DNA from: Synechococcus sp. J7-Johnson
Lineage (GTDB): Bacteria; Cyanobacteriota; Cyanobacteriia; PCC-6307; Cyanobiaceae
Direction: 5' to 3'
Assembly (NCBI RefSeq): GCF_024345795.1
Contig: NZ_JAGQBU010000023.1
Coordinates: 1-43,898 of the forward strand
Length of the DNA stretch: 43,898 bases
Shown piece after piece: positions 1-43,898 of the stretch (position 1 is its first letter; each line of letters starts with the position of its first letter). A program made the translations under genes and the position numbers. The notes below the pieces were generated by a model. The model saw nothing but the letters and a program-made list of their open reading frames with translations, was not told the origin of the DNA and did not search any database.

Positions 1-1
1 G

Positions 2-124
2 CAGTTGGTGCTGATGGTGGGAATGTTCGTTGGACGGCTGGGCATCATGCTGCTGCTCTCAGCCCTCTATGGCAGCAGACCCCAGTCCAGGGTCGGCTAC
101 CCCCGCGAAGAAGTCTTCATCTGA
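2..124 (+). CDS. ktrB: Potassium transporter KtrB/TrkH-type, C-terminal end (partial)
   Basis: Only the last 40 codons are inside the window; the gene begins upstream of base 1. The visible tail has the motif MFVGRLG followed by a short hydrophobic run and a polar end (YPREEVFI). This resembles the last membrane segment of Trk/Ktr potassium-translocating subunits, which commonly end with an FxGRxG-type helix. The stop lies 11 bases before the start of a KtrA-type regulatory subunit, the usual order for a two-gene Ktr system. The function call rests on this tail plus the neighbour, so the exact subfamily (KtrB or TrkH) is uncertain. Confidence 0.7.
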   Translation, partial: QLVLMVGMFVGRLGIMLLLSALYGSRPQSRVGYPREEVFI

Positions 125-135
125 GGTCTTAAGTG

Positions 136-849
136 ATGGCAACAAGCAACGGTTGGTGGCAATGGGCTCTTGAGGAACCTTCGTCATGCGGAAGCTTCGC
201 GGTGATCGGAGTCGGCCGCTTCGGGTCAGCAGTCTGTGACGAACTGATTCAGAACGGTGCGTCTGTTTTGGCAATTGATGCCAGCCAGCGTGCAATTGAT
301 GCAGTGCGTCTGATTGATCCCTCGATCGAGGCCAGAGTTGTGGATTGCACTGATGAGGAAGCCCTGCGTGAAGCAGGGGCTCTGGAAGTCGACACAGTCG
401 TGGTGGCGATCAGTGAGCCAATCGAGGCGAGCATCACGGCCACTCTGGTTGTAAAGCATAGCGATGGGACGAAAGTGAAGCAGGTGATTTCCCGTGCTAC
501 AAGCGACCTTCACATGAAGATGCTCCAGCGCGTTGGAGCCGATCGGGTGGTGTATCCCTCAAAGATGCAGGGTCACCGACTTGGACTTGAACTGGTTCGC
601 CCGAACATGTTGGAACGGCTGCGACTCGATGATCGCAACTGCATCGAGGAGATTCGTGTGCCAAAGGCCTTCGTGGATCAGTCTCTGCGTGAACTGAATC
701 TGCGTAAGAACCACAATGTCACGGTCCTGGCTGTCGGCCCGGAAAATCAGCTGACCGTCAACCCACCGGCATCCCATATCCTTAAAGAAGGAGAATTGCT
801 TGTTGTGATGGGATCTGGAGAAGACCTCAAGGCACTGCCCTCCCGCTGA
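136..849 (+). CDS. ktrA: Ktr/Trk potassium uptake regulatory subunit (RCK domains)
   Basis: A cytoplasmic regulatory protein of 237 residues that would gate the KtrB channel in response to nucleotides. It has an N-terminal Rossmann fold with the loop GVGRFG at about residues 25-30 and an acidic residue at the end of the second strand (AIDAS). A C-terminal RCK_C-like half follows (about residues 155-237). The length fits single-RCK KtrA proteins, which are about half the size of TrkA. A GTG at 133 directly precedes the ATG at 136; either could be used. It follows the ktrB end by 11 bases and is probably cotranscribed with it. Confidence 0.88.
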   Translation: MATSNGWWQWALEEPSSCGSFAVIGVGRFGSAVCDELIQNGASVLAIDASQRAIDAVRLIDPSIEARVVDCTDEEALREAGALEVDTVVVAISEPIEASITATLVVKHSDGTKVKQVISRATSDLHMKMLQRVGADRVVYPSKMQGHRLGLELVRPNMLERLRLDDRNCIEEIRVPKAFVDQSLRELNLRKNHNVTVLAVGPENQLTVNPPASHILKEGELLVVMGSGEDLKALPSR

Positions 850-970
850 GTAGGGCAATGATGCAATTTATCTCTCCATTCTCGAGTGGGGCCCTAGATT
901 CTTGGGTTGAGATTAAGCCGCAGCCTTAGCTTCGCCTGCTGGGTCCACAGGGTGGGCAGTTCAAACTTTC

Positions 971-2017
971 TTGGTGAATGCTGATGACCTGCTGCTGGAG
1001 CAGTGGCCCTCGCTCCTTGATCACAGAATCCTTGACCTGCGCGTGATGGGTGTGGAGCGGTTGGCCACCACCTGGGCTCTGTTCCAGGCGTTGCTGGTGG
1101 AGGCGATGCCCTTTCTGCTGATCGGGGTGGCTCTCTCCAGCCTGGCCCGCTGGATCAGCCCTGGGGGGAAGTGGGTGCGTGACCTGCCTGCCCACCCGCT
1201 GCTGGGCCCCCTGAGCGGGGCGGCCCTGGGGTTTGCTCTGCCCGCCTGCGAATGCGGCAACGTGCCCATGGCCCGTCATCTGCTGGTGAAAGGTGCGCCG
1301 ATCGCCACCGCCCTGGGGTTTCTGTTCGCGGCTCCGGTTCTAAATCCGATCGTCTTGGCCAGCACCTGGGCCGCCTTTCCTGATCAGCCCTGGCTGCTGG
1401 CGGCACGGCCCCTGGGGGCCGTGCTGATCGCGGTGGCTCTGGCCACGCTGTTGCGGCTCCTGCCTGACAGCCAGCTGTTGCAGCCGGCCCTGCTGGAGGA
1501 GCGGCGTCTGAGTCAGCCTCTGGAAGAGGTGACCCTGCTGGAGCGGCGCAGTGGCCTGATCGGTGCGCCGGCCAGCTCCGCCGCGACAGCCGTGGTGGGA
1601 TCGAGCCGGCGCCCCCCCCTCGGCCAGGTGCTCTCCCACGGCGGCACCGAGTTTCTGGAGCTGGCCCTGCTGTTGGTGATGGGTTGTGCCATCGCCGCCC
1701 TGGTTCAGACCCTGGTGCCTCGCCAGTGGCTGATTGCGGTGGGTGGTGCTCCCACTCTTTCGATTCTGAGCCTGATGCTGCTCAGCCTGGTGGTGTCGGT
1801 GTGCTCCAGCGTGGATGCCTTTCTGGCCCTGGGTTTTGCCGCCCAGGTCACCCCAGGGGCGGTGCTGGCCTTCCTGCTGCTGGGGCCGGTGATGGATCTC
1901 AAGCTGGTTGGGCTGTTCAGCATCCTGTTGCGGCCCCGCGCCATCCTGCTCACGGCGGGGGCTGCGTCCCTGGTGGTGTTGCTGATCGGTCAATGGGTCA
2001 ACCTGATCCTTCTTTGA
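971..2017 (+). CDS. Permease of the COG0701 (YraQ/DUF318) family
   Basis: A polytopic inner-membrane protein of about 348 residues with two related halves of hydrophobic helices. The diagnostic loop ACECGNVP (Cys 93 and Cys 95) lies in the first half, followed by GAPIATALGFLFAAPVLNP. A matching VCSSVDAF segment lies in the second half. This family includes B. subtilis YcgR and permeases linked to metals or arsenicals; its substrate here is unknown. The start is TTG 971 or GTG 974, as no ATG is suitably placed. Its stop overlaps the start of the next gene by 4 bases. That gene encodes the family's usual partner, so the two probably form a membrane complex. Confidence 0.85.
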   Translation: MVNADDLLLEQWPSLLDHRILDLRVMGVERLATTWALFQALLVEAMPFLLIGVALSSLARWISPGGKWVRDLPAHPLLGPLSGAALGFALPACECGNVPMARHLLVKGAPIATALGFLFAAPVLNPIVLASTWAAFPDQPWLLAARPLGAVLIAVALATLLRLLPDSQLLQPALLEERRLSQPLEEVTLLERRSGLIGAPASSAATAVVGSSRRPPLGQVLSHGGTEFLELALLLVMGCAIAALVQTLVPRQWLIAVGGAPTLSILSLMLLSLVVSVCSSVDAFLALGFAAQVTPGAVLAFLLLGPVMDLKLVGLFSILLRPRAILLTAGAASLVVLLIGQWVNLILL

Positions 2018-2727
2018 GCTCCAGGCCCCAGCGTTCCCTGACGCTCCGGCGCCTGGCGCCTGGCCCCCTGAAGGCCCTGGCTCTGGGCCTGTGGGGGATT
2101 GCGCTGCTGCAGAGCTACCTCAGCGGACGACTCGATCTGCTGCTTCGGGCAGTGTTCCATCCGCTCGTCTGGGCCAGTGGACTCCTGCTGCTGCTGCTGG
2201 CCGCTGTGGAGTTGAGCGGTCGCTGGCGGGATGGCAGCCGCACGAGCGGGCGCTGGACCTCCTTGCTGAGCATCGGCGCGGCCCTGGCCGTGCTGGCCCT
2301 GCCCCCCCGACCCTCTTTTGCCTATCTGGCCGCCAATCGCCAGGCAAACCTGCTGGAGGAACCTGGCCTGAGCTTTGTGCTCCCGCCGGCCCAACGCAGC
2401 CTCACCGACTGGGTGCGGTTGCTGCGCAGCGAACCGGATCCGCGTCTCCACGCAGGTGATCCCGTACGCATCAGCGGTTTCGTCCTTCCCATCGAAGGTG
2501 AGGAGCCGCACCTGGCGCGCCTGCTGGTGCGCTGCTGCCTGGTGGATGCCGTACCCGTGGGGCTGCCGGTGCGCTGGCCTCCCGATCAGCCCCGGCCCCG
2601 CCCCGACCAGTGGCTGCGGCTGGAGGGGGTGATGGTGAGCGAAACCATCGGCGGACGCCAGCGCAGTGCGGTCAAGGCCAGCCGTGTCGTGCCGATCCCC
2701 CGGCCCCGCCAGCCGCTTGAGCCATGA
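2014..2727 (+). CDS. TIGR03943/COG3689-family partner of the COG0701 permease
   Basis: A 237-residue protein with two N-terminal membrane helices (about residues 15-35 and 45-65), a short third hydrophobic stretch, and a soluble C-terminal domain. The domain carries patterns typical of the family, such as ISGFVLP and LVRCCLVDAVPVGLPV, with paired cysteines. I place the start at TTG 2014 because it overlaps the permease stop by 4 bases and gives the expected family length. Members of this family occur beside COG0701 permeases (for example B. subtilis YcgQ beside YcgR) and are thought to be the second subunit. What they transport is not established. Confidence 0.8.
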   Translation: MSSRPQRSLTLRRLAPGPLKALALGLWGIALLQSYLSGRLDLLLRAVFHPLVWASGLLLLLLAAVELSGRWRDGSRTSGRWTSLLSIGAALAVLALPPRPSFAYLAANRQANLLEEPGLSFVLPPAQRSLTDWVRLLRSEPDPRLHAGDPVRISGFVLPIEGEEPHLARLLVRCCLVDAVPVGLPVRWPPDQPRPRPDQWLRLEGVMVSETIGGRQRSAVKASRVVPIPRPRQPLEP

Positions 2728-4106
2728 GGGCGACGCCCCTGCGCTGGTGGCGTCGGCAGAAGCGCCTGAGGTTGCTGCTGATCGCCGCCGCCGCCGTGGC
2801 GGTACTGCAGCAGCAGCTTCTCTGGCACCGGCCGCCGCGCCTTCTGGAACTGCGCCAGGCCAGCGCCAGCTCAGGGCCGGCGGCTTTGAGCTTGCGCTTC
2901 AGCCGGCCGATTCAGGCTTCAAGCGTCACCACAAGCAGCAAGCTGCAGCCGCCGCTTCCCTTCACGATCCAGGGGGAGGGCAACCCCCTGCTGCTGTTGC
3001 CGGCCGTCGGGGCTCGCATCGAACAACCTCTGGAGCTTCGGCTGGCCGGGCGCGACAAGCGAGGTCTGTCCCTTCCCACCCAGCGTTGGTTCTGGGATCC
3101 CCGCCCCGACCTTCTGGCGGTGGTTCCGGTGGATGGGGGCGAGCAGGTCCGTCTGCTCACAGCCTCTGGGGCCTGGACACCGCTGACGCCCGTGTGGCCG
3201 GCAATCACTCAGTCCGTCGCCCTTGGAGATGGTTCGGGTCTTGGCCTGGTCAGCCGGAACCAGCAGGGGGAACACCAGGTCTGGAAACTCGAGCTGAAGC
3301 GAAACCACCTGACCAGGCGCTCCAGCGACCTGGGCTCAGCCCGGGCGGGGCGGTTGCAGCCATTCAGTACCCACGCTTATGTGTTCGCCAGCCTGAGCAG
3401 CAATGCCAGTGGCGATCTGCTGGTGCAGGCCGCAGCCCAGGCCCTGGGACCTGAGCCCCCCCAGGAGGAGGTGGTGCTGTGGGAGCGCGGCGGCAGCCGC
3501 CGGAGTCTGGGGCTGGACCCCCGTGGACCGATCGCCCTGGTGCCCCAGGGAGGAGCCATGATCGTGCCCGAGTCCGATGGCCTGGCTCTGAGAACCCTGC
3601 CGCCGCGCCCGGCCCGCCGCCAGCTGCTACCCGGCAGCCGCGACCTCAGCAGCTTCCGCCCGGTGGGGGGGCGGCCCCTGCCCCCCCGCCACTGGCCCGA
3701 CTTCCGCCGCTCCCTGGAGCTGGTGGAGCCGGCCCAGGCACCGAAAACCCTCTGGCTGGGCCAGGAGGCACTGCTGGCCAGCGCCTGCTCAAGAGGTGGC
3801 GATCGGGTCTGGGCCTTGTTGCTGGATGGAATCGAGCAGCCTGTGCTCACCGTGCTGGCCCTCAGCCGCGATGGGGGCGAACGGCGACAGCGTCTGTTGG
3901 GCTGGGAACTGGAGCCGGGCACGGGGCTGAGCTACGACCCCACTACCGATCGCCTGTTGCTGGCCCTGCGCCCCCTGCAACTCCCAGCACCTGCGCTGGG
4001 CAGCTCCCGAGCTGAACCCCAGGCTGGCCTGATCGATGCCACCAGCCTTGAGCTGACCATGCTCAAGGGTCCGGTGCGTCAGGTGAGCTGGCTGCCTCCA
4101 GGCTGA
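2724..4106 (+). CDS. Unknown membrane-anchored protein, possible beta-propeller
   Basis: A 460-residue protein starting at an ATG that overlaps the previous stop as ATGA. An Arg-rich N-terminus and one hydrophobic helix (about residues 16-30) would anchor it in the membrane with the rest outside the cytoplasm. Residues of about 40-120 look like an Ig-like beta domain (LSLRFSRPI, LELRLAGRD). The remainder is built from repeated short strands ending in WKLEL, VVLWERG, LALRTLP and WELEPG, as in a beta-propeller. I recognise no catalytic motif. The overlap ties it to the permease operon, so an accessory extracytoplasmic subunit is the best guess. It converges on znuB with a 16-base gap. Confidence 0.65.
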   Translation: MRATPLRWWRRQKRLRLLLIAAAAVAVLQQQLLWHRPPRLLELRQASASSGPAALSLRFSRPIQASSVTTSSKLQPPLPFTIQGEGNPLLLLPAVGARIEQPLELRLAGRDKRGLSLPTQRWFWDPRPDLLAVVPVDGGEQVRLLTASGAWTPLTPVWPAITQSVALGDGSGLGLVSRNQQGEHQVWKLELKRNHLTRRSSDLGSARAGRLQPFSTHAYVFASLSSNASGDLLVQAAAQALGPEPPQEEVVLWERGGSRRSLGLDPRGPIALVPQGGAMIVPESDGLALRTLPPRPARRQLLPGSRDLSSFRPVGGRPLPPRHWPDFRRSLELVEPAQAPKTLWLGQEALLASACSRGGDRVWALLLDGIEQPVLTVLALSRDGGERRQRLLGWELEPGTGLSYDPTTDRLLLALRPLQLPAPALGSSRAEPQAGLIDATSLELTMLKGPVRQVSWLPPG

Positions 4107-4122
4107 GTGCCCATGCCACTGC

Positions 4123-4917
4123 TCAGCGCCGCAGTTTCAGCACCAGGGGAAGCAGCAGCAGGCTCAGCACTCCGATCAGGGGCCCAGGAGGCAGGTTGAT
4201 GGCGGGCTGGATCGACAGCAGAAAGCCGCAGCCAGCCAGCAGCGCGCCGATCAACGCCGCCCGCAGCAGGGCCTGGCGCAGGCTGACCGCCCCCTGCAGG
4301 GCCAGCAGTGCCGGAGCCCCCATCAGGGCGATCACCAGCACCACCCCCACGGCCGTCATGGCGCTGACCACAGTCAGAGCGGTCACAAGGGTGAGCAGCA
4401 GGCGCAGGCGCCCCACCGCCAGCCCGGCACTGGCCGCGCCCAGGGGGTCCACACCGAGAAACACCAGCTGGCGGTAGCGGAAGCTGAGCAATGCCAGAAC
4501 CGCCAGCAGCGACAGGCCGGTGCGCAGCAGATCCGGCAGTCCTGCCGCGAGCAGATCTCCGAAGAGCACCGCTTCAAGGTTCACCCGGATACGCAGCAAG
4601 GGGATCAGCAGGACCCCGAGGCCCAGGAATCCGGCCAGCACCGTGTTCAGCACCGCCTCATCGCCACGACCCCCGGAGCTGCCGGGCCGGCTGAACCGCT
4701 CCGCCAGCAGGGCGCCGGCCACCCCGCTCACCACACCACCCAGGCCTGGGTCGATGCCCAGCGCCATGGCCACTGCCAGGCCGGGCAGCACCGCATGGGA
4801 GATCAGATTTGCCTGAAACAGGCGCCCCTGCACCAGCAGCAGGGTGCCAGCCAGGGGGCAGAGCAGGCCGCTGAGCAGGGCCAGGGCCAGGGGAAGCATC
4901 CACCAGGACGGGCTCAT
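4123..4917 (-). CDS. znuB: Zinc ABC transporter permease ZnuB
   Basis: A 264-residue ABC-3 family permease with about eight hydrophobic helices, which would carry Zn2+ across the inner membrane with ZnuC and ZnuA. Family features include the early LVQGRLFQANLISHAVLPGLAVA segment (shown as LISHAVLPG), the middle LFGDLLAAG loop, and a late VGVVLVIALM helix. I use ATG 4917 as the start; ATG 4956 and an in-frame start at 4986 are alternatives. The upstream sequence is shared with divergent zur. No GATAAC/GTTATC site is visible here, so transcription may come from znuC, reading antisense through zur. Confidence 0.9.
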   Translation of the reverse strand: MSPSWWMLPLALALLSGLLCPLAGTLLLVQGRLFQANLISHAVLPGLAVAMALGIDPGLGGVVSGVAGALLAERFSRPGSSGGRGDEAVLNTVLAGFLGLGVLLIPLLRIRVNLEAVLFGDLLAAGLPDLLRTGLSLLAVLALLSFRYRQLVFLGVDPLGAASAGLAVGRLRLLLTLVTALTVVSAMTAVGVVLVIALMGAPALLALQGAVSLRQALLRAALIGALLAGCGFLLSIQPAINLPPGPLIGVLSLLLLPLVLKLRR

Positions 4918-4988
4918 AGGGCGGCTGCGGGGCGATGGGAATGAACCGGTCTGCATAGGATCCCGACCAGGGGCCCGAGCAGACACCG

Positions 4989-5402
4989 ATGGATTCCGAG
5001 GCAGCCGCTCAGCAGCTGAACGCCAAGCAGGTGAGTGTGCTGGCGATGTTGCGAGAGAGCTCCGAAGAGCTCTCCGGCCAGGATCTGCATCAGCGCCTGC
5101 GCCTCAACGGCCAGCCGATCGGGCTCGCCACGGTCTATCGGCACCTGCGCCAGCTCCAGCGCCTGGGCCTGGCCCGCTGCCGCCACCTCCCCAGCGGTGA
5201 GGCCCTCTATGCCCCCAGGGAGAGGGACACCCATCACCTCACCTGCGTCTCCTGCGGCCTGACGCTGCCGCTTGATCACTGTCCGATGCATGGCATCCAG
5301 CCGCAACCAGAGGCAGCCCATGGCTTTGAGCTGCTGTTCCACACCCTGGAGTATTTCGGTCGCTGCTCCCTTTGTCGCCAATCCGCCCCTGAGGACACCT
5401 GA
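4989..5402 (+). CDS. zur: Zinc uptake regulator Zur (Fur family)
   Basis: A 137-residue Fur-family repressor that would bind DNA when loaded with Zn2+ and shut down zinc uptake. A winged helix lies at about residues 15-65 (GLATVYRHLRQL is the recognition region). The structural zinc site is made by CVSC (86-89) and CSLC (126-129). THH (81-83) and further His/Glu residues (DHCPMHG, HGFELLFH) fit the regulatory metal site. The zinc assignment rather than iron rests on its position between znuB and znuC. It ends 12 bases from the convergent znuC stop. Confidence 0.9.
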   Translation: MDSEAAAQQLNAKQVSVLAMLRESSEELSGQDLHQRLRLNGQPIGLATVYRHLRQLQRLGLARCRHLPSGEALYAPRERDTHHLTCVSCGLTLPLDHCPMHGIQPQPEAAHGFELLFHTLEYFGRCSLCRQSAPEDT

Positions 5403-5414
5403 AGAAGCGACCAT

Positions 5415-6110
5415 TCAGCCGCAGCGATGGTTGCCCAGGCGCAAATCACCAAGGGAATGGCGCACCGAGGCCGGGGGGCCATCGGCCAGAAGCCGGCGGT
5501 CGATCACCAGCACGCGGTCATAGGCGTCGAGATCATGGCCCCAGTCGTGACTGCTCACCAGCAGGATGAAGCCGGCATCCCTCAATTGGCCCATCACCTG
5601 CAGCAGCTGGGTGCGTGAGGGGGGATCTATTGCAGCGCAGGGTTCGTCCAGCAGCAACACCGAGGCGGGCTGCACCAGCAGGCGGGCCAGCAGGGCGCGT
5701 TGCTGCTGGCCGCCGGAGAGCTGATCGAGGCGGCGTGAGGCCAGGCCATCGATCCCCACCCGCTGCAGGGCGGCCTCCACGGCACAGCAGCCGGGCCGGG
5801 CGGCCACCAGCCGGCCAAGACCCACCAGTTCACGCACGCTGATCGGGAACTGCCAGGCAATCTCACCACGCTGGGGCATCAGGGCCAGCTGGCGCCGAGC
5901 CAGGCGGGGGGTGAGCGGTGCGCCGTCAAGCAGCAGTTCACCGGAGAGCAGGGGGACCTGGCCCTCGATCGCCTGAAGCAGGGTGCTCTTGCCAGCGCCG
6001 TTGGGTCCCACCAGAGCCGTGAGAGTGCCGGGCTCCAAACGAAAACTGATGTCCTCCAGGGCCAGCCCTTCGCCGCGGCGCACGCTGAGATGGCGGACCT
6101 CGAGGGCCAT
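5415..6110 (-). CDS. znuC: Zinc ABC transporter ATP-binding protein ZnuC
   Basis: A 231-residue ABC ATPase that powers ZnuB. Walker A is GPNGAGKST (35-43), the signature is LSGGQQQRALLARLL, Walker B is VLLLDEP, and the switch is SSHDWGHD. ATG 6110 is chosen because MALEVRHLSV is the normal start of this domain; the reading frame stays open upstream to 6203, but that extension is Pro/Arg-rich and unlikely to be translated. The gene is divergent from znuA and the shared 137-base region holds a Zur-type site. The zur gene separates it from znuB on the opposite strand. Confidence 0.92.
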   Translation of the reverse strand: MALEVRHLSVRRGEGLALEDISFRLEPGTLTALVGPNGAGKSTLLQAIEGQVPLLSGELLLDGAPLTPRLARRQLALMPQRGEIAWQFPISVRELVGLGRLVAARPGCCAVEAALQRVGIDGLASRRLDQLSGGQQQRALLARLLVQPASVLLLDEPCAAIDPPSRTQLLQVMGQLRDAGFILLVSSHDWGHDLDAYDRVLVIDRRLLADGPPASVRHSLGDLRLGNHRCG

Positions 6111-6210
6111 CGGCACTGGCACGGGGGATGGGTTGGCGCAACCTACCGAGGACCGGGGCGCGCAGGAGCCGTCAGGCCGGCGCCAGGCAAACGCTGATCT
6201 CATCAGAAAT

Positions 6211-6223
6211 GAGAACTGTTATC
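6211..6223. promoter_or_regulatory. Candidate Zur box between znuC and znuA
   Basis: GAGAAC-T-GTTATC is a 6-1-6 inverted repeat with one mismatch to the perfect copy found before the porin gene at 7373-7385. It lies 24 bases upstream of the znuA start and 100 bases upstream of znuC. Fur-family Zur proteins in cyanobacteria bind AT-rich palindromes of this layout. The assignment is by inference from the shared motif and gene functions. Confidence 0.65.
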
Positions 6224-6247
6224 GTCGAATATTGTCATCGGTGAGAC

Positions 6248-7324
6248 TTGGCCCCGTTCCCTGGTTCCCGGCTCGCCGATCAGCGCCACCCGCTCAACCC
6301 GGCGTTATTCCTGGTCTGTGCCGGCCTTGGACTCTCCCTGCTGGCTTGCAGCCGGGGCCCGGACACCTCAACCGCAGCCAGCAAGACCCCGCCCACAGGC
6401 CAGCCCCGGGTGGTGGCCGCCGATGGGGTGCTCTGCGATCTCACCCAGCGGCTGGCCGGCGGCGAACTGGCCGTGAGCTGTCTGCTGCAGCCGGCAGATG
6501 ATCCCCACGACTTCCGGCTCAGACCCGATCAGAAAGCCCAGATCACCGACGCAAGTCTGCTGTTGATCAGTGGCTTCGACCTCACCCCAGCGCTCTCGTC
6601 TCTGCAGGGGGCTGTAGCGGTTTCCGAGCAGGCCGTCCCCCAACCCCTGAGGCTCACGCCAGCCAGCAGCGGCCAATCCACAGACCACCACGACCACAGC
6701 GCTGAAGACCACCATGGCGCTGGTCACGACCACGGCGACTACGACCCCCATGTGTGGCACAACCCACGCCAGGCGGCGGCCATGGCGGCAGTGATCGCCG
6801 ACCGGCTCGGCCGCCTCGATCCAGCTGCCTCCGGGGACTTTCAGCGGCGTTCAAAGGCCATGGCCGAGCAGCTCGACCGCCTCGATGCCTGGAACCGTGC
6901 TCAGTTCGATTCCATCCCCAGGCCCTGGCCCGCTCTGGCCAGCAGTCACCGCGCCTTTGCCAGCCTGGCTCAGGCATACGGCTTGAAGGAGCTGCCCCTG
7001 GTGGATGCCACCAGCACCAGCGATGCCCTGCGTCCGGAAGGCTTCCGCAAGGTGATCGAGGCTCTGAATGCCGATTCCACGCCTCGGTTGTTCGCAGAGC
7101 AGATCCCCCCTGCCAAGGCGTTGCAGCGCATCAGCGAGCTCAGCGGGGTGCCGATCGCCCCGGTACCACTGGCCGCCGATGGTCTGGCGATGGGGCCTGA
7201 TACCCCGCTCAGCCTGATGGCCACCCTGGTGCGCAACACCTGCACGATCGTGGAGGGCTGGGGGGGTAGCTGTGACCGCAAGGGCGGTGAGGCGTTGGTG
7301 CAGGCCTGGTCGCGGATCAGCTGA
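6248..7324 (+). CDS. znuA: Zinc ABC transporter substrate-binding lipoprotein ZnuA
   Basis: A 358-residue cluster A-I binding protein that captures Zn2+ outside the inner membrane. The N-terminus has a signal with lipobox LLAC, so Cys 34 would be lipidated. Zinc-ligand motifs are DPHDF (His 87), DPHVWHN (His 168) and SSHRAF, plus an acidic residue near the end. Residues 147-162 form the His/Asp-rich loop usual in zinc-specific ZnuA. No ATG fits upstream of the signal peptide; TTG 6248 is the best start. A candidate Zur box ends 24 bases upstream. Confidence 0.92.
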   Translation: MAPFPGSRLADQRHPLNPALFLVCAGLGLSLLACSRGPDTSTAASKTPPTGQPRVVAADGVLCDLTQRLAGGELAVSCLLQPADDPHDFRLRPDQKAQITDASLLLISGFDLTPALSSLQGAVAVSEQAVPQPLRLTPASSGQSTDHHDHSAEDHHGAGHDHGDYDPHVWHNPRQAAAMAAVIADRLGRLDPAASGDFQRRSKAMAEQLDRLDAWNRAQFDSIPRPWPALASSHRAFASLAQAYGLKELPLVDATSTSDALRPEGFRKVIEALNADSTPRLFAEQIPPAKALQRISELSGVPIAPVPLAADGLAMGPDTPLSLMATLVRNTCTIVEGWGGSCDRKGGEALVQAWSRIS

Positions 7325-7372
7325 GACCCATCTGCGAAGACATGCCCACCGCAGCAGCGCCCTGGCCAGAGC

Positions 7373-7385
7373 GATAACCGTTATC
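7373..7385. promoter_or_regulatory. Candidate Zur box upstream of the porin gene
   Basis: GATAAC-C-GTTATC is a perfect 6-1-6 palindrome in the znuA-porin gap, 76 bases before the porin ATG. It matches the imperfect copy before znuA at 12 of 13 positions. Two such sites within 1.2 kb in a zinc cluster support Zur control of both uptake and the outer-membrane pore. Confidence 0.72.
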
Positions 7386-7461
7386 ATCCTCAAAGAATTT
7401 AACGATCTGACTGGTCTGTCAGGCCCCTCCTTCCAGTTCTTTCTTCAAAACTTTCAAGTTG

Positions 7462-9045
7462 ATGATGCACTCCCTGCTTCGCCGGATCGCTCCTGCGGCC
7501 TTTGCCGTGCTGGCGCCAGTGGCCCCGCTCGGTGCCTCCGCAATCGCCATGAACCTGGACGGCATCAACCAGTACGCCGCCGGCTCCGGTCAGAACAGCC
7601 AGGACCAGGTCACCAGCATCACCCAGTTTTCCGACCTGCAGCCCACCGAGTGGGCCTACCAGGCGCTCTCGAACCTGATCGAGCGCTACGGCTGCGTCGC
7701 TGGTTATCCCGACGGCACCTTCCGCGGCAAGAAGCCGCTGAGCCGCTGGGAAGCCGCCGCTCTGCTCAACGCCTGCCTCGATCGGATCACCGAGGTGACC
7801 GATGAGCTGCGCCGCCTGCTCAAGGAGTTCGAGAAGGAGCTCGCCATCCTGCGCGGCCGCGTCGACAACCTCGAGGCCAAGGTCGGCGAGCTGGAGGCCA
7901 ACCAGTTCTCCACCACCACCAAGCTCAGTGGACTGGCCACGTTCGTGGTGGGTGCCAATGCCTTTAGCGGCAGTGCCACCGATTTGCGGGATGCGGCCAG
8001 CCGGGAAGTTGGCGCCACCACCTTCAACTACGACCTGCAGCTGGTGCTCGACACCAGCTTCACCGGCAAGGATCTGCTGCGGACAGTTCTGCGGGCCGGC
8101 AATTTCGGCACCAGTGCCTTCGGTGGCGCGGGGCCAACCGGCAACCTCTCCACATTGGAGATTGCCTTCGAGGAAGCATCGGGCCCCGACTCCCTTGGGA
8201 TCGACAAGCTCTATTACCAGTTCCCGATCGGCACTAATTTCACCGCCACCATCGGCGGGCGCCTCGGGCAGGAAGACATGCTGGCGATCTGGCCGAGCGC
8301 CTATGTCACTGAACCGATTCTGAATCTCTTTTTCCTCAACGGAAGTACGCTCAACTACAGCAAGAACGCCGGACCCGGCGCGGGCCTGTGGTGGCAAAGC
8401 AACGGCTGGAGTTTCAGCGCCGCCTATGTGGCCGCCACAGGGTTTCTGGGTGACTCCAGCCGTGGCGGACTCGGCAACGGCAACAGTCAGAGCACCGGCA
8501 CCGCCCAGCTGGCCTACGCCGGAGATCGCTGGGCCGTGGCGGCCATCTACAACTACGTTCAGAACGGCGTGGCAATCCCAGGGGCCACACCATTCGCCAC
8601 CGCTGCATTCGAAGATCCGTCCTCCAGCCGCACAAATGCCTTCGGGCTAAGCGGCTACTGGCAGCCTGAACAATCTGGCTGGATCCCCTCGATAAGCGCC
8701 GGTTGGGGATACGGCACCACCTCCTATAGCTCAGATCCCGGAAGCGGGGCACTGCGAGCCAGCCAGTCGTGGATGGTGGGTCTGGAGTGGGCCGATGTGC
8801 TGCTCAAGGGCAACACGTTGGGCATGGCGGTAGGTCAGCCGGTATTCGCCACGGCACTGAGCGGAGGCGAAAGCCCCGATGACGGCAATTTCGTCTGGGA
8901 GTGGTGGTACAAACTTCAGGTCACCGACAACATCTCGGTCACCCCGGCGCTGTTCTATCTGAGCCGTCCCCTTGGCCAGGACACCCCCAGCGACAGCTCA
9001 TTCAGCCAACTGGGCGGGTTGGTCAAGACCAGCTTCTCGTTCTGA
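7462..9045 (+). CDS. SLH-domain, OprB-type outer-membrane porin
   Basis: A 527-residue cyanobacterial porin. It has a signal peptide ending near GASA (about residue 27) and an SLH domain at about 55-110 (FSDLQPTEWAYQALSNL, GYPDGTFRGKKPLSRWE). A coiled coil follows at about 112-150 (LLKEFEKELAILRGRVDNLE), then an OprB-like beta-barrel ending in the outer-membrane signature Phe (TSFSF). The SLH and coiled coil anchor the protein to the cell wall while the barrel sits in the outer membrane. Two ATGs (7462, 7465) follow a TTG; either may be used. A perfect Zur-type palindrome upstream and the znu neighbours suggest a zinc-regulated pore. Confidence 0.9.
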   Translation: MMHSLLRRIAPAAFAVLAPVAPLGASAIAMNLDGINQYAAGSGQNSQDQVTSITQFSDLQPTEWAYQALSNLIERYGCVAGYPDGTFRGKKPLSRWEAAALLNACLDRITEVTDELRRLLKEFEKELAILRGRVDNLEAKVGELEANQFSTTTKLSGLATFVVGANAFSGSATDLRDAASREVGATTFNYDLQLVLDTSFTGKDLLRTVLRAGNFGTSAFGGAGPTGNLSTLEIAFEEASGPDSLGIDKLYYQFPIGTNFTATIGGRLGQEDMLAIWPSAYVTEPILNLFFLNGSTLNYSKNAGPGAGLWWQSNGWSFSAAYVAATGFLGDSSRGGLGNGNSQSTGTAQLAYAGDRWAVAAIYNYVQNGVAIPGATPFATAAFEDPSSSRTNAFGLSGYWQPEQSGWIPSISAGWGYGTTSYSSDPGSGALRASQSWMVGLEWADVLLKGNTLGMAVGQPVFATALSGGESPDDGNFVWEWWYKLQVTDNISVTPALFYLSRPLGQDTPSDSSFSQLGGLVKTSFSF

Positions 9046-9348
9046 GCCCAATCGCTGGGCCAGGGTCAACGGTCAAAGCAGCGTGGTGATGGTGTTGTCA
9101 CCGGCTGGGACAACTGCCCTGGTTCACCCGGCAGGGCTCTGACGGAGGCCGGGTTGGGGGGCGGTAACCTTGGGGGCAGCGGTTTTCTGAACCAAGCCAA
9201 CAAGGCCCCCAGAACAGCGCTGAGGCAAGTCCTGTGGGGGGAAGACTCCGGGACTGGCGCCCAGGCCTGGTGCCCACTCTTCTGCCCCATCGACGGCCTT
9301 GGCGCCAGACTGCCCGCACCAGGCGAATGTCGCCCCCGCTTGCCCGTG
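9046..9348. other. Intergenic region between porin and cobW, possibly structured
   Basis: No convincing gene is seen in these 303 bases. A 5-bp stem (GCCCA/TGGGC, 9046-9060) directly follows the porin stop and lacks a T-tract. Around 9160-9215 short complementary runs (GGGGGC with GCCCCC, GGTT with AACC) could fold a 5' leader for cobW. I see no GATAAC-type Zur site here. The cobW frame stays open upstream to 9154, but the extension is low-quality and unlikely to be coding. Confidence 0.5.
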
Positions 9349-10512
9349 ATGACCCGCACTGCCCCTGCTCGTCCCGCGTCCTCTCCCGCCAAGGGGGGGG
9401 GTGAGGATCCGAGCCCCACCAGTCTGCCGGTGACGATCCTGACGGGCTTCCTCGGGGCCGGCAAAACCACCCTGCTCAACCACATCCTCAGCAACCAGAA
9501 CGGCCTCAAGACCGCCGTTCTGGTCAATGAGTTCGGTGAGATCGGCATCGACAACGACCTGATCATCGCCACCGGTGAAGACATGGTGGAGCTCAGCAAC
9601 GGCTGCATTTGCTGCTCGATCAACGGAGAGCTGCTGGAAGCAGTGGAGCGGATTCTCGAGCGCCCCGAGCCCGTTGATTATCTGGTGGTGGAAACCACCG
9701 GCCTGGCCGACCCTCTGCCGGTGGCGATGACCTTCCTGGGCAGCGAGCTGCGTGACAGCACCCGCCTGGATTCGATCATCACCCTGATCGATGCCGAGAA
9801 TTTCGAAGCGAGCAGTTTTGAGAGCGAAGTGGGCCGTGCCCAGGTGATCTACGGCGACATCCTGATGCTCAACAAGTGTGATCTGGTGCCCGAGACGAAG
9901 CTGCAGCAGCTGGAAGCTCTGCTGCGCAACCTCAAACCAGATGCACGCATCCTGCGCTCAGTCAAGGGAGACGTGGCCCTGCCACTACTGCTGAGCGTGG
10001 GCCTGTTCGAATCCGACCGGGTGGTGGCCAGTAGCGACACAGCCGTATCTGCAGTCGCTGGAGCCCAGGCAAGCGATCATCTCGACCACGGCGACTGTGA
10101 CCACGATCATGGTCACTGCAACCACGATGACGGCCACGATCATGTCCATGAGCATGGCCATGAGCACCAAGAGGGTTCCTACGAGCATCCGGCCGACCAT
10201 CTCGCCATCGAGGGGTTCACCTCGCTCTCATTTTCCAGCGACGGACCCTTCGCCTTGCGCAAATTCCAGAACTTCCTTGACAATCAGCTTCCCACGGAGG
10301 TGTTCAGGGCCAAGGGCATCCTCTGGTTCAACGAAAGCGAGCGCCGTCATGTGTTCCACCTGGCTGGCAAACGCTTCTCGATCGACGACTCTGACTGGAA
10401 TGGTGAGCGCAAGAACCAGCTGGTCCTGATCGGTAAGAATCTGTATCACCAGCGCCTGCGCCGCCAGCTTCAGGCCTGCGTGGCCAAGGACCCGGGCCGG
10501 GGATTTGCCTAA
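9349..10512 (+). CDS. CobW/COG0523 GTPase, putative zinc metallochaperone
   Basis: A 387-residue G3E GTPase. Walker A is GFLGAGKT (33-40), the metal-binding motif is CICC (86-89), a GTP-specificity motif appears as NKCD, and a CobW_C domain occupies about residues 285-380 (KGILWFNESERRHVFHL). Residues of about 244-284 form a linker very rich in His, Asp and Glu, typical of members that deliver Zn2+ under scarcity. The location just after znuABC, zur and a Zur-type porin supports zinc rather than cobalt. ATG 9349 begins a normal N-terminus; GTG 9346 is also possible. Confidence 0.87.
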   Translation: MTRTAPARPASSPAKGGGEDPSPTSLPVTILTGFLGAGKTTLLNHILSNQNGLKTAVLVNEFGEIGIDNDLIIATGEDMVELSNGCICCSINGELLEAVERILERPEPVDYLVVETTGLADPLPVAMTFLGSELRDSTRLDSIITLIDAENFEASSFESEVGRAQVIYGDILMLNKCDLVPETKLQQLEALLRNLKPDARILRSVKGDVALPLLLSVGLFESDRVVASSDTAVSAVAGAQASDHLDHGDCDHDHGHCNHDDGHDHVHEHGHEHQEGSYEHPADHLAIEGFTSLSFSSDGPFALRKFQNFLDNQLPTEVFRAKGILWFNESERRHVFHLAGKRFSIDDSDWNGERKNQLVLIGKNLYHQRLRRQLQACVAKDPGRGFA

Positions 10513-10628
10513 ATCACATCCGATCAGGTCACAAAAATCACCAAGTCTTGTTCCATTGAAGCGAGGTACTCTACTCGGTCATTTCTACGTTTGAAGCGTC
10601 GTCAAGGCGTTCAATCCCGCCGTCAATC

Positions 10629-11708
10629 TTGGCAAAGCCCCTCTGTTCCCGTCCAATCCAGCAGGCTGTCACCAGTCTGCTCGTTCTCACCGCCTCCATC
10701 ACGGCCGCTGACTCCATTCCCCAGGTGGCTGCCCAGGAGATGGGCGGAGAATTGGCCCAGTCCTCCAAAGGATCCGAAATCGGTGTGTACTCGGGCCGCC
10801 ACTACAACACCGACAAGGAGCTTTACGCGCAGTTCACGCGTGAAACTGGTATTCGGGTGAATCTCATCGAAGGCAAGGACGATGAAATGATCGAGCGTCT
10901 GCGCCGAGAAGGTGCCAACAGCCCCGCCGACGTTCTTGTGACTGTGGATGCTGCTCGCCTCGTCAGAGCCCAGGGGCTGAATCTGTTCCGCCCGATCAAC
11001 TCGGCCGCACTCAGGAGAGACGTGCCGGCCAATCTGCGCGACCCCAACGGCCACTGGTTCGCTCTCACCCGCCGGGCTCGGCCGGTGATGGTCAATCCCG
11101 CGCAGGTGAATCCCAATCTGATCCGCACCTACGGCGATCTCGCCCGGTCGGAGCTGAGGGGCAAGCTCTGCATGCGCGACCGCGCCAGTGTCTACAGCCA
11201 GTCCCTCACAGCCGATGTGCTGCAGCGGGCGGGCAAAGCCACCACCGAGCGATGGCTGAAGGGTATGGTCGCCAACGTCAAGCAGCCCTTCTTCACCTCC
11301 GACACCACCATGGTGCGCGCCGTGGGCCAGGGTGAGTGCGGCGCCGCGGTGGCCAATACCTACTACCTCGCCCGCTTGCTCAACTCTGACAACGCCACCG
11401 ACAAGGCGAACGCCCGGAGGGTGAAGGTGGTGTGGGTCGATCCCACCCACGTGAATATCACCGGCGGCGGGGTGACCAGATCGTCCCGCAATCCGGAAGG
11501 GGCCCGCAAGCTGCTTGAGTTCCTCTCCTCCCCTACCGCGGGCGAGGGCTACGCCAGGGCCAACAACGAGTATCCCGTGAAGGGGTGGGGCAACAACCCC
11601 ACGCTGCGCAGCTTTGGCACGTTCAGGTCCACTCCGGTGACGATCCAGCAGCTCGGTCAGCGCAACCGCGAAGCCGTGCAGCTGATGCAACAGGCCAATT
11701 GGAAGTAG
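10629..11708 (+). CDS. futA: Iron(III) ABC transporter substrate-binding protein FutA/IdiA
   Basis: A 359-residue periplasmic ferric-iron binding protein. A secretory signal (about residues 1-36, ending VAAQ) precedes the mature chain. The family's iron ligands are visible: SGRHYNTD (His 58, Tyr 59), VYSQSL (Tyr 189) and NTYYLARL (Tyr 245-246). The start appears to be TTG 10629, as no ATG precedes the signal. The gene is followed after 27 bases by a ruined futB, so its membrane permease must be encoded elsewhere if the system works. FutA/IdiA homologues also protect photosystem II under iron stress. Confidence 0.92.
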   Translation: MAKPLCSRPIQQAVTSLLVLTASITAADSIPQVAAQEMGGELAQSSKGSEIGVYSGRHYNTDKELYAQFTRETGIRVNLIEGKDDEMIERLRREGANSPADVLVTVDAARLVRAQGLNLFRPINSAALRRDVPANLRDPNGHWFALTRRARPVMVNPAQVNPNLIRTYGDLARSELRGKLCMRDRASVYSQSLTADVLQRAGKATTERWLKGMVANVKQPFFTSDTTMVRAVGQGECGAAVANTYYLARLLNSDNATDKANARRVKVVWVDPTHVNITGGGVTRSSRNPEGARKLLEFLSSPTAGEGYARANNEYPVKGWGNNPTLRSFGTFRSTPVTIQQLGQRNREAVQLMQQANWK

Positions 11709-11735
11709 GAGGTCGCCTTCCTCAGCCATTCATTC

Positions 11736-11936
11736 GTGGCCAGGACGCCAGGCAAGAGCACCCGTCTCTTTCTCGTCGCTGCCGTCCTGCCCATCTGTTT
11801 CCTTGCCCTGTTGCCGCTGCTGGCTCTGGTTCGAGACGCCGTCACGAGCCCTCCAGCGGATGCGATCGGACTGGGTCACGAAGGCATTGCCCAGATCCGG
11901 GAACCTTCTGCTGGTGGGTGGGGAGGGTGGTGGTGA
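11736..11936 (+). pseudogene. futB: Truncated iron ABC permease FutB (N-terminal remnant)
   Basis: A GTG-started frame encodes the N-terminus of a FutB-type permease: a basic start, one hydrophobic helix (LFLVAAVLPICFLALLPLL region), then LVRDAV and GHEGIAQIR. It stops after 66 codons, whereas FutB permeases have about 500 or more. After IAQIR the frame slips by one base; the shifted frame briefly reads NLLLVG, the expected continuation. The sequence then joins directly to a decayed second futA. I infer a large deletion of the permease body plus a frameshift. Confidence 0.7.
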
Positions 11937-12477
11937 TCCCAAAACGGGTCAATCCGGCAACAATCCGCACCTATGATGAATTTGCCAAACCTGCGTTAAA
12001 AGGAAAACTCTGCTTGCGAAACCGCCAGAGTCCCTACAATCAGCCACTGGTGGCCGACCAGATGATCCAGCGTGCTGAAGCCTCCACCCAGCCCTTCTTC
12101 AGCTCCGATACCCCCTTGGTGCGGGCCGTGGCCAACGGTGAGTGCGGCGTGGGAGTGGTGAACACCTACTACGTGGCTCGGATGCTCTCAGGCGAAAGTG
12201 GCGAGGCCGACAAGGCCCTTGCCCAGGCGTAAAAGTGGTCTTTCCCAATCCTGCCCACGTGAACATCAGCGGAGGTGGTGTGACCACCGCCTCAAACAAT
12301 CCTGCAGCTGCCCTGTAACTGCTGGAGTTTTTCGCGTCCACCAGCGGTGGACGCGGCTACGCCGAAGCCAATCAGGAATACCCACTCAAGGGTTATGGCG
12401 ACAACGCCACCCTCAAGCGGATGGGCACCTTCCGCGCTGACAACGTCTCTGCAGAGCAACTGGGTCTCAAGAGCTGA
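11933..12477 (+). pseudogene. Remnant of a second futA paralogue
   Basis: The sequence matches the C-terminal two-thirds of FutA but is clearly diverged from the intact copy at 10629, so it is a paralogue rather than a fresh duplication. It lacks the signal and the first iron ligands. About 12 residues are missing between the QRA and QPFF motifs. A one-base loss near 12228 shifts the frame (DKALAQ then, in the next frame, VKVVFPNPAHVN). TAA at 12316 replaces a Lys codon. The tail reads YAEANQEYPLKGYGDN and ends at 12477. Confidence 0.82.
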
Positions 12478-12621
12478 GGTGCCATGGCCCTGACGGAGCG
12501 CAACGGCTGGAAAAAACACGCCAGCTGCGAGCGGGCATCGGGCTGGACCGACCCAATCGCAGCATCGGTCACAGCGTGGCCATGAATTCTGGCTAGGTTA
12601 CGGGGACTCTGAGCCGGATCG

Positions 12622-12771
12622 ATGGCCGAACTGCTGCTTGCCTCCAGCGTTCTCGCGTTGTTCGGCCTGGCCTTCTGGCTCACCACCAATTCTGACGACG
12701 ACAACGGCGGTGGCGGAATGATGCAACCTGTGCTGGTCCCTGTTCGGGTCTCCCGATCACGGGGACGCTGA
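12622..12771 (+). CDS. Small single-span membrane protein, 49 residues
   Basis: ATG to TGA encodes a short hydrophobic helix (about residues 3-22, LLLASSVLALFGLAFWL), an acidic turn (NSDDDN), a glycine run, then a hydrophobic and basic tail (PVLVPVRV, RSRGR). The codon use looks native and an efficient-looking terminator follows 62 bases downstream, which supports a real transcript. I do not recognise a named family; it resembles small conserved cyanobacterial membrane proteins. It lies between the decayed fut region and the Crp-family gene. Confidence 0.55.
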   Translation: MAELLLASSVLALFGLAFWLTTNSDDDNGGGGMMQPVLVPVRVSRSRGR

Positions 12772-12833
12772 ACGCTAAGAGCTGAAATCACACTCCCCCG
12801 CCCGAGCCGGCCAATCAGCTGCCCCCCACCTCT

Positions 12834-12867
12834 CCACCGGTGTCCTTTGCCACCGGTGGTTTCTTTG
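12834..12867 (+). terminator. Rho-independent terminator
   Basis: CCACCGGTG and CACCGGTGG form a perfect 9-bp stem with an 8-base loop, followed directly by TTTTCTTTG. It lies 62 bases after the stop of the 49-residue gene and most likely ends that transcript. Confidence 0.8.
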
Positions 12868-13099
12868 TATCTGAGGTTGGAGCCAAACCTCGACTGATTA
12901 ACGCGGCTGATCCCTGGAATTGTTGATACTGTCTGAACCAGCCTCCCCAAGGGATTGAGGCGGTTCTAGGTTTGCCCAACCACGAACCAGCTGCAACCAG
13001 CAACCAGCCACAAGAGAAGCTGTTCCAGGCCGGTTCTCTCTCAACCAGGCCGTTTTTGTGTTCCTTGGATGAGTTCCTACATTGTGCTGATGTCCAGTG
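12868..13099. other. Non-coding upstream region of the Crp-family gene
   Basis: With the terminator, the gap between the small gene and the regulator is about 328 bases. I find no credible gene. It contains a cluster of AACCAG direct repeats around 12980-13010 (CGAACCAGC, CAACCAGC, CAACCAGC), which could be an operator or chance. The promoter of the downstream regulator should lie here. Confidence 0.45.
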
Positions 13100-13696
13100 A
13101 TGCCCCCACCCAACCCGGGACATTGTCCATTCCTTCAACTCAAGCCCAACTCGGTGATACCGACTGGAATGAGCTGGTTGATCAGCGATGGCTATGTTCG
13201 ACAGGTCACCTGGAATGAAGATGCTGAACTGATCACTTTGATGATTTGGGGGCCAGGCGACCTCATCCTCGGCACCCAGGCAACCTTTGAGTGCCGCAAC
13301 GAAATCAGCACGATTTCCGCTGTCTCACTTGAGGGACGGATAGCCACCGATGCCGAACTCCTCGAATCCCTCACACGGCAGATCAGCCGCTCGATGGAGA
13401 TCATGCGCATCAGCCGGATCCGCAAGGCCGATGATCGCCTGCTGACAATGTTGCGCTGGCTGGCTGCCCAGTTCGGACGAGTGAATAGCTTAGGGCACAG
13501 TCTCTCCTTGGAGGATATGAATCTGACCCACCAGATTCTCGCTGAACTGACTGGACTGACCCGGGTGACCGTTACTAAGAGCCTGAATAAGTACAAAACA
13601 CTTGGTCAGATTAACCTGATGGCCCACGGCGATCTTCTTCTTCCCCATCTTCCTGGCGTAAAGGCCACCACCTGGGGCTTCGTGCTGCAGTCCTGA
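13100..13696 (+). CDS. Crp/Fnr-family transcriptional regulator
   Basis: A 198-residue protein with a cyclic-nucleotide-binding-like beta-roll at about residues 10-85 (SWLISDGYVRQV, GPGDLILG). A long dimer helix follows (about 90-125) and a C-terminal helix-turn-helix at about 143-170 (THQILAELTGLTRVTVTKSLN). Residues that bind cAMP in Crp are not evident, as in cyanobacterial NtcA/CysR relatives. The N-terminus is short, so the start is ATG 13100 (GTG 13097 adjoins it). It converges on bicA with a 33-base gap. Its target genes cannot be told from the sequence. Confidence 0.82.
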   Translation: MPPPNPGHCPFLQLKPNSVIPTGMSWLISDGYVRQVTWNEDAELITLMIWGPGDLILGTQATFECRNEISTISAVSLEGRIATDAELLESLTRQISRSMEIMRISRIRKADDRLLTMLRWLAAQFGRVNSLGHSLSLEDMNLTHQILAELTGLTRVTVTKSLNKYKTLGQINLMAHGDLLLPHLPGVKATTWGFVLQS

Positions 13697-13729
13697 ATTT
13701 CCTACTCCAGTGTGAGTTGGGAATGGGCT

Positions 13730-15430
13730 TCAGGCAATGCCGACCTTGGGCAGGGAGTTGACAGCATCGGCCAGGGCTTCCGCCCGGCTGAGCTCCACAT
13801 GATCGGGGGGCAGCAGGCCATACACCTTCAGGCTCTTGAGGCGCTGGAGCGTGGTGCCTTCAGCGCCCACCACATAAACATTGCGCTGTTTCTCCAGGGC
13901 TTCCTTGACGGCATTTTCGAGGGCCAGGGAAGCTGTGACCCCCAAGTGCGAAACCTCACTGAGATCAAACACAATCGAATCACACTCCTGGATTGCATTG
14001 TGCTCGCGGGAGATGGTCTTGGCCAGACCAAAGATCATTGGTCCGATCAATTGGAACAGCAGTACCTTGCCACCTCCCTGATCCAGCAGGGCCTTTTCAT
14101 TCTCAGGCAGGTTGAGATCGTCGTCAGCGGTGCTGATGGCCTTCACTGACTTGGTCTCAAGGGTGCTCATCTTCTCGATCGTGAGGATATTGGCCACGAA
14201 GATGCCCACACCAACTGCTGCGATCAGATCCACCAGGACGGTGAGCAGGATCACGCCATACATGATCACCGCCCCCTTCATTGAGACATGGTGCGCCCGG
14301 CGCAGGAAGCTCCAGTCGATGATGTCAAAACCCACCTTGAAGGCAATGCCGGCAAGCACAGCCATCGGGATCGAAGCAGCCAGCCCTGATGCCCCAAGAA
14401 TCACCACCATCAGAACCAGGGCACGAGTGATGCCCGAGAGAGCGGATCTCGCCCCCGTCTGAATGTTCACCACGGTGCCCATGGTGGCGCCGGCACCAGC
14501 GATGCCACCGAACAGACCAGATACAATATTGCCAAGTCCCTGGCCGATCAGCTCCTTGTCAGAGTTGTGCTCGGTACGGGTGATGCTGTCGGCCACCACG
14601 GCGGTAAGCAAGGCATCGATACAACCCAGCAGACCCAGCACAAAAGCATCGACCACCATCAGCTGCAACAGGCCTGGCTCGAAGTGGGGCACCACCAGCT
14701 GGGGGAATCCGCTGGGGATTTCGCCGATGCGGCGGATCCCTTGCACCTCCGCGCTGACGTCGCCACTGAGCAGGGTGAGCGACAGCAGCGTTCCCACCAC
14801 TAGCGCCAACAGCTGGGGAGGGACAAACCGCTTCACCTGGGCTGGCGTGAACCAGATGATCGCGACAGTAACCAACGCCAGGATCAGCTCCGTCAGATGC
14901 GTGGCCGGGATGAGCTGGGGCAGGGCCTTGAGCGTGCCCATCACGCCCCCCCTGGGAATGGCCTGACCGAGGAAAGGACCGAACTGAAGAATGATCAGGA
15001 TGAAACCGATGCCGGACATGAAGCCCGAAATCACCGTGTAGGGCATCATCGTGATGTAGCGGCCCAGCTTCAAGAAGCCGAACAGAATCTGGAGCCCCCC
15101 GGCCATCATCACCACCGTGAAGGCCATCGCCAGTCCTTGTTCGGGACTGGATGCCTTCGCCGTCAGACTGGCGATCACCGCTGTCATCACCACCGTCATC
15201 GGACCGGTTGGCTCCGAGATCAGGGTGGGGGTACCGCCGAAGAGTGCGGCGAACAGACCCACAAGCACCGCGCCCCATAAGCCCGACACCGCGCCGGCAC
15301 CGGAGGCGACACCGAAGGCCAGGGCCATCGGCAAGGCCACCACCGCTGCCGTGAGACCGCCGAACACATCCCCTTTGATGTGTTGTGAACTGATCTGGTT
15401 CAACCAGCTCATCGGGCGGGCTATGGCCAC
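13730..15430 (-). CDS. bicA: SulP-family sodium-dependent bicarbonate transporter BicA
   Basis: A 566-residue SulP transporter with a hydrophobic core (about residues 15-430) and a C-terminal STAS domain (about 440-550). Stretches characteristic of BicA are conserved: GGLTAAVVALPMALAFG, TPTLISEPTGPMTVV, MPYTVISGFMSGIG and SITRTEHNSDKELIGQG. The predicted role is low-affinity, high-flux Na+-driven bicarbonate uptake for the carbon-concentrating mechanism. The start is ATG 15430 (a second ATG lies at codon 7). It is divergent from a Na+/Ca2+-type exchanger, which fits a need to manage sodium. Sulfate transport is the main alternative, but the sequence favours BicA. Confidence 0.9.
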   Translation of the reverse strand: MAIARPMSWLNQISSQHIKGDVFGGLTAAVVALPMALAFGVASGAGAVSGLWGAVLVGLFAALFGGTPTLISEPTGPMTVVMTAVIASLTAKASSPEQGLAMAFTVVMMAGGLQILFGFLKLGRYITMMPYTVISGFMSGIGFILIILQFGPFLGQAIPRGGVMGTLKALPQLIPATHLTELILALVTVAIIWFTPAQVKRFVPPQLLALVVGTLLSLTLLSGDVSAEVQGIRRIGEIPSGFPQLVVPHFEPGLLQLMVVDAFVLGLLGCIDALLTAVVADSITRTEHNSDKELIGQGLGNIVSGLFGGIAGAGATMGTVVNIQTGARSALSGITRALVLMVVILGASGLAASIPMAVLAGIAFKVGFDIIDWSFLRRAHHVSMKGAVIMYGVILLTVLVDLIAAVGVGIFVANILTIEKMSTLETKSVKAISTADDDLNLPENEKALLDQGGGKVLLFQLIGPMIFGLAKTISREHNAIQECDSIVFDLSEVSHLGVTASLALENAVKEALEKQRNVYVVGAEGTTLQRLKSLKVYGLLPPDHVELSRAEALADAVNSLPKVGIA

Positions 15431-15454
15431 ACTGTTCTTACTGATGATTGGGTC

Positions 15455-15478
15455 GGACGTTAAGAGAGAGGTACGTCC
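15455..15478. promoter_or_regulatory. Inverted repeat upstream of bicA, candidate operator
   Basis: GGACGT and ACGTCC form an inverted repeat with a 12-base spacer, 25 bases upstream of the bicA start. Further along, GTGACAA occurs twice in direct orientation (15513 and 15532). These sit in the 212-base gap shared by bicA and the divergent exchanger. The binding protein is unknown; a LysR-type carbon regulator or the nearby Crp-family protein are guesses. Confidence 0.35.
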
Positions 15479-15642
15479 AATATCTGGGCGATGGGGATGA
15501 TCAGCCCAGGATGTGACAATCCGTCAGCCTGGTGACAACGCATACAACCGGCGATCGTGAGCTGACCACAGCAGGGCGGTATCCAGCTGGAGGCCAAGGT
15601 TGCTTCTCCTCCCTGCTATCACAAGGCATAATCGGGATCCCC

Positions 15643-16740
15643 GTGGAGACCAGTTTGCTGAGCGTGATCGAGATCCTCGTGGGCATCCTCCTGCTCTTTG
15701 GTGGTGGAGAACTGTTCGTCCAAGGCTCGGTGGCCCTGGCACTGCTTCTGGGCGTGCCGCAGCTGGTGATCGGCCTCACCGTGGTGGCGATGGGAACAAG
15801 CGCCCCGGAACTGTTCGTGAGCCTTCTCTCGACCCTGCAGGGCGCTGACGACATTGCGGTCGGCAACGTGGTGGGCAGCAACATCTTCAACGTGCTGGTG
15901 GTGCTGGGCATCAGTGCCGTGATCCTGCCGCTGAGGGTGCACAGCCGCCTGATCCGCCGCGATGTGCCTGTGTTGCTTGCGGTGTCTATGGCGGTGTGGG
16001 GCATGGCCTCCACAGGCAGGGTCACCTGGCAGGCGGGCCTGGCCCTGCTGACCGGGGTGGTGATCAACACCATCTGGGAAACGCGCACGGCCCGGGAAGC
16101 AGGGCCCACCGGCGGTGACGGTGACATCGATTCCTCCGAAGCGGAGGGTGGCTACCTGCCGGCGCTGGTGAAGCTGGCTGCCGGACTCGGCCTGCTGGTT
16201 TGGGGTTCCCAGATTCTGGTCAAAGGAGCCACGGCCATTGCGCTCAGCCTTGGGGTCAGTGAAACCCTGATCGGCCTCACAATCGTGGCGGCAGGCACAT
16301 CGATGCCGGAACTGGTCACATCGATCATGGCGGCCCTCAAGGGCAAGGCCGATCTCGCTATCGGCAATGTGGTGGGCAGCAACCTGCTGAACCAGCTGGT
16401 GATCCTGGGGGGATGCGCCTTTATCTCTGGATCAAGAGGTTTGAACGTGGATCCTGCGATGGTCCAGCGGGATCTTCCGATCATGGTGGCCACGACCTTG
16501 GCGCTGCTTCCCATTTTCTGGACCGGGGGGGTGATTTCCCGGCAGGAAGGAATCCTTCTGGTTGGCCTTTACGGTCTTTATCTGGTGGAGCAGATCCTTC
16601 CTCTCACCGTTCCGGCCCTGGCGTCACCGCTGCGCAGCTTCACCCTCTGGGTCATCGTTCCAGCGCTGGTGCTGCTGCTGGCCTTCCAAGTCTGGCAGCA
16701 TTTGCGCCGATCGAGCGTTCAGGCCGAGACCGGCAATTGA
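15643..16740 (+). CDS. Na+/Ca2+ exchanger-type antiporter (CaCA family, YrbG-like)
   Basis: About 365 residues with ten hydrophobic helices and the two alpha-repeats of the CaCA family. The first has GTSAPEL and GNVVGSNIFN; the second has GTSMPEL and GNVVGSNLLN. It would exchange Na+ or H+ for a divalent cation across the inner membrane. I prefer GTG 15643 because VETSLLSVIEI begins the first helix; the frame is open back to 15532 but that extension is not membrane-like. It is divergent from bicA, suggesting a link to sodium handling during bicarbonate uptake. Confidence 0.87.
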   Translation: METSLLSVIEILVGILLLFGGGELFVQGSVALALLLGVPQLVIGLTVVAMGTSAPELFVSLLSTLQGADDIAVGNVVGSNIFNVLVVLGISAVILPLRVHSRLIRRDVPVLLAVSMAVWGMASTGRVTWQAGLALLTGVVINTIWETRTAREAGPTGGDGDIDSSEAEGGYLPALVKLAAGLGLLVWGSQILVKGATAIALSLGVSETLIGLTIVAAGTSMPELVTSIMAALKGKADLAIGNVVGSNLLNQLVILGGCAFISGSRGLNVDPAMVQRDLPIMVATTLALLPIFWTGGVISRQEGILLVGLYGLYLVEQILPLTVPALASPLRSFTLWVIVPALVLLLAFQVWQHLRRSSVQAETGN

Positions 16741-16788
16741 TCTTGATGGCCCGAGGATGCGAGGGTTCCCAGAGTTCCGGTTTTCTTG

Positions 16789-17775
16789 ATGGCGTCGATT
16801 TTCGCTGACAGCAGCCTGAGCATCGGCCGCACCCCACTGGTGAAGCTGAATCGGGTGGTCGGTGTCAGCCGGGCCACGGTGCTCGCCAAGATCGAGGGAC
16901 GCAATCCCGCCTATTCGGTCAAATGCCGGATAGGTGCCGCGATGATCTGGCAGGCCGAAAAGGAGGGTCGACTCGGTCCCGGCAAAGAGCTGATCGAGCC
17001 CACCAGCGGCAACACCGGCATTGCTCTGGCCTTCGTGGCCGCCTCCCGAGGGATTCCGCTGACGCTGACGATGCCGGAAACAATGAGCCTGGAGCGTCGC
17101 AAGCTCCTCACCGCCTACGGCGCCAGGCTCGAGCTCACCGAGGGCAAGCTCGGCATGACCGGCGCGGTTGGACGGGCCAATGAGATCGCGTCTTCAGATC
17201 CCGAGCGATACGTACTCCTTCAGCAGTTTTCAAACCCTGCCAATCCCCAGATCCACCACGACACCACCGGACCGGAAATCTGGAATGACACCGACGGCAA
17301 GGTGGATGTACTGGTGGCGGGGGTCGGTACAGGCGGCACCATCACCGGGGTGAGCCGCTACTTCAAGACCACACGAAGGCAGTCGCTGCTCTCCGTGGCG
17401 GTGGAGCCCGTGAACAGCCCGGTTATCGCGCAGGCGAAGGCTGGCGAACCACCCCAGCCCGGGCCCCACAAGATCCAGGGGATCGGCGCCGGCTTCGTGC
17501 CCGACAATCTCGATCTTGACCTGGTGGATCGAGTTGAGGCTGTCAGCGACCAGGAGGCAGTGGCAATGGCCAGGCGGCTGATGCGCGAGGAAGGCATACT
17601 GGCGGGCATCTCCTGCGGGGCCGCCACCGTGGCGGCCCTGCGCCTGGCCGCTGAGGAGGCCTTCGCCGGCAAGACGATCGTTGTGGTGCTGCCTGACTCC
17701 GGGGAGCGCTACCTGAGTTCGGTGCTGTTCGAAGGAGTGTTTGATGCCGCCGGGCTGGCTCCGGTCGAGCGGTAG
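16789..17775 (+). CDS. cysK: Cysteine synthase A (O-acetylserine sulfhydrylase)
   Basis: A 328-residue PLP enzyme that makes cysteine from O-acetylserine and sulfide in the cytoplasm. The PLP lysine is Lys 45 in [12 protein letters not shown]; the SVKCR form is that of enterobacterial Cys[12 protein letters not shown] is the substrate loop, [10 protein letters not shown] binds the PLP phosphate, and the late [10 protein letters not shown] is conserved. ATG 16789 follows an in-frame TTG at 16786. It lies 48 bases after the exchanger. A sulfide:quinone reductase lies about 1 kb downstream on the other strand, so sulfide metabolism genes are near each other. Confidence 0.95.
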
Positions 17776-17891
17776 TCGCCCCACCAGCAGCATCAGCACC
17801 TGGATCTCGGCCACCAGGCTGCGCAGGCGCAGAGAACCACCAATGGACGGTGTCATGGCAAACAACTCACGCGGTGGCCTCACCCAATCCC

Positions 17892-18719
17892 ATGACTGAA
17901 GGCCGAACGGCGGGCCCTGAACCTGGGGCCGAGCGCGATCCAGAGGTTATCCAGCGCCTGATGCCGCTCTGGGAATGGCTTTACCGCCACTACTTCCGGG
18001 TGAGCACCAGCGGCTGGGAGCACATACCTGGCGAAGGACAATTGCTGCTCGTGGGATCCCACAACGGCGGGCTGGCCAGTCCTGATCTGCCGATGCTGAT
18101 GTTCGACTGGTTCTGGCGCATCGGTCTGGAGCGGAGGGTCTATGGCTTGGCCCATCCCAAGGTGTGGCAGGTGTTTCCCCAGGCGGCGCAACTGGCTGCC
18201 CGAACCGGGGCGATTCCCTATTACCCGCGCGGGGCCTTGACCGTGCTGGAACGAGGCGACAGCCTGTTGGTGTTCCCCGGCGGCGGCCAGGACGCCTTCC
18301 GGCCGCACCGCCTGCGCCAGACAATCCAGTTCAGGGGGCGGACTGGCTTCATCCGACTGGCCCTTTGTCACGGCGTGCCGATCGTGCCGCTGATCTCCTG
18401 GGGCAGCCACGACACTCTGATCGTCCTGGAGGATTGCTACGAACCGATGCAGCGCTGGCATGAACGCGGCCTGCCATGGCTGTTCGGCATCGACCCCGAG
18501 GTTTTTCCCCTCTACCTCGGCCTGCCGTGGGGCCTGGCCGTGGGGCCACTGCCCAACCTGCCACTGCCGGCCAAGATCCACACGCGGGTCTGCCGGCCAA
18601 TCCGGTTCGAGCGCAGCGGCCATGCCGCCAGTCGCGACAGGACCTACGTGCAGGCCTGCTACAGGCGGGTTGTGGCAGAGATGCAGGACCAGCTAGATGA
18701 ACTGGCCCGCACCAGCTGA
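17892..18719 (+). CDS. Phospholipid/glycerol acyltransferase-family protein
   Basis: A 275-residue LPLAT-fold protein. The catalytic block is VGSHNGGLASPD, with the His and a downstream Asp. A second block is PYYPRGALTVLERGDSLLVFPGGGQDAFRP, containing the conserved FPGG-type phosphate-binding region. PIVPLISWGSHDT matches the last conserved block. The fold transfers acyl groups to a lipid acceptor at the membrane; the acceptor is unknown, and this branch resembles DGAT/MGAT-like bacterial proteins more than PlsC. ATG 17892 is preferred over an upstream GTG at 17850. Confidence 0.78.
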   Translation: MTEGRTAGPEPGAERDPEVIQRLMPLWEWLYRHYFRVSTSGWEHIPGEGQLLLVGSHNGGLASPDLPMLMFDWFWRIGLERRVYGLAHPKVWQVFPQAAQLAARTGAIPYYPRGALTVLERGDSLLVFPGGGQDAFRPHRLRQTIQFRGRTGFIRLALCHGVPIVPLISWGSHDTLIVLEDCYEPMQRWHERGLPWLFGIDPEVFPLYLGLPWGLAVGPLPNLPLPAKIHTRVCRPIRFERSGHAASRDRTYVQACYRRVVAEMQDQLDELARTS

Positions 18720-18720
18720 C

Positions 18721-20025
18721 TCAGCTGGCGGACGGTTCGCCCTTGTAGGACAGTCCAAGGGCCTGCATCAGTGGCTTGAAGGGCTTGAGGAAGCGGCTCT
18801 CATGGGGTTGCCCCTTGAGCATTCTGTTCCAGTAAATCCAGGGCAGACCTTTGGTTTTCATCAGCCACATGCTCCAGCGCTCGCGAGTGGGGTCGATCAG
18901 AAAGGAGCTCACGGGCTGCAGGTCGTAGTCGAATTCGGCCATCACGACCTTGTCGTAACCGGTGATCAGCGGGCAGACGCTATAGCCGTCGTAGCGGGCC
19001 TGAAGAGGCTTACCGGCGAGCTGGGCCAGCAGATTTGCCACTAGCACAGGTGCCTCCCCACGCACCGCCCCAGCGGTCTTTGAGGTGGGCAACGACGACA
19101 CATCCCCCAGGGAGAAGACATTGGGATAACGGACGTGCTGGGTGCTGAACTTGTCTACCTCCACCCAGCCACCGGGGGCGCTGGTGGCCAACGGGCTCTG
19201 GGCAATGACATCGGGGGCCGACATCGGCGGCACCGCGTGGATCATCGTGAACGGGATCTCCTTTCTGGAGATGGGCCCCTCAGCATCGCTGACCTCGAAG
19301 ACCGCCACCTGCTCATCGGCCCTGATCTCCTTGAGGTTGTGGCGCAGAAGGACCTGAATGCCCCGTTCCTCCACCACCTTCTTCAGCACCCGGGCATAGA
19401 CCGGAACACCGAAGATGCCGGGCCCGGCGGTGGCGAACACCACCTTGGTGTTGACCCCCACGCCACTGGTGGCCTTGAAGATGTCGTCGGCCATGTACAT
19501 GATCTTCTGGGGCGCCCCAGCACATTTGATCGGGGTGTCCGGAAAGGTGAAGATCGCGGTACCGCCAGGAAAGTGGCGGATGGTCGCCCAGGTATAGGGA
19601 AGGTGTTCCCGGGAGTAGTTGCTGGTGACACCCTGGCGACCCAGCGCCTCCTTCAGCCCCTTGATCCGCTCCCAGCGCAGCTCCAGGCCGGTGGCCAGCA
19701 CCAGGGCGTCGTAGCTGATGGTGTCCCCGTCGGTGGTGGTCACCTGATTGGCCTCCGGCTCGAAGCTGGCGGCGGCTGCGCGGATCCAGCTGCAACCGGC
19801 GGGGATCAGGTCGGCCTCATCACGGCGGGTCTGCTCCTGGGTCATCACCCCTCCGCCCACGAGGGTCCAGCCGGGCTGGTAGTAGTGATCGCTGCTGGGC
19901 TCAAGAATGGCCACGTCAAGACCTTTACGGGCGAGAAGAAACTGACTGGCCACCGTGATCCCCGCCGCTCCGCCGCCGACGATCAGGATCTGGTGGTGCT
20001 GCTGCGACGGGCTGGATGGGCTCAT
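18721..20025 (-). CDS. sqr: Sulfide:quinone oxidoreductase, type II-like
   Basis: A 434-residue FAD flavoprotein. It has GGGAAG (17-22) for FAD, YYQPGWTLVGGG near the N-terminus, and a second Rossmann segment (FATAGPGIFGV). Two cysteines sit where SQR uses them: Cys 168 in KCAGAPQK and Cys 351 in SVCPLITGYDK. The C-terminus is amphipathic (MKTKGLPWIYWNRMLKG), as expected for membrane attachment. It should oxidise sulfide and reduce plastoquinone. Features match the type II (SQOR-like) group rather than the cyanobacterial type I. It ends 1 base from the convergent acyltransferase stop. Confidence 0.88.
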   Translation of the reverse strand: MSPSSPSQQHHQILIVGGGAAGITVASQFLLARKGLDVAILEPSSDHYYQPGWTLVGGGVMTQEQTRRDEADLIPAGCSWIRAAAASFEPEANQVTTTDGDTISYDALVLATGLELRWERIKGLKEALGRQGVTSNYSREHLPYTWATIRHFPGGTAIFTFPDTPIKCAGAPQKIMYMADDIFKATSGVGVNTKVVFATAGPGIFGVPVYARVLKKVVEERGIQVLLRHNLKEIRADEQVAVFEVSDAEGPISRKEIPFTMIHAVPPMSAPDVIAQSPLATSAPGGWVEVDKFSTQHVRYPNVFSLGDVSSLPTSKTAGAVRGEAPVLVANLLAQLAGKPLQARYDGYSVCPLITGYDKVVMAEFDYDLQPVSSFLIDPTRERWSMWLMKTKGLPWIYWNRMLKGQPHESRFLKPFKPLMQALGLSYKGEPSAS

Positions 20026-20160
20026 GACATCTGATCTCACCTCTCCTGTCTAGGGCGCGCCGGGACCACACGACAACGGCTGTGGGGGTCTTCTCACGGC
20101 CTCTCGACACCTTCTCCGTCAATCGTTGTGACAACGACGCTGGGGGAGACGAGAAAGGGA

Positions 20161-20463
20161 TCAGCCGGTCGTGGAAACACCGAAGTGACGCTGATTACGG
20201 CGCACCACTTCACGGAGCAGTGCAACCTCCCAGTGGAGCGAATCCAGCGACTCCGCCACGGTCTCAGCATGGCGAGAAATGGTGTTGCTCTGCAGACGGA
20301 AATGCAATAATTCGTGCTCTAACCTGTTGCGCAACTGCGGGTTTGAGCAACTCTTGGCGGCCTGGAGGGCCTGACGACTCCGCACCCCAAGAGACCAGCA
20401 CAATCGGGTCAGGGAGGCCATATCCGTTGGCATGCTGCCGGGGGCGCGCCAGTCCTCAGACAT
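20161..20463 (-). CDS. Hypothetical helical protein, about 100 residues
   Basis: ATG 20463 opens a 100-residue frame with heptad-like amphipathic helices (LTRLCWSLGVRSRQALQAA, LRNRLEHELLHFRLQ, LHWEVALLREVVRRN). The frame is open further upstream to 20703, but that part overlaps the ferritin gene and has no protein-like character, so I use the internal start. I recognise no family. It is divergent from ferritin and 135 bases upstream of the sqr start on the same strand. Confidence 0.5.
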   Translation of the reverse strand: MSEDWRAPGSMPTDMASLTRLCWSLGVRSRQALQAAKSCSNPQLRNRLEHELLHFRLQSNTISRHAETVAESLDSLHWEVALLREVVRRNQRHFGVSTTG

Positions 20464-20593
20464 GCAATTGAACAGAATCAAGTTGGAGATGGCCTTGACT
20501 TTAAGGGTCCGGGTGCCGGTTCCTGATCCAGGCGAGCAGATGCTGGCAGCAACCCAGGGTGCCTTTGTAGACTGGGCCAATTGAAGTGGATCC

Positions 20594-21172
20594 ATGCTGA
20601 TCAGCAATCCGGCAAGCGTCACCAGCCTGAATGCAGTTCCCTTGCTGCCACGACGGCCGGTGGCCCAGGAGATGGAGGCTGAATTGCACCAGGGACTGTG
20701 CAACCATCTGCAGATGGAATTGATGGCCAGTTATACTTATTTTTCAATAGCCGTGTGGTTCACCCAGAGAGAACTGAATGGGTTTGCTACGTATGCCAGG
20801 GCTGAATCCGACGGCGAGAGGGTCCACGCCGGTCTGTTCGTTGATTACCTGGTGGCCCGCTCCCAGCCGGTCGAGCTCTCTGACCTATCCCAACCCAGAC
20901 AGACGTGGACGAATGTCGAAGACGTACTGATATCCGTCTTTGAGATGGAGGCAGAAGTAACGACATCGTTACAACAGCTTTACAGCTTGGCGGAGCGCTG
21001 CGGCGACTACCGCAGCTCCATCTTTCTTGACCCAATGATCAAGACTCAGGTGGATGCCGAGAGCGAAGTGGCACATCTGCTGGCCCAGGTTCGTCACTGC
21101 CACACCGACTTCGGCGCTCTGATGATCCTGGACCAATCCCTCAGCGCCGCTGCAGGACCCACAGCAGCCTGA
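20594..21172 (+). CDS. ftnA: Ferritin
   Basis: A 192-residue ferritin that would form the 24-subunit iron-storage shell. The four-helix bundle carries the diiron residues: Glu in MELMASYTYF, Glu and His in GERVHAG, Glu in FEMEAEVTTSL, and the QVDAESEVAHL helix. An N-terminal extension of about 25 residues precedes the first helix. The ATG at 20594 is the likely start; internal ATGs (such as MEAELHQG) would give a canonical-length chain. A long palindrome follows the stop by 38 bases. Confidence 0.9.
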   Translation: MLISNPASVTSLNAVPLLPRRPVAQEMEAELHQGLCNHLQMELMASYTYFSIAVWFTQRELNGFATYARAESDGERVHAGLFVDYLVARSQPVELSDLSQPRQTWTNVEDVLISVFEMEAEVTTSLQQLYSLAERCGDYRSSIFLDPMIKTQVDAESEVAHLLAQVRHCHTDFGALMILDQSLSAAAGPTAA

Positions 21173-21209
21173 GCGATCGTCTGTCTGAGCCGTCTTCTGC
21201 CCGAGGAAT

Positions 21210-21248
21210 CGTCTTTTTCCAGAGGATCAGATCCTCTGGAAAAAGACG
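21210..21248. repeat. Near-perfect 39-bp palindrome between ferritin and a Cys-rich ORF
   Basis: GTCTTTTTCCAGAGGATC (21211-21228), one A, then its exact reverse complement (21230-21247); a C-G pair extends it to 21210-21248. It lies between convergent genes, where a bidirectional terminator would be expected. However, the T-run is on the 5' arm and the A-run on the 3' arm, the reverse of a canonical bidirectional terminator, so no U-tract follows the stem on either strand. Confidence 0.85.
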
Positions 21249-21256
21249 GCTGCAGT

Positions 21257-21442
21257 TCAGTCGCGGCCACAGCGGCAGCGACCGCCTTTCCAGTTGGAGC
21301 ACTTCTTGGCTTTACAGCCTTTTCCGCTCGATTTGGCCGTGCTCATCACCGGGCAGGCCACTCGCTCGAGGCAGGGATCAATCCAGGGGCAAGTGTCGTT
21401 CACAGGATTCAGGGAGAAGGGAAAAATCCTGGATTCATCCAA
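21257..21442 (-). CDS. Small Cys-rich protein, possible metal binder
   Basis: A 61-residue frame with seven cysteines: DTCPW, DPCLE, VACPV, GCKAKKCSNW and GRCRCGRD. The C-terminal 20 residues are also rich in Lys, Arg and Gly. An internal ATG at 21346 would give a 29-residue peptide with the last four cysteines (C-x4-C-x7-C-x-C). I recognise no family. The spacing looks like a small metal or redox site, and the neighbours are ferritin (convergent) and a response regulator 57 bases upstream on the same strand. A real gene is likely but not certain. Confidence 0.5.
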   Translation of the reverse strand: MDESRIFPFSLNPVNDTCPWIDPCLERVACPVMSTAKSSGKGCKAKKCSNWKGGRCRCGRD

Positions 21443-21499
21443 GCGCCATTGGCCAAGGCTGGACGTCCAAGAACGACCGATCGATGTGATTAATGTTAC

Positions 21500-22333
21500 T
21501 CAGGCCTGCAGACGGCGGTTTCCTCGGTCCCAGCCCAAGGAGCTTGGCGCGCTTGTCAAACCGGGCTGATCGGGGGATTCCTCCACCAGTTCCAGGCGCC
21601 CTTTGCCGACGTAAGACTCAGCGGCCGTATCCAGGGGCAGGTCCAGGCAGTAGCCAATCCCGTAGATCGTTTTGATGTGGGTTGGTCTGTGGCTGTCGCG
21701 TTCCAGCTTCCCGCGCAGATGGCGGATGTGGGTGCGGATGCATTCCACATCGTTTTCGGGTCCGTAGCCCCAGATCTCCCGCAGGAGCACCGCCCAGGGC
21801 ACCACCTGACCGTGACGCTGCAGCAGGCAATGGAGCAGTTCGAATTCCGTGCGTGTCAGGCGTACCGGCGTTTCATGCCATAGGGCTTCGTACCGTTCCG
21901 GCACCAGGGTGAGTGGGCCGTAACTGAGCAGGTCCGGTGCCCGCACCAGTTGGGGTGTGGTGGCTCGCCCCCGAAGCAGTGCCTTGACCCTTGCCAGGAG
22001 TTCCTCAGGGGCGTAGGGCTTGATCAGGTAGTCGTCAGCACCGGAAGTAAAGCCCCGCACCTTGTCATCAATGCTGCTCAGGACCGTGAGCACCAGGATC
22101 GGGGTCCGACTGGTGCGTTGATCCCGCCGCAAGCGCTGCAGAATGGTGAGACCATCGATTCCCGGCAGCAACAGATCCATCACGATCAGCTGGGGATTGG
22201 CCTGCAAAGCCATGGCCTGGCCTCGATGACCATCCTCGGCCTCCGCCACCACGAAGCCAGCCTCCAGCAATTGAGCGGCCAGGCTTTCACGCCCGATCCG
22301 TTCATGGTCGATGAGGAGAACGAGAGCGGCCAT
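21500..22333 (-). CDS. OmpR/PhoB-family response regulator
   Basis: A 277-residue two-component regulator. The receiver domain (about 1-120) has the phosphorylation site Asp 53 (VMDLLLPG), a Thr in LVLTVL and Lys in YLIKPY. The acidic pocket reads IDHER, so the usual second Asp is His. The winged-helix DNA-binding domain (about 130-235) has RLTRTEFELLHCLLQ, WGYGPENDVECIRTHIRHLRGKLE and IKTIYGIGYCL. A tail of about 40 residues beyond the wing is unusual. ATG 22333 is clear. An ISAs1 element inserted 38 bases upstream has split off its native promoter region. Confidence 0.92.
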   Translation of the reverse strand: MAALVLLIDHERIGRESLAAQLLEAGFVVAEAEDGHRGQAMALQANPQLIVMDLLLPGIDGLTILQRLRRDQRTSRTPILVLTVLSSIDDKVRGFTSGADDYLIKPYAPEELLARVKALLRGRATTPQLVRAPDLLSYGPLTLVPERYEALWHETPVRLTRTEFELLHCLLQRHGQVVPWAVLLREIWGYGPENDVECIRTHIRHLRGKLERDSHRPTHIKTIYGIGYCLDLPLDTAAESYVGKGRLELVEESPDQPGLTSAPSSLGWDRGNRRLQA

Positions 22334-22371
22334 CGCAGCGCATTACTCGTAATCGAATAAACCACAGAAGG

Positions 22372-23613
22372 CAGGGCCGACTGAAAGTCAGGCACAAGGG
22401 AGCTGGTGCGGCCATGCTGGTGCCGGTTTTATCGGGGCTGCTCCCGTCCATTGGCCCAGCCTTCTGCCAGTGTTGATCTGATCGCCTTTCTGCAGGCCCT
22501 CCCAGAAGGCCGCAAGCGCCGAGGGGTGCGTTATCCCCAGTGGCTGCTGCTGTTGATGGCGATTCTTGGCATCCTGAGCGGCTGCCGTAGCGCCCGTGAT
22601 CTTGAGCGCTTTGCCAAACGGCATCACCAAGAATTCAGCGCAGCTCTGGATCTGGAGATGCCCAAGTCGCCCTGTGATTCCACCTTCCTCTACCTGTTTG
22701 AGCGGGTGGAGCTGGAGGAGCTCTTCGGGATGCTCAGGGAATGGATGCTTGCCCAGATCGCAGATCAGGAGAAGGATTTCGACCAGCTGATTTGTGATGG
22801 CAAGACCCTGCGGGGTTCTGCCGCACAGCTCGATGGCCCCGATAGCGCTACGCGCTTTGTCACCCAGGTCACGCTCTACGCCCGGGAGCTGGGTGTGGCG
22901 ATCGCCCAAACATCATTCGACACCGGCGAATCCCATGAGCGCGCTGCACTCAAGGCCCTTCTCGGAACCCTGAAGCTGGAGGGTGTGCTGATCCAGGCGG
23001 ATGCGCTGCACACCTCACCCGCGTTTTTCAACTCGCCGCCGAGCAGGGCGCCGACTTGCTCCTGACGGTCAAGAACAACCAGCGCCGGCTGTATCAGCAG
23101 ATCCTCTCCCAGTTCCGCGGGCACCGGCACTTCCCAGTAAATATCAGCGATTTCGAGGCAAGCCATGGGCGTCAGGTGTGTTGGCAGCTCAGAGCCCGCA
23201 ATGCCACAGACGCCATCCGTGAGCGCTGGGAAGGGGCCAGCTGGATCGTCGAGTTGGTGAGCACCGGCCGACGAGATGGAAAGCCATTTCGCCATGTGCA
23301 CTTGTTCATCACCACCTTGCGCACCAGTCCAAAAGCGTTGCTGCGCCTGGTGCGGCAACGCTGGGCGATCGAAAACCAGTGGCACTGGCCGCGCGACACC
23401 CAGCTCGGCGAGGATGCGCACCGCTACACCCAACGCAACGGCGTACAGGTACTGGCCCTGCTGCGCACCTTGGCCCTCAACCTCCTGCGCAGCAATGGCT
23501 TTCGCTCAATCCGCGCTGGCCTGATGGCCGTGGCGCATGACATCAACCAAATGCTCGGCTGGGTTGGTGTCAAATCCGCACAGACGGGATGAATTGACTT
23601 TCAGTCAGCCCTG
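22372..23613 (+). mobile_element. ISAs1-family insertion sequence, complete, 1242 bp
   Basis: Left end CAGGGCCGACTGAAAGTCA (22372-22390) and right end, read inward, CAGGGCTGACTGAAAGTCA (23613-23595) match at 18 of 19 positions. The element is flanked by the 10-bp direct repeat CCACAGAAGG (22362-22371 and 23614-23623), a target duplication of the size expected for ISAs1. Length and transposase type agree. It sits between a response regulator start and the end of glutathione reductase. Confidence 0.93.
22406..23592 (+). pseudogene. ISAs1-family DDE transposase, frameshifted
   Basis: The first frame (22406-23065) carries the N-terminal DUF (LPEGRKRRGVRYPQWLLLL, SGCRSARDLERFA) and the first catalytic Asp (ICDGKTLRG). 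A one-base loss near 23030, after ADALHTSPAFF, moves the rest to another frame: LLTVKNNQRRLYQQI onward, with RWAIENQWHW and the C-terminal LRSNGF. Reading one base back at the GTTTTTC run restores the expected FFQLAAEQGADLLLTVK. The natural start ATG 22414 (MLVPVLSGLLPSIGPA) is in a further frame, so a second shift near 22457 is likely. Most likely inactive unless a ribosomal slip occurs. Confidence 0.85.
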
Positions 23614-23700
23614 CCACAGAAGGTGATCAATGTTGCCGCTGTCTGCATCCACTGACAGCTTTGTGATCATTTCCCTCTGGCCGCGCTCATCCGGCCTTGC

Positions 23701-25134
23701 TCACTGGGGCATCGTCACGAACTCCTCGGCGACGGTGGGATGGAGGGCCATGGTGCGATCGAAATCGGCCTTGGTAGCCCCCATGCCGATTGCGATCGCC
23801 GCCATCTGGATAATCTCTGCAGCGTGGTCGCCCACCATGTGGCAGCCCAGCACCCGGTCTGAGGCCACCTCCACTACCAGCTTCAGCAAGCAGCGAGGAC
23901 CGCGCCGAGGCAGGGCCTGGGCCATGGAGCGAAAGCGGGCCCGATGGAGGCGAATCCCTTCGGATCCGAAGCGGGCTATGGCCTCTTCCTCACTCAAGCC
24001 CACCGTGGCCAGCTCCGGTTGGCTGAACACGGCACTGGCAACCAGGTCGTGGTCCACCTGTCGGGCTCGTCCTCCATAGACGCTGTCGGCAAACGCACGG
24101 CCTTCATCCACCGCCACCGGAGTCAGGTTGATGCGGTCGGTGACATCCCCAACCGCGAAGATGTGAGGGACGTTGGTGCGTTGAGCCGCATCCACCGGGA
24201 TACGGCCGCCGTCCACCTTCACTCCCGCCGCCGCCAGATTCAGGCCGGACAGAAAGGGTTGGCGGCCCGTGGCCAGTAGTACACCGCCACAGGGCTCCGC
24301 TCGTCCCTGGCAGGTGGTTGCGATCAGCTCACCGGCCTTGCCGGTGATTGCGGTCAGGGTCTGGGCGAAGTGGATGGTGATGCCGTCGGCTTCCATACCC
24401 TCGTGTACGGCGGCACTCAGTTCCCGGTCGAAGCCCCGCAGCAGGTGATCACCGCGCACGAACTGATCCACCTCCACCCCAAGACCGCGCAGGATGCAGG
24501 CGAATTCGCAGGCGATGAAGCCGCCGCCCACGATCAGCACCCGCTGGGGCAGACCCTCCAGCAGAAACATGTCATCACTCACCCAGCCCAGCTCAGCCCC
24601 AGGAATCGAGGGGCGGTGCGGGCGCCCCCCCGTGGCGATCAGCAGGCGTTCACCGCGCAGGAGGCGCCGGCTTCCATCAGAGCTGCCATCCGAGCTGCCA
24701 CCGCGGCCGACCACTTCAAGGTGATGGGCATCGAGAAAGCGCCCCCAGCCCGTCACCAGCTCAACCCCTGCGCGCTGGAGAAAGCCGATGTGCAATCCAT
24801 TCAGGCGATCCACCTCCGCACGCACCGCCGCCAGCAGCTGGGAGGGATCGCAGTGGGTCGGTCCCACGCTCCAGCCATAGCTGGCCGCATCGGCCAGCAG
24901 GTGCTGATAGGCCGATCCATAGACCAGCAGCTTCTTGGGCACGCAGCCGCGGATCACGCAGGTCCCCCCGACCCGGTCCCCCTCGACCACGGCAACTCTG
25001 GCCCCATGGCTGGCGGCGCGTTTGGCGGCGGCCAGCCCCCCGGATCCGGCCCCGATCACCACCAGGTCGAAGCGGTCGTGAGCAGCGATCGAGCTGGCTT
25101 CTGGGCGGGCTGCCGGATCTACGATGGTGGTCAC
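23701..25134 (-). CDS. gor: Glutathione-disulfide reductase
   Basis: A class I pyridine nucleotide-disulfide oxidoreductase that regenerates glutathione. GAGSGG binds FAD, GTCVIRGCVPKK holds the redox pair, GGGFIACEFA binds NAD(P)H, AVGDVTDRINLTPVA is the second FAD motif, and the C-terminal HPTVAEEFV carries the catalytic His-Glu. No ATG fits; GTG 25134 is the simplest start, and GTG 25191 would add 19 residues. A small tandem duplication gives an SSDGSSDGS insert around 24670-24710. Its stop was about 77 bases from the IS insertion point. Confidence 0.92.
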   Translation of the reverse strand: MTTIVDPAARPEASSIAAHDRFDLVVIGAGSGGLAAAKRAASHGARVAVVEGDRVGGTCVIRGCVPKKLLVYGSAYQHLLADAASYGWSVGPTHCDPSQLLAAVRAEVDRLNGLHIGFLQRAGVELVTGWGRFLDAHHLEVVGRGGSSDGSSDGSRRLLRGERLLIATGGRPHRPSIPGAELGWVSDDMFLLEGLPQRVLIVGGGFIACEFACILRGLGVEVDQFVRGDHLLRGFDRELSAAVHEGMEADGITIHFAQTLTAITGKAGELIATTCQGRAEPCGGVLLATGRQPFLSGLNLAAAGVKVDGGRIPVDAAQRTNVPHIFAVGDVTDRINLTPVAVDEGRAFADSVYGGRARQVDHDLVASAVFSQPELATVGLSEEEAIARFGSEGIRLHRARFRSMAQALPRRGPRCLLKLVVEVASDRVLGCHMVGDHAAEIIQMAAIAIGMGATKADFDRTMALHPTVAEEFVTMPQ

Positions 25135-25254
25135 AGAGAGAGCTGGTGCACTGCTGCCAGGATGGCCGGTCGGTTGCCATCCAGTCTTCACAGCCGCTGA
25201 GAAGGTGGCAAGCTTGTAGCGAAGAATCAGGCGGGCAGTCCGTCACCATCCGCG

Positions 25255-26094
25255 ATGTTCAACGCCACACGGTTGATGATCGCCGACGTGCAGCAACGTC
25301 TGGTCGCCACTTACCGATCCTCCTATGGCACGCTCAAGCGTGAATACGAGGAGATCATTTCCTGGGCGGCTTCCATGGCCCTGGAAAACATCGCCACGGG
25401 TGATGCTCTCTATCACGACGTCGAGCACACGATCCTGGTTACCCTGGTGGGCCAGCACATCCTTTATGGAAAGCATCTGAGAGAAGGTGGCATCACACCG
25501 GACGACTGGCTGCATTTCACAATTTCACACCTCTGCCACGACATTGGTTACATCAAGGGTGTCTGCCGTGACGACACTGATGGCCATTACGCCACAGGCG
25601 TCAACGGTGAATCAGTGAGGCTCAAGGAAGGCGCCACCTGCGCAGCGCTTACGCCGTACCACATAGATCGCGGCAAGCTGTTCATCGACGAGCGCTTCGG
25701 CGGCCACGGTCTGATCGATGCCGAGACGATCAAGAGCAACATCGAACTCACCCGCTTTCCAGTTCCAGCCTCCACCGATCACCAGTGCACCACCCACATG
25801 CCCGGCCTGGTGCGTGCTTCTGATTTGATTGGTCAGCTGAGCGATCCCCGCTACCTCAACAAGATTCCGGCCCTGTTCTGGGAATTCGAGGAAACGGGAG
25901 TGAACAAGGCCTTGGGCTGCGAAAACCCCGGCCAGCTGCTCAAGGCCTATCCAACCTTCTACTGGGGCCAGGTGTTCCCCTACATCAAGAATGCGATTCC
26001 ATATCTAGAGCTTACTCAGGCCGGCAAAGAGATTCTTGCCAATCTCTACGGCAACATTTTCATGGTGGAACATGAACTGCTGGTGCTTCCCTGA
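25255..26094 (+). CDS. HD-domain metal-dependent phosphohydrolase
   Basis: A 279-residue protein. The HD-type metal site is visible as YHDVEHT (His 54, His 58) and SHLCHDIGY (His 95, Asp 96), with further conserved residues such as SNIELTRFP and RASDLIGQLSDP. The fold hydrolyses phosphate esters or nucleotides; the substrate is unknown. The protein looks like a conserved cyanobacterial hypothetical. It is divergent from gor with about 120 bases between, and its last 49 bases overlap the convergent MBL-fold gene. Confidence 0.8.
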   Translation: MFNATRLMIADVQQRLVATYRSSYGTLKREYEEIISWAASMALENIATGDALYHDVEHTILVTLVGQHILYGKHLREGGITPDDWLHFTISHLCHDIGYIKGVCRDDTDGHYATGVNGESVRLKEGATCAALTPYHIDRGKLFIDERFGGHGLIDAETIKSNIELTRFPVPASTDHQCTTHMPGLVRASDLIGQLSDPRYLNKIPALFWEFEETGVNKALGCENPGQLLKAYPTFYWGQVFPYIKNAIPYLELTQAGKEILANLYGNIFMVEHELLVLP

Positions 26095-26831
26095 GCGGCC
26101 TGCAGGTCGTAGATCACACCTGGCACTGGATCGATCAAGCGGGAGCCGGCCGCCATCACCCCAGCCGCTTCCTCCATGCTCCCCTTCTGCCAGAGGATCC
26201 GGGTCAGGAGTCCTTCGTAATTCACATCACCGCCACTGGTGCTGGCCAGGACGACCCTGGGCTGGAAGCGCTCCAGGAGCTGGGGCAGCACCTGCTTCCC
26301 CTTGACGAAGGCTCCCACCAGAGGCAGGCCCAGATCGAGTACCGGGGTGATCACCGCATCAATCGGCTGGGACGGGAGGTCAGCCGAAAGAAAGCCATGG
26401 GGTTCCACATAAAGGCTGCCGGCGGGATGCTGCAGAAGGTACCCGTTCTCCACCTGGGGCACAGGGGCCCCGGAACTGGCGGTGATCGTCAGCTCGCCGT
26501 ACTGAAACTTTTCCCCGGGAACGAGGGCCTTGACCGCCTGGAAGCCCAGTTGGGACGCCTTGGCGGCAGCTCCGGCCGAGCCCACCACCTGCAGGCTGGG
26601 ATCCAGCAACGCCATGGTCGCTGGATGGCAGTGGTCGGGGAGCCCCTGGGTCAGCAACAGCAGATCCAGCCCATCGGGGACCGGCCAGGCCTGGTTGAGC
26701 TCGGCCCGGAAGAACCAAGGGCCGGGAGGAAATTCAAGTGGTCCCGTCAACCAGGGATCGAGCAGGATGCGGCAGCCGTCGAAATCAAGCAGCCAGCCGT
26801 TGGCGCCGAAGTAGGTGGCCTGGAATGCCAT
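26046..26831 (-). CDS. MBL-fold (metallo-beta-lactamase-like) protein
   Basis: A 261-residue protein with the start of an UlaG-like MBL fold (FGANGWLLDFDGCRILLDPWL). Where catalytic members have T-H-x-H-x-D-H it reads TQGLPDHCH, so the first two histidines are Gln and Leu while Asp-His remain. Later strands (VITPVLDLGLPLVG, ASTSGGDVNYEG) are intact. This implies a changed or absent metal centre, so the biochemical role is uncertain. The 3' end overlaps the convergent HD-domain gene by 49 bases. Confidence 0.8.
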   Translation of the reverse strand: MAFQATYFGANGWLLDFDGCRILLDPWLTGPLEFPPGPWFFRAELNQAWPVPDGLDLLLLTQGLPDHCHPATMALLDPSLQVVGSAGAAAKASQLGFQAVKALVPGEKFQYGELTITASSGAPVPQVENGYLLQHPAGSLYVEPHGFLSADLPSQPIDAVITPVLDLGLPLVGAFVKGKQVLPQLLERFQPRVVLASTSGGDVNYEGLLTRILWQKGSMEEAAGVMAAGSRLIDPVPGVIYDLQAAQGSTSSSCSTMKMLP

Positions 26832-26867
26832 GGCGCCAGAGCTCGAAAACTGGTGTGGTCTTCGAAC

Positions 26868-27002
26868 TTAGGCAGCGCTGAGGCGCCAACGTGACTGGCT
26901 TTCGCCAATGCACAGCCGGAAGAGCAGCACCCCCAGGGCGCCGCCACGCACCAGGCTGATAACGGCCAGGGCAACGCAGAGCGGGCAGTGGGCAAGACCC
27001 AT
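26868..27002 (-). CDS. Small membrane peptide with CPLC motif, 44 residues
   Basis: ATG 27002 opens MGLAHCPLCVALAVISL, a likely single membrane helix with a CxxC at its start, then a basic end (GESQSRWRLSAA). In-frame codons upstream (LALRLLF) also look hydrophobic, so a TTG start is possible. It precedes the MBL gene on the same strand by 36 bases. I do not recognise it; a small conserved cyanobacterial peptide is plausible but unproven. Confidence 0.4.
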   Translation of the reverse strand: MGLAHCPLCVALAVISLVRGGALGVLLFRLCIGESQSRWRLSAA

Positions 27003-27123
27003 AAACAGCAGTCGCAATGCCAACGGATTCGTGGCCCCAGCCTGACAGCCCTGATGCGCCCTTGGGGGCGGGCTGCTGGAATACAGGGTCAAGCAACATT
27101 TCCACCCGGGACCAGGCAGGCAC

Positions 27124-28788
27124 GTGCTGCGGCTGAGCGAACTCAAGCTTCCCCTTGATCACACCGACGACGACCTGCGCCAGGCAGTGCTGAAGCGGCT
27201 TGGGCTTCCAGCCCAGAGCCTGCGTGGTCTGAAGCTGGTCAGGCGCAGCGTCGATGCCCGCAACAAGGACGCCATCCGCTTCAGCTACAGCCTCGATCTG
27301 GAGGTGGCCGATGCCAAGGCCCTGCTGCAGCGCTGGCGGAAGGACCCCCATCTGCGCCCGGCCCCCGACACCACCTACCGGTTCCCGGCTCGCCTGGAGC
27401 CAGGGGCCTCAGAGCGGCCCGAGCGCCCGATCGTGATCGGGGCAGGACCCTGTGGCTATTTCGCCGCGCTTGTGCTTGCCCAGATGGGGCTGCGGCCCCT
27501 GCTGCTGGAGCGGGGCAAATCGATCAAGGAACGCACGGCCGACACCTTCGGCTTCTGGCGGGGCCAGCGGCCCTTCGACCCTGATTCAAATGTGCAATTC
27601 GGCGAGGGTGGAGCCGGCACCTTCTCTGACGGCAAGCTCTACAGCCAGGTGCGCGACCCCCGTCACCTGGGGCGAAAAGTGCTGCTGGAACTTGTGGCCT
27701 GCGGTGCCAATCCCGAGATTCTGACGCTGCACCACCCCCACATCGGCACCTTCAAGCTGGCCACGGTGGTACGCGGACTGCGCAGCCGCATCGAGGCCCT
27801 TGGAGGGGAAATCCGCTTCCAGAGCGAGGTGGTGTGCCTCGAGACCGAAGCGGCCCCAGGCGGACAACGGGTCTGTGGCGTTGTGCTCGCCGATGGCTCC
27901 TGTCTCGCGGCCCGTCATGTGGTGCTGGCGGTGGGCCACAGCGCCCGCGATACCTTTGCCAGCCTGCACAGAGGCGGGGTGCGAATGGAGCCCAAACCCT
28001 TCTCGATCGGAGTGCGCCTCGAGCATCCCCAGGCGTTGATCGATGCGGCCCGCTGGGGGCCCTGCGCGGGCCACCCGCGACTGGGCGCAGCCGAATACAA
28101 GCTCGTCCATCATCTGGGCGATGGCCGCAGCGTCTACAGCTTCTGCATGTGCCCCGGCGGGTTGGTGGTGGCAGCCGCGTCTGAGCCCGGCCACCTGGTC
28201 ACCAACGGCATGAGCCAACACTCCCGCAACGAGCGCAATGCCAACAGTGGCATCGTGGTCGGACTGGAGCTGGAAGATCTGCTCCCCTACGGCCAGGGAC
28301 CAGAAGACCCCCTGGCCGGAGTTGCCTTCCAGCGTCACTGGGAAGCGAAAGCTTTTGCCCTCGGCGGCAGCAGCTATCGGGCGCCCGTCCAGCGGCTCGA
28401 CGATTTTCTGGCGGGCCGTGGGGTCAGTCGCCCGCCAGGCTCGATCCAGCCCTCCTACGCCCCCGGCACCACCCCCGCTGATCTGAGCGCCTGCCTGCCG
28501 GAGTTCGCCGTCGTCGCTCTGCGGGAGGCGATCCCAGCCTTCGAGCGCAGCATTCCCGGCTACGCCATGGCCGAAGCCCTGCTTACCGGGGTCGAAACGC
28601 GTACCTCCTCGCCGGTGCGGATCCTGAGGGGGCCTGACCTGCAGAGCCTGAACACCCGCGGCCTATACCCAGCCGGGGAGGGCGCCGGTTATGCCGGTGG
28701 CATCCTCTCCGCCGGCATCGATGGCATTCGGGTGGCAGAAGCGGTGGCCTGCAGTCTGCTGGGGGTGCAGGGTCCTAAACAGGCATGA
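27124..28788 (+). CDS. FAD-dependent oxidoreductase, COG2509 family
   Basis: A 554-residue flavoprotein of the COG2509 group (predicted FAD-dependent dehydrogenases). An N-terminal alpha/beta appendage (1-95, with RRSVDARNKDAIRFSYSLDLEV) precedes the FAD motif GAGPCG (106-111). Further conserved parts are FGEGGAGTFSDGKLYSQV, SFCMCPGG and the C-terminal LYPAGEGAGYAGGI, which closes over the FAD. The electron partners are unknown. GTG 27124 is the likely start because no ATG is near. It converges on pgeF with an 18-base gap. Confidence 0.86.
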   Translation: MLRLSELKLPLDHTDDDLRQAVLKRLGLPAQSLRGLKLVRRSVDARNKDAIRFSYSLDLEVADAKALLQRWRKDPHLRPAPDTTYRFPARLEPGASERPERPIVIGAGPCGYFAALVLAQMGLRPLLLERGKSIKERTADTFGFWRGQRPFDPDSNVQFGEGGAGTFSDGKLYSQVRDPRHLGRKVLLELVACGANPEILTLHHPHIGTFKLATVVRGLRSRIEALGGEIRFQSEVVCLETEAAPGGQRVCGVVLADGSCLAARHVVLAVGHSARDTFASLHRGGVRMEPKPFSIGVRLEHPQALIDAARWGPCAGHPRLGAAEYKLVHHLGDGRSVYSFCMCPGGLVVAAASEPGHLVTNGMSQHSRNERNANSGIVVGLELEDLLPYGQGPEDPLAGVAFQRHWEAKAFALGGSSYRAPVQRLDDFLAGRGVSRPPGSIQPSYAPGTTPADLSACLPEFAVVALREAIPAFERSIPGYAMAEALLTGVETRTSSPVRILRGPDLQSLNTRGLYPAGEGAGYAGGILSAGIDGIRVAEAVACSLLGVQGPKQA

Positions 28789-28806
28789 CTCGAATCCAGC
28801 CAAGGT

Positions 28807-29619
28807 TCAGGCCTGGGCGACGATGCCGCTCCACTGCACAGCTTTGACCTGATCGCGGCGCCAGGAGTGAAACAGCTGCGGCTCAGCCACCGTGCACAGG
28901 GGGCAGAGCCGCAGCTGCTCAGGGCCAAGTCCGGCGTTGAGCAACTGGGCCCTGGCGGCCAGGCGGATGTCGAGACGGTACCGATTCCCAGGCGAGGCGG
29001 GCGAAGACTCGGGTTTGAGTGCCCCTGCCTCTACCAGGATCGCTGCCGGATCCTCACCAGGGCCGCAGCAGGCGCTGCCCACCTGCAGGGCCACATCCAA
29101 CTCCACCTGGTAGGCCTCACCGCTCACGGCAGGCCCCAGGGCCACCAGCAGATCGCTGCGATTGCTGCCCGAGCGCTCCAGGGTTTCGATTGCTGCCGGC
29201 AGGATGCCGGTGGCCACCCCGCGCCAGCCGGCATGACAGGCCGACACCGAGCCCCTGGCCCGATCTGCGATCAGCACGGGGGTGCAGTCGGCGCCGCAGG
29301 CCCAGAGCGACTGGCCCCCAGCATCGCTGACCAGCCCATCGCCCTCCGGCCAGGGTTCAGCTGCCGCTTCGCTGGCGGCCAGCACCCGGGAACTATGGAT
29401 CTGGCGGGTGCGGTGAACCGAAACACCGGCACTGATGGCGGCCGCCAGCTCCTGGGGGCCGCGCCCACTCCACTGGCGTGTGAAGAAGCCGTGCTCAAAC
29501 TCCTGCAGCAGGTCGCACTGGAGAAAGTAGCCGCCATAGGTACCCACCCAGGTCCAGCCGTCCAGAGCATTGAAGCCCCCATCGGGGCGATCGAAAGGGG
29601 GGTCGACGGCTTCAGCCAC
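28807..29619 (-). CDS. pgeF: Peptidoglycan editing factor PgeF (YfiH/laccase domain)
   Basis: A 270-residue protein of the multicopper polyphenol-oxidase-like (DUF152) family, which in E. coli removes mis-incorporated amino acids from peptidoglycan precursors. The metal-site motifs are present: IHSSRV, CGADCTPVLIAD, CHAGWRG and a C-terminal CPLCT. Length is about normal with a short N-terminal extension. It starts 12 bases after the tab2 stop and is probably the third gene of the S1-tab2-pgeF operon. Confidence 0.9.
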   Translation of the reverse strand: MAEAVDPPFDRPDGGFNALDGWTWVGTYGGYFLQCDLLQEFEHGFFTRQWSGRGPQELAAAISAGVSVHRTRQIHSSRVLAASEAAAEPWPEGDGLVSDAGGQSLWACGADCTPVLIADRARGSVSACHAGWRGVATGILPAAIETLERSGSNRSDLLVALGPAVSGEAYQVELDVALQVGSACCGPGEDPAAILVEAGALKPESSPASPGNRYRLDIRLAARAQLLNAGLGPEQLRLCPLCTVAEPQLFHSWRRDQVKAVQWSGIVAQA

Positions 29620-29631
29620 GGGAGATCGGTC

Positions 29632-30531
29632 TCAGAAGTCGGGCATGTCGCGCATGAGCCAGAAGCCATCGAAACGCCCTGAGTCCACATCGCTCTGAAC
29701 GGCGATGAACTGCAGACCTGCTGCGGCATCGCGAGCCGCTGTGAAAGCTTCGGCCACCTCCTTCGCCTCCTTCTCAGCCAGGACCGCGAGCCTCCAGCGG
29801 TCTTCCAGGCCCGCTTCAAGCACCAGTTTGTTTGCTTCCATCTCCAGACGGGCAGGCTCAAGTCCCGCGAACCAGCCGGCGATGGCCAGGGAGCGGCTGC
29901 GGCTGAACAGGCGCAGGCCCGGGACCACCAGTTCATCGGGAAGATCTGCGGGTATGGGAAACAACCCTCCGAAGCCGATCTCCCACTCGGAGGCTTCGCG
30001 AAGGGCACCGAGGGGCAGGGAAGCCCATGCCCACGAATCCCCCCTGGCCGCCTCCGGCAGGGGCAGGGGGGGCGAACGCATCGGCAGGGGAGGCGGTGCC
30101 AGGGGGCCTGCCATGTACCCCTCCTCGGCGGGATAAACGTCGCGCTCCCGTTCACTTAGCCATTCGGCCAGGGCATAACAGCGCCGGCTTGGAATGACCT
30201 CAAGGCCAATGGACTCGGCGGCACGCTGCACCATGGTGCGCATCGTGGCCCGCCAGCAGCGCAGCCGCCGCGGGGTCCCCAGTCCCTGCTCAGCTGCCGC
30301 CGCCAGCGCTTCGTTGAGCGCTCCCTGGAGCCATACCGAATTAACCGTGTTGGCCGGACAGTTCTTCGCCCAGCGAAAGCGGGGCTGGTTGCCATCAGTG
30401 GCGGGCGTAGCCGTGATCAGCAGATCCCAGCGCTTCTTACCGCCAGGATCAAGCACTGGACGGGAAAAGAAATCCACCTCCCAGTCGGGGGTGTGCTGGA
30501 CGCCGGGCACTGCAGGGGCGGCCTGACTCAT
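29632..30531 (-). CDS. Tab2/Atab2-family RNA-binding protein
   Basis: A 299-residue protein with the Tab2 start WEVDFFSRPVLDPGGKKRWDLLI and conserved internal blocks (RCWRATMRTMVQRA, VIPSRRCYALAEWLSERE, GLQFIAVQSDVDSGRFDGFWL). In algae and plants, Tab2/Atab2 binds psaB mRNA and is needed for translation of photosystem I subunits. The cyanobacterial role is inferred to be similar. A Pro-rich linker lies near residues 145-165. It overlaps the S1 gene as ATGA (30528-30531), consistent with coupled translation. Confidence 0.87.
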   Translation of the reverse strand: MSQAAPAVPGVQHTPDWEVDFFSRPVLDPGGKKRWDLLITATPATDGNQPRFRWAKNCPANTVNSVWLQGALNEALAAAAEQGLGTPRRLRCWRATMRTMVQRAAESIGLEVIPSRRCYALAEWLSERERDVYPAEEGYMAGPLAPPPLPMRSPPLPLPEAARGDSWAWASLPLGALREASEWEIGFGGLFPIPADLPDELVVPGLRLFSRSRSLAIAGWFAGLEPARLEMEANKLVLEAGLEDRWRLAVLAEKEAKEVAEAFTAARDAAAGLQFIAVQSDVDSGRFDGFWLMRDMPDF

Positions 30532-31820
30532 CCTGCCTCCTGCTCCTGTTGACTCATCGACAGGCGTGCCCGATTGGCCCGGTCCTCAGCCTCGGCCATG
30601 ACCGTGTCCTTGGCCGTGAGCAGCTCGCCGGGCTGGGTCTCGAGCAGGGCAGTGTTGAGGGCGATCCGCCCCCGGGACGAATCGATCTGGGTGACCAGTG
30701 CCTTGAGCCGCTCCCCCTGGCTGAAGACCTCCCGGATGTCGCGCAGATGAACGCCAGTGATGGACGACTGGTGCAGCAGACCACTGACCCCACCGAGATC
30801 CACGAAGAAGCCATAGGGCTTGACCGACACCACCTGACCATCCACCAGTTGACCCACCTCCAGCTCCGCCAGCAATGAGGCACTGGCGGCCCGCTTCTCG
30901 GAGAGCACCAGCTTGCGGGTATCGGCATTCACCTCCAGGAAGGCCACGGCAAAAGAAGTGCCGACCAGCTGCTCGTGGTTCTCTCCGTTCTGCAGCTGGG
31001 AGCGGGGAATGAACCCCCTCAGTCCCTCCAGGTCGCAGGTGACGCCGCCCCGGTTGAAGCCGGTCACCTTCACCTGAACCACCTTGCCGGCGGCCTCCAG
31101 TTGCTTCAACTTCTCCCAGCTCTGGCGCAGGGCCAGGGCCCGGGCGCTGATCGTGACCATGCCATCGGCGTTCTGCTCGCGGGTGACCAGCACCTCAACG
31201 GGCTGACCCTTTGGAAAGCGTTCCTTGAGATTGCCGATAACCCCGAGACCGGCTTCGGCCTTGGGCATGAAGCCCGGCGCTTTGCCGCCGATGTCGATGT
31301 AGACACCATCGCTTTCAGCGCTGATCACCGTGCCGGTGACCACATCACCGGTGGCGCCCACAGGCTCGTTCTCATCGAGCGCGGCGAGAAAGGCGTCCTC
31401 ATCGAAGTCGAAATCATCGACTGTGCGGGTTGGCCGGGATGTGGTGGCGCCTGAACTGGCGCCACCGGCAGAGCGGCTGGAGCGGCCCTGACGGGACGGA
31501 CCATCAGGCGCCCCCATCAGGTCGGCCATGGTCATGCCTTCGAGGCTCGCGGTCTCGAAGCGGTCGTCATCACTGGCCAGCTCTCCTCCAGCCTGGGGAG
31601 CTGAAGCCGGCCGGGGTGGGGCCGCAGTCGAGGCACCCTGCGGTGCTTTCACTCCAGCCTGTTCTGCGTTGGACTCCGCCGGTGTCTTGTCATCTTCCTC
31701 ATCTTTACGGCTCAGATACATGAGCTGGGGAGGCTTGCGCAACGGCGGCTCCGCCTGGGAAGAAGGCACCGGCTTGGAGCGGGGGCCTGCGGGAGGAACG
31801 GGACGCTGCGATCCAGCCAT
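30528..31820 (-). CDS. S1-domain RNA-binding protein (cyanobacterial Rps1-like)
   Basis: A 430-residue protein. Residues 1-150 are low-complexity (Pro, Ala, Ser, with an acidic DDFDFDEDAF). Three S1 domains follow at about 156-229 (GTVISAESDGVYIDIGGKAPGF), 243-312 (GFNRGGVTCDLEGLRGFIP) and 321-391 (VVSVKPYGFFVDLGGVSGLLH). This is the three-domain arrangement of cyanobacterial ribosomal protein S1, with an extra N-terminal tail. ATG 31820 is the start; the frame stays open upstream but overlaps the divergent creatininase gene. It heads a minus-strand operon with tab2 and pgeF. Confidence 0.88.
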   Translation of the reverse strand: MAGSQRPVPPAGPRSKPVPSSQAEPPLRKPPQLMYLSRKDEEDDKTPAESNAEQAGVKAPQGASTAAPPRPASAPQAGGELASDDDRFETASLEGMTMADLMGAPDGPSRQGRSSRSAGGASSGATTSRPTRTVDDFDFDEDAFLAALDENEPVGATGDVVTGTVISAESDGVYIDIGGKAPGFMPKAEAGLGVIGNLKERFPKGQPVEVLVTREQNADGMVTISARALALRQSWEKLKQLEAAGKVVQVKVTGFNRGGVTCDLEGLRGFIPRSQLQNGENHEQLVGTSFAVAFLEVNADTRKLVLSEKRAASASLLAELEVGQLVDGQVVSVKPYGFFVDLGGVSGLLHQSSITGVHLRDIREVFSQGERLKALVTQIDSSRGRIALNTALLETQPGELLTAKDTVMAEAEDRANRARLSMSQQEQEAG

Positions 31821-31872
31821 GGCCCAGTGTGATCTGACAGCATCACACTGTAAGGATCGGCCCTTGGAGAGG

Positions 31873-32667
31873 ATGGGAGTACCTGCCAAGCACGCCCTGG
31901 AAGGTCTCAGTTGGATGACGGCCCAGGAGGCGGCCGCTCGACCGGGCAGCACCGTGATCTGGCCGTTCGGAGCTGTGGAGCAACACGGCCCGCACCTGCC
32001 GCTGGGCACCGACGCGATCTTTGCCGAACGGGTGCTGCAGGCCGTACTCGAACAGTTGCCGGCTGAGCTGCCGATCTGGCGGCTGCCTCTGTTCCAGCTG
32101 GGCTTTTCCCCCGAACATGGAGCCTTCCCAGGCACTCTCAGCCTCCCAGCGGAGGTGATGCTCCAGGTGGTGATGGCCGTCGGGGGCGACCTCGCCCGGG
32201 CCGGGTTTCAGCGCCTGGTGCTCTTCAACGCCCACGGCGGCCAGATCGCCCTGTTGCAGGTGGCGGCGCGGCAGCTGCGGGCTGCCCATCCCCGCCTGGC
32301 CGTGATGCCTTGCTTCCTCTGGAGCGGTCCGCCAGGGGTGGCGGCACTGCTGCCCGAGCCGGAACGCAGCGAGGGATTGCATGCAGCACTGGCCGAAACG
32401 AGCCTGATGCTGCATCTGGCCCCGGAACTGGTAGGGCATGAACGGCCCCGGGAGGGTCAACCCGATCCGGCCCCGCCAGCGGGCTGGAGCCTTGAGGGCG
32501 CTGTCCCCACCGCTTGGCTGACAGCCGATCTCTCCGCCAGCGGGGTAGTGGGAGATGCCCGTGGCGCCGACGGAGCCCTAGGCGAAGCGCTGTACAGAGC
32601 CCTTGTTGAGGGCTGGGTCACGCTGCTCAAGGATCTGCTCACCAGTGACTGGCCACCGCACCCCTGA
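31873..32667 (+). CDS. Creatininase-family amidohydrolase
   Basis: A 264-residue protein of the creatininase/FAPy-deformylase family. Metal ligands appear in [16 protein letters not shown] (Glu, His, Asp), [21 protein letters not shown] and the late ALAETSLML (Glu). Members hydrolyse cyclic or linear amides in the cytoplasm; the substrate here is unknown. ATG 31873 has GGAG just upstream; ATG 31915 is a possible alternative. It is divergent from the S1 gene with 52 bases between and lies 58 bases before ado. Confidence 0.88.
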
Positions 32668-32725
32668 ACCGATTCCGGCAGGCCTGGTTACAGTCGCTGA
32701 CACTGATCCCCTTGCCGGCGACGCC

Positions 32726-33487
32726 ATGTCCAGCCTCGAGAGCACCATCGCTGCAACTGCTCCCGCCACAGCCGCCGCCGTCACGGCTCTCGGCGCCAGC
32801 GCTGAGCAGGCTCTCGGATTGCCTGATTTCAGCAGCAGCATCTACAAGGACGCTTACAGCCGAATCAACGCAATTGTGATCGAAGGTGAGCAGGAAGCCC
32901 ACGACAACTACATTTCGCTCGGCAGCCTGATCCCCGACCAGGCTGAAGAGCTTGCTCGGCTCGCCCGCATGGAGCTCAAGCATAAGAAGGGGTTCACGGC
33001 CTGCGCAAATAATCTGTCGGTCATTGCCGACATGGACTTCGCCAAGGAGTTCTTCTCACCCCTGCATGGCAATTTCCAGACGGCACTGGCCGAAGGCAAG
33101 GTGGTCACCTGTCTGCTGATCCAGGCCATCCTGATCGAAGCATTTGCCATCTCGGCCTACCACATCTACATCCCCGTTGCAGATCCCTTCGCCCGCAAGA
33201 TCACCGAAGGTGTGGTCAAGGATGAATACACTCATCTCAACTACGGTCAGGAATGGCTGAAGGCCAACCTCGAGTCCTCCCGCGAAGAACTCGAGCAGGC
33301 CAACAGGGTCAACCTGCCACTGGTGCGCAAGATGCTGGAGCAGGTGGCCGGCGACGCCGCGGTGCTGCAGATGGACCAGGAGGATCTGATGGCCGACTTC
33401 ATGACCTCTTACCAGGAAGCTCTCACCGACATCGGCTTCACCACAAGGGAGATCGCCCGCATGGCCACCGCCGCGCTGCTGGGCTGA
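32726..33487 (+). CDS. ado: Aldehyde-deformylating oxygenase (alkane synthase)
   Basis: A 253-residue ferritin-like diiron enzyme that converts fatty aldehydes to alkanes one carbon shorter. The six metal ligands can be placed as Glu 55 (GEQEA), Glu 83 and His 86 (MELKHKKGF), Glu 138 (LIEAF), and Glu 167 and His 170 (KDEYTH). The N-terminus is extended by about 20 Ala/Thr-rich residues compared with shorter homologues. It is followed after 111 bases by aar, the normal partner that supplies the aldehyde. Confidence 0.96.
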
Positions 33488-33498
33488 AGCCTCTCGAG

Positions 33499-33532
33499 GA
33501 GCTCTTCCAGCCACTGGGTGAGCTCTTCCAGC
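33499..33532 (+). repeat. 13-bp direct repeat between ado and aar
   Basis: GAGCTCTTCCAGC occurs at 33499-33511 and again at 33520-33532, a spacing of 21 bases or two helical turns. It begins 11 bases after the ado stop and ends 67 bases before the aar start. It may be a binding site for aar control or a chance duplication. Confidence 0.6.
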
Positions 33533-33598
33533 TACTTCAGCCATGGCAGGATGTGTTGTCGGCCACAGCCGCATCCATCCGCCCCCCTCAACAGCTGC

Positions 33599-34645
33599 AT
33601 GTTCGGTCTGATCGGCCACTCAACCAGCCTTGAGCAAGCTCGGAGCAAGGCCCTGGAGCTGGGTTTTCCCGAATACGCCGACGGTGACCTCGACCTGTGG
33701 TGTGTTGCTCCACCTCAGCTCGTGGAGACTTTCAGCGTCACCAGCCTCACTGGCAAAACCATTGAGGGTGCCTACATCGATTCGGTGTTCGTGCCTGAGA
33801 TGCTCAGCCGGTTCAAGACAGCCCGGCGCAAAGTGCTCAGCGCGATGGAACTGGCCCAGAAGAGTGGGATTGACATCACTGCCCTGGGGGGATTCACCTC
33901 GATCATCTTCGAGAACTTCAACCTGCTCAAGAACCAGCAGATCCGAAGCACCGCTCTGGAGTGGGAGCGCTTCACCACCGGCAACACCCATACCGCCTGG
34001 GTTATTGCCCAACAGGTGGAAACGAACGCACCAGCTCTAGTCATCGACCTGAGCCTCGCCAAGGTGGCCGTGGTAGGGGCTACAGGCGACATTGGCAGTG
34101 CCGTCTGCCGCTGGCTCAGTCAGAAAACGGGTGTCGGTGAGCTGCTGCTGGTGGCACGCCAGCCCCAGCCTTTGCTTGATCTGCAGACCGAACTTGGCGG
34201 CGGCCGCATCCTCAGCCTTGAAGAGGCCCTGCCAGAAGCCGATGTGGTGGTGTGGGTGGCCAGCCTGCCGCAGAGCCTGAGCATCGATCCGGCCAGCCTC
34301 AAGTCACCCTGCCTGATGATTGATGGCGGCTATCCCAAGAATCTCGACAGCAAGGTGGCTGGCGCCAACGTGCACGTCATTAAGGGGGGCATCGTTGAGT
34401 TCTGGCAGGACATCGGCTGGCAGATGATGGAGATGGCAGAGATGGAAAATCCCAGGCGTCAGCTATTTGCCTGTTTCGCAGAAGCCATGCTGCTGGAGTT
34501 CGAGGGTATTCACACCAATTTCAGCTGGGGCCGCAACAACATCACCCTGGCGAACATGGAGCTGATCGGGGCCGCGTCTCTTCGTCATGGCTTCCGTTCG
34601 ATCGGCCTGAATCAGGCTCAGCTCCCACAGCTCGCGGCTGTCTGA
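33599..34645 (+). CDS. aar: Long-chain acyl-[acyl-carrier-protein] reductase
   Basis: A 348-residue enzyme that reduces acyl-ACP to fatty aldehyde with NADPH, the first step of cyanobacterial alkane synthesis. The N-terminus ([14 protein letters not shown]) is typical and fixes the start at ATG 33599. [14 protein letters not shown] is the NADPH fold, and Cys 292 in [12 protein letters not shown] matches the catalytic cysteine. The C-terminal [14 protein letters not shown] is conserved. Order ado-aar-accA is the usual one in cyanobacteria. Confidence 0.96.
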
Positions 34646-34723
34646 ACGGTCATCACACATCAGCTGGCGATCCTCCCCATGAGCCAGCGCTGATTCCCCC
34701 AGAGCCATCCCCCTTCCCACGCC

Positions 34724-35713
34724 ATGGCCCGCCGCCCACTGCTCGACTTCGAAAAACCATTGGTGGAACTGGAGGATCAGATTGATCAGATCCGCCAGCT
34801 GGCCAGGGATTCGGAAGTGGATGTCAGTCAGCAACTGCTGCAGCTGGAAACCCTGGCGGCCCGTCGCCGGGTGGAGATTTTTCAGTCCCTCACACCCGCT
34901 CAGAAGATCCAGGTGGCTCGCCACCCCCAGAGGCCGAGCACCCTGGATTACATCCAGGTGATCACCGATGAATGGTTTGAGCTCCACGGAGATCGCCGAG
35001 GCTCCGATGACCAGGCCCTGGTGGGCGGCATCGGCCGCATCGGTGAGCAGGGGGTTGTCCTGATCGGCCACCAGAAGGGCCGCGACACCAAGGAGAATGT
35101 GGCCAGAAACTTCGGCATGGCCTCCCCGGGTGGGTACCGCAAGGCTCTGCGCCTGATGGAGCATGCCGATCGCTTCCGCTTGCCGATCCTCTGCTTCATT
35201 GACACCCCTGGCGCCTACGCCGGCGTGCTCGCCGAAGAGCAGGGGCAGGGCGAGGCGATCGCTGTGAATCTGCGCGAGATGTTCCGCCTCCGGGTTCCGG
35301 TGATCGCCACAGTGATCGGTGAAGGTGGCTCCGGCGGCGCCCTTGGCATCGGTGTGGCCGACCGCCTGCTGATGTTTGAGCACAGCGTCTACACCGTGGC
35401 CAGTCCTGAAGCCTGCGCCTCGATCCTCTGGCGGGATGCGGCCCAGGCCCCGGCCGCCGCCGCCGCCCTGCGCATTACCGCTGACGATCTACTGCAGTTG
35501 GGGGTTGTCGACACAGTGTTGAGTGAACCCTCCGGCGGTAACCACTGGGCACCGCTCCAGGCTGCCGAGACCCTGCGTGTTGCCCTGGTTCAGGGCCTGC
35601 AAGAATTGGGTCAGCTCAGCGAAGCCGACCTGCTGGAGCAGCGTTATGCCAAGTTCCGGCGCATGGGCCGGATCCTGGATCCAGAGGCCACGGAATCCGG
35701 CGCTACCCCTTAA
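34724..35713 (+). CDS. accA: Acetyl-CoA carboxylase carboxyltransferase subunit alpha
   Basis: A 329-residue subunit that, with AccD, moves the carboxyl group from biotin to acetyl-CoA to form malonyl-CoA. Typical stretches are [66 protein letters not shown] and [12 protein letters not shown]. It follows aar by 78 bases, placing fatty-acid precursor supply beside alkane synthesis. Confidence 0.97.
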
Positions 35714-35737
35714 GGTTCGATTCGACACACGACCAGC

Positions 35738-36448
35738 TTGGCTTCCGTTTTGATCACTGGTGCCTCCAGGGGCATCGGAGCAGCTGCTGCCAGCCGCTTC
35801 GCGGCTGCAGGCTGGGATCTTCTGCTCCTGGCACGCTCCGGCGGTGATCTCGAAAGCGTCGCAGCCCCGCTTCGTGCCATCGGCCGACGAGTGGAATGGG
35901 TGACGGCGGATCTCACCGATTCCCAGAACCTCCCAGGCCATCTAAGTGATCTGCTGGGCCGCGGACTGCTGCCCACGGTGGTGATCAACAATGCCGGAGC
36001 CGCGTACACCGGTGAACTGGCCACGATGGATCTGGGCGCATGGCAATGGTTGCTTCAACTCAACCTCACCAGTGTCTTTCAGGTCTGTCAGGCGGTCCTG
36101 CCTGGATTACGTCAGCAAGAATCCAGCCTGATCATCAACGTGAGCAGCCATGCCGCCAGGAATGCGTTTCCCGAATGGGGGGCCTATTGCACTACCAAAG
36201 CGGCGCTGGAATCTTTCAGTCGCTGCCTCGCCGCCGAGGAACGCAGCCATGGCATTCGCGTCTCCACCCTCACTCTCGGCGCGGTCGACACCCCTCTCTG
36301 GGTGACGAAAACCGTCCACAGTTCCTTCGATCGCCGTGCCATGCTTGATGTTGATCAAGCCGCGGAAGCCTTGCTGTTCCTTGCCCAGCAGCCTCCGTCC
36401 CAGGTGGTGGAGGACCTGACCCTCATGCCCGCCTCTGGCGCTTTCTGA
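35738..36448 (+). CDS. Short-chain dehydrogenase/reductase
   Basis: A 236-residue SDR. TGASRGIGAA (7-15) binds the cofactor, NNAG and NVSS support the fold, and YCTTK holds the catalytic Tyr and Lys. The substrate is unknown; it is a classical SDR of 3-ketoacyl reductase size but lacks features that would name it. TTG 35738 is the start because it places the Rossmann motif at the N-terminus. It lies 24 bases after accA and 7 bases before folE, so probably in the same operon. Confidence 0.88.
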   Translation: MASVLITGASRGIGAAAASRFAAAGWDLLLLARSGGDLESVAAPLRAIGRRVEWVTADLTDSQNLPGHLSDLLGRGLLPTVVINNAGAAYTGELATMDLGAWQWLLQLNLTSVFQVCQAVLPGLRQQESSLIINVSSHAARNAFPEWGAYCTTKAALESFSRCLAAEERSHGIRVSTLTLGAVDTPLWVTKTVHSSFDRRAMLDVDQAAEALLFLAQQPPSQVVEDLTLMPASGAF

Positions 36449-36455
36449 GTCTTTC

Positions 36456-37199
36456 ATGACATCCACCATCCCCTCCACCACTCGCTCCAAGTCGATCACC
36501 CCCGACGTGGCACCAGGGCCCATCAGTGCCCGCATTCGCGAACGCCTGAACCAAGCTGGCGTGCCTCACTTCGCCAACGACAACATTGCTGATCATCTGC
36601 TCGAGGGCGAACTCGATCAGCTCGAGATCGAGGTGGCTGGGAAGGTCAGGGAGATGCTGCGAAGCCTCGTTATCGACATCGATAACGATCACAACACTGA
36701 GGAAACTGCCGAGCGCGTCGCTAGAATGTACCTCCACGAGGTTTTCAAGGGTCGTTATCATAAGCAACCGAAGATTGCCAGCTTTCCCAACGTCAAACAT
36801 CTTGACGAGATCTATACTGTTGGGCCAATCAGCGTCCGCTCGGCCTGCTCCCACCACCTTGTACCGATCCTGGGCAACTGCTGGATCGGGATCAAGCCCG
36901 GCGATCGGGTCATCGGCCTTTCCAAGTTTGCCAGGGTGGCGGATTGGGTGTTTTCCCGTCCGCACATCCAGGAGGAAGCTGTGATGATCCTCGCTGATGA
37001 AATCGAACGTCTGTGCAAACCTCAGGGTTTGGCAATCCTGGTCAAGGCCCAGCACTACTGCATGAAGTGGCGTGGGGTCAAAGAACCCCAGACCAGCATG
37101 GTCAATTCAGTGGTACGGGGTGATTTCCGCCACGACCCCAGTCTCAAGCAGGAATTCTTTGAACTGGTGAAGCAACAGCAAGCGTTGCTCAGCACCTGA
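36456..37199 (+). CDS. folE: GTP cyclohydrolase I
   Basis: A 247-residue type IA enzyme that makes dihydroneopterin triphosphate from GTP, the first step to folate and pterins. Zinc ligands are the Cys and His in ACSHHLVPI and a later Cys in ERLCKPQG. The N-terminal tail is about 30 residues and poorly conserved. Residues IDIDNDHNTEETAERVARMY are typical of the family start. It ends 2 bases from the convergent trpF stop. Confidence 0.95.
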   Translation: MTSTIPSTTRSKSITPDVAPGPISARIRERLNQAGVPHFANDNIADHLLEGELDQLEIEVAGKVREMLRSLVIDIDNDHNTEETAERVARMYLHEVFKGRYHKQPKIASFPNVKHLDEIYTVGPISVRSACSHHLVPILGNCWIGIKPGDRVIGLSKFARVADWVFSRPHIQEEAVMILADEIERLCKPQGLAILVKAQHYCMKWRGVKEPQTSMVNSVVRGDFRHDPSLKQEFFELVKQQQALLST

Positions 37200-37201
37200 G
37201 T

Positions 37202-37864
37202 TCAGGTTTCCCTAGAAGCTGCTCCTTTCACCACCTGCACCAAAGTGCGCACCAGATCGAGATCTTTCTCGCCGGGAGCGCGTTCGACAGCACTGGATAC
37301 ATCCAGTCCGCAGGGGTTGAAATGTGCCAGCAAATCAGCGGCGTTGGCTGGCCCAACGCCACCGGCCAACCACCAGGGCAGGCATGGTTGGAAGCCCTCC
37401 AGCCAGGCAGTGGGGATCTGCCGACCGCTGCCTCCCAGTTGATCCGGAACCCAGGCGTCCAGCAGTACCGCTTCCACCGCGTCTCGATACTCCTCGACCC
37501 GGTCGAGATCCTCTGGCCTACGTACTCGCAGGGCTTTCCAGATCGTGCAGCCTGTTCTTGCGGCCAGCTCCCGGCAGCGAGCGGGGGACTCCTGCCCATG
37601 CAGTTGCAGCACCTGGTGGCCATGGGCGGGATCCATCTGCCCGATCAGCTCGTCACCTGGATCCGCCAGCACCAGCACCCCTCGGCAGTCTGGGCGGCCG
37701 GCGGCCATCGCCTGGAACAGCAGCAGTCGCTGATCCGGGGCCAGCCAGCGCGGGGAAGAGGGCACCGCAATCACCCCCACGGCATCCACGCCCAGCTCGG
37801 CCACCGCCTGGGCCTGGGCCGGTTGGCGCAGACCGCAGATCTTCAACAGGGGGGGAGTCAGCAC
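37202..37864 (-). CDS. trpF: Phosphoribosylanthranilate isomerase
   Basis: A 220-residue TIM-barrel enzyme of tryptophan synthesis. KICGLR near the N-terminus holds the catalytic Cys. VLQLHGQES, VLLDAW and LAGGVGPANA with DVSSAVE give the phosphate-binding end. The start is GTG 37864, as no ATG precedes KICGLR. It is divergent from the membrane protease gene with 79 bases between. Confidence 0.94.
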   Translation of the reverse strand: MLTPPLLKICGLRQPAQAQAVAELGVDAVGVIAVPSSPRWLAPDQRLLLFQAMAAGRPDCRGVLVLADPGDELIGQMDPAHGHQVLQLHGQESPARCRELAARTGCTIWKALRVRRPEDLDRVEEYRDAVEAVLLDAWVPDQLGGSGRQIPTAWLEGFQPCLPWWLAGGVGPANAADLLAHFNPCGLDVSSAVERAPGEKDLDLVRTLVQVVKGAASRET

Positions 37865-37943
37865 AGGAAGGTCGGAGCCACTCTTTCTAGGATCGGATCA
37901 ACACCGCCCAGGATCTGCCTGGGCATCGGCAGGAGGGAACCAG

Positions 37944-39170
37944 GTGGGTGAAGGTTGGCAGCTCCTCAAGATCGGCGGCATCCCGCTGCGCATCCACCCG
38001 AGTTGGTTCGTGATCCTGCTGCTCGCCACCCTGGGCTTTGAGCAGCAATACGGCATTCAGCTGGCGGGACAGGCCTCCAGTGCCAGCCTCTGGCTGCTGG
38101 CGCTGGGAACAGCGCTGCTGCTGTTTGTTTCTGTGCTGCTGCATGAGCTGGGCCACTCCCTGGTGGCCATCGCCCATGGGGTGAAAGTGCGCAGCATCAC
38201 TCTGTTTCTGCTGGGCGGTGTGGCCAGTGTCGAGAAGGAATGCAGCACAGCGATGGCGGCCCTGCAGGTGGCTGCAGCCGGCCCCCTGGTCAGCCTGCTG
38301 CTGGCCGGTCTTTTTCTCGGTGGCAGCCATGCCGTGGCCCATGTCTCACCGTTGCTGGGTGAAATGGTCAGCCAGCTCGGCACCCTCAACCTGGTACTTG
38401 CCCTGTTCAACCTGCTCCCCGGCTTGCCGCTTGACGGTGGATTGATCGTCAAGGCGCTGGTCTGGCAGTGGACTGGCAGTCAACGGCGCGGCGTGCAGGT
38501 TGCTGCCGCCATGGGTCGCTTCCTCTCGCTGATGGCAGTGGGCATGGGCACCCTGCTGCTGCTGCGGGGAGGCGGGCTTGGGGCCTTCTGGCTGATCATG
38601 CTCGGGTGGTTCGGGCTGGGCGCTTCCAGAAACCAGATCCAGCTGCTGGCCCTGCAGAAGGCCCTCAAGGACCTCAAGGTCAGTGAGGCCTCCCGTCGCC
38701 GGTTTCGGGTCCTGGAGGGCGATGCGCCGCTACGCGAGCTTTCTCGGATGCGGCGGGATGACAGCGATGGCAATCCCGACTGGGTTCTCGTCTGCGAGCG
38801 GGGGCGCTGGAAAGGGGTGATCGGCGATGACCCCCTGCAGAATCTGCCTGTTCAGCGCTGGGATCAGGAGCGGGTGCTGGACCACATTCAGCCCCTGAAC
38901 ACCCTCCCGAGCATCCAGCACGATGCGCCGCTCTGGCAGGCCGCCCTGCAGCTGGACGAGCCAGGCGTCGATCGACTGCTGGTGCTGGGTTCGGCGGGCC
39001 TGCCATCCGGCACCCTGGAGCGCCCGGAACTCTCTGAAGTGGTGCTGGCCCGCCTGGGGTTGCGGCTGCCGCCGCCATTGCTGGAGGCCGCCCGGCGCCA
39101 GGGCACTTACCCGCTTGGTCTGGCCCTGGCCCAGGTGGCCCGGGGGATCGCCGAGAGCGGCGAGGGTTGA
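37944..39170 (+). CDS. Site-2-protease-type zinc metalloprotease (M50)
   Basis: A 408-residue intramembrane protease. HELGH (67-71) supplies two zinc ligands and the catalytic Glu, and NLLPGLPLDGG about 95 residues later supplies the third ligand. About six hydrophobic helices occupy residues 15-215. The C-terminal half (about 225-405) is soluble and has a CBS-like arrangement (DWVLVCERGRWKGVIGDD, VDRLLVLGS). Such proteins cut membrane-bound anti-sigma factors or other regulators. GTG 37944 is the start. Confidence 0.88.
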   Translation: MGEGWQLLKIGGIPLRIHPSWFVILLLATLGFEQQYGIQLAGQASSASLWLLALGTALLLFVSVLLHELGHSLVAIAHGVKVRSITLFLLGGVASVEKECSTAMAALQVAAAGPLVSLLLAGLFLGGSHAVAHVSPLLGEMVSQLGTLNLVLALFNLLPGLPLDGGLIVKALVWQWTGSQRRGVQVAAAMGRFLSLMAVGMGTLLLLRGGGLGAFWLIMLGWFGLGASRNQIQLLALQKALKDLKVSEASRRRFRVLEGDAPLRELSRMRRDDSDGNPDWVLVCERGRWKGVIGDDPLQNLPVQRWDQERVLDHIQPLNTLPSIQHDAPLWQAALQLDEPGVDRLLVLGSAGLPSGTLERPELSEVVLARLGLRLPPPLLEAARRQGTYPLGLALAQVARGIAESGEG

Positions 39171-39191
39171 CCCTCATTTTCTTGCCGTTCC

Positions 39192-39971
39192 TCAAGAGAG
39201 ACGAAACCTGAAGCGGCGGCGATCGACTGCCGCCCATTCCTCTGGCCTCAGTGGCTCAACCAACAGCGGTCCTCCCCCCAGATTCCTGATCGCCGCAAGC
39301 CGCAGCTGGCGCTCCAAAGCAGCCTCAGACAGCCCTGGAGCTGTTGCTGGAGCCTCAAGGGGCGAACCGAACAACTCCTGCCACAGGGCAGCCGGAGGGT
39401 CGACCAGCACGCTGCCGTGCTGCAGCAACTGGCGCTTGCGCCAGAGCTGGGCACTGCCCACCCGCTTCTGGCGATCGATGCCCACCAGATCAGCGGAGGT
39501 GCTGCTGGCGAAACAGTTGGAGGCCGGCGCCGTGGTCTCGTCCTGGCCAGGAATGAGCTCCAGCCCCAGGCGCGCCAAAGCCTGAGCCAGCCAGGCGGCT
39601 ACCAAGACGTAGGCCTGCTGGCGCTGGCGGGGAGGATTGGGCCAGAGCAGGGCATAGGTGAGGCAGCCGGCATGGAGCACGGCGCCACCGCCGCTTGGCC
39701 GGCGCACCAGGGCCAGTCGGCCTTGTCGGGTCGCGCTTCTCCAGGCCGGGTCGATGGCCTTCTGGTGGTGGCCGAGCGACAAAGTCGGTGTGCTCCAGCT
39801 GTAAAGGCGCACGACTCCCTGCCCTGGCTTGAGCGGCAGCTGATCCAGCAGCCAGTCGTCGATGGCCATCTGCCAGTCGCCGCGCAGGCAGAGGGGTGGG
39901 ATCCAGCGCCAGCTCGACGGGAAAGGGGTGTCAGCAGAGGATGCTGGTGCCACCGTACGGCCGCCACTCAT
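39192..39971 (-). CDS. Lipoate-protein ligase A-like protein (BPL/LplA fold)
   Basis: A 259-residue LplA/LipB-fold protein. RRPSGGGAVLHAGCLTY is the lipoyl-AMP-binding RRxSGGGAVxH motif, and RKRQLLQHGSVLVD is the second conserved block. It should transfer lipoate or octanoate to acceptor proteins or be a related cofactor ligase. The accessory C-terminal domain of E. coli LplA is missing or reduced. The start at ATG 39971 leaves only 8 bases to the divergent permease ATG, so the true start may be further in. Confidence 0.82.
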   Translation of the reverse strand: MSGGRTVAPASSADTPFPSSWRWIPPLCLRGDWQMAIDDWLLDQLPLKPGQGVVRLYSWSTPTLSLGHHQKAIDPAWRSATRQGRLALVRRPSGGGAVLHAGCLTYALLWPNPPRQRQQAYVLVAAWLAQALARLGLELIPGQDETTAPASNCFASSTSADLVGIDRQKRVGSAQLWRKRQLLQHGSVLVDPPAALWQELFGSPLEAPATAPGLSEAALERQLRLAAIRNLGGGPLLVEPLRPEEWAAVDRRRFRFRLS

Positions 39972-39979
39972 TCCCGATC

Positions 39980-40741
39980 ATGCTCAGCGATCTGCTGGTG
40001 CTGGTGCCCCTCGGTGTGGTGGCTGGGCTGCTCTCGGGTCTGCTGGGCATCGGCGGCGGTCTGGTGTTCGCACCGATGCTGCTAATGGTGGGCCTCGCGC
40101 CCCATCAGGCCTTGGCCACCAGCACCCTGGCGATCGTGCCCACCACACTGGGGGGAACCTGGGTGCATCTGCGCCAGGGTCGTGTGTTGCCTGCGATGGG
40201 CCTGACCATCGGCCTGAGTGCCGCCTTGAGCGGGCTGCTGTTCAGCCGACTGGGGGGACTGCTCAGCGGCTGGCAGCTGCTGGGCCTGCAGGCCCTGATG
40301 TACTTGACCCTGACTCTGACGATCTCTCCTCGCCAGGACCATGAGACGGAACCGTCTCCAGGCCCGGCGTTGCTGCCGGCTCTGGCACTGGTGGGCAGCG
40401 TCGCCGGGCTTGCCGGAGGGCTGCTGGGGGTGGGTGGCGGCCTGCTGATGGTTCCCCTCATGATCAGGTGCCTGCGATTGCCCGTGCGTGAGTCCATCCG
40501 CCTGAGCACCCTGGCCGTGTTGTGCTCCGCGTCGGCAGCGTCGGTGATCTTCCTGATCGGCGCGAAGGCCCAGGGGGACATTGCCCTCATCCTGGGGGGA
40601 TCGGCCTCAGTGGCGGCCCGCTGGTCGGCGGCACGACTGGAGAGAGTTCCAGAGACCGTCCTGGTTCAGCTGCTGCGGGGGCTCACTGGCCTGTTGGCCC
40701 TCGACAGCGGCCGGCGGGCCTTCAGCCTGCTGATCGGCTGA
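39980..40741 (+). CDS. TauE/SafE-family membrane permease
   Basis: A 253-residue inner-membrane protein with two homologous halves. Each half has the family's glycine-rich helix: SGLLGIGGGLVFAPML and GGLLGVGGGLLMVPLM. Proteins of this family export sulfite, sulfonates or similar anions; the substrate is unknown. ATG 39980 is the natural start. It is divergent from the ligase gene and its last 20 bases overlap the convergent crr6. Confidence 0.88.
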   Translation: MLSDLLVLVPLGVVAGLLSGLLGIGGGLVFAPMLLMVGLAPHQALATSTLAIVPTTLGGTWVHLRQGRVLPAMGLTIGLSAALSGLLFSRLGGLLSGWQLLGLQALMYLTLTLTISPRQDHETEPSPGPALLPALALVGSVAGLAGGLLGVGGGLLMVPLMIRCLRLPVRESIRLSTLAVLCSASAASVIFLIGAKAQGDIALILGGSASVAARWSAARLERVPETVLVQLLRGLTGLLALDSGRRAFSLLIG

Positions 40742-41213
40742 TCGGCTCCCAGAAGCTGGGATCGAGCTCGAAACCCAGCACCGCGGCCATCTGAGCGAGC
40801 CCCTGACGGCAATTCAGGCCTCGCTCATTGCTCCAGTGATCCAGCAGGAAGAAACGGTGGGTGATCCAGAGCTCGAGGCTCTCCGGCGCAAAACGGATCC
40901 CCTCATTGCGGCTGAAGCGATGGGGCAGAAGCATGGCGACGTGGCGGCAAAGCTGGCCGCTGCTGCGGTCGAGCACCAGCGGTAGCCAGGGGTTAAGCGC
41001 ATCGGCCCTCAGACTCCACAGGCGCAGTTCAGGCAGTTCTGAGAGCTCGCGTGGATCGCCTGGCTGAAGGGGCCAGTCAAAGTCGAGGCCCAAAGCTCCA
41101 GCACACGCGAGTAGATCAGCTGGAGCGCACGCGCCCCAGGGTTGAAGCGGCGAAAGATCAAGAGCGCGGACGCTCTCGGCGGAAACAGAAAGACTGGAAG
41201 GAGGTTGAGCCAT
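40722..41213 (-). CDS. CRR6-family protein (NDH-1 complex assembly)
   Basis: A 163-residue protein of the CRR6 (DUF1817) family. It has VRALDLSPL, DPRELSELPELRLW, PWLPLVLDRSSGQLCRHVAML, PHRFSRNEGI and FFLLDHW. In plants CRR6 is needed to assemble subcomplex A of the photosynthetic NDH complex (NdhI maturation). I start at ATG 41213; an upstream in-frame ATG at 41249 adds 12 residues. It is divergent from psaM. Confidence 0.87.
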   Translation of the reverse strand: MAQPPSSLSVSAESVRALDLSPLQPWGACAPADLLACAGALGLDFDWPLQPGDPRELSELPELRLWSLRADALNPWLPLVLDRSSGQLCRHVAMLLPHRFSRNEGIRFAPESLELWITHRFFLLDHWSNERGLNCRQGLAQMAAVLGFELDPSFWEPISRSAG

Positions 41214-41302
41214 CAAGAGCTGTGACAGCACGATGCCATCCTGTGACACCGGGCAGAAGGGAGCCGAACAATGGTGGCGACACCTGTACCCCTTCGTTGT
41301 CC

Positions 41303-41407
41303 ATGGTCACAACACTCACCCAGGCAGAGGTTCTGATCGCCCTGGTGGTCGCCGCACATGCCGGCGTTCTGGCGATTCGTCTCTGCGTCAGCCTTTACCG
41401 GGCCTGA
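41303..41407 (+). CDS. psaM: Photosystem I reaction centre subunit XII
   Basis: A 34-residue single-helix membrane protein. It starts MVTTLTQAEV, has the helix LIALVVAAHAGVLAIRL, and ends SLYRA. This matches the short PsaM peptides of picocyanobacteria, which stabilise PSI and its trimer interface. It is preceded by about 90 bases shared with divergent crr6. Confidence 0.92.
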   Translation: MVTTLTQAEVLIALVVAAHAGVLAIRLCVSLYRA

Positions 41408-41478
41408 ATCGAGGGCTCGCCCTTGGCATGTATGGCCTGAACTGCTAGAAGCGGGCAAGATCTTCTCCTTCCCCCCCC

Positions 41479-41976
41479 TTGTCCGCCGCGCAGCAGCTCA
41501 GGCCCGTATCCGCCCCGAAGCGTCAGACGGCATCCGGGCGACGGCCAGCATCCCGGCCCGCCGCCGCACTACCCGTCAGTGCAGCGACTGTGGTTTCAAT
41601 TCACCAGGGATCGATCGATCGGCAGGAATTGCTTTGCAGCGTGATTGGCCTCAGCGTCAAGCTGGGTGTGACTCTCTTGGCGGGCCTCAGCCTGGTCCAT
41701 TTAGCTGCTGCCTACCAGCAGCGGTTAAACCAGCATGATGAACTGAGTGCAATCCTTCAGATCGAGAAAGCCAAATTACAGAAGGCTCAGAAGCGTTTCG
41801 ATCAACTCTTCGTCACCACTGGTGAGCAACAGTTGATCCGCGAACAGGATCAGTGGATCGCTCCCAACCGACTGCGGGTTGTCTGGAATGAACCAGCCGA
41901 AGCCAGGCCTGGCACGGCCGCGTCCGGCAGACCCTTGATCAGCACCCAACCACTGCCGGCCCAGGTTCAGCGCTGA
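41479..41976 (+). CDS. Hypothetical single-span protein with coiled coil
   Basis: A 165-residue protein starting at TTG 41479. The N-terminus is Ala/Arg/Pro-rich and cytoplasmic in character. One membrane helix lies at about 54-76 (VIGLSVKLGVTLLAGLSLVHL). A coiled coil follows (AAYQQRLNQHDELSAILQIEKAKLQKAQKRFDQLF), then a polar tail with IAPNRLRVVW. The layout is like FtsL/DivIC-type division proteins, but no family is recognised. It follows psaM by 71 bases. Confidence 0.7.
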   Translation: MSAAQQLRPVSAPKRQTASGRRPASRPAAALPVSAATVVSIHQGSIDRQELLCSVIGLSVKLGVTLLAGLSLVHLAAAYQQRLNQHDELSAILQIEKAKLQKAQKRFDQLFVTTGEQQLIREQDQWIAPNRLRVVWNEPAEARPGTAASGRPLISTQPLPAQVQR

Positions 41977-42185
41977 GCTCAGCTGTTCATACCAAGTTGT
42001 TGACGCCTGTGCTGATGATGTTGACACTCAATCCTCTGCCGAAGGCCCAGGCGAAGCGGTGGCGCCATGGTGGCTGTGGAGTGCTGGGCCGATCGCTGCC
42101 GCATGGATATGGGCGGAGTATGCGGCGGGTTATGGGTGCAACCGGCAGCGCCGGGCGATGTGGATGTGGTCGGGGGATGGGGCCA
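41977..42185. other. Non-coding stretch at the edge of the accessory region
   Basis: No convincing gene, RNA or repeat is seen in these 209 bases. Frames across it lack protein-like composition. This marks the boundary between the chromosomal backbone and the remnant element to the right. No tRNA gene or obvious attachment repeat is visible. Confidence 0.45.
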
Positions 42186-42305
42186 TCACGTCTCGGCTCC
42201 ATCAGCGAGGAACGCCTTCACCTTCCGTCCGTTAACGTGCGCGAAGTCCGGTCCCAGGGCGGTGGCGATCTGCTCCGGCAGCCAGTCGGGATGCTCCAGT
42301 GCCAT
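42186..42305 (-). CDS. Short hypothetical ORF, 39 residues, probably a remnant
   Basis: ATG 42305 encodes MALEHPDWLPEQIATALG followed by PDFAHVNGRKVKAFLADGAET. The composition is protein-like (helical, charged). It lies downstream of the decayed ATPase on the same strand. The frame remains open upstream to 42593 but runs through the repeats there, which is unlikely to be coding. It may be a small accessory protein of the element or the end of a deleted gene. Confidence 0.35.
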   Translation of the reverse strand: MALEHPDWLPEQIATALGPDFAHVNGRKVKAFLADGAET

Positions 42306-42343
42306 GGCGGGCGCGTGCCAGGCGAATTCAGTGGCTGGAATTG

Positions 42344-42360
42344 TTCGTTGTGATAACGAA
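42344..42360. repeat. Inverted repeat TTCGTT-n5-AACGAA beside the iterons
   Basis: A perfect 6-5-6 inverted repeat with an AT-rich centre, ending 4 bases before the first 9-bp repeat at 42365. It could be an operator or part of an origin. It also contains GATAAC, but the second half does not match the Zur-type sites. Confidence 0.45.
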
Positions 42361-42364
42361 GGGG

Positions 42365-42561
42365 GGTTTCTGCCACTTTCCTTATCTCCACCGAATGACC
42401 GGCAGAAACGGCAGAAAGTGCAGAAACCCCGGGCCCCTACAGGACACTGATCTGAACCTTTCCGGCCCTCAGGCGCGAGGGAGGTTTCTGCCGTTTTTGC
42501 CGTTTCTGCCGATGGTTCGTTGGCCCCCGTGCGTGCGTGCGCGAGGCGATGCGGCAGAAAC
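42365..42561. repeat. Eight 9-bp iteron-like repeats in alternating orientation
   Basis: The unit is GGCAGAAAC, or GTTTCTGCC on the other strand. One copy lies at 42366-42374 (+). Three tandem units lie at 42401-42427 (GGCAGAAAC, GGCAGAAAG, TGCAGAAAC; opposite sense). Three tandem units lie at 42484-42510 (GTTTCTGCC, GTTTTTGCC, GTTTCTGCC), and one at 42553-42561 in the opposite sense again. The two 28-base blocks (42401-42428 and 42483-42510) are inverted copies of each other with 3 mismatches. They lie within and just beyond the 3' end of the broken ATPase gene. Confidence 0.85.
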
Positions 42562-43688
42562 CGGCCAGAACTCGTAGGCGGGCCTCCCTCCAACCCGCTT
42601 GGACTGAAGGGGCTGGACGCTGCCGAGGAGTCCCCTCCGCTCCAGCTGCTAAAGGGTCTTGAGCGCCGTGATGGCGGGATCCTTCCCTGTTAGCGCGAGG
42701 CCCTCCACCACGTCGGCGGCCGCGGTGCGCTCCATCCGGTCTTCCCACCGCTCGCGCACCAGGTCGAGGGTGTCGGCCTGGCGATCGTTCAGACCCTTAC
42801 GGCCGTCGGCGGCGTCCTGCTCCTTCTCCAGCATCTCGGCGGTGCCGTGGTAGTTCCATGTGCCCTCATCCCTTTGGATCACCAACGCCTGCGGTGCGCC
42901 TCCCCTGCCTTCGGTGGTGAGCAGCTTGCGCGGGTCGTTGTGGCTGGCGGAAGCGGGGGCGAGCTTGATTGTCTGGGAGACGCCACCGCAGGCACGGCGG
43001 TGGATCCTCTGGATGCCTGGGAAGCGCCTTCCCCTGCCCTACCCTTTCCGGCGTAGTGGATCAGAACCACGGTGGCGCCGTGGGGTTCCACCTGCTGCAT
43101 GAGGTGGTGGATCGGTTCCGCGATCTGCGGGGACTCCTCCTTGAGGCCCAAGGGGGCGACGCAGGCGGAGAGGGAGTCGATCACGATCAGCAGGCCGGGA
43201 CGCTGCTGCGCATAGGCGGCGATCCGGTCGATTCCCTCGGGGTCCAGGTGAAGCGGGGCGCCGATACGGACCCTGCTCCCCTGCCGCTCCGCCAAGCCAG
43301 CTTGCACGAGCATCTGGCCTCAGTCGTTGCCCCCCTGATCGGTGCCGATCACCAGCACCTCAGGGCAGGGGCCATGCAGTGTGCGATCCAGGAATGCAGG
43401 CTCGTTGCGGTGGTGAGCAGCGATCCAGACCAGCAGCAGGGAGGTCTTCCCTTGCTTCGGGAGGGCGATCATCAGGTTCAGGCGGCCAAGCATTACGAGG
43501 CCATCCCAGAGCCATGGGGTTGGCGTCACATCAAGCCACTGGCCTGGCAAGACCGGCTGATCTGAGCCGGTTGTGGCGCGACGTGCAGCGGTGAGGAGCG
43601 CCTGCAGCTCCTGATCGCGAATCGTTAGGTCGAGGGCCTCGGCCTCTGCCCTGAGGATCGGCAACCGGCTGGCATAAGCAGTCTTGCT
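42469..43688 (-). pseudogene. Broken RecA-like ATPase (RepA/AAA_25-type initiator helicase)
   Basis: On the minus strand the sequence encodes a RecA-fold ATPase. Walker A is ALPKQGKTS and Walker B is LLIVIDSLSA. GTDQGGND is followed by TGA at 43320 where GQMLVQAGL continues in the same frame. A one-base slip near 42970-43000 moves the frame to QTIKLAPASASHND, then ALVIQRDEGTWNYHG. TAG at 42649 interrupts ITALKTL before QLERRGLLGS and GGRPAYEFWPV, a winged-helix-like end. Stop is at 42469. Codons before 43664 (SKTAYASRL) run into the IS630 end, suggesting N-terminal truncation. Confidence 0.75.
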
Positions 43689-43898
43689 AGTGTGTTGTCC
43701 CGGAGATTTGCGAGCAAAGTCGCTGGAGCTTCTCCAGGATTGAATCCGCTGTGGCGGTCCAGTTGAACGGGGCCTTGGTCTTGTTGTAAGCCGCCACGAA
43801 CTGCTCGATCCTGGCGATCAACCCCTTGACGCTGGAGAAACTGCCCCGGCGGATGGCCCGCTGGGTGATGATCCCAAACCAGCGCTCCACCTGGTTGA
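43687..43898 (-). CDS. IS630-family transposase, C-terminal part (cut by window edge)
   Basis: The last 69 or so residues of an IS630-type DDE transposase. NQVERWFGIITQRAIRRG contains the final catalytic region (the Glu in VERWF). It is followed by VKGLIARIEQFVAAYN and the typical ending WTATADSILEKLQRLC. The stop TAG is at 43689-43687, right where the ATPase remnant begins, so the element's end is close to 43688. The rest of the element lies beyond base 43898. Confidence 0.88.
   Translation of the reverse strand, partial: NQVERWFGIITQRAIRRGSFSSVKGLIARIEQFVAAYNKTKAPFNWTATADSILEKLQRLCSQISGTTH

Follow-up and report, generated by a model that had tools for sequence, protein, structure and literature searches.

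A decayed helicase gene with an array of 9-bp iterons at its 3′ end, at the edge of a contig of Synechococcus sp. J7-Johnson, is probably the fossil of a self-contained replication module from a cyanophage-related mobile element, although binding and replication are inferred and we have no data on either. On our best reading, the array is an iteron origin embedded in an initiator-helicase gene and read by the protein's own winged helix. The window, the whole stretch analysed, is the complete contig NZ_JAGQBU010000023.1 (assembly GCF_024345795.1; 43,898 nt). Its relevant features are as follows.

42044–43898, no strand assigned: foreign remnant plus insertion sequence; no synteny with two same-genus genomes that match at about 96% up to 42043
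43705–43896, minus: C-terminal end of an insertion-sequence transposase, at the contig end (our own reading; no Pfam family at cutoff)
42472–43685, minus: decayed RepA-like helicase/initiator gene, with a TGA at 43322–43320, a frame change near 43.0 kb and a TAG at 42651–42649
43044–43526, minus: AAA_25 (RecA-fold ATPase) core, Pfam E 5.7e-13
42559–42795, minus: winged-helix region, placed by alignment to relatives and interrupted by the TAG
42553–42561, plus: single outer iteron GGCAGAAAC on the winged-helix side
42484–42510, minus: iteron triplet 1 (3 × 9 bp; units start at 42484, 42493 and 42502), coding for GRNGKNGRN
42471–42469, minus: terminal stop of the decayed gene, from the frame reading
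42428–42483, minus: spacer between the triplets, reading CTCCCTCGCGC on the minus strand beside triplet 1
42401–42427, plus: iteron triplet 2, inverted relative to triplet 1 and beyond the stop codon (units start at 42401, 42410 and 42419)
42366–42374, minus: single outer iteron on the far side

Synteny of the window with the two same-genus genomes begins at 39.3–39.6 kb and stops at 42043, so the DNA beyond is foreign; in a third same-genus genome the match, at 84%, extends to about 41.98 kb. Ahead of the remnant, seven frames between 36.4 and 42.0 kb were scanned, and each belonged to a host-type family or was unmatched. The transposase end occupies the spot where the 5′ part of the helicase gene should be. 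It has eight matches in the J7-Johnson genome, its own copy counted, and this repeat probably broke the assembly here. Whether the element was a phage, a plasmid or a satellite cannot be told from a contig that ends at 43898, and no tRNA gene was found in the window up to that edge. Searches of the J7-Johnson genome yielded no second helicase copy and no primase half, the latter without a positive control. Other contigs of the genome hold two integrase relatives, with no tie to the helicase remnant.

A sequence-only reading of this DNA had described eight 9-bp units of the GGCAGAAAC type, grouped 1-3-3-1 in alternating orientation inside and past the 3′ end of the helicase gene, and the units, their grouping and their orientation were all confirmed. 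The two 28-base triplet blocks are indeed inverted copies with three mismatches, and the upper one (42510–42484) encodes GRNGKNGRN in the ATPase frame, as had been proposed. The stop codon at 42471–42469 follows this block, so the lower triplet is non-coding in the window. Searching for the pattern GGCAGAAACGGCAGAAA with up to three mismatches gave four matches in the window, every one of them in the array, against a mean of 0.15 in shuffled sequence, where none of 100 shuffles gave four. The array in the window is thus beyond chance.

The gene itself proved to be the broken RecA-like ATPase that had been suspected, with its AAA_25 core and its coding sequence interrupted by the TGA, the frame change and the TAG. 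In a search of 386 genomes from the phylum, its best match other than itself was an intact frame of 900 residues in Synechococcus sp. CCY 0621 (58% identity), and tblastn matched it to gp45 of the cyanosiphovirus S-CBS3 (37.1% identity over 92% of the query) and gp41 of S-CBS1 (35.8% over 84%). The annotation of S-CBS3 gp45 is putative hexameric replicative helicase RepA. Coverage by the A5 profile comes in two pieces, at positions 16–259 and 258–396. Pfam gave no match for the window's own C-terminal piece, and NCBIfam none for six proteins from the module and its neighbours. The winged helix claimed for this C-terminal segment rests on alignment to relatives, some of which have LexA- or MarR-type Pfam matches, and on models of one relative.

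Relatives occur in the cyanosiphoviruses S-CBS1 and S-CBS3, in uncultivated viruses and in integrated elements. At E ≤ 1e-10, 19 of the 386 phylum genomes have a match, and within the genus a relative is present in three of nine genomes, J7-Johnson being included in both counts. Scanning viral contigs with the window's ATPase piece as a single protein found no relative, so alignments of relatives were used as queries instead; from that scan we took the best 80 of 128 relatives. A second set comprised the 80 most distant of 148, and ten named genome contigs were added separately.

AAA_25 was found in all 30 aligned members and LexA_DNA_bind in 17 of the 30, with MarR-, IclR- or Crp-type domains in others; where intact relatives were tested, a single frame encodes both helicase and winged helix. 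Some relatives have primase-like N-termini, recognized by weak Toprim_3 or RepB_primase matches, by PHROG primase families or by DUF3854, and in one (L130) the preceding gene has a weak Prim-Pol match. The S-CBS1 and S-CBS3 helicases belong to the family phrog_30286, listed in PHROGs as of unknown function and without a description. The CCY 0621 protein matches this family at 2.6e-87; the window itself was not part of that comparison. In the same-genus genome G116, a single 1454-aa frame (L241:6592-10956, minus strand) contains DUF3854, AAA_25, a winged helix, the iteron array, a 3′-5′ exonuclease and DNA polymerase A. The array sits between the winged helix and the polymerase, and a tRNA-Pro(TGG) gene lies about 1 kb away.

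Structure prediction, proposed earlier as a check for a RecA core plus winged helix, recovered both in models of the CCY 0621 relative. The ATPase–winged-helix model, built from a 30-row alignment (pLDDT 85, pTM 0.71), matched RSF1010 RepA best among the PDB chains compared (Z 19.7 over 224 residues, 3.0 Å). KaiC and DnaB were within 1 Z of it, and the fold is therefore assigned as RecA-type rather than as RepA alone; Foldseek likewise ranked RecA, RadA, DnaB and RepA together. Modelled alone, the last 96 residues (pLDDT 84.6) gave winged-helix matches including Orc1/Cdc6 and MarR-type chains, with a best E of 4.2e-3 and none at or below 0.001. Searching the PDB by sequence gave no significant match, only two chance matches.

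Is the array a recurring feature of this family? For each relative we analysed a 400-nt region that begins 20 codons ahead of the point where the ATPase–winged-helix alignment stops. A first test, which kept 98 of 103 loci, counted the most non-overlapping copies of one 9-mer on both strands with at most one mismatch: at least five copies were present in 63 of 98 regions, compared with 101 of 2,579 non-overlapping control windows from the same loci. A second test scored two inverted 3 × 9 bp blocks 20–110 bp apart by their summed unit identities (maximum 135); the test and its threshold were set only after the layout had been noticed. Of 193 loci offered, 111 were kept in addition to the window, the others having no profile match that reached the domain end or fewer than 400 nt after it. 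Scores of at least 85 were reached by 81 of the 112 regions (window included) versus 2 of 3,170 control windows, and scores of at least 90 by 75 regions versus no control. The window scored 120, the top of the 112 regions; its own 108 control windows, which are not counted among the 3,170, scored at most 77. The set is redundant (S-CBS3 appears three times). When one member was picked per group at below 70% identity, regardless of score, 15 of 27 passed. With arrays at the same place and in the same layout in so many relatives, a fossil initiator with iterons, as inferred by the sequence-only reading, is the best-supported reading of the window.

The array is not universal, however. The remaining 31 regions scored below 85, among them true relatives (L041, L129 and L130) that scored like controls. 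Two same-genus relatives were added later: one scored 90, with controls no higher than 74, and the other 79, with controls no higher than 69, which is over its controls and under the threshold. In four distant relatives from phages, a cyanophage among them, the last 450 nt of the gene showed no array, and among seven cyanobacterial plasmid relatives only L014 stands out, with L220 tying its best control. Separately, the Microbacterium phage Kauala has a strong cluster of 14 copies of a CGACGAGGA-like 9-mer (L224:4516-4966), located upstream of its RecA-like gene and not at that gene's end.

Nor is the spelling of the unit conserved. Units vary by locus, from GGCAGAAAC in the window to GTGCGAAAC in S-CBS1 and GGTCCGATG in CCY 0621, with GTGACAAAC, GTGTCAAAC, GGGGAACAA, GGGGTAATA and GTTAGAAAC at other loci. 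Searching 399 genomes of the order for the GGCAGAAAC triplet with up to three mismatches found J7-Johnson and a single weak place in one other genome. The expectation that intact homologues always carry GGCAGAAAC-type arrays at their 3′ end thus holds for place and layout, although not in every homologue, and fails for the GGCAGAAAC spelling.

Could such repeats arise merely because selection on the protein maintains a low-complexity peptide tail? Of the 80 passing relatives, 74 have both blocks within coding sequence, and many viral members share an RA.YE.RG-like spacer peptide and the peptide of the second block, as this explanation would have it. The two blocks are nevertheless reverse complements that encode different peptides, both lie beyond the stop codon in 6 of the 80, and the second block of the window is non-coding. 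The spacers argue in the same direction, albeit less cleanly: TCGCGC is present in the spacers of 27 of 61 distinct relatives, versus 0.8 expected, and in that of the window, and it falls in all three frames (12, 5 and 10 of the 27), though a similar peptide is partly kept. Changes in the number of CGs preserve a similar peptide in part of these spacers, and DNA and protein constraint are not separated by them. We give the peptide-tail explanation hardly any credence, and the refutation that it would have provided does not hold.

Each locus carries its own array only once: none of the 61 distinct passing loci has a second cluster of its own unit (three matches in 120 bp) within the fetched stretch. 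This bears on the possibility that the array is an internal operator through which the winged helix regulates its own or the next gene, with no origin involved. LexA- and MarR-type winged helices are common in repressors, and operators can be inverted. Here, however, the domain is fused to a replicative-type helicase, with primase-like parts in some relatives, and besides lacking a second cluster in the fetched stretch, the array sits at the 3′ end and not at a promoter. We therefore regard an operator as unlikely.

If the array is instead an iteron origin read by the winged helix of the same protein, reader and unit might be found to change together. Across 34 loci that share less than 97% core identity and whose units can be put in a common register, we compared unit divergence with protein divergence in sliding windows of 15 columns; the J7-Johnson window and loci that do not fit one register were omitted, including CCY 0621, L037, L042, L046, L074, L128, L131, L132, L134 and L160. 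Unit divergence correlated best with that of the helix-turn-helix (HTH) columns, with a partial Mantel r of 0.79 controlling for the whole core (n = 34; P = 0.001, 999 permutations), whereas the correlation with the whole core alone was 0.17. Taking the ATPase part as background, the HTH value was 0.80, and windows before column 300 reached at most 0.32. Residues encoded by the array correlated with the unit, as expected. Linkage alone should raise the correlation on both sides of the array; in the conserved domain directly after it, the value was 0.20 or less and then about zero with the ATPase background.

The signal was also seen within unit classes. In the non-GGG class (n = 23), the HTH reached 0.59, the ATPase at most 0.28 and array-encoded residues up to 0.67, with the domain after the array starting at 0.36 and falling to near 0. 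In the GGG class (n = 11), the correlation was 0.80 at the end of the recognition helix, 0.20–0.43 in the windows just before, at most 0.34 in the ATPase and near 0 in the domain after the array. Residues in this class paired with the unit: all 19 loci with KVN have AA and all 6 with KVL have TA, many of these loci being near-identical. Mantel tests do not fully remove shared ancestry, and a winged-helix and array cassette exchanged as one piece would produce the same pattern of covariation. What we observe, then, is a recurring layout, unique at each locus, whose sequence drifts and is tracked by HTH residues; that the repeats in the relatives are where these elements start copying their DNA is the most likely inference.

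Other signs of an origin were mixed. Of 61 distinct relatives, 29 have C-rich and G-rich outer arms at both ends of the array, compared with about 1% of random windows; such C-tract and G-tract arms are absent from the window. An AT-rich unwinding element was considered and rejected: spacers are AT-richer than their locus in 12 of 15 relatives, a weak tendency, and the window spacer, at 31% AT, is not AT-rich. GC skew was likewise discarded as evidence for an origin, since the cumulative extremes do not fall at the array in either S-CBS3 (12.1 and 26.1 kb; array near 31.6 kb) or S-CBS1 (base 3 and 26.3 kb; array near 28.8 kb).

Arrays of short repeats also serve as partition (centromere-like) or packaging sites, and a winged helix could bind such a site. 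Joining the ends of the S-CBS1 and S-CBS3 records would put the end of the gene about 1.5 kb ahead of the large terminase gene, as might suit packaging. Against both roles, the reader domain belongs to a helicase; against partition, there is no fused ParA or ParB partner, and among the annotated loci fetched ParA is nearby only in one Nostoc plasmid. A partition or packaging site thus seems very unlikely to us, and an origin remains the preferred reading.

The genomic context of several relatives resembles that of mobile elements. A tycheposon or other tRNA-linked satellite would be expected to have an integrase and a tRNA attachment site next to the module. Of 16 genome loci scanned, 9 have a tRNA gene no more than about 4 kb from the module: tRNA-Pro(TGG) in six (L040, L044, L130, L134, L241 and L242), tRNA-Ala in L126 and L041, and tRNA-Arg in L128. 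In L042 and L132 a tRNA gene was found only far from the module, and none was found in the scanned stretches of L037, L038, L039, L129 and L131. Integrase-like genes flank the module in L126 and L128. In Prochlorococcus MIT 9302 (L132:9827-16925), an array-bearing helicase, a phage capsid/protease gene and a serine recombinase occur together, a locus that resembles a capsid-carrying satellite. In the CCY 0621 element, the replication gene is followed at once by a gene for a SIR2_2-domain protein (L126:12033-13967), possibly defence cargo.

In the proposed mechanism, an intact relative would be a RecA-fold helicase of the RepA/DnaB type, in some cases with a primase-like N terminus, fused to a winged helix. 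Its origin would lie soon after the winged-helix codons, usually in frame, as two opposed 9-bp triplets flanking a spacer. The winged helix is inferred to bind the iterons in its own gene. The three units of each triplet may seat one helicase assembly, and the opposed triplets could then load two helicases, so that replication would run both ways once the spacer opens to start it; each of these steps is inferred.

We are evenly divided on a broader hypothesis, that these are one-gene replicons. A single frame would hold primase-like parts, a RecA-fold helicase and a winged-helix initiator, with the origin between or after these domains (and a family A polymerase in one same-genus relative), and iteron spelling and recognition helix would change together to give each phage or satellite lineage a private initiation code. 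If so, related elements with private codes could coexist in one cell, or compete, without triggering each other's initiation. For a widespread group of cyanosiphoviruses and integrated elements, the analysis points to a specific origin and initiator that can be put to the test. The covariation of recognition helix and iteron provides natural pairs for decoding winged-helix specificity, such as KVN to KVL, and suggests how picocyanobacterial phages and satellites keep separate replication identities on one protein scaffold.

Among known systems, phage lambda and the phages N15 and PY54 share part of this arrangement. Lambda O is not known to be a helicase and has another fold and another repeat layout; in N15 and PY54 the origin is inside the repA gene, and the protein is a P4-alpha-like helicase of the SF3 type, not of the RecA fold. 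The likeness to lambda is that its origin repeats are part of the gene for O, the initiator that reads them (PMC7157519, from the portion of the text available), and that to N15 and PY54 is that repA alone suffices for circular plasmid replication (PMC10612081, likewise in part). RSF1010 and other IncQ plasmids are comparable in their RecA-fold hexameric RepA helicase, a structural match tied with KaiC and DnaB, and in the same set of functions, namely helicase, primase and oriV binding. According to the accessible part of PMC2200642, these functions are separate products in RSF1010, and oriV is separate as well. Unlike RSF1010 with its RepC and RepB, the present family combines helicase and DNA-binding domain in one protein, with primase-like parts in some members and the array in the gene.

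For cyanophages, a search limited to open-licence literature found no paper on arrays of such a kind, and the section of the S-LBS1 main text that was available (PMC6157547) contains no word starting with 'repeat'. The functional model for the proposed mechanism is SaPI Rep. As far as the consulted sections of PMC7581432 go, SaPI Rep and SCCmec Cch2 are self-loading initiator helicases of the DUF927 or D5/Primase_C type. Their C-terminal domain recognizes short iterons that follow immediately after the gene; binding is presumed to involve two hexamers, and there are three iterons in the Cch2 site. The place is similar here, with an array at the 3′ end of the helicase gene and a unit that covaries with the HTH, binding again being inferred. 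Unlike the SaPI type, the helicase is an AAA_25 RecA-fold protein in the window and in all 30 aligned relatives, and unlike the SaPI origin, which follows the gene, the array is usually inside the reading frame and consists of two inverted 9-bp triplets. Within the literature searched, the combination of a RecA-fold helicase, inverted 9-bp triplets and a drifting unit that follows its reader looks new.
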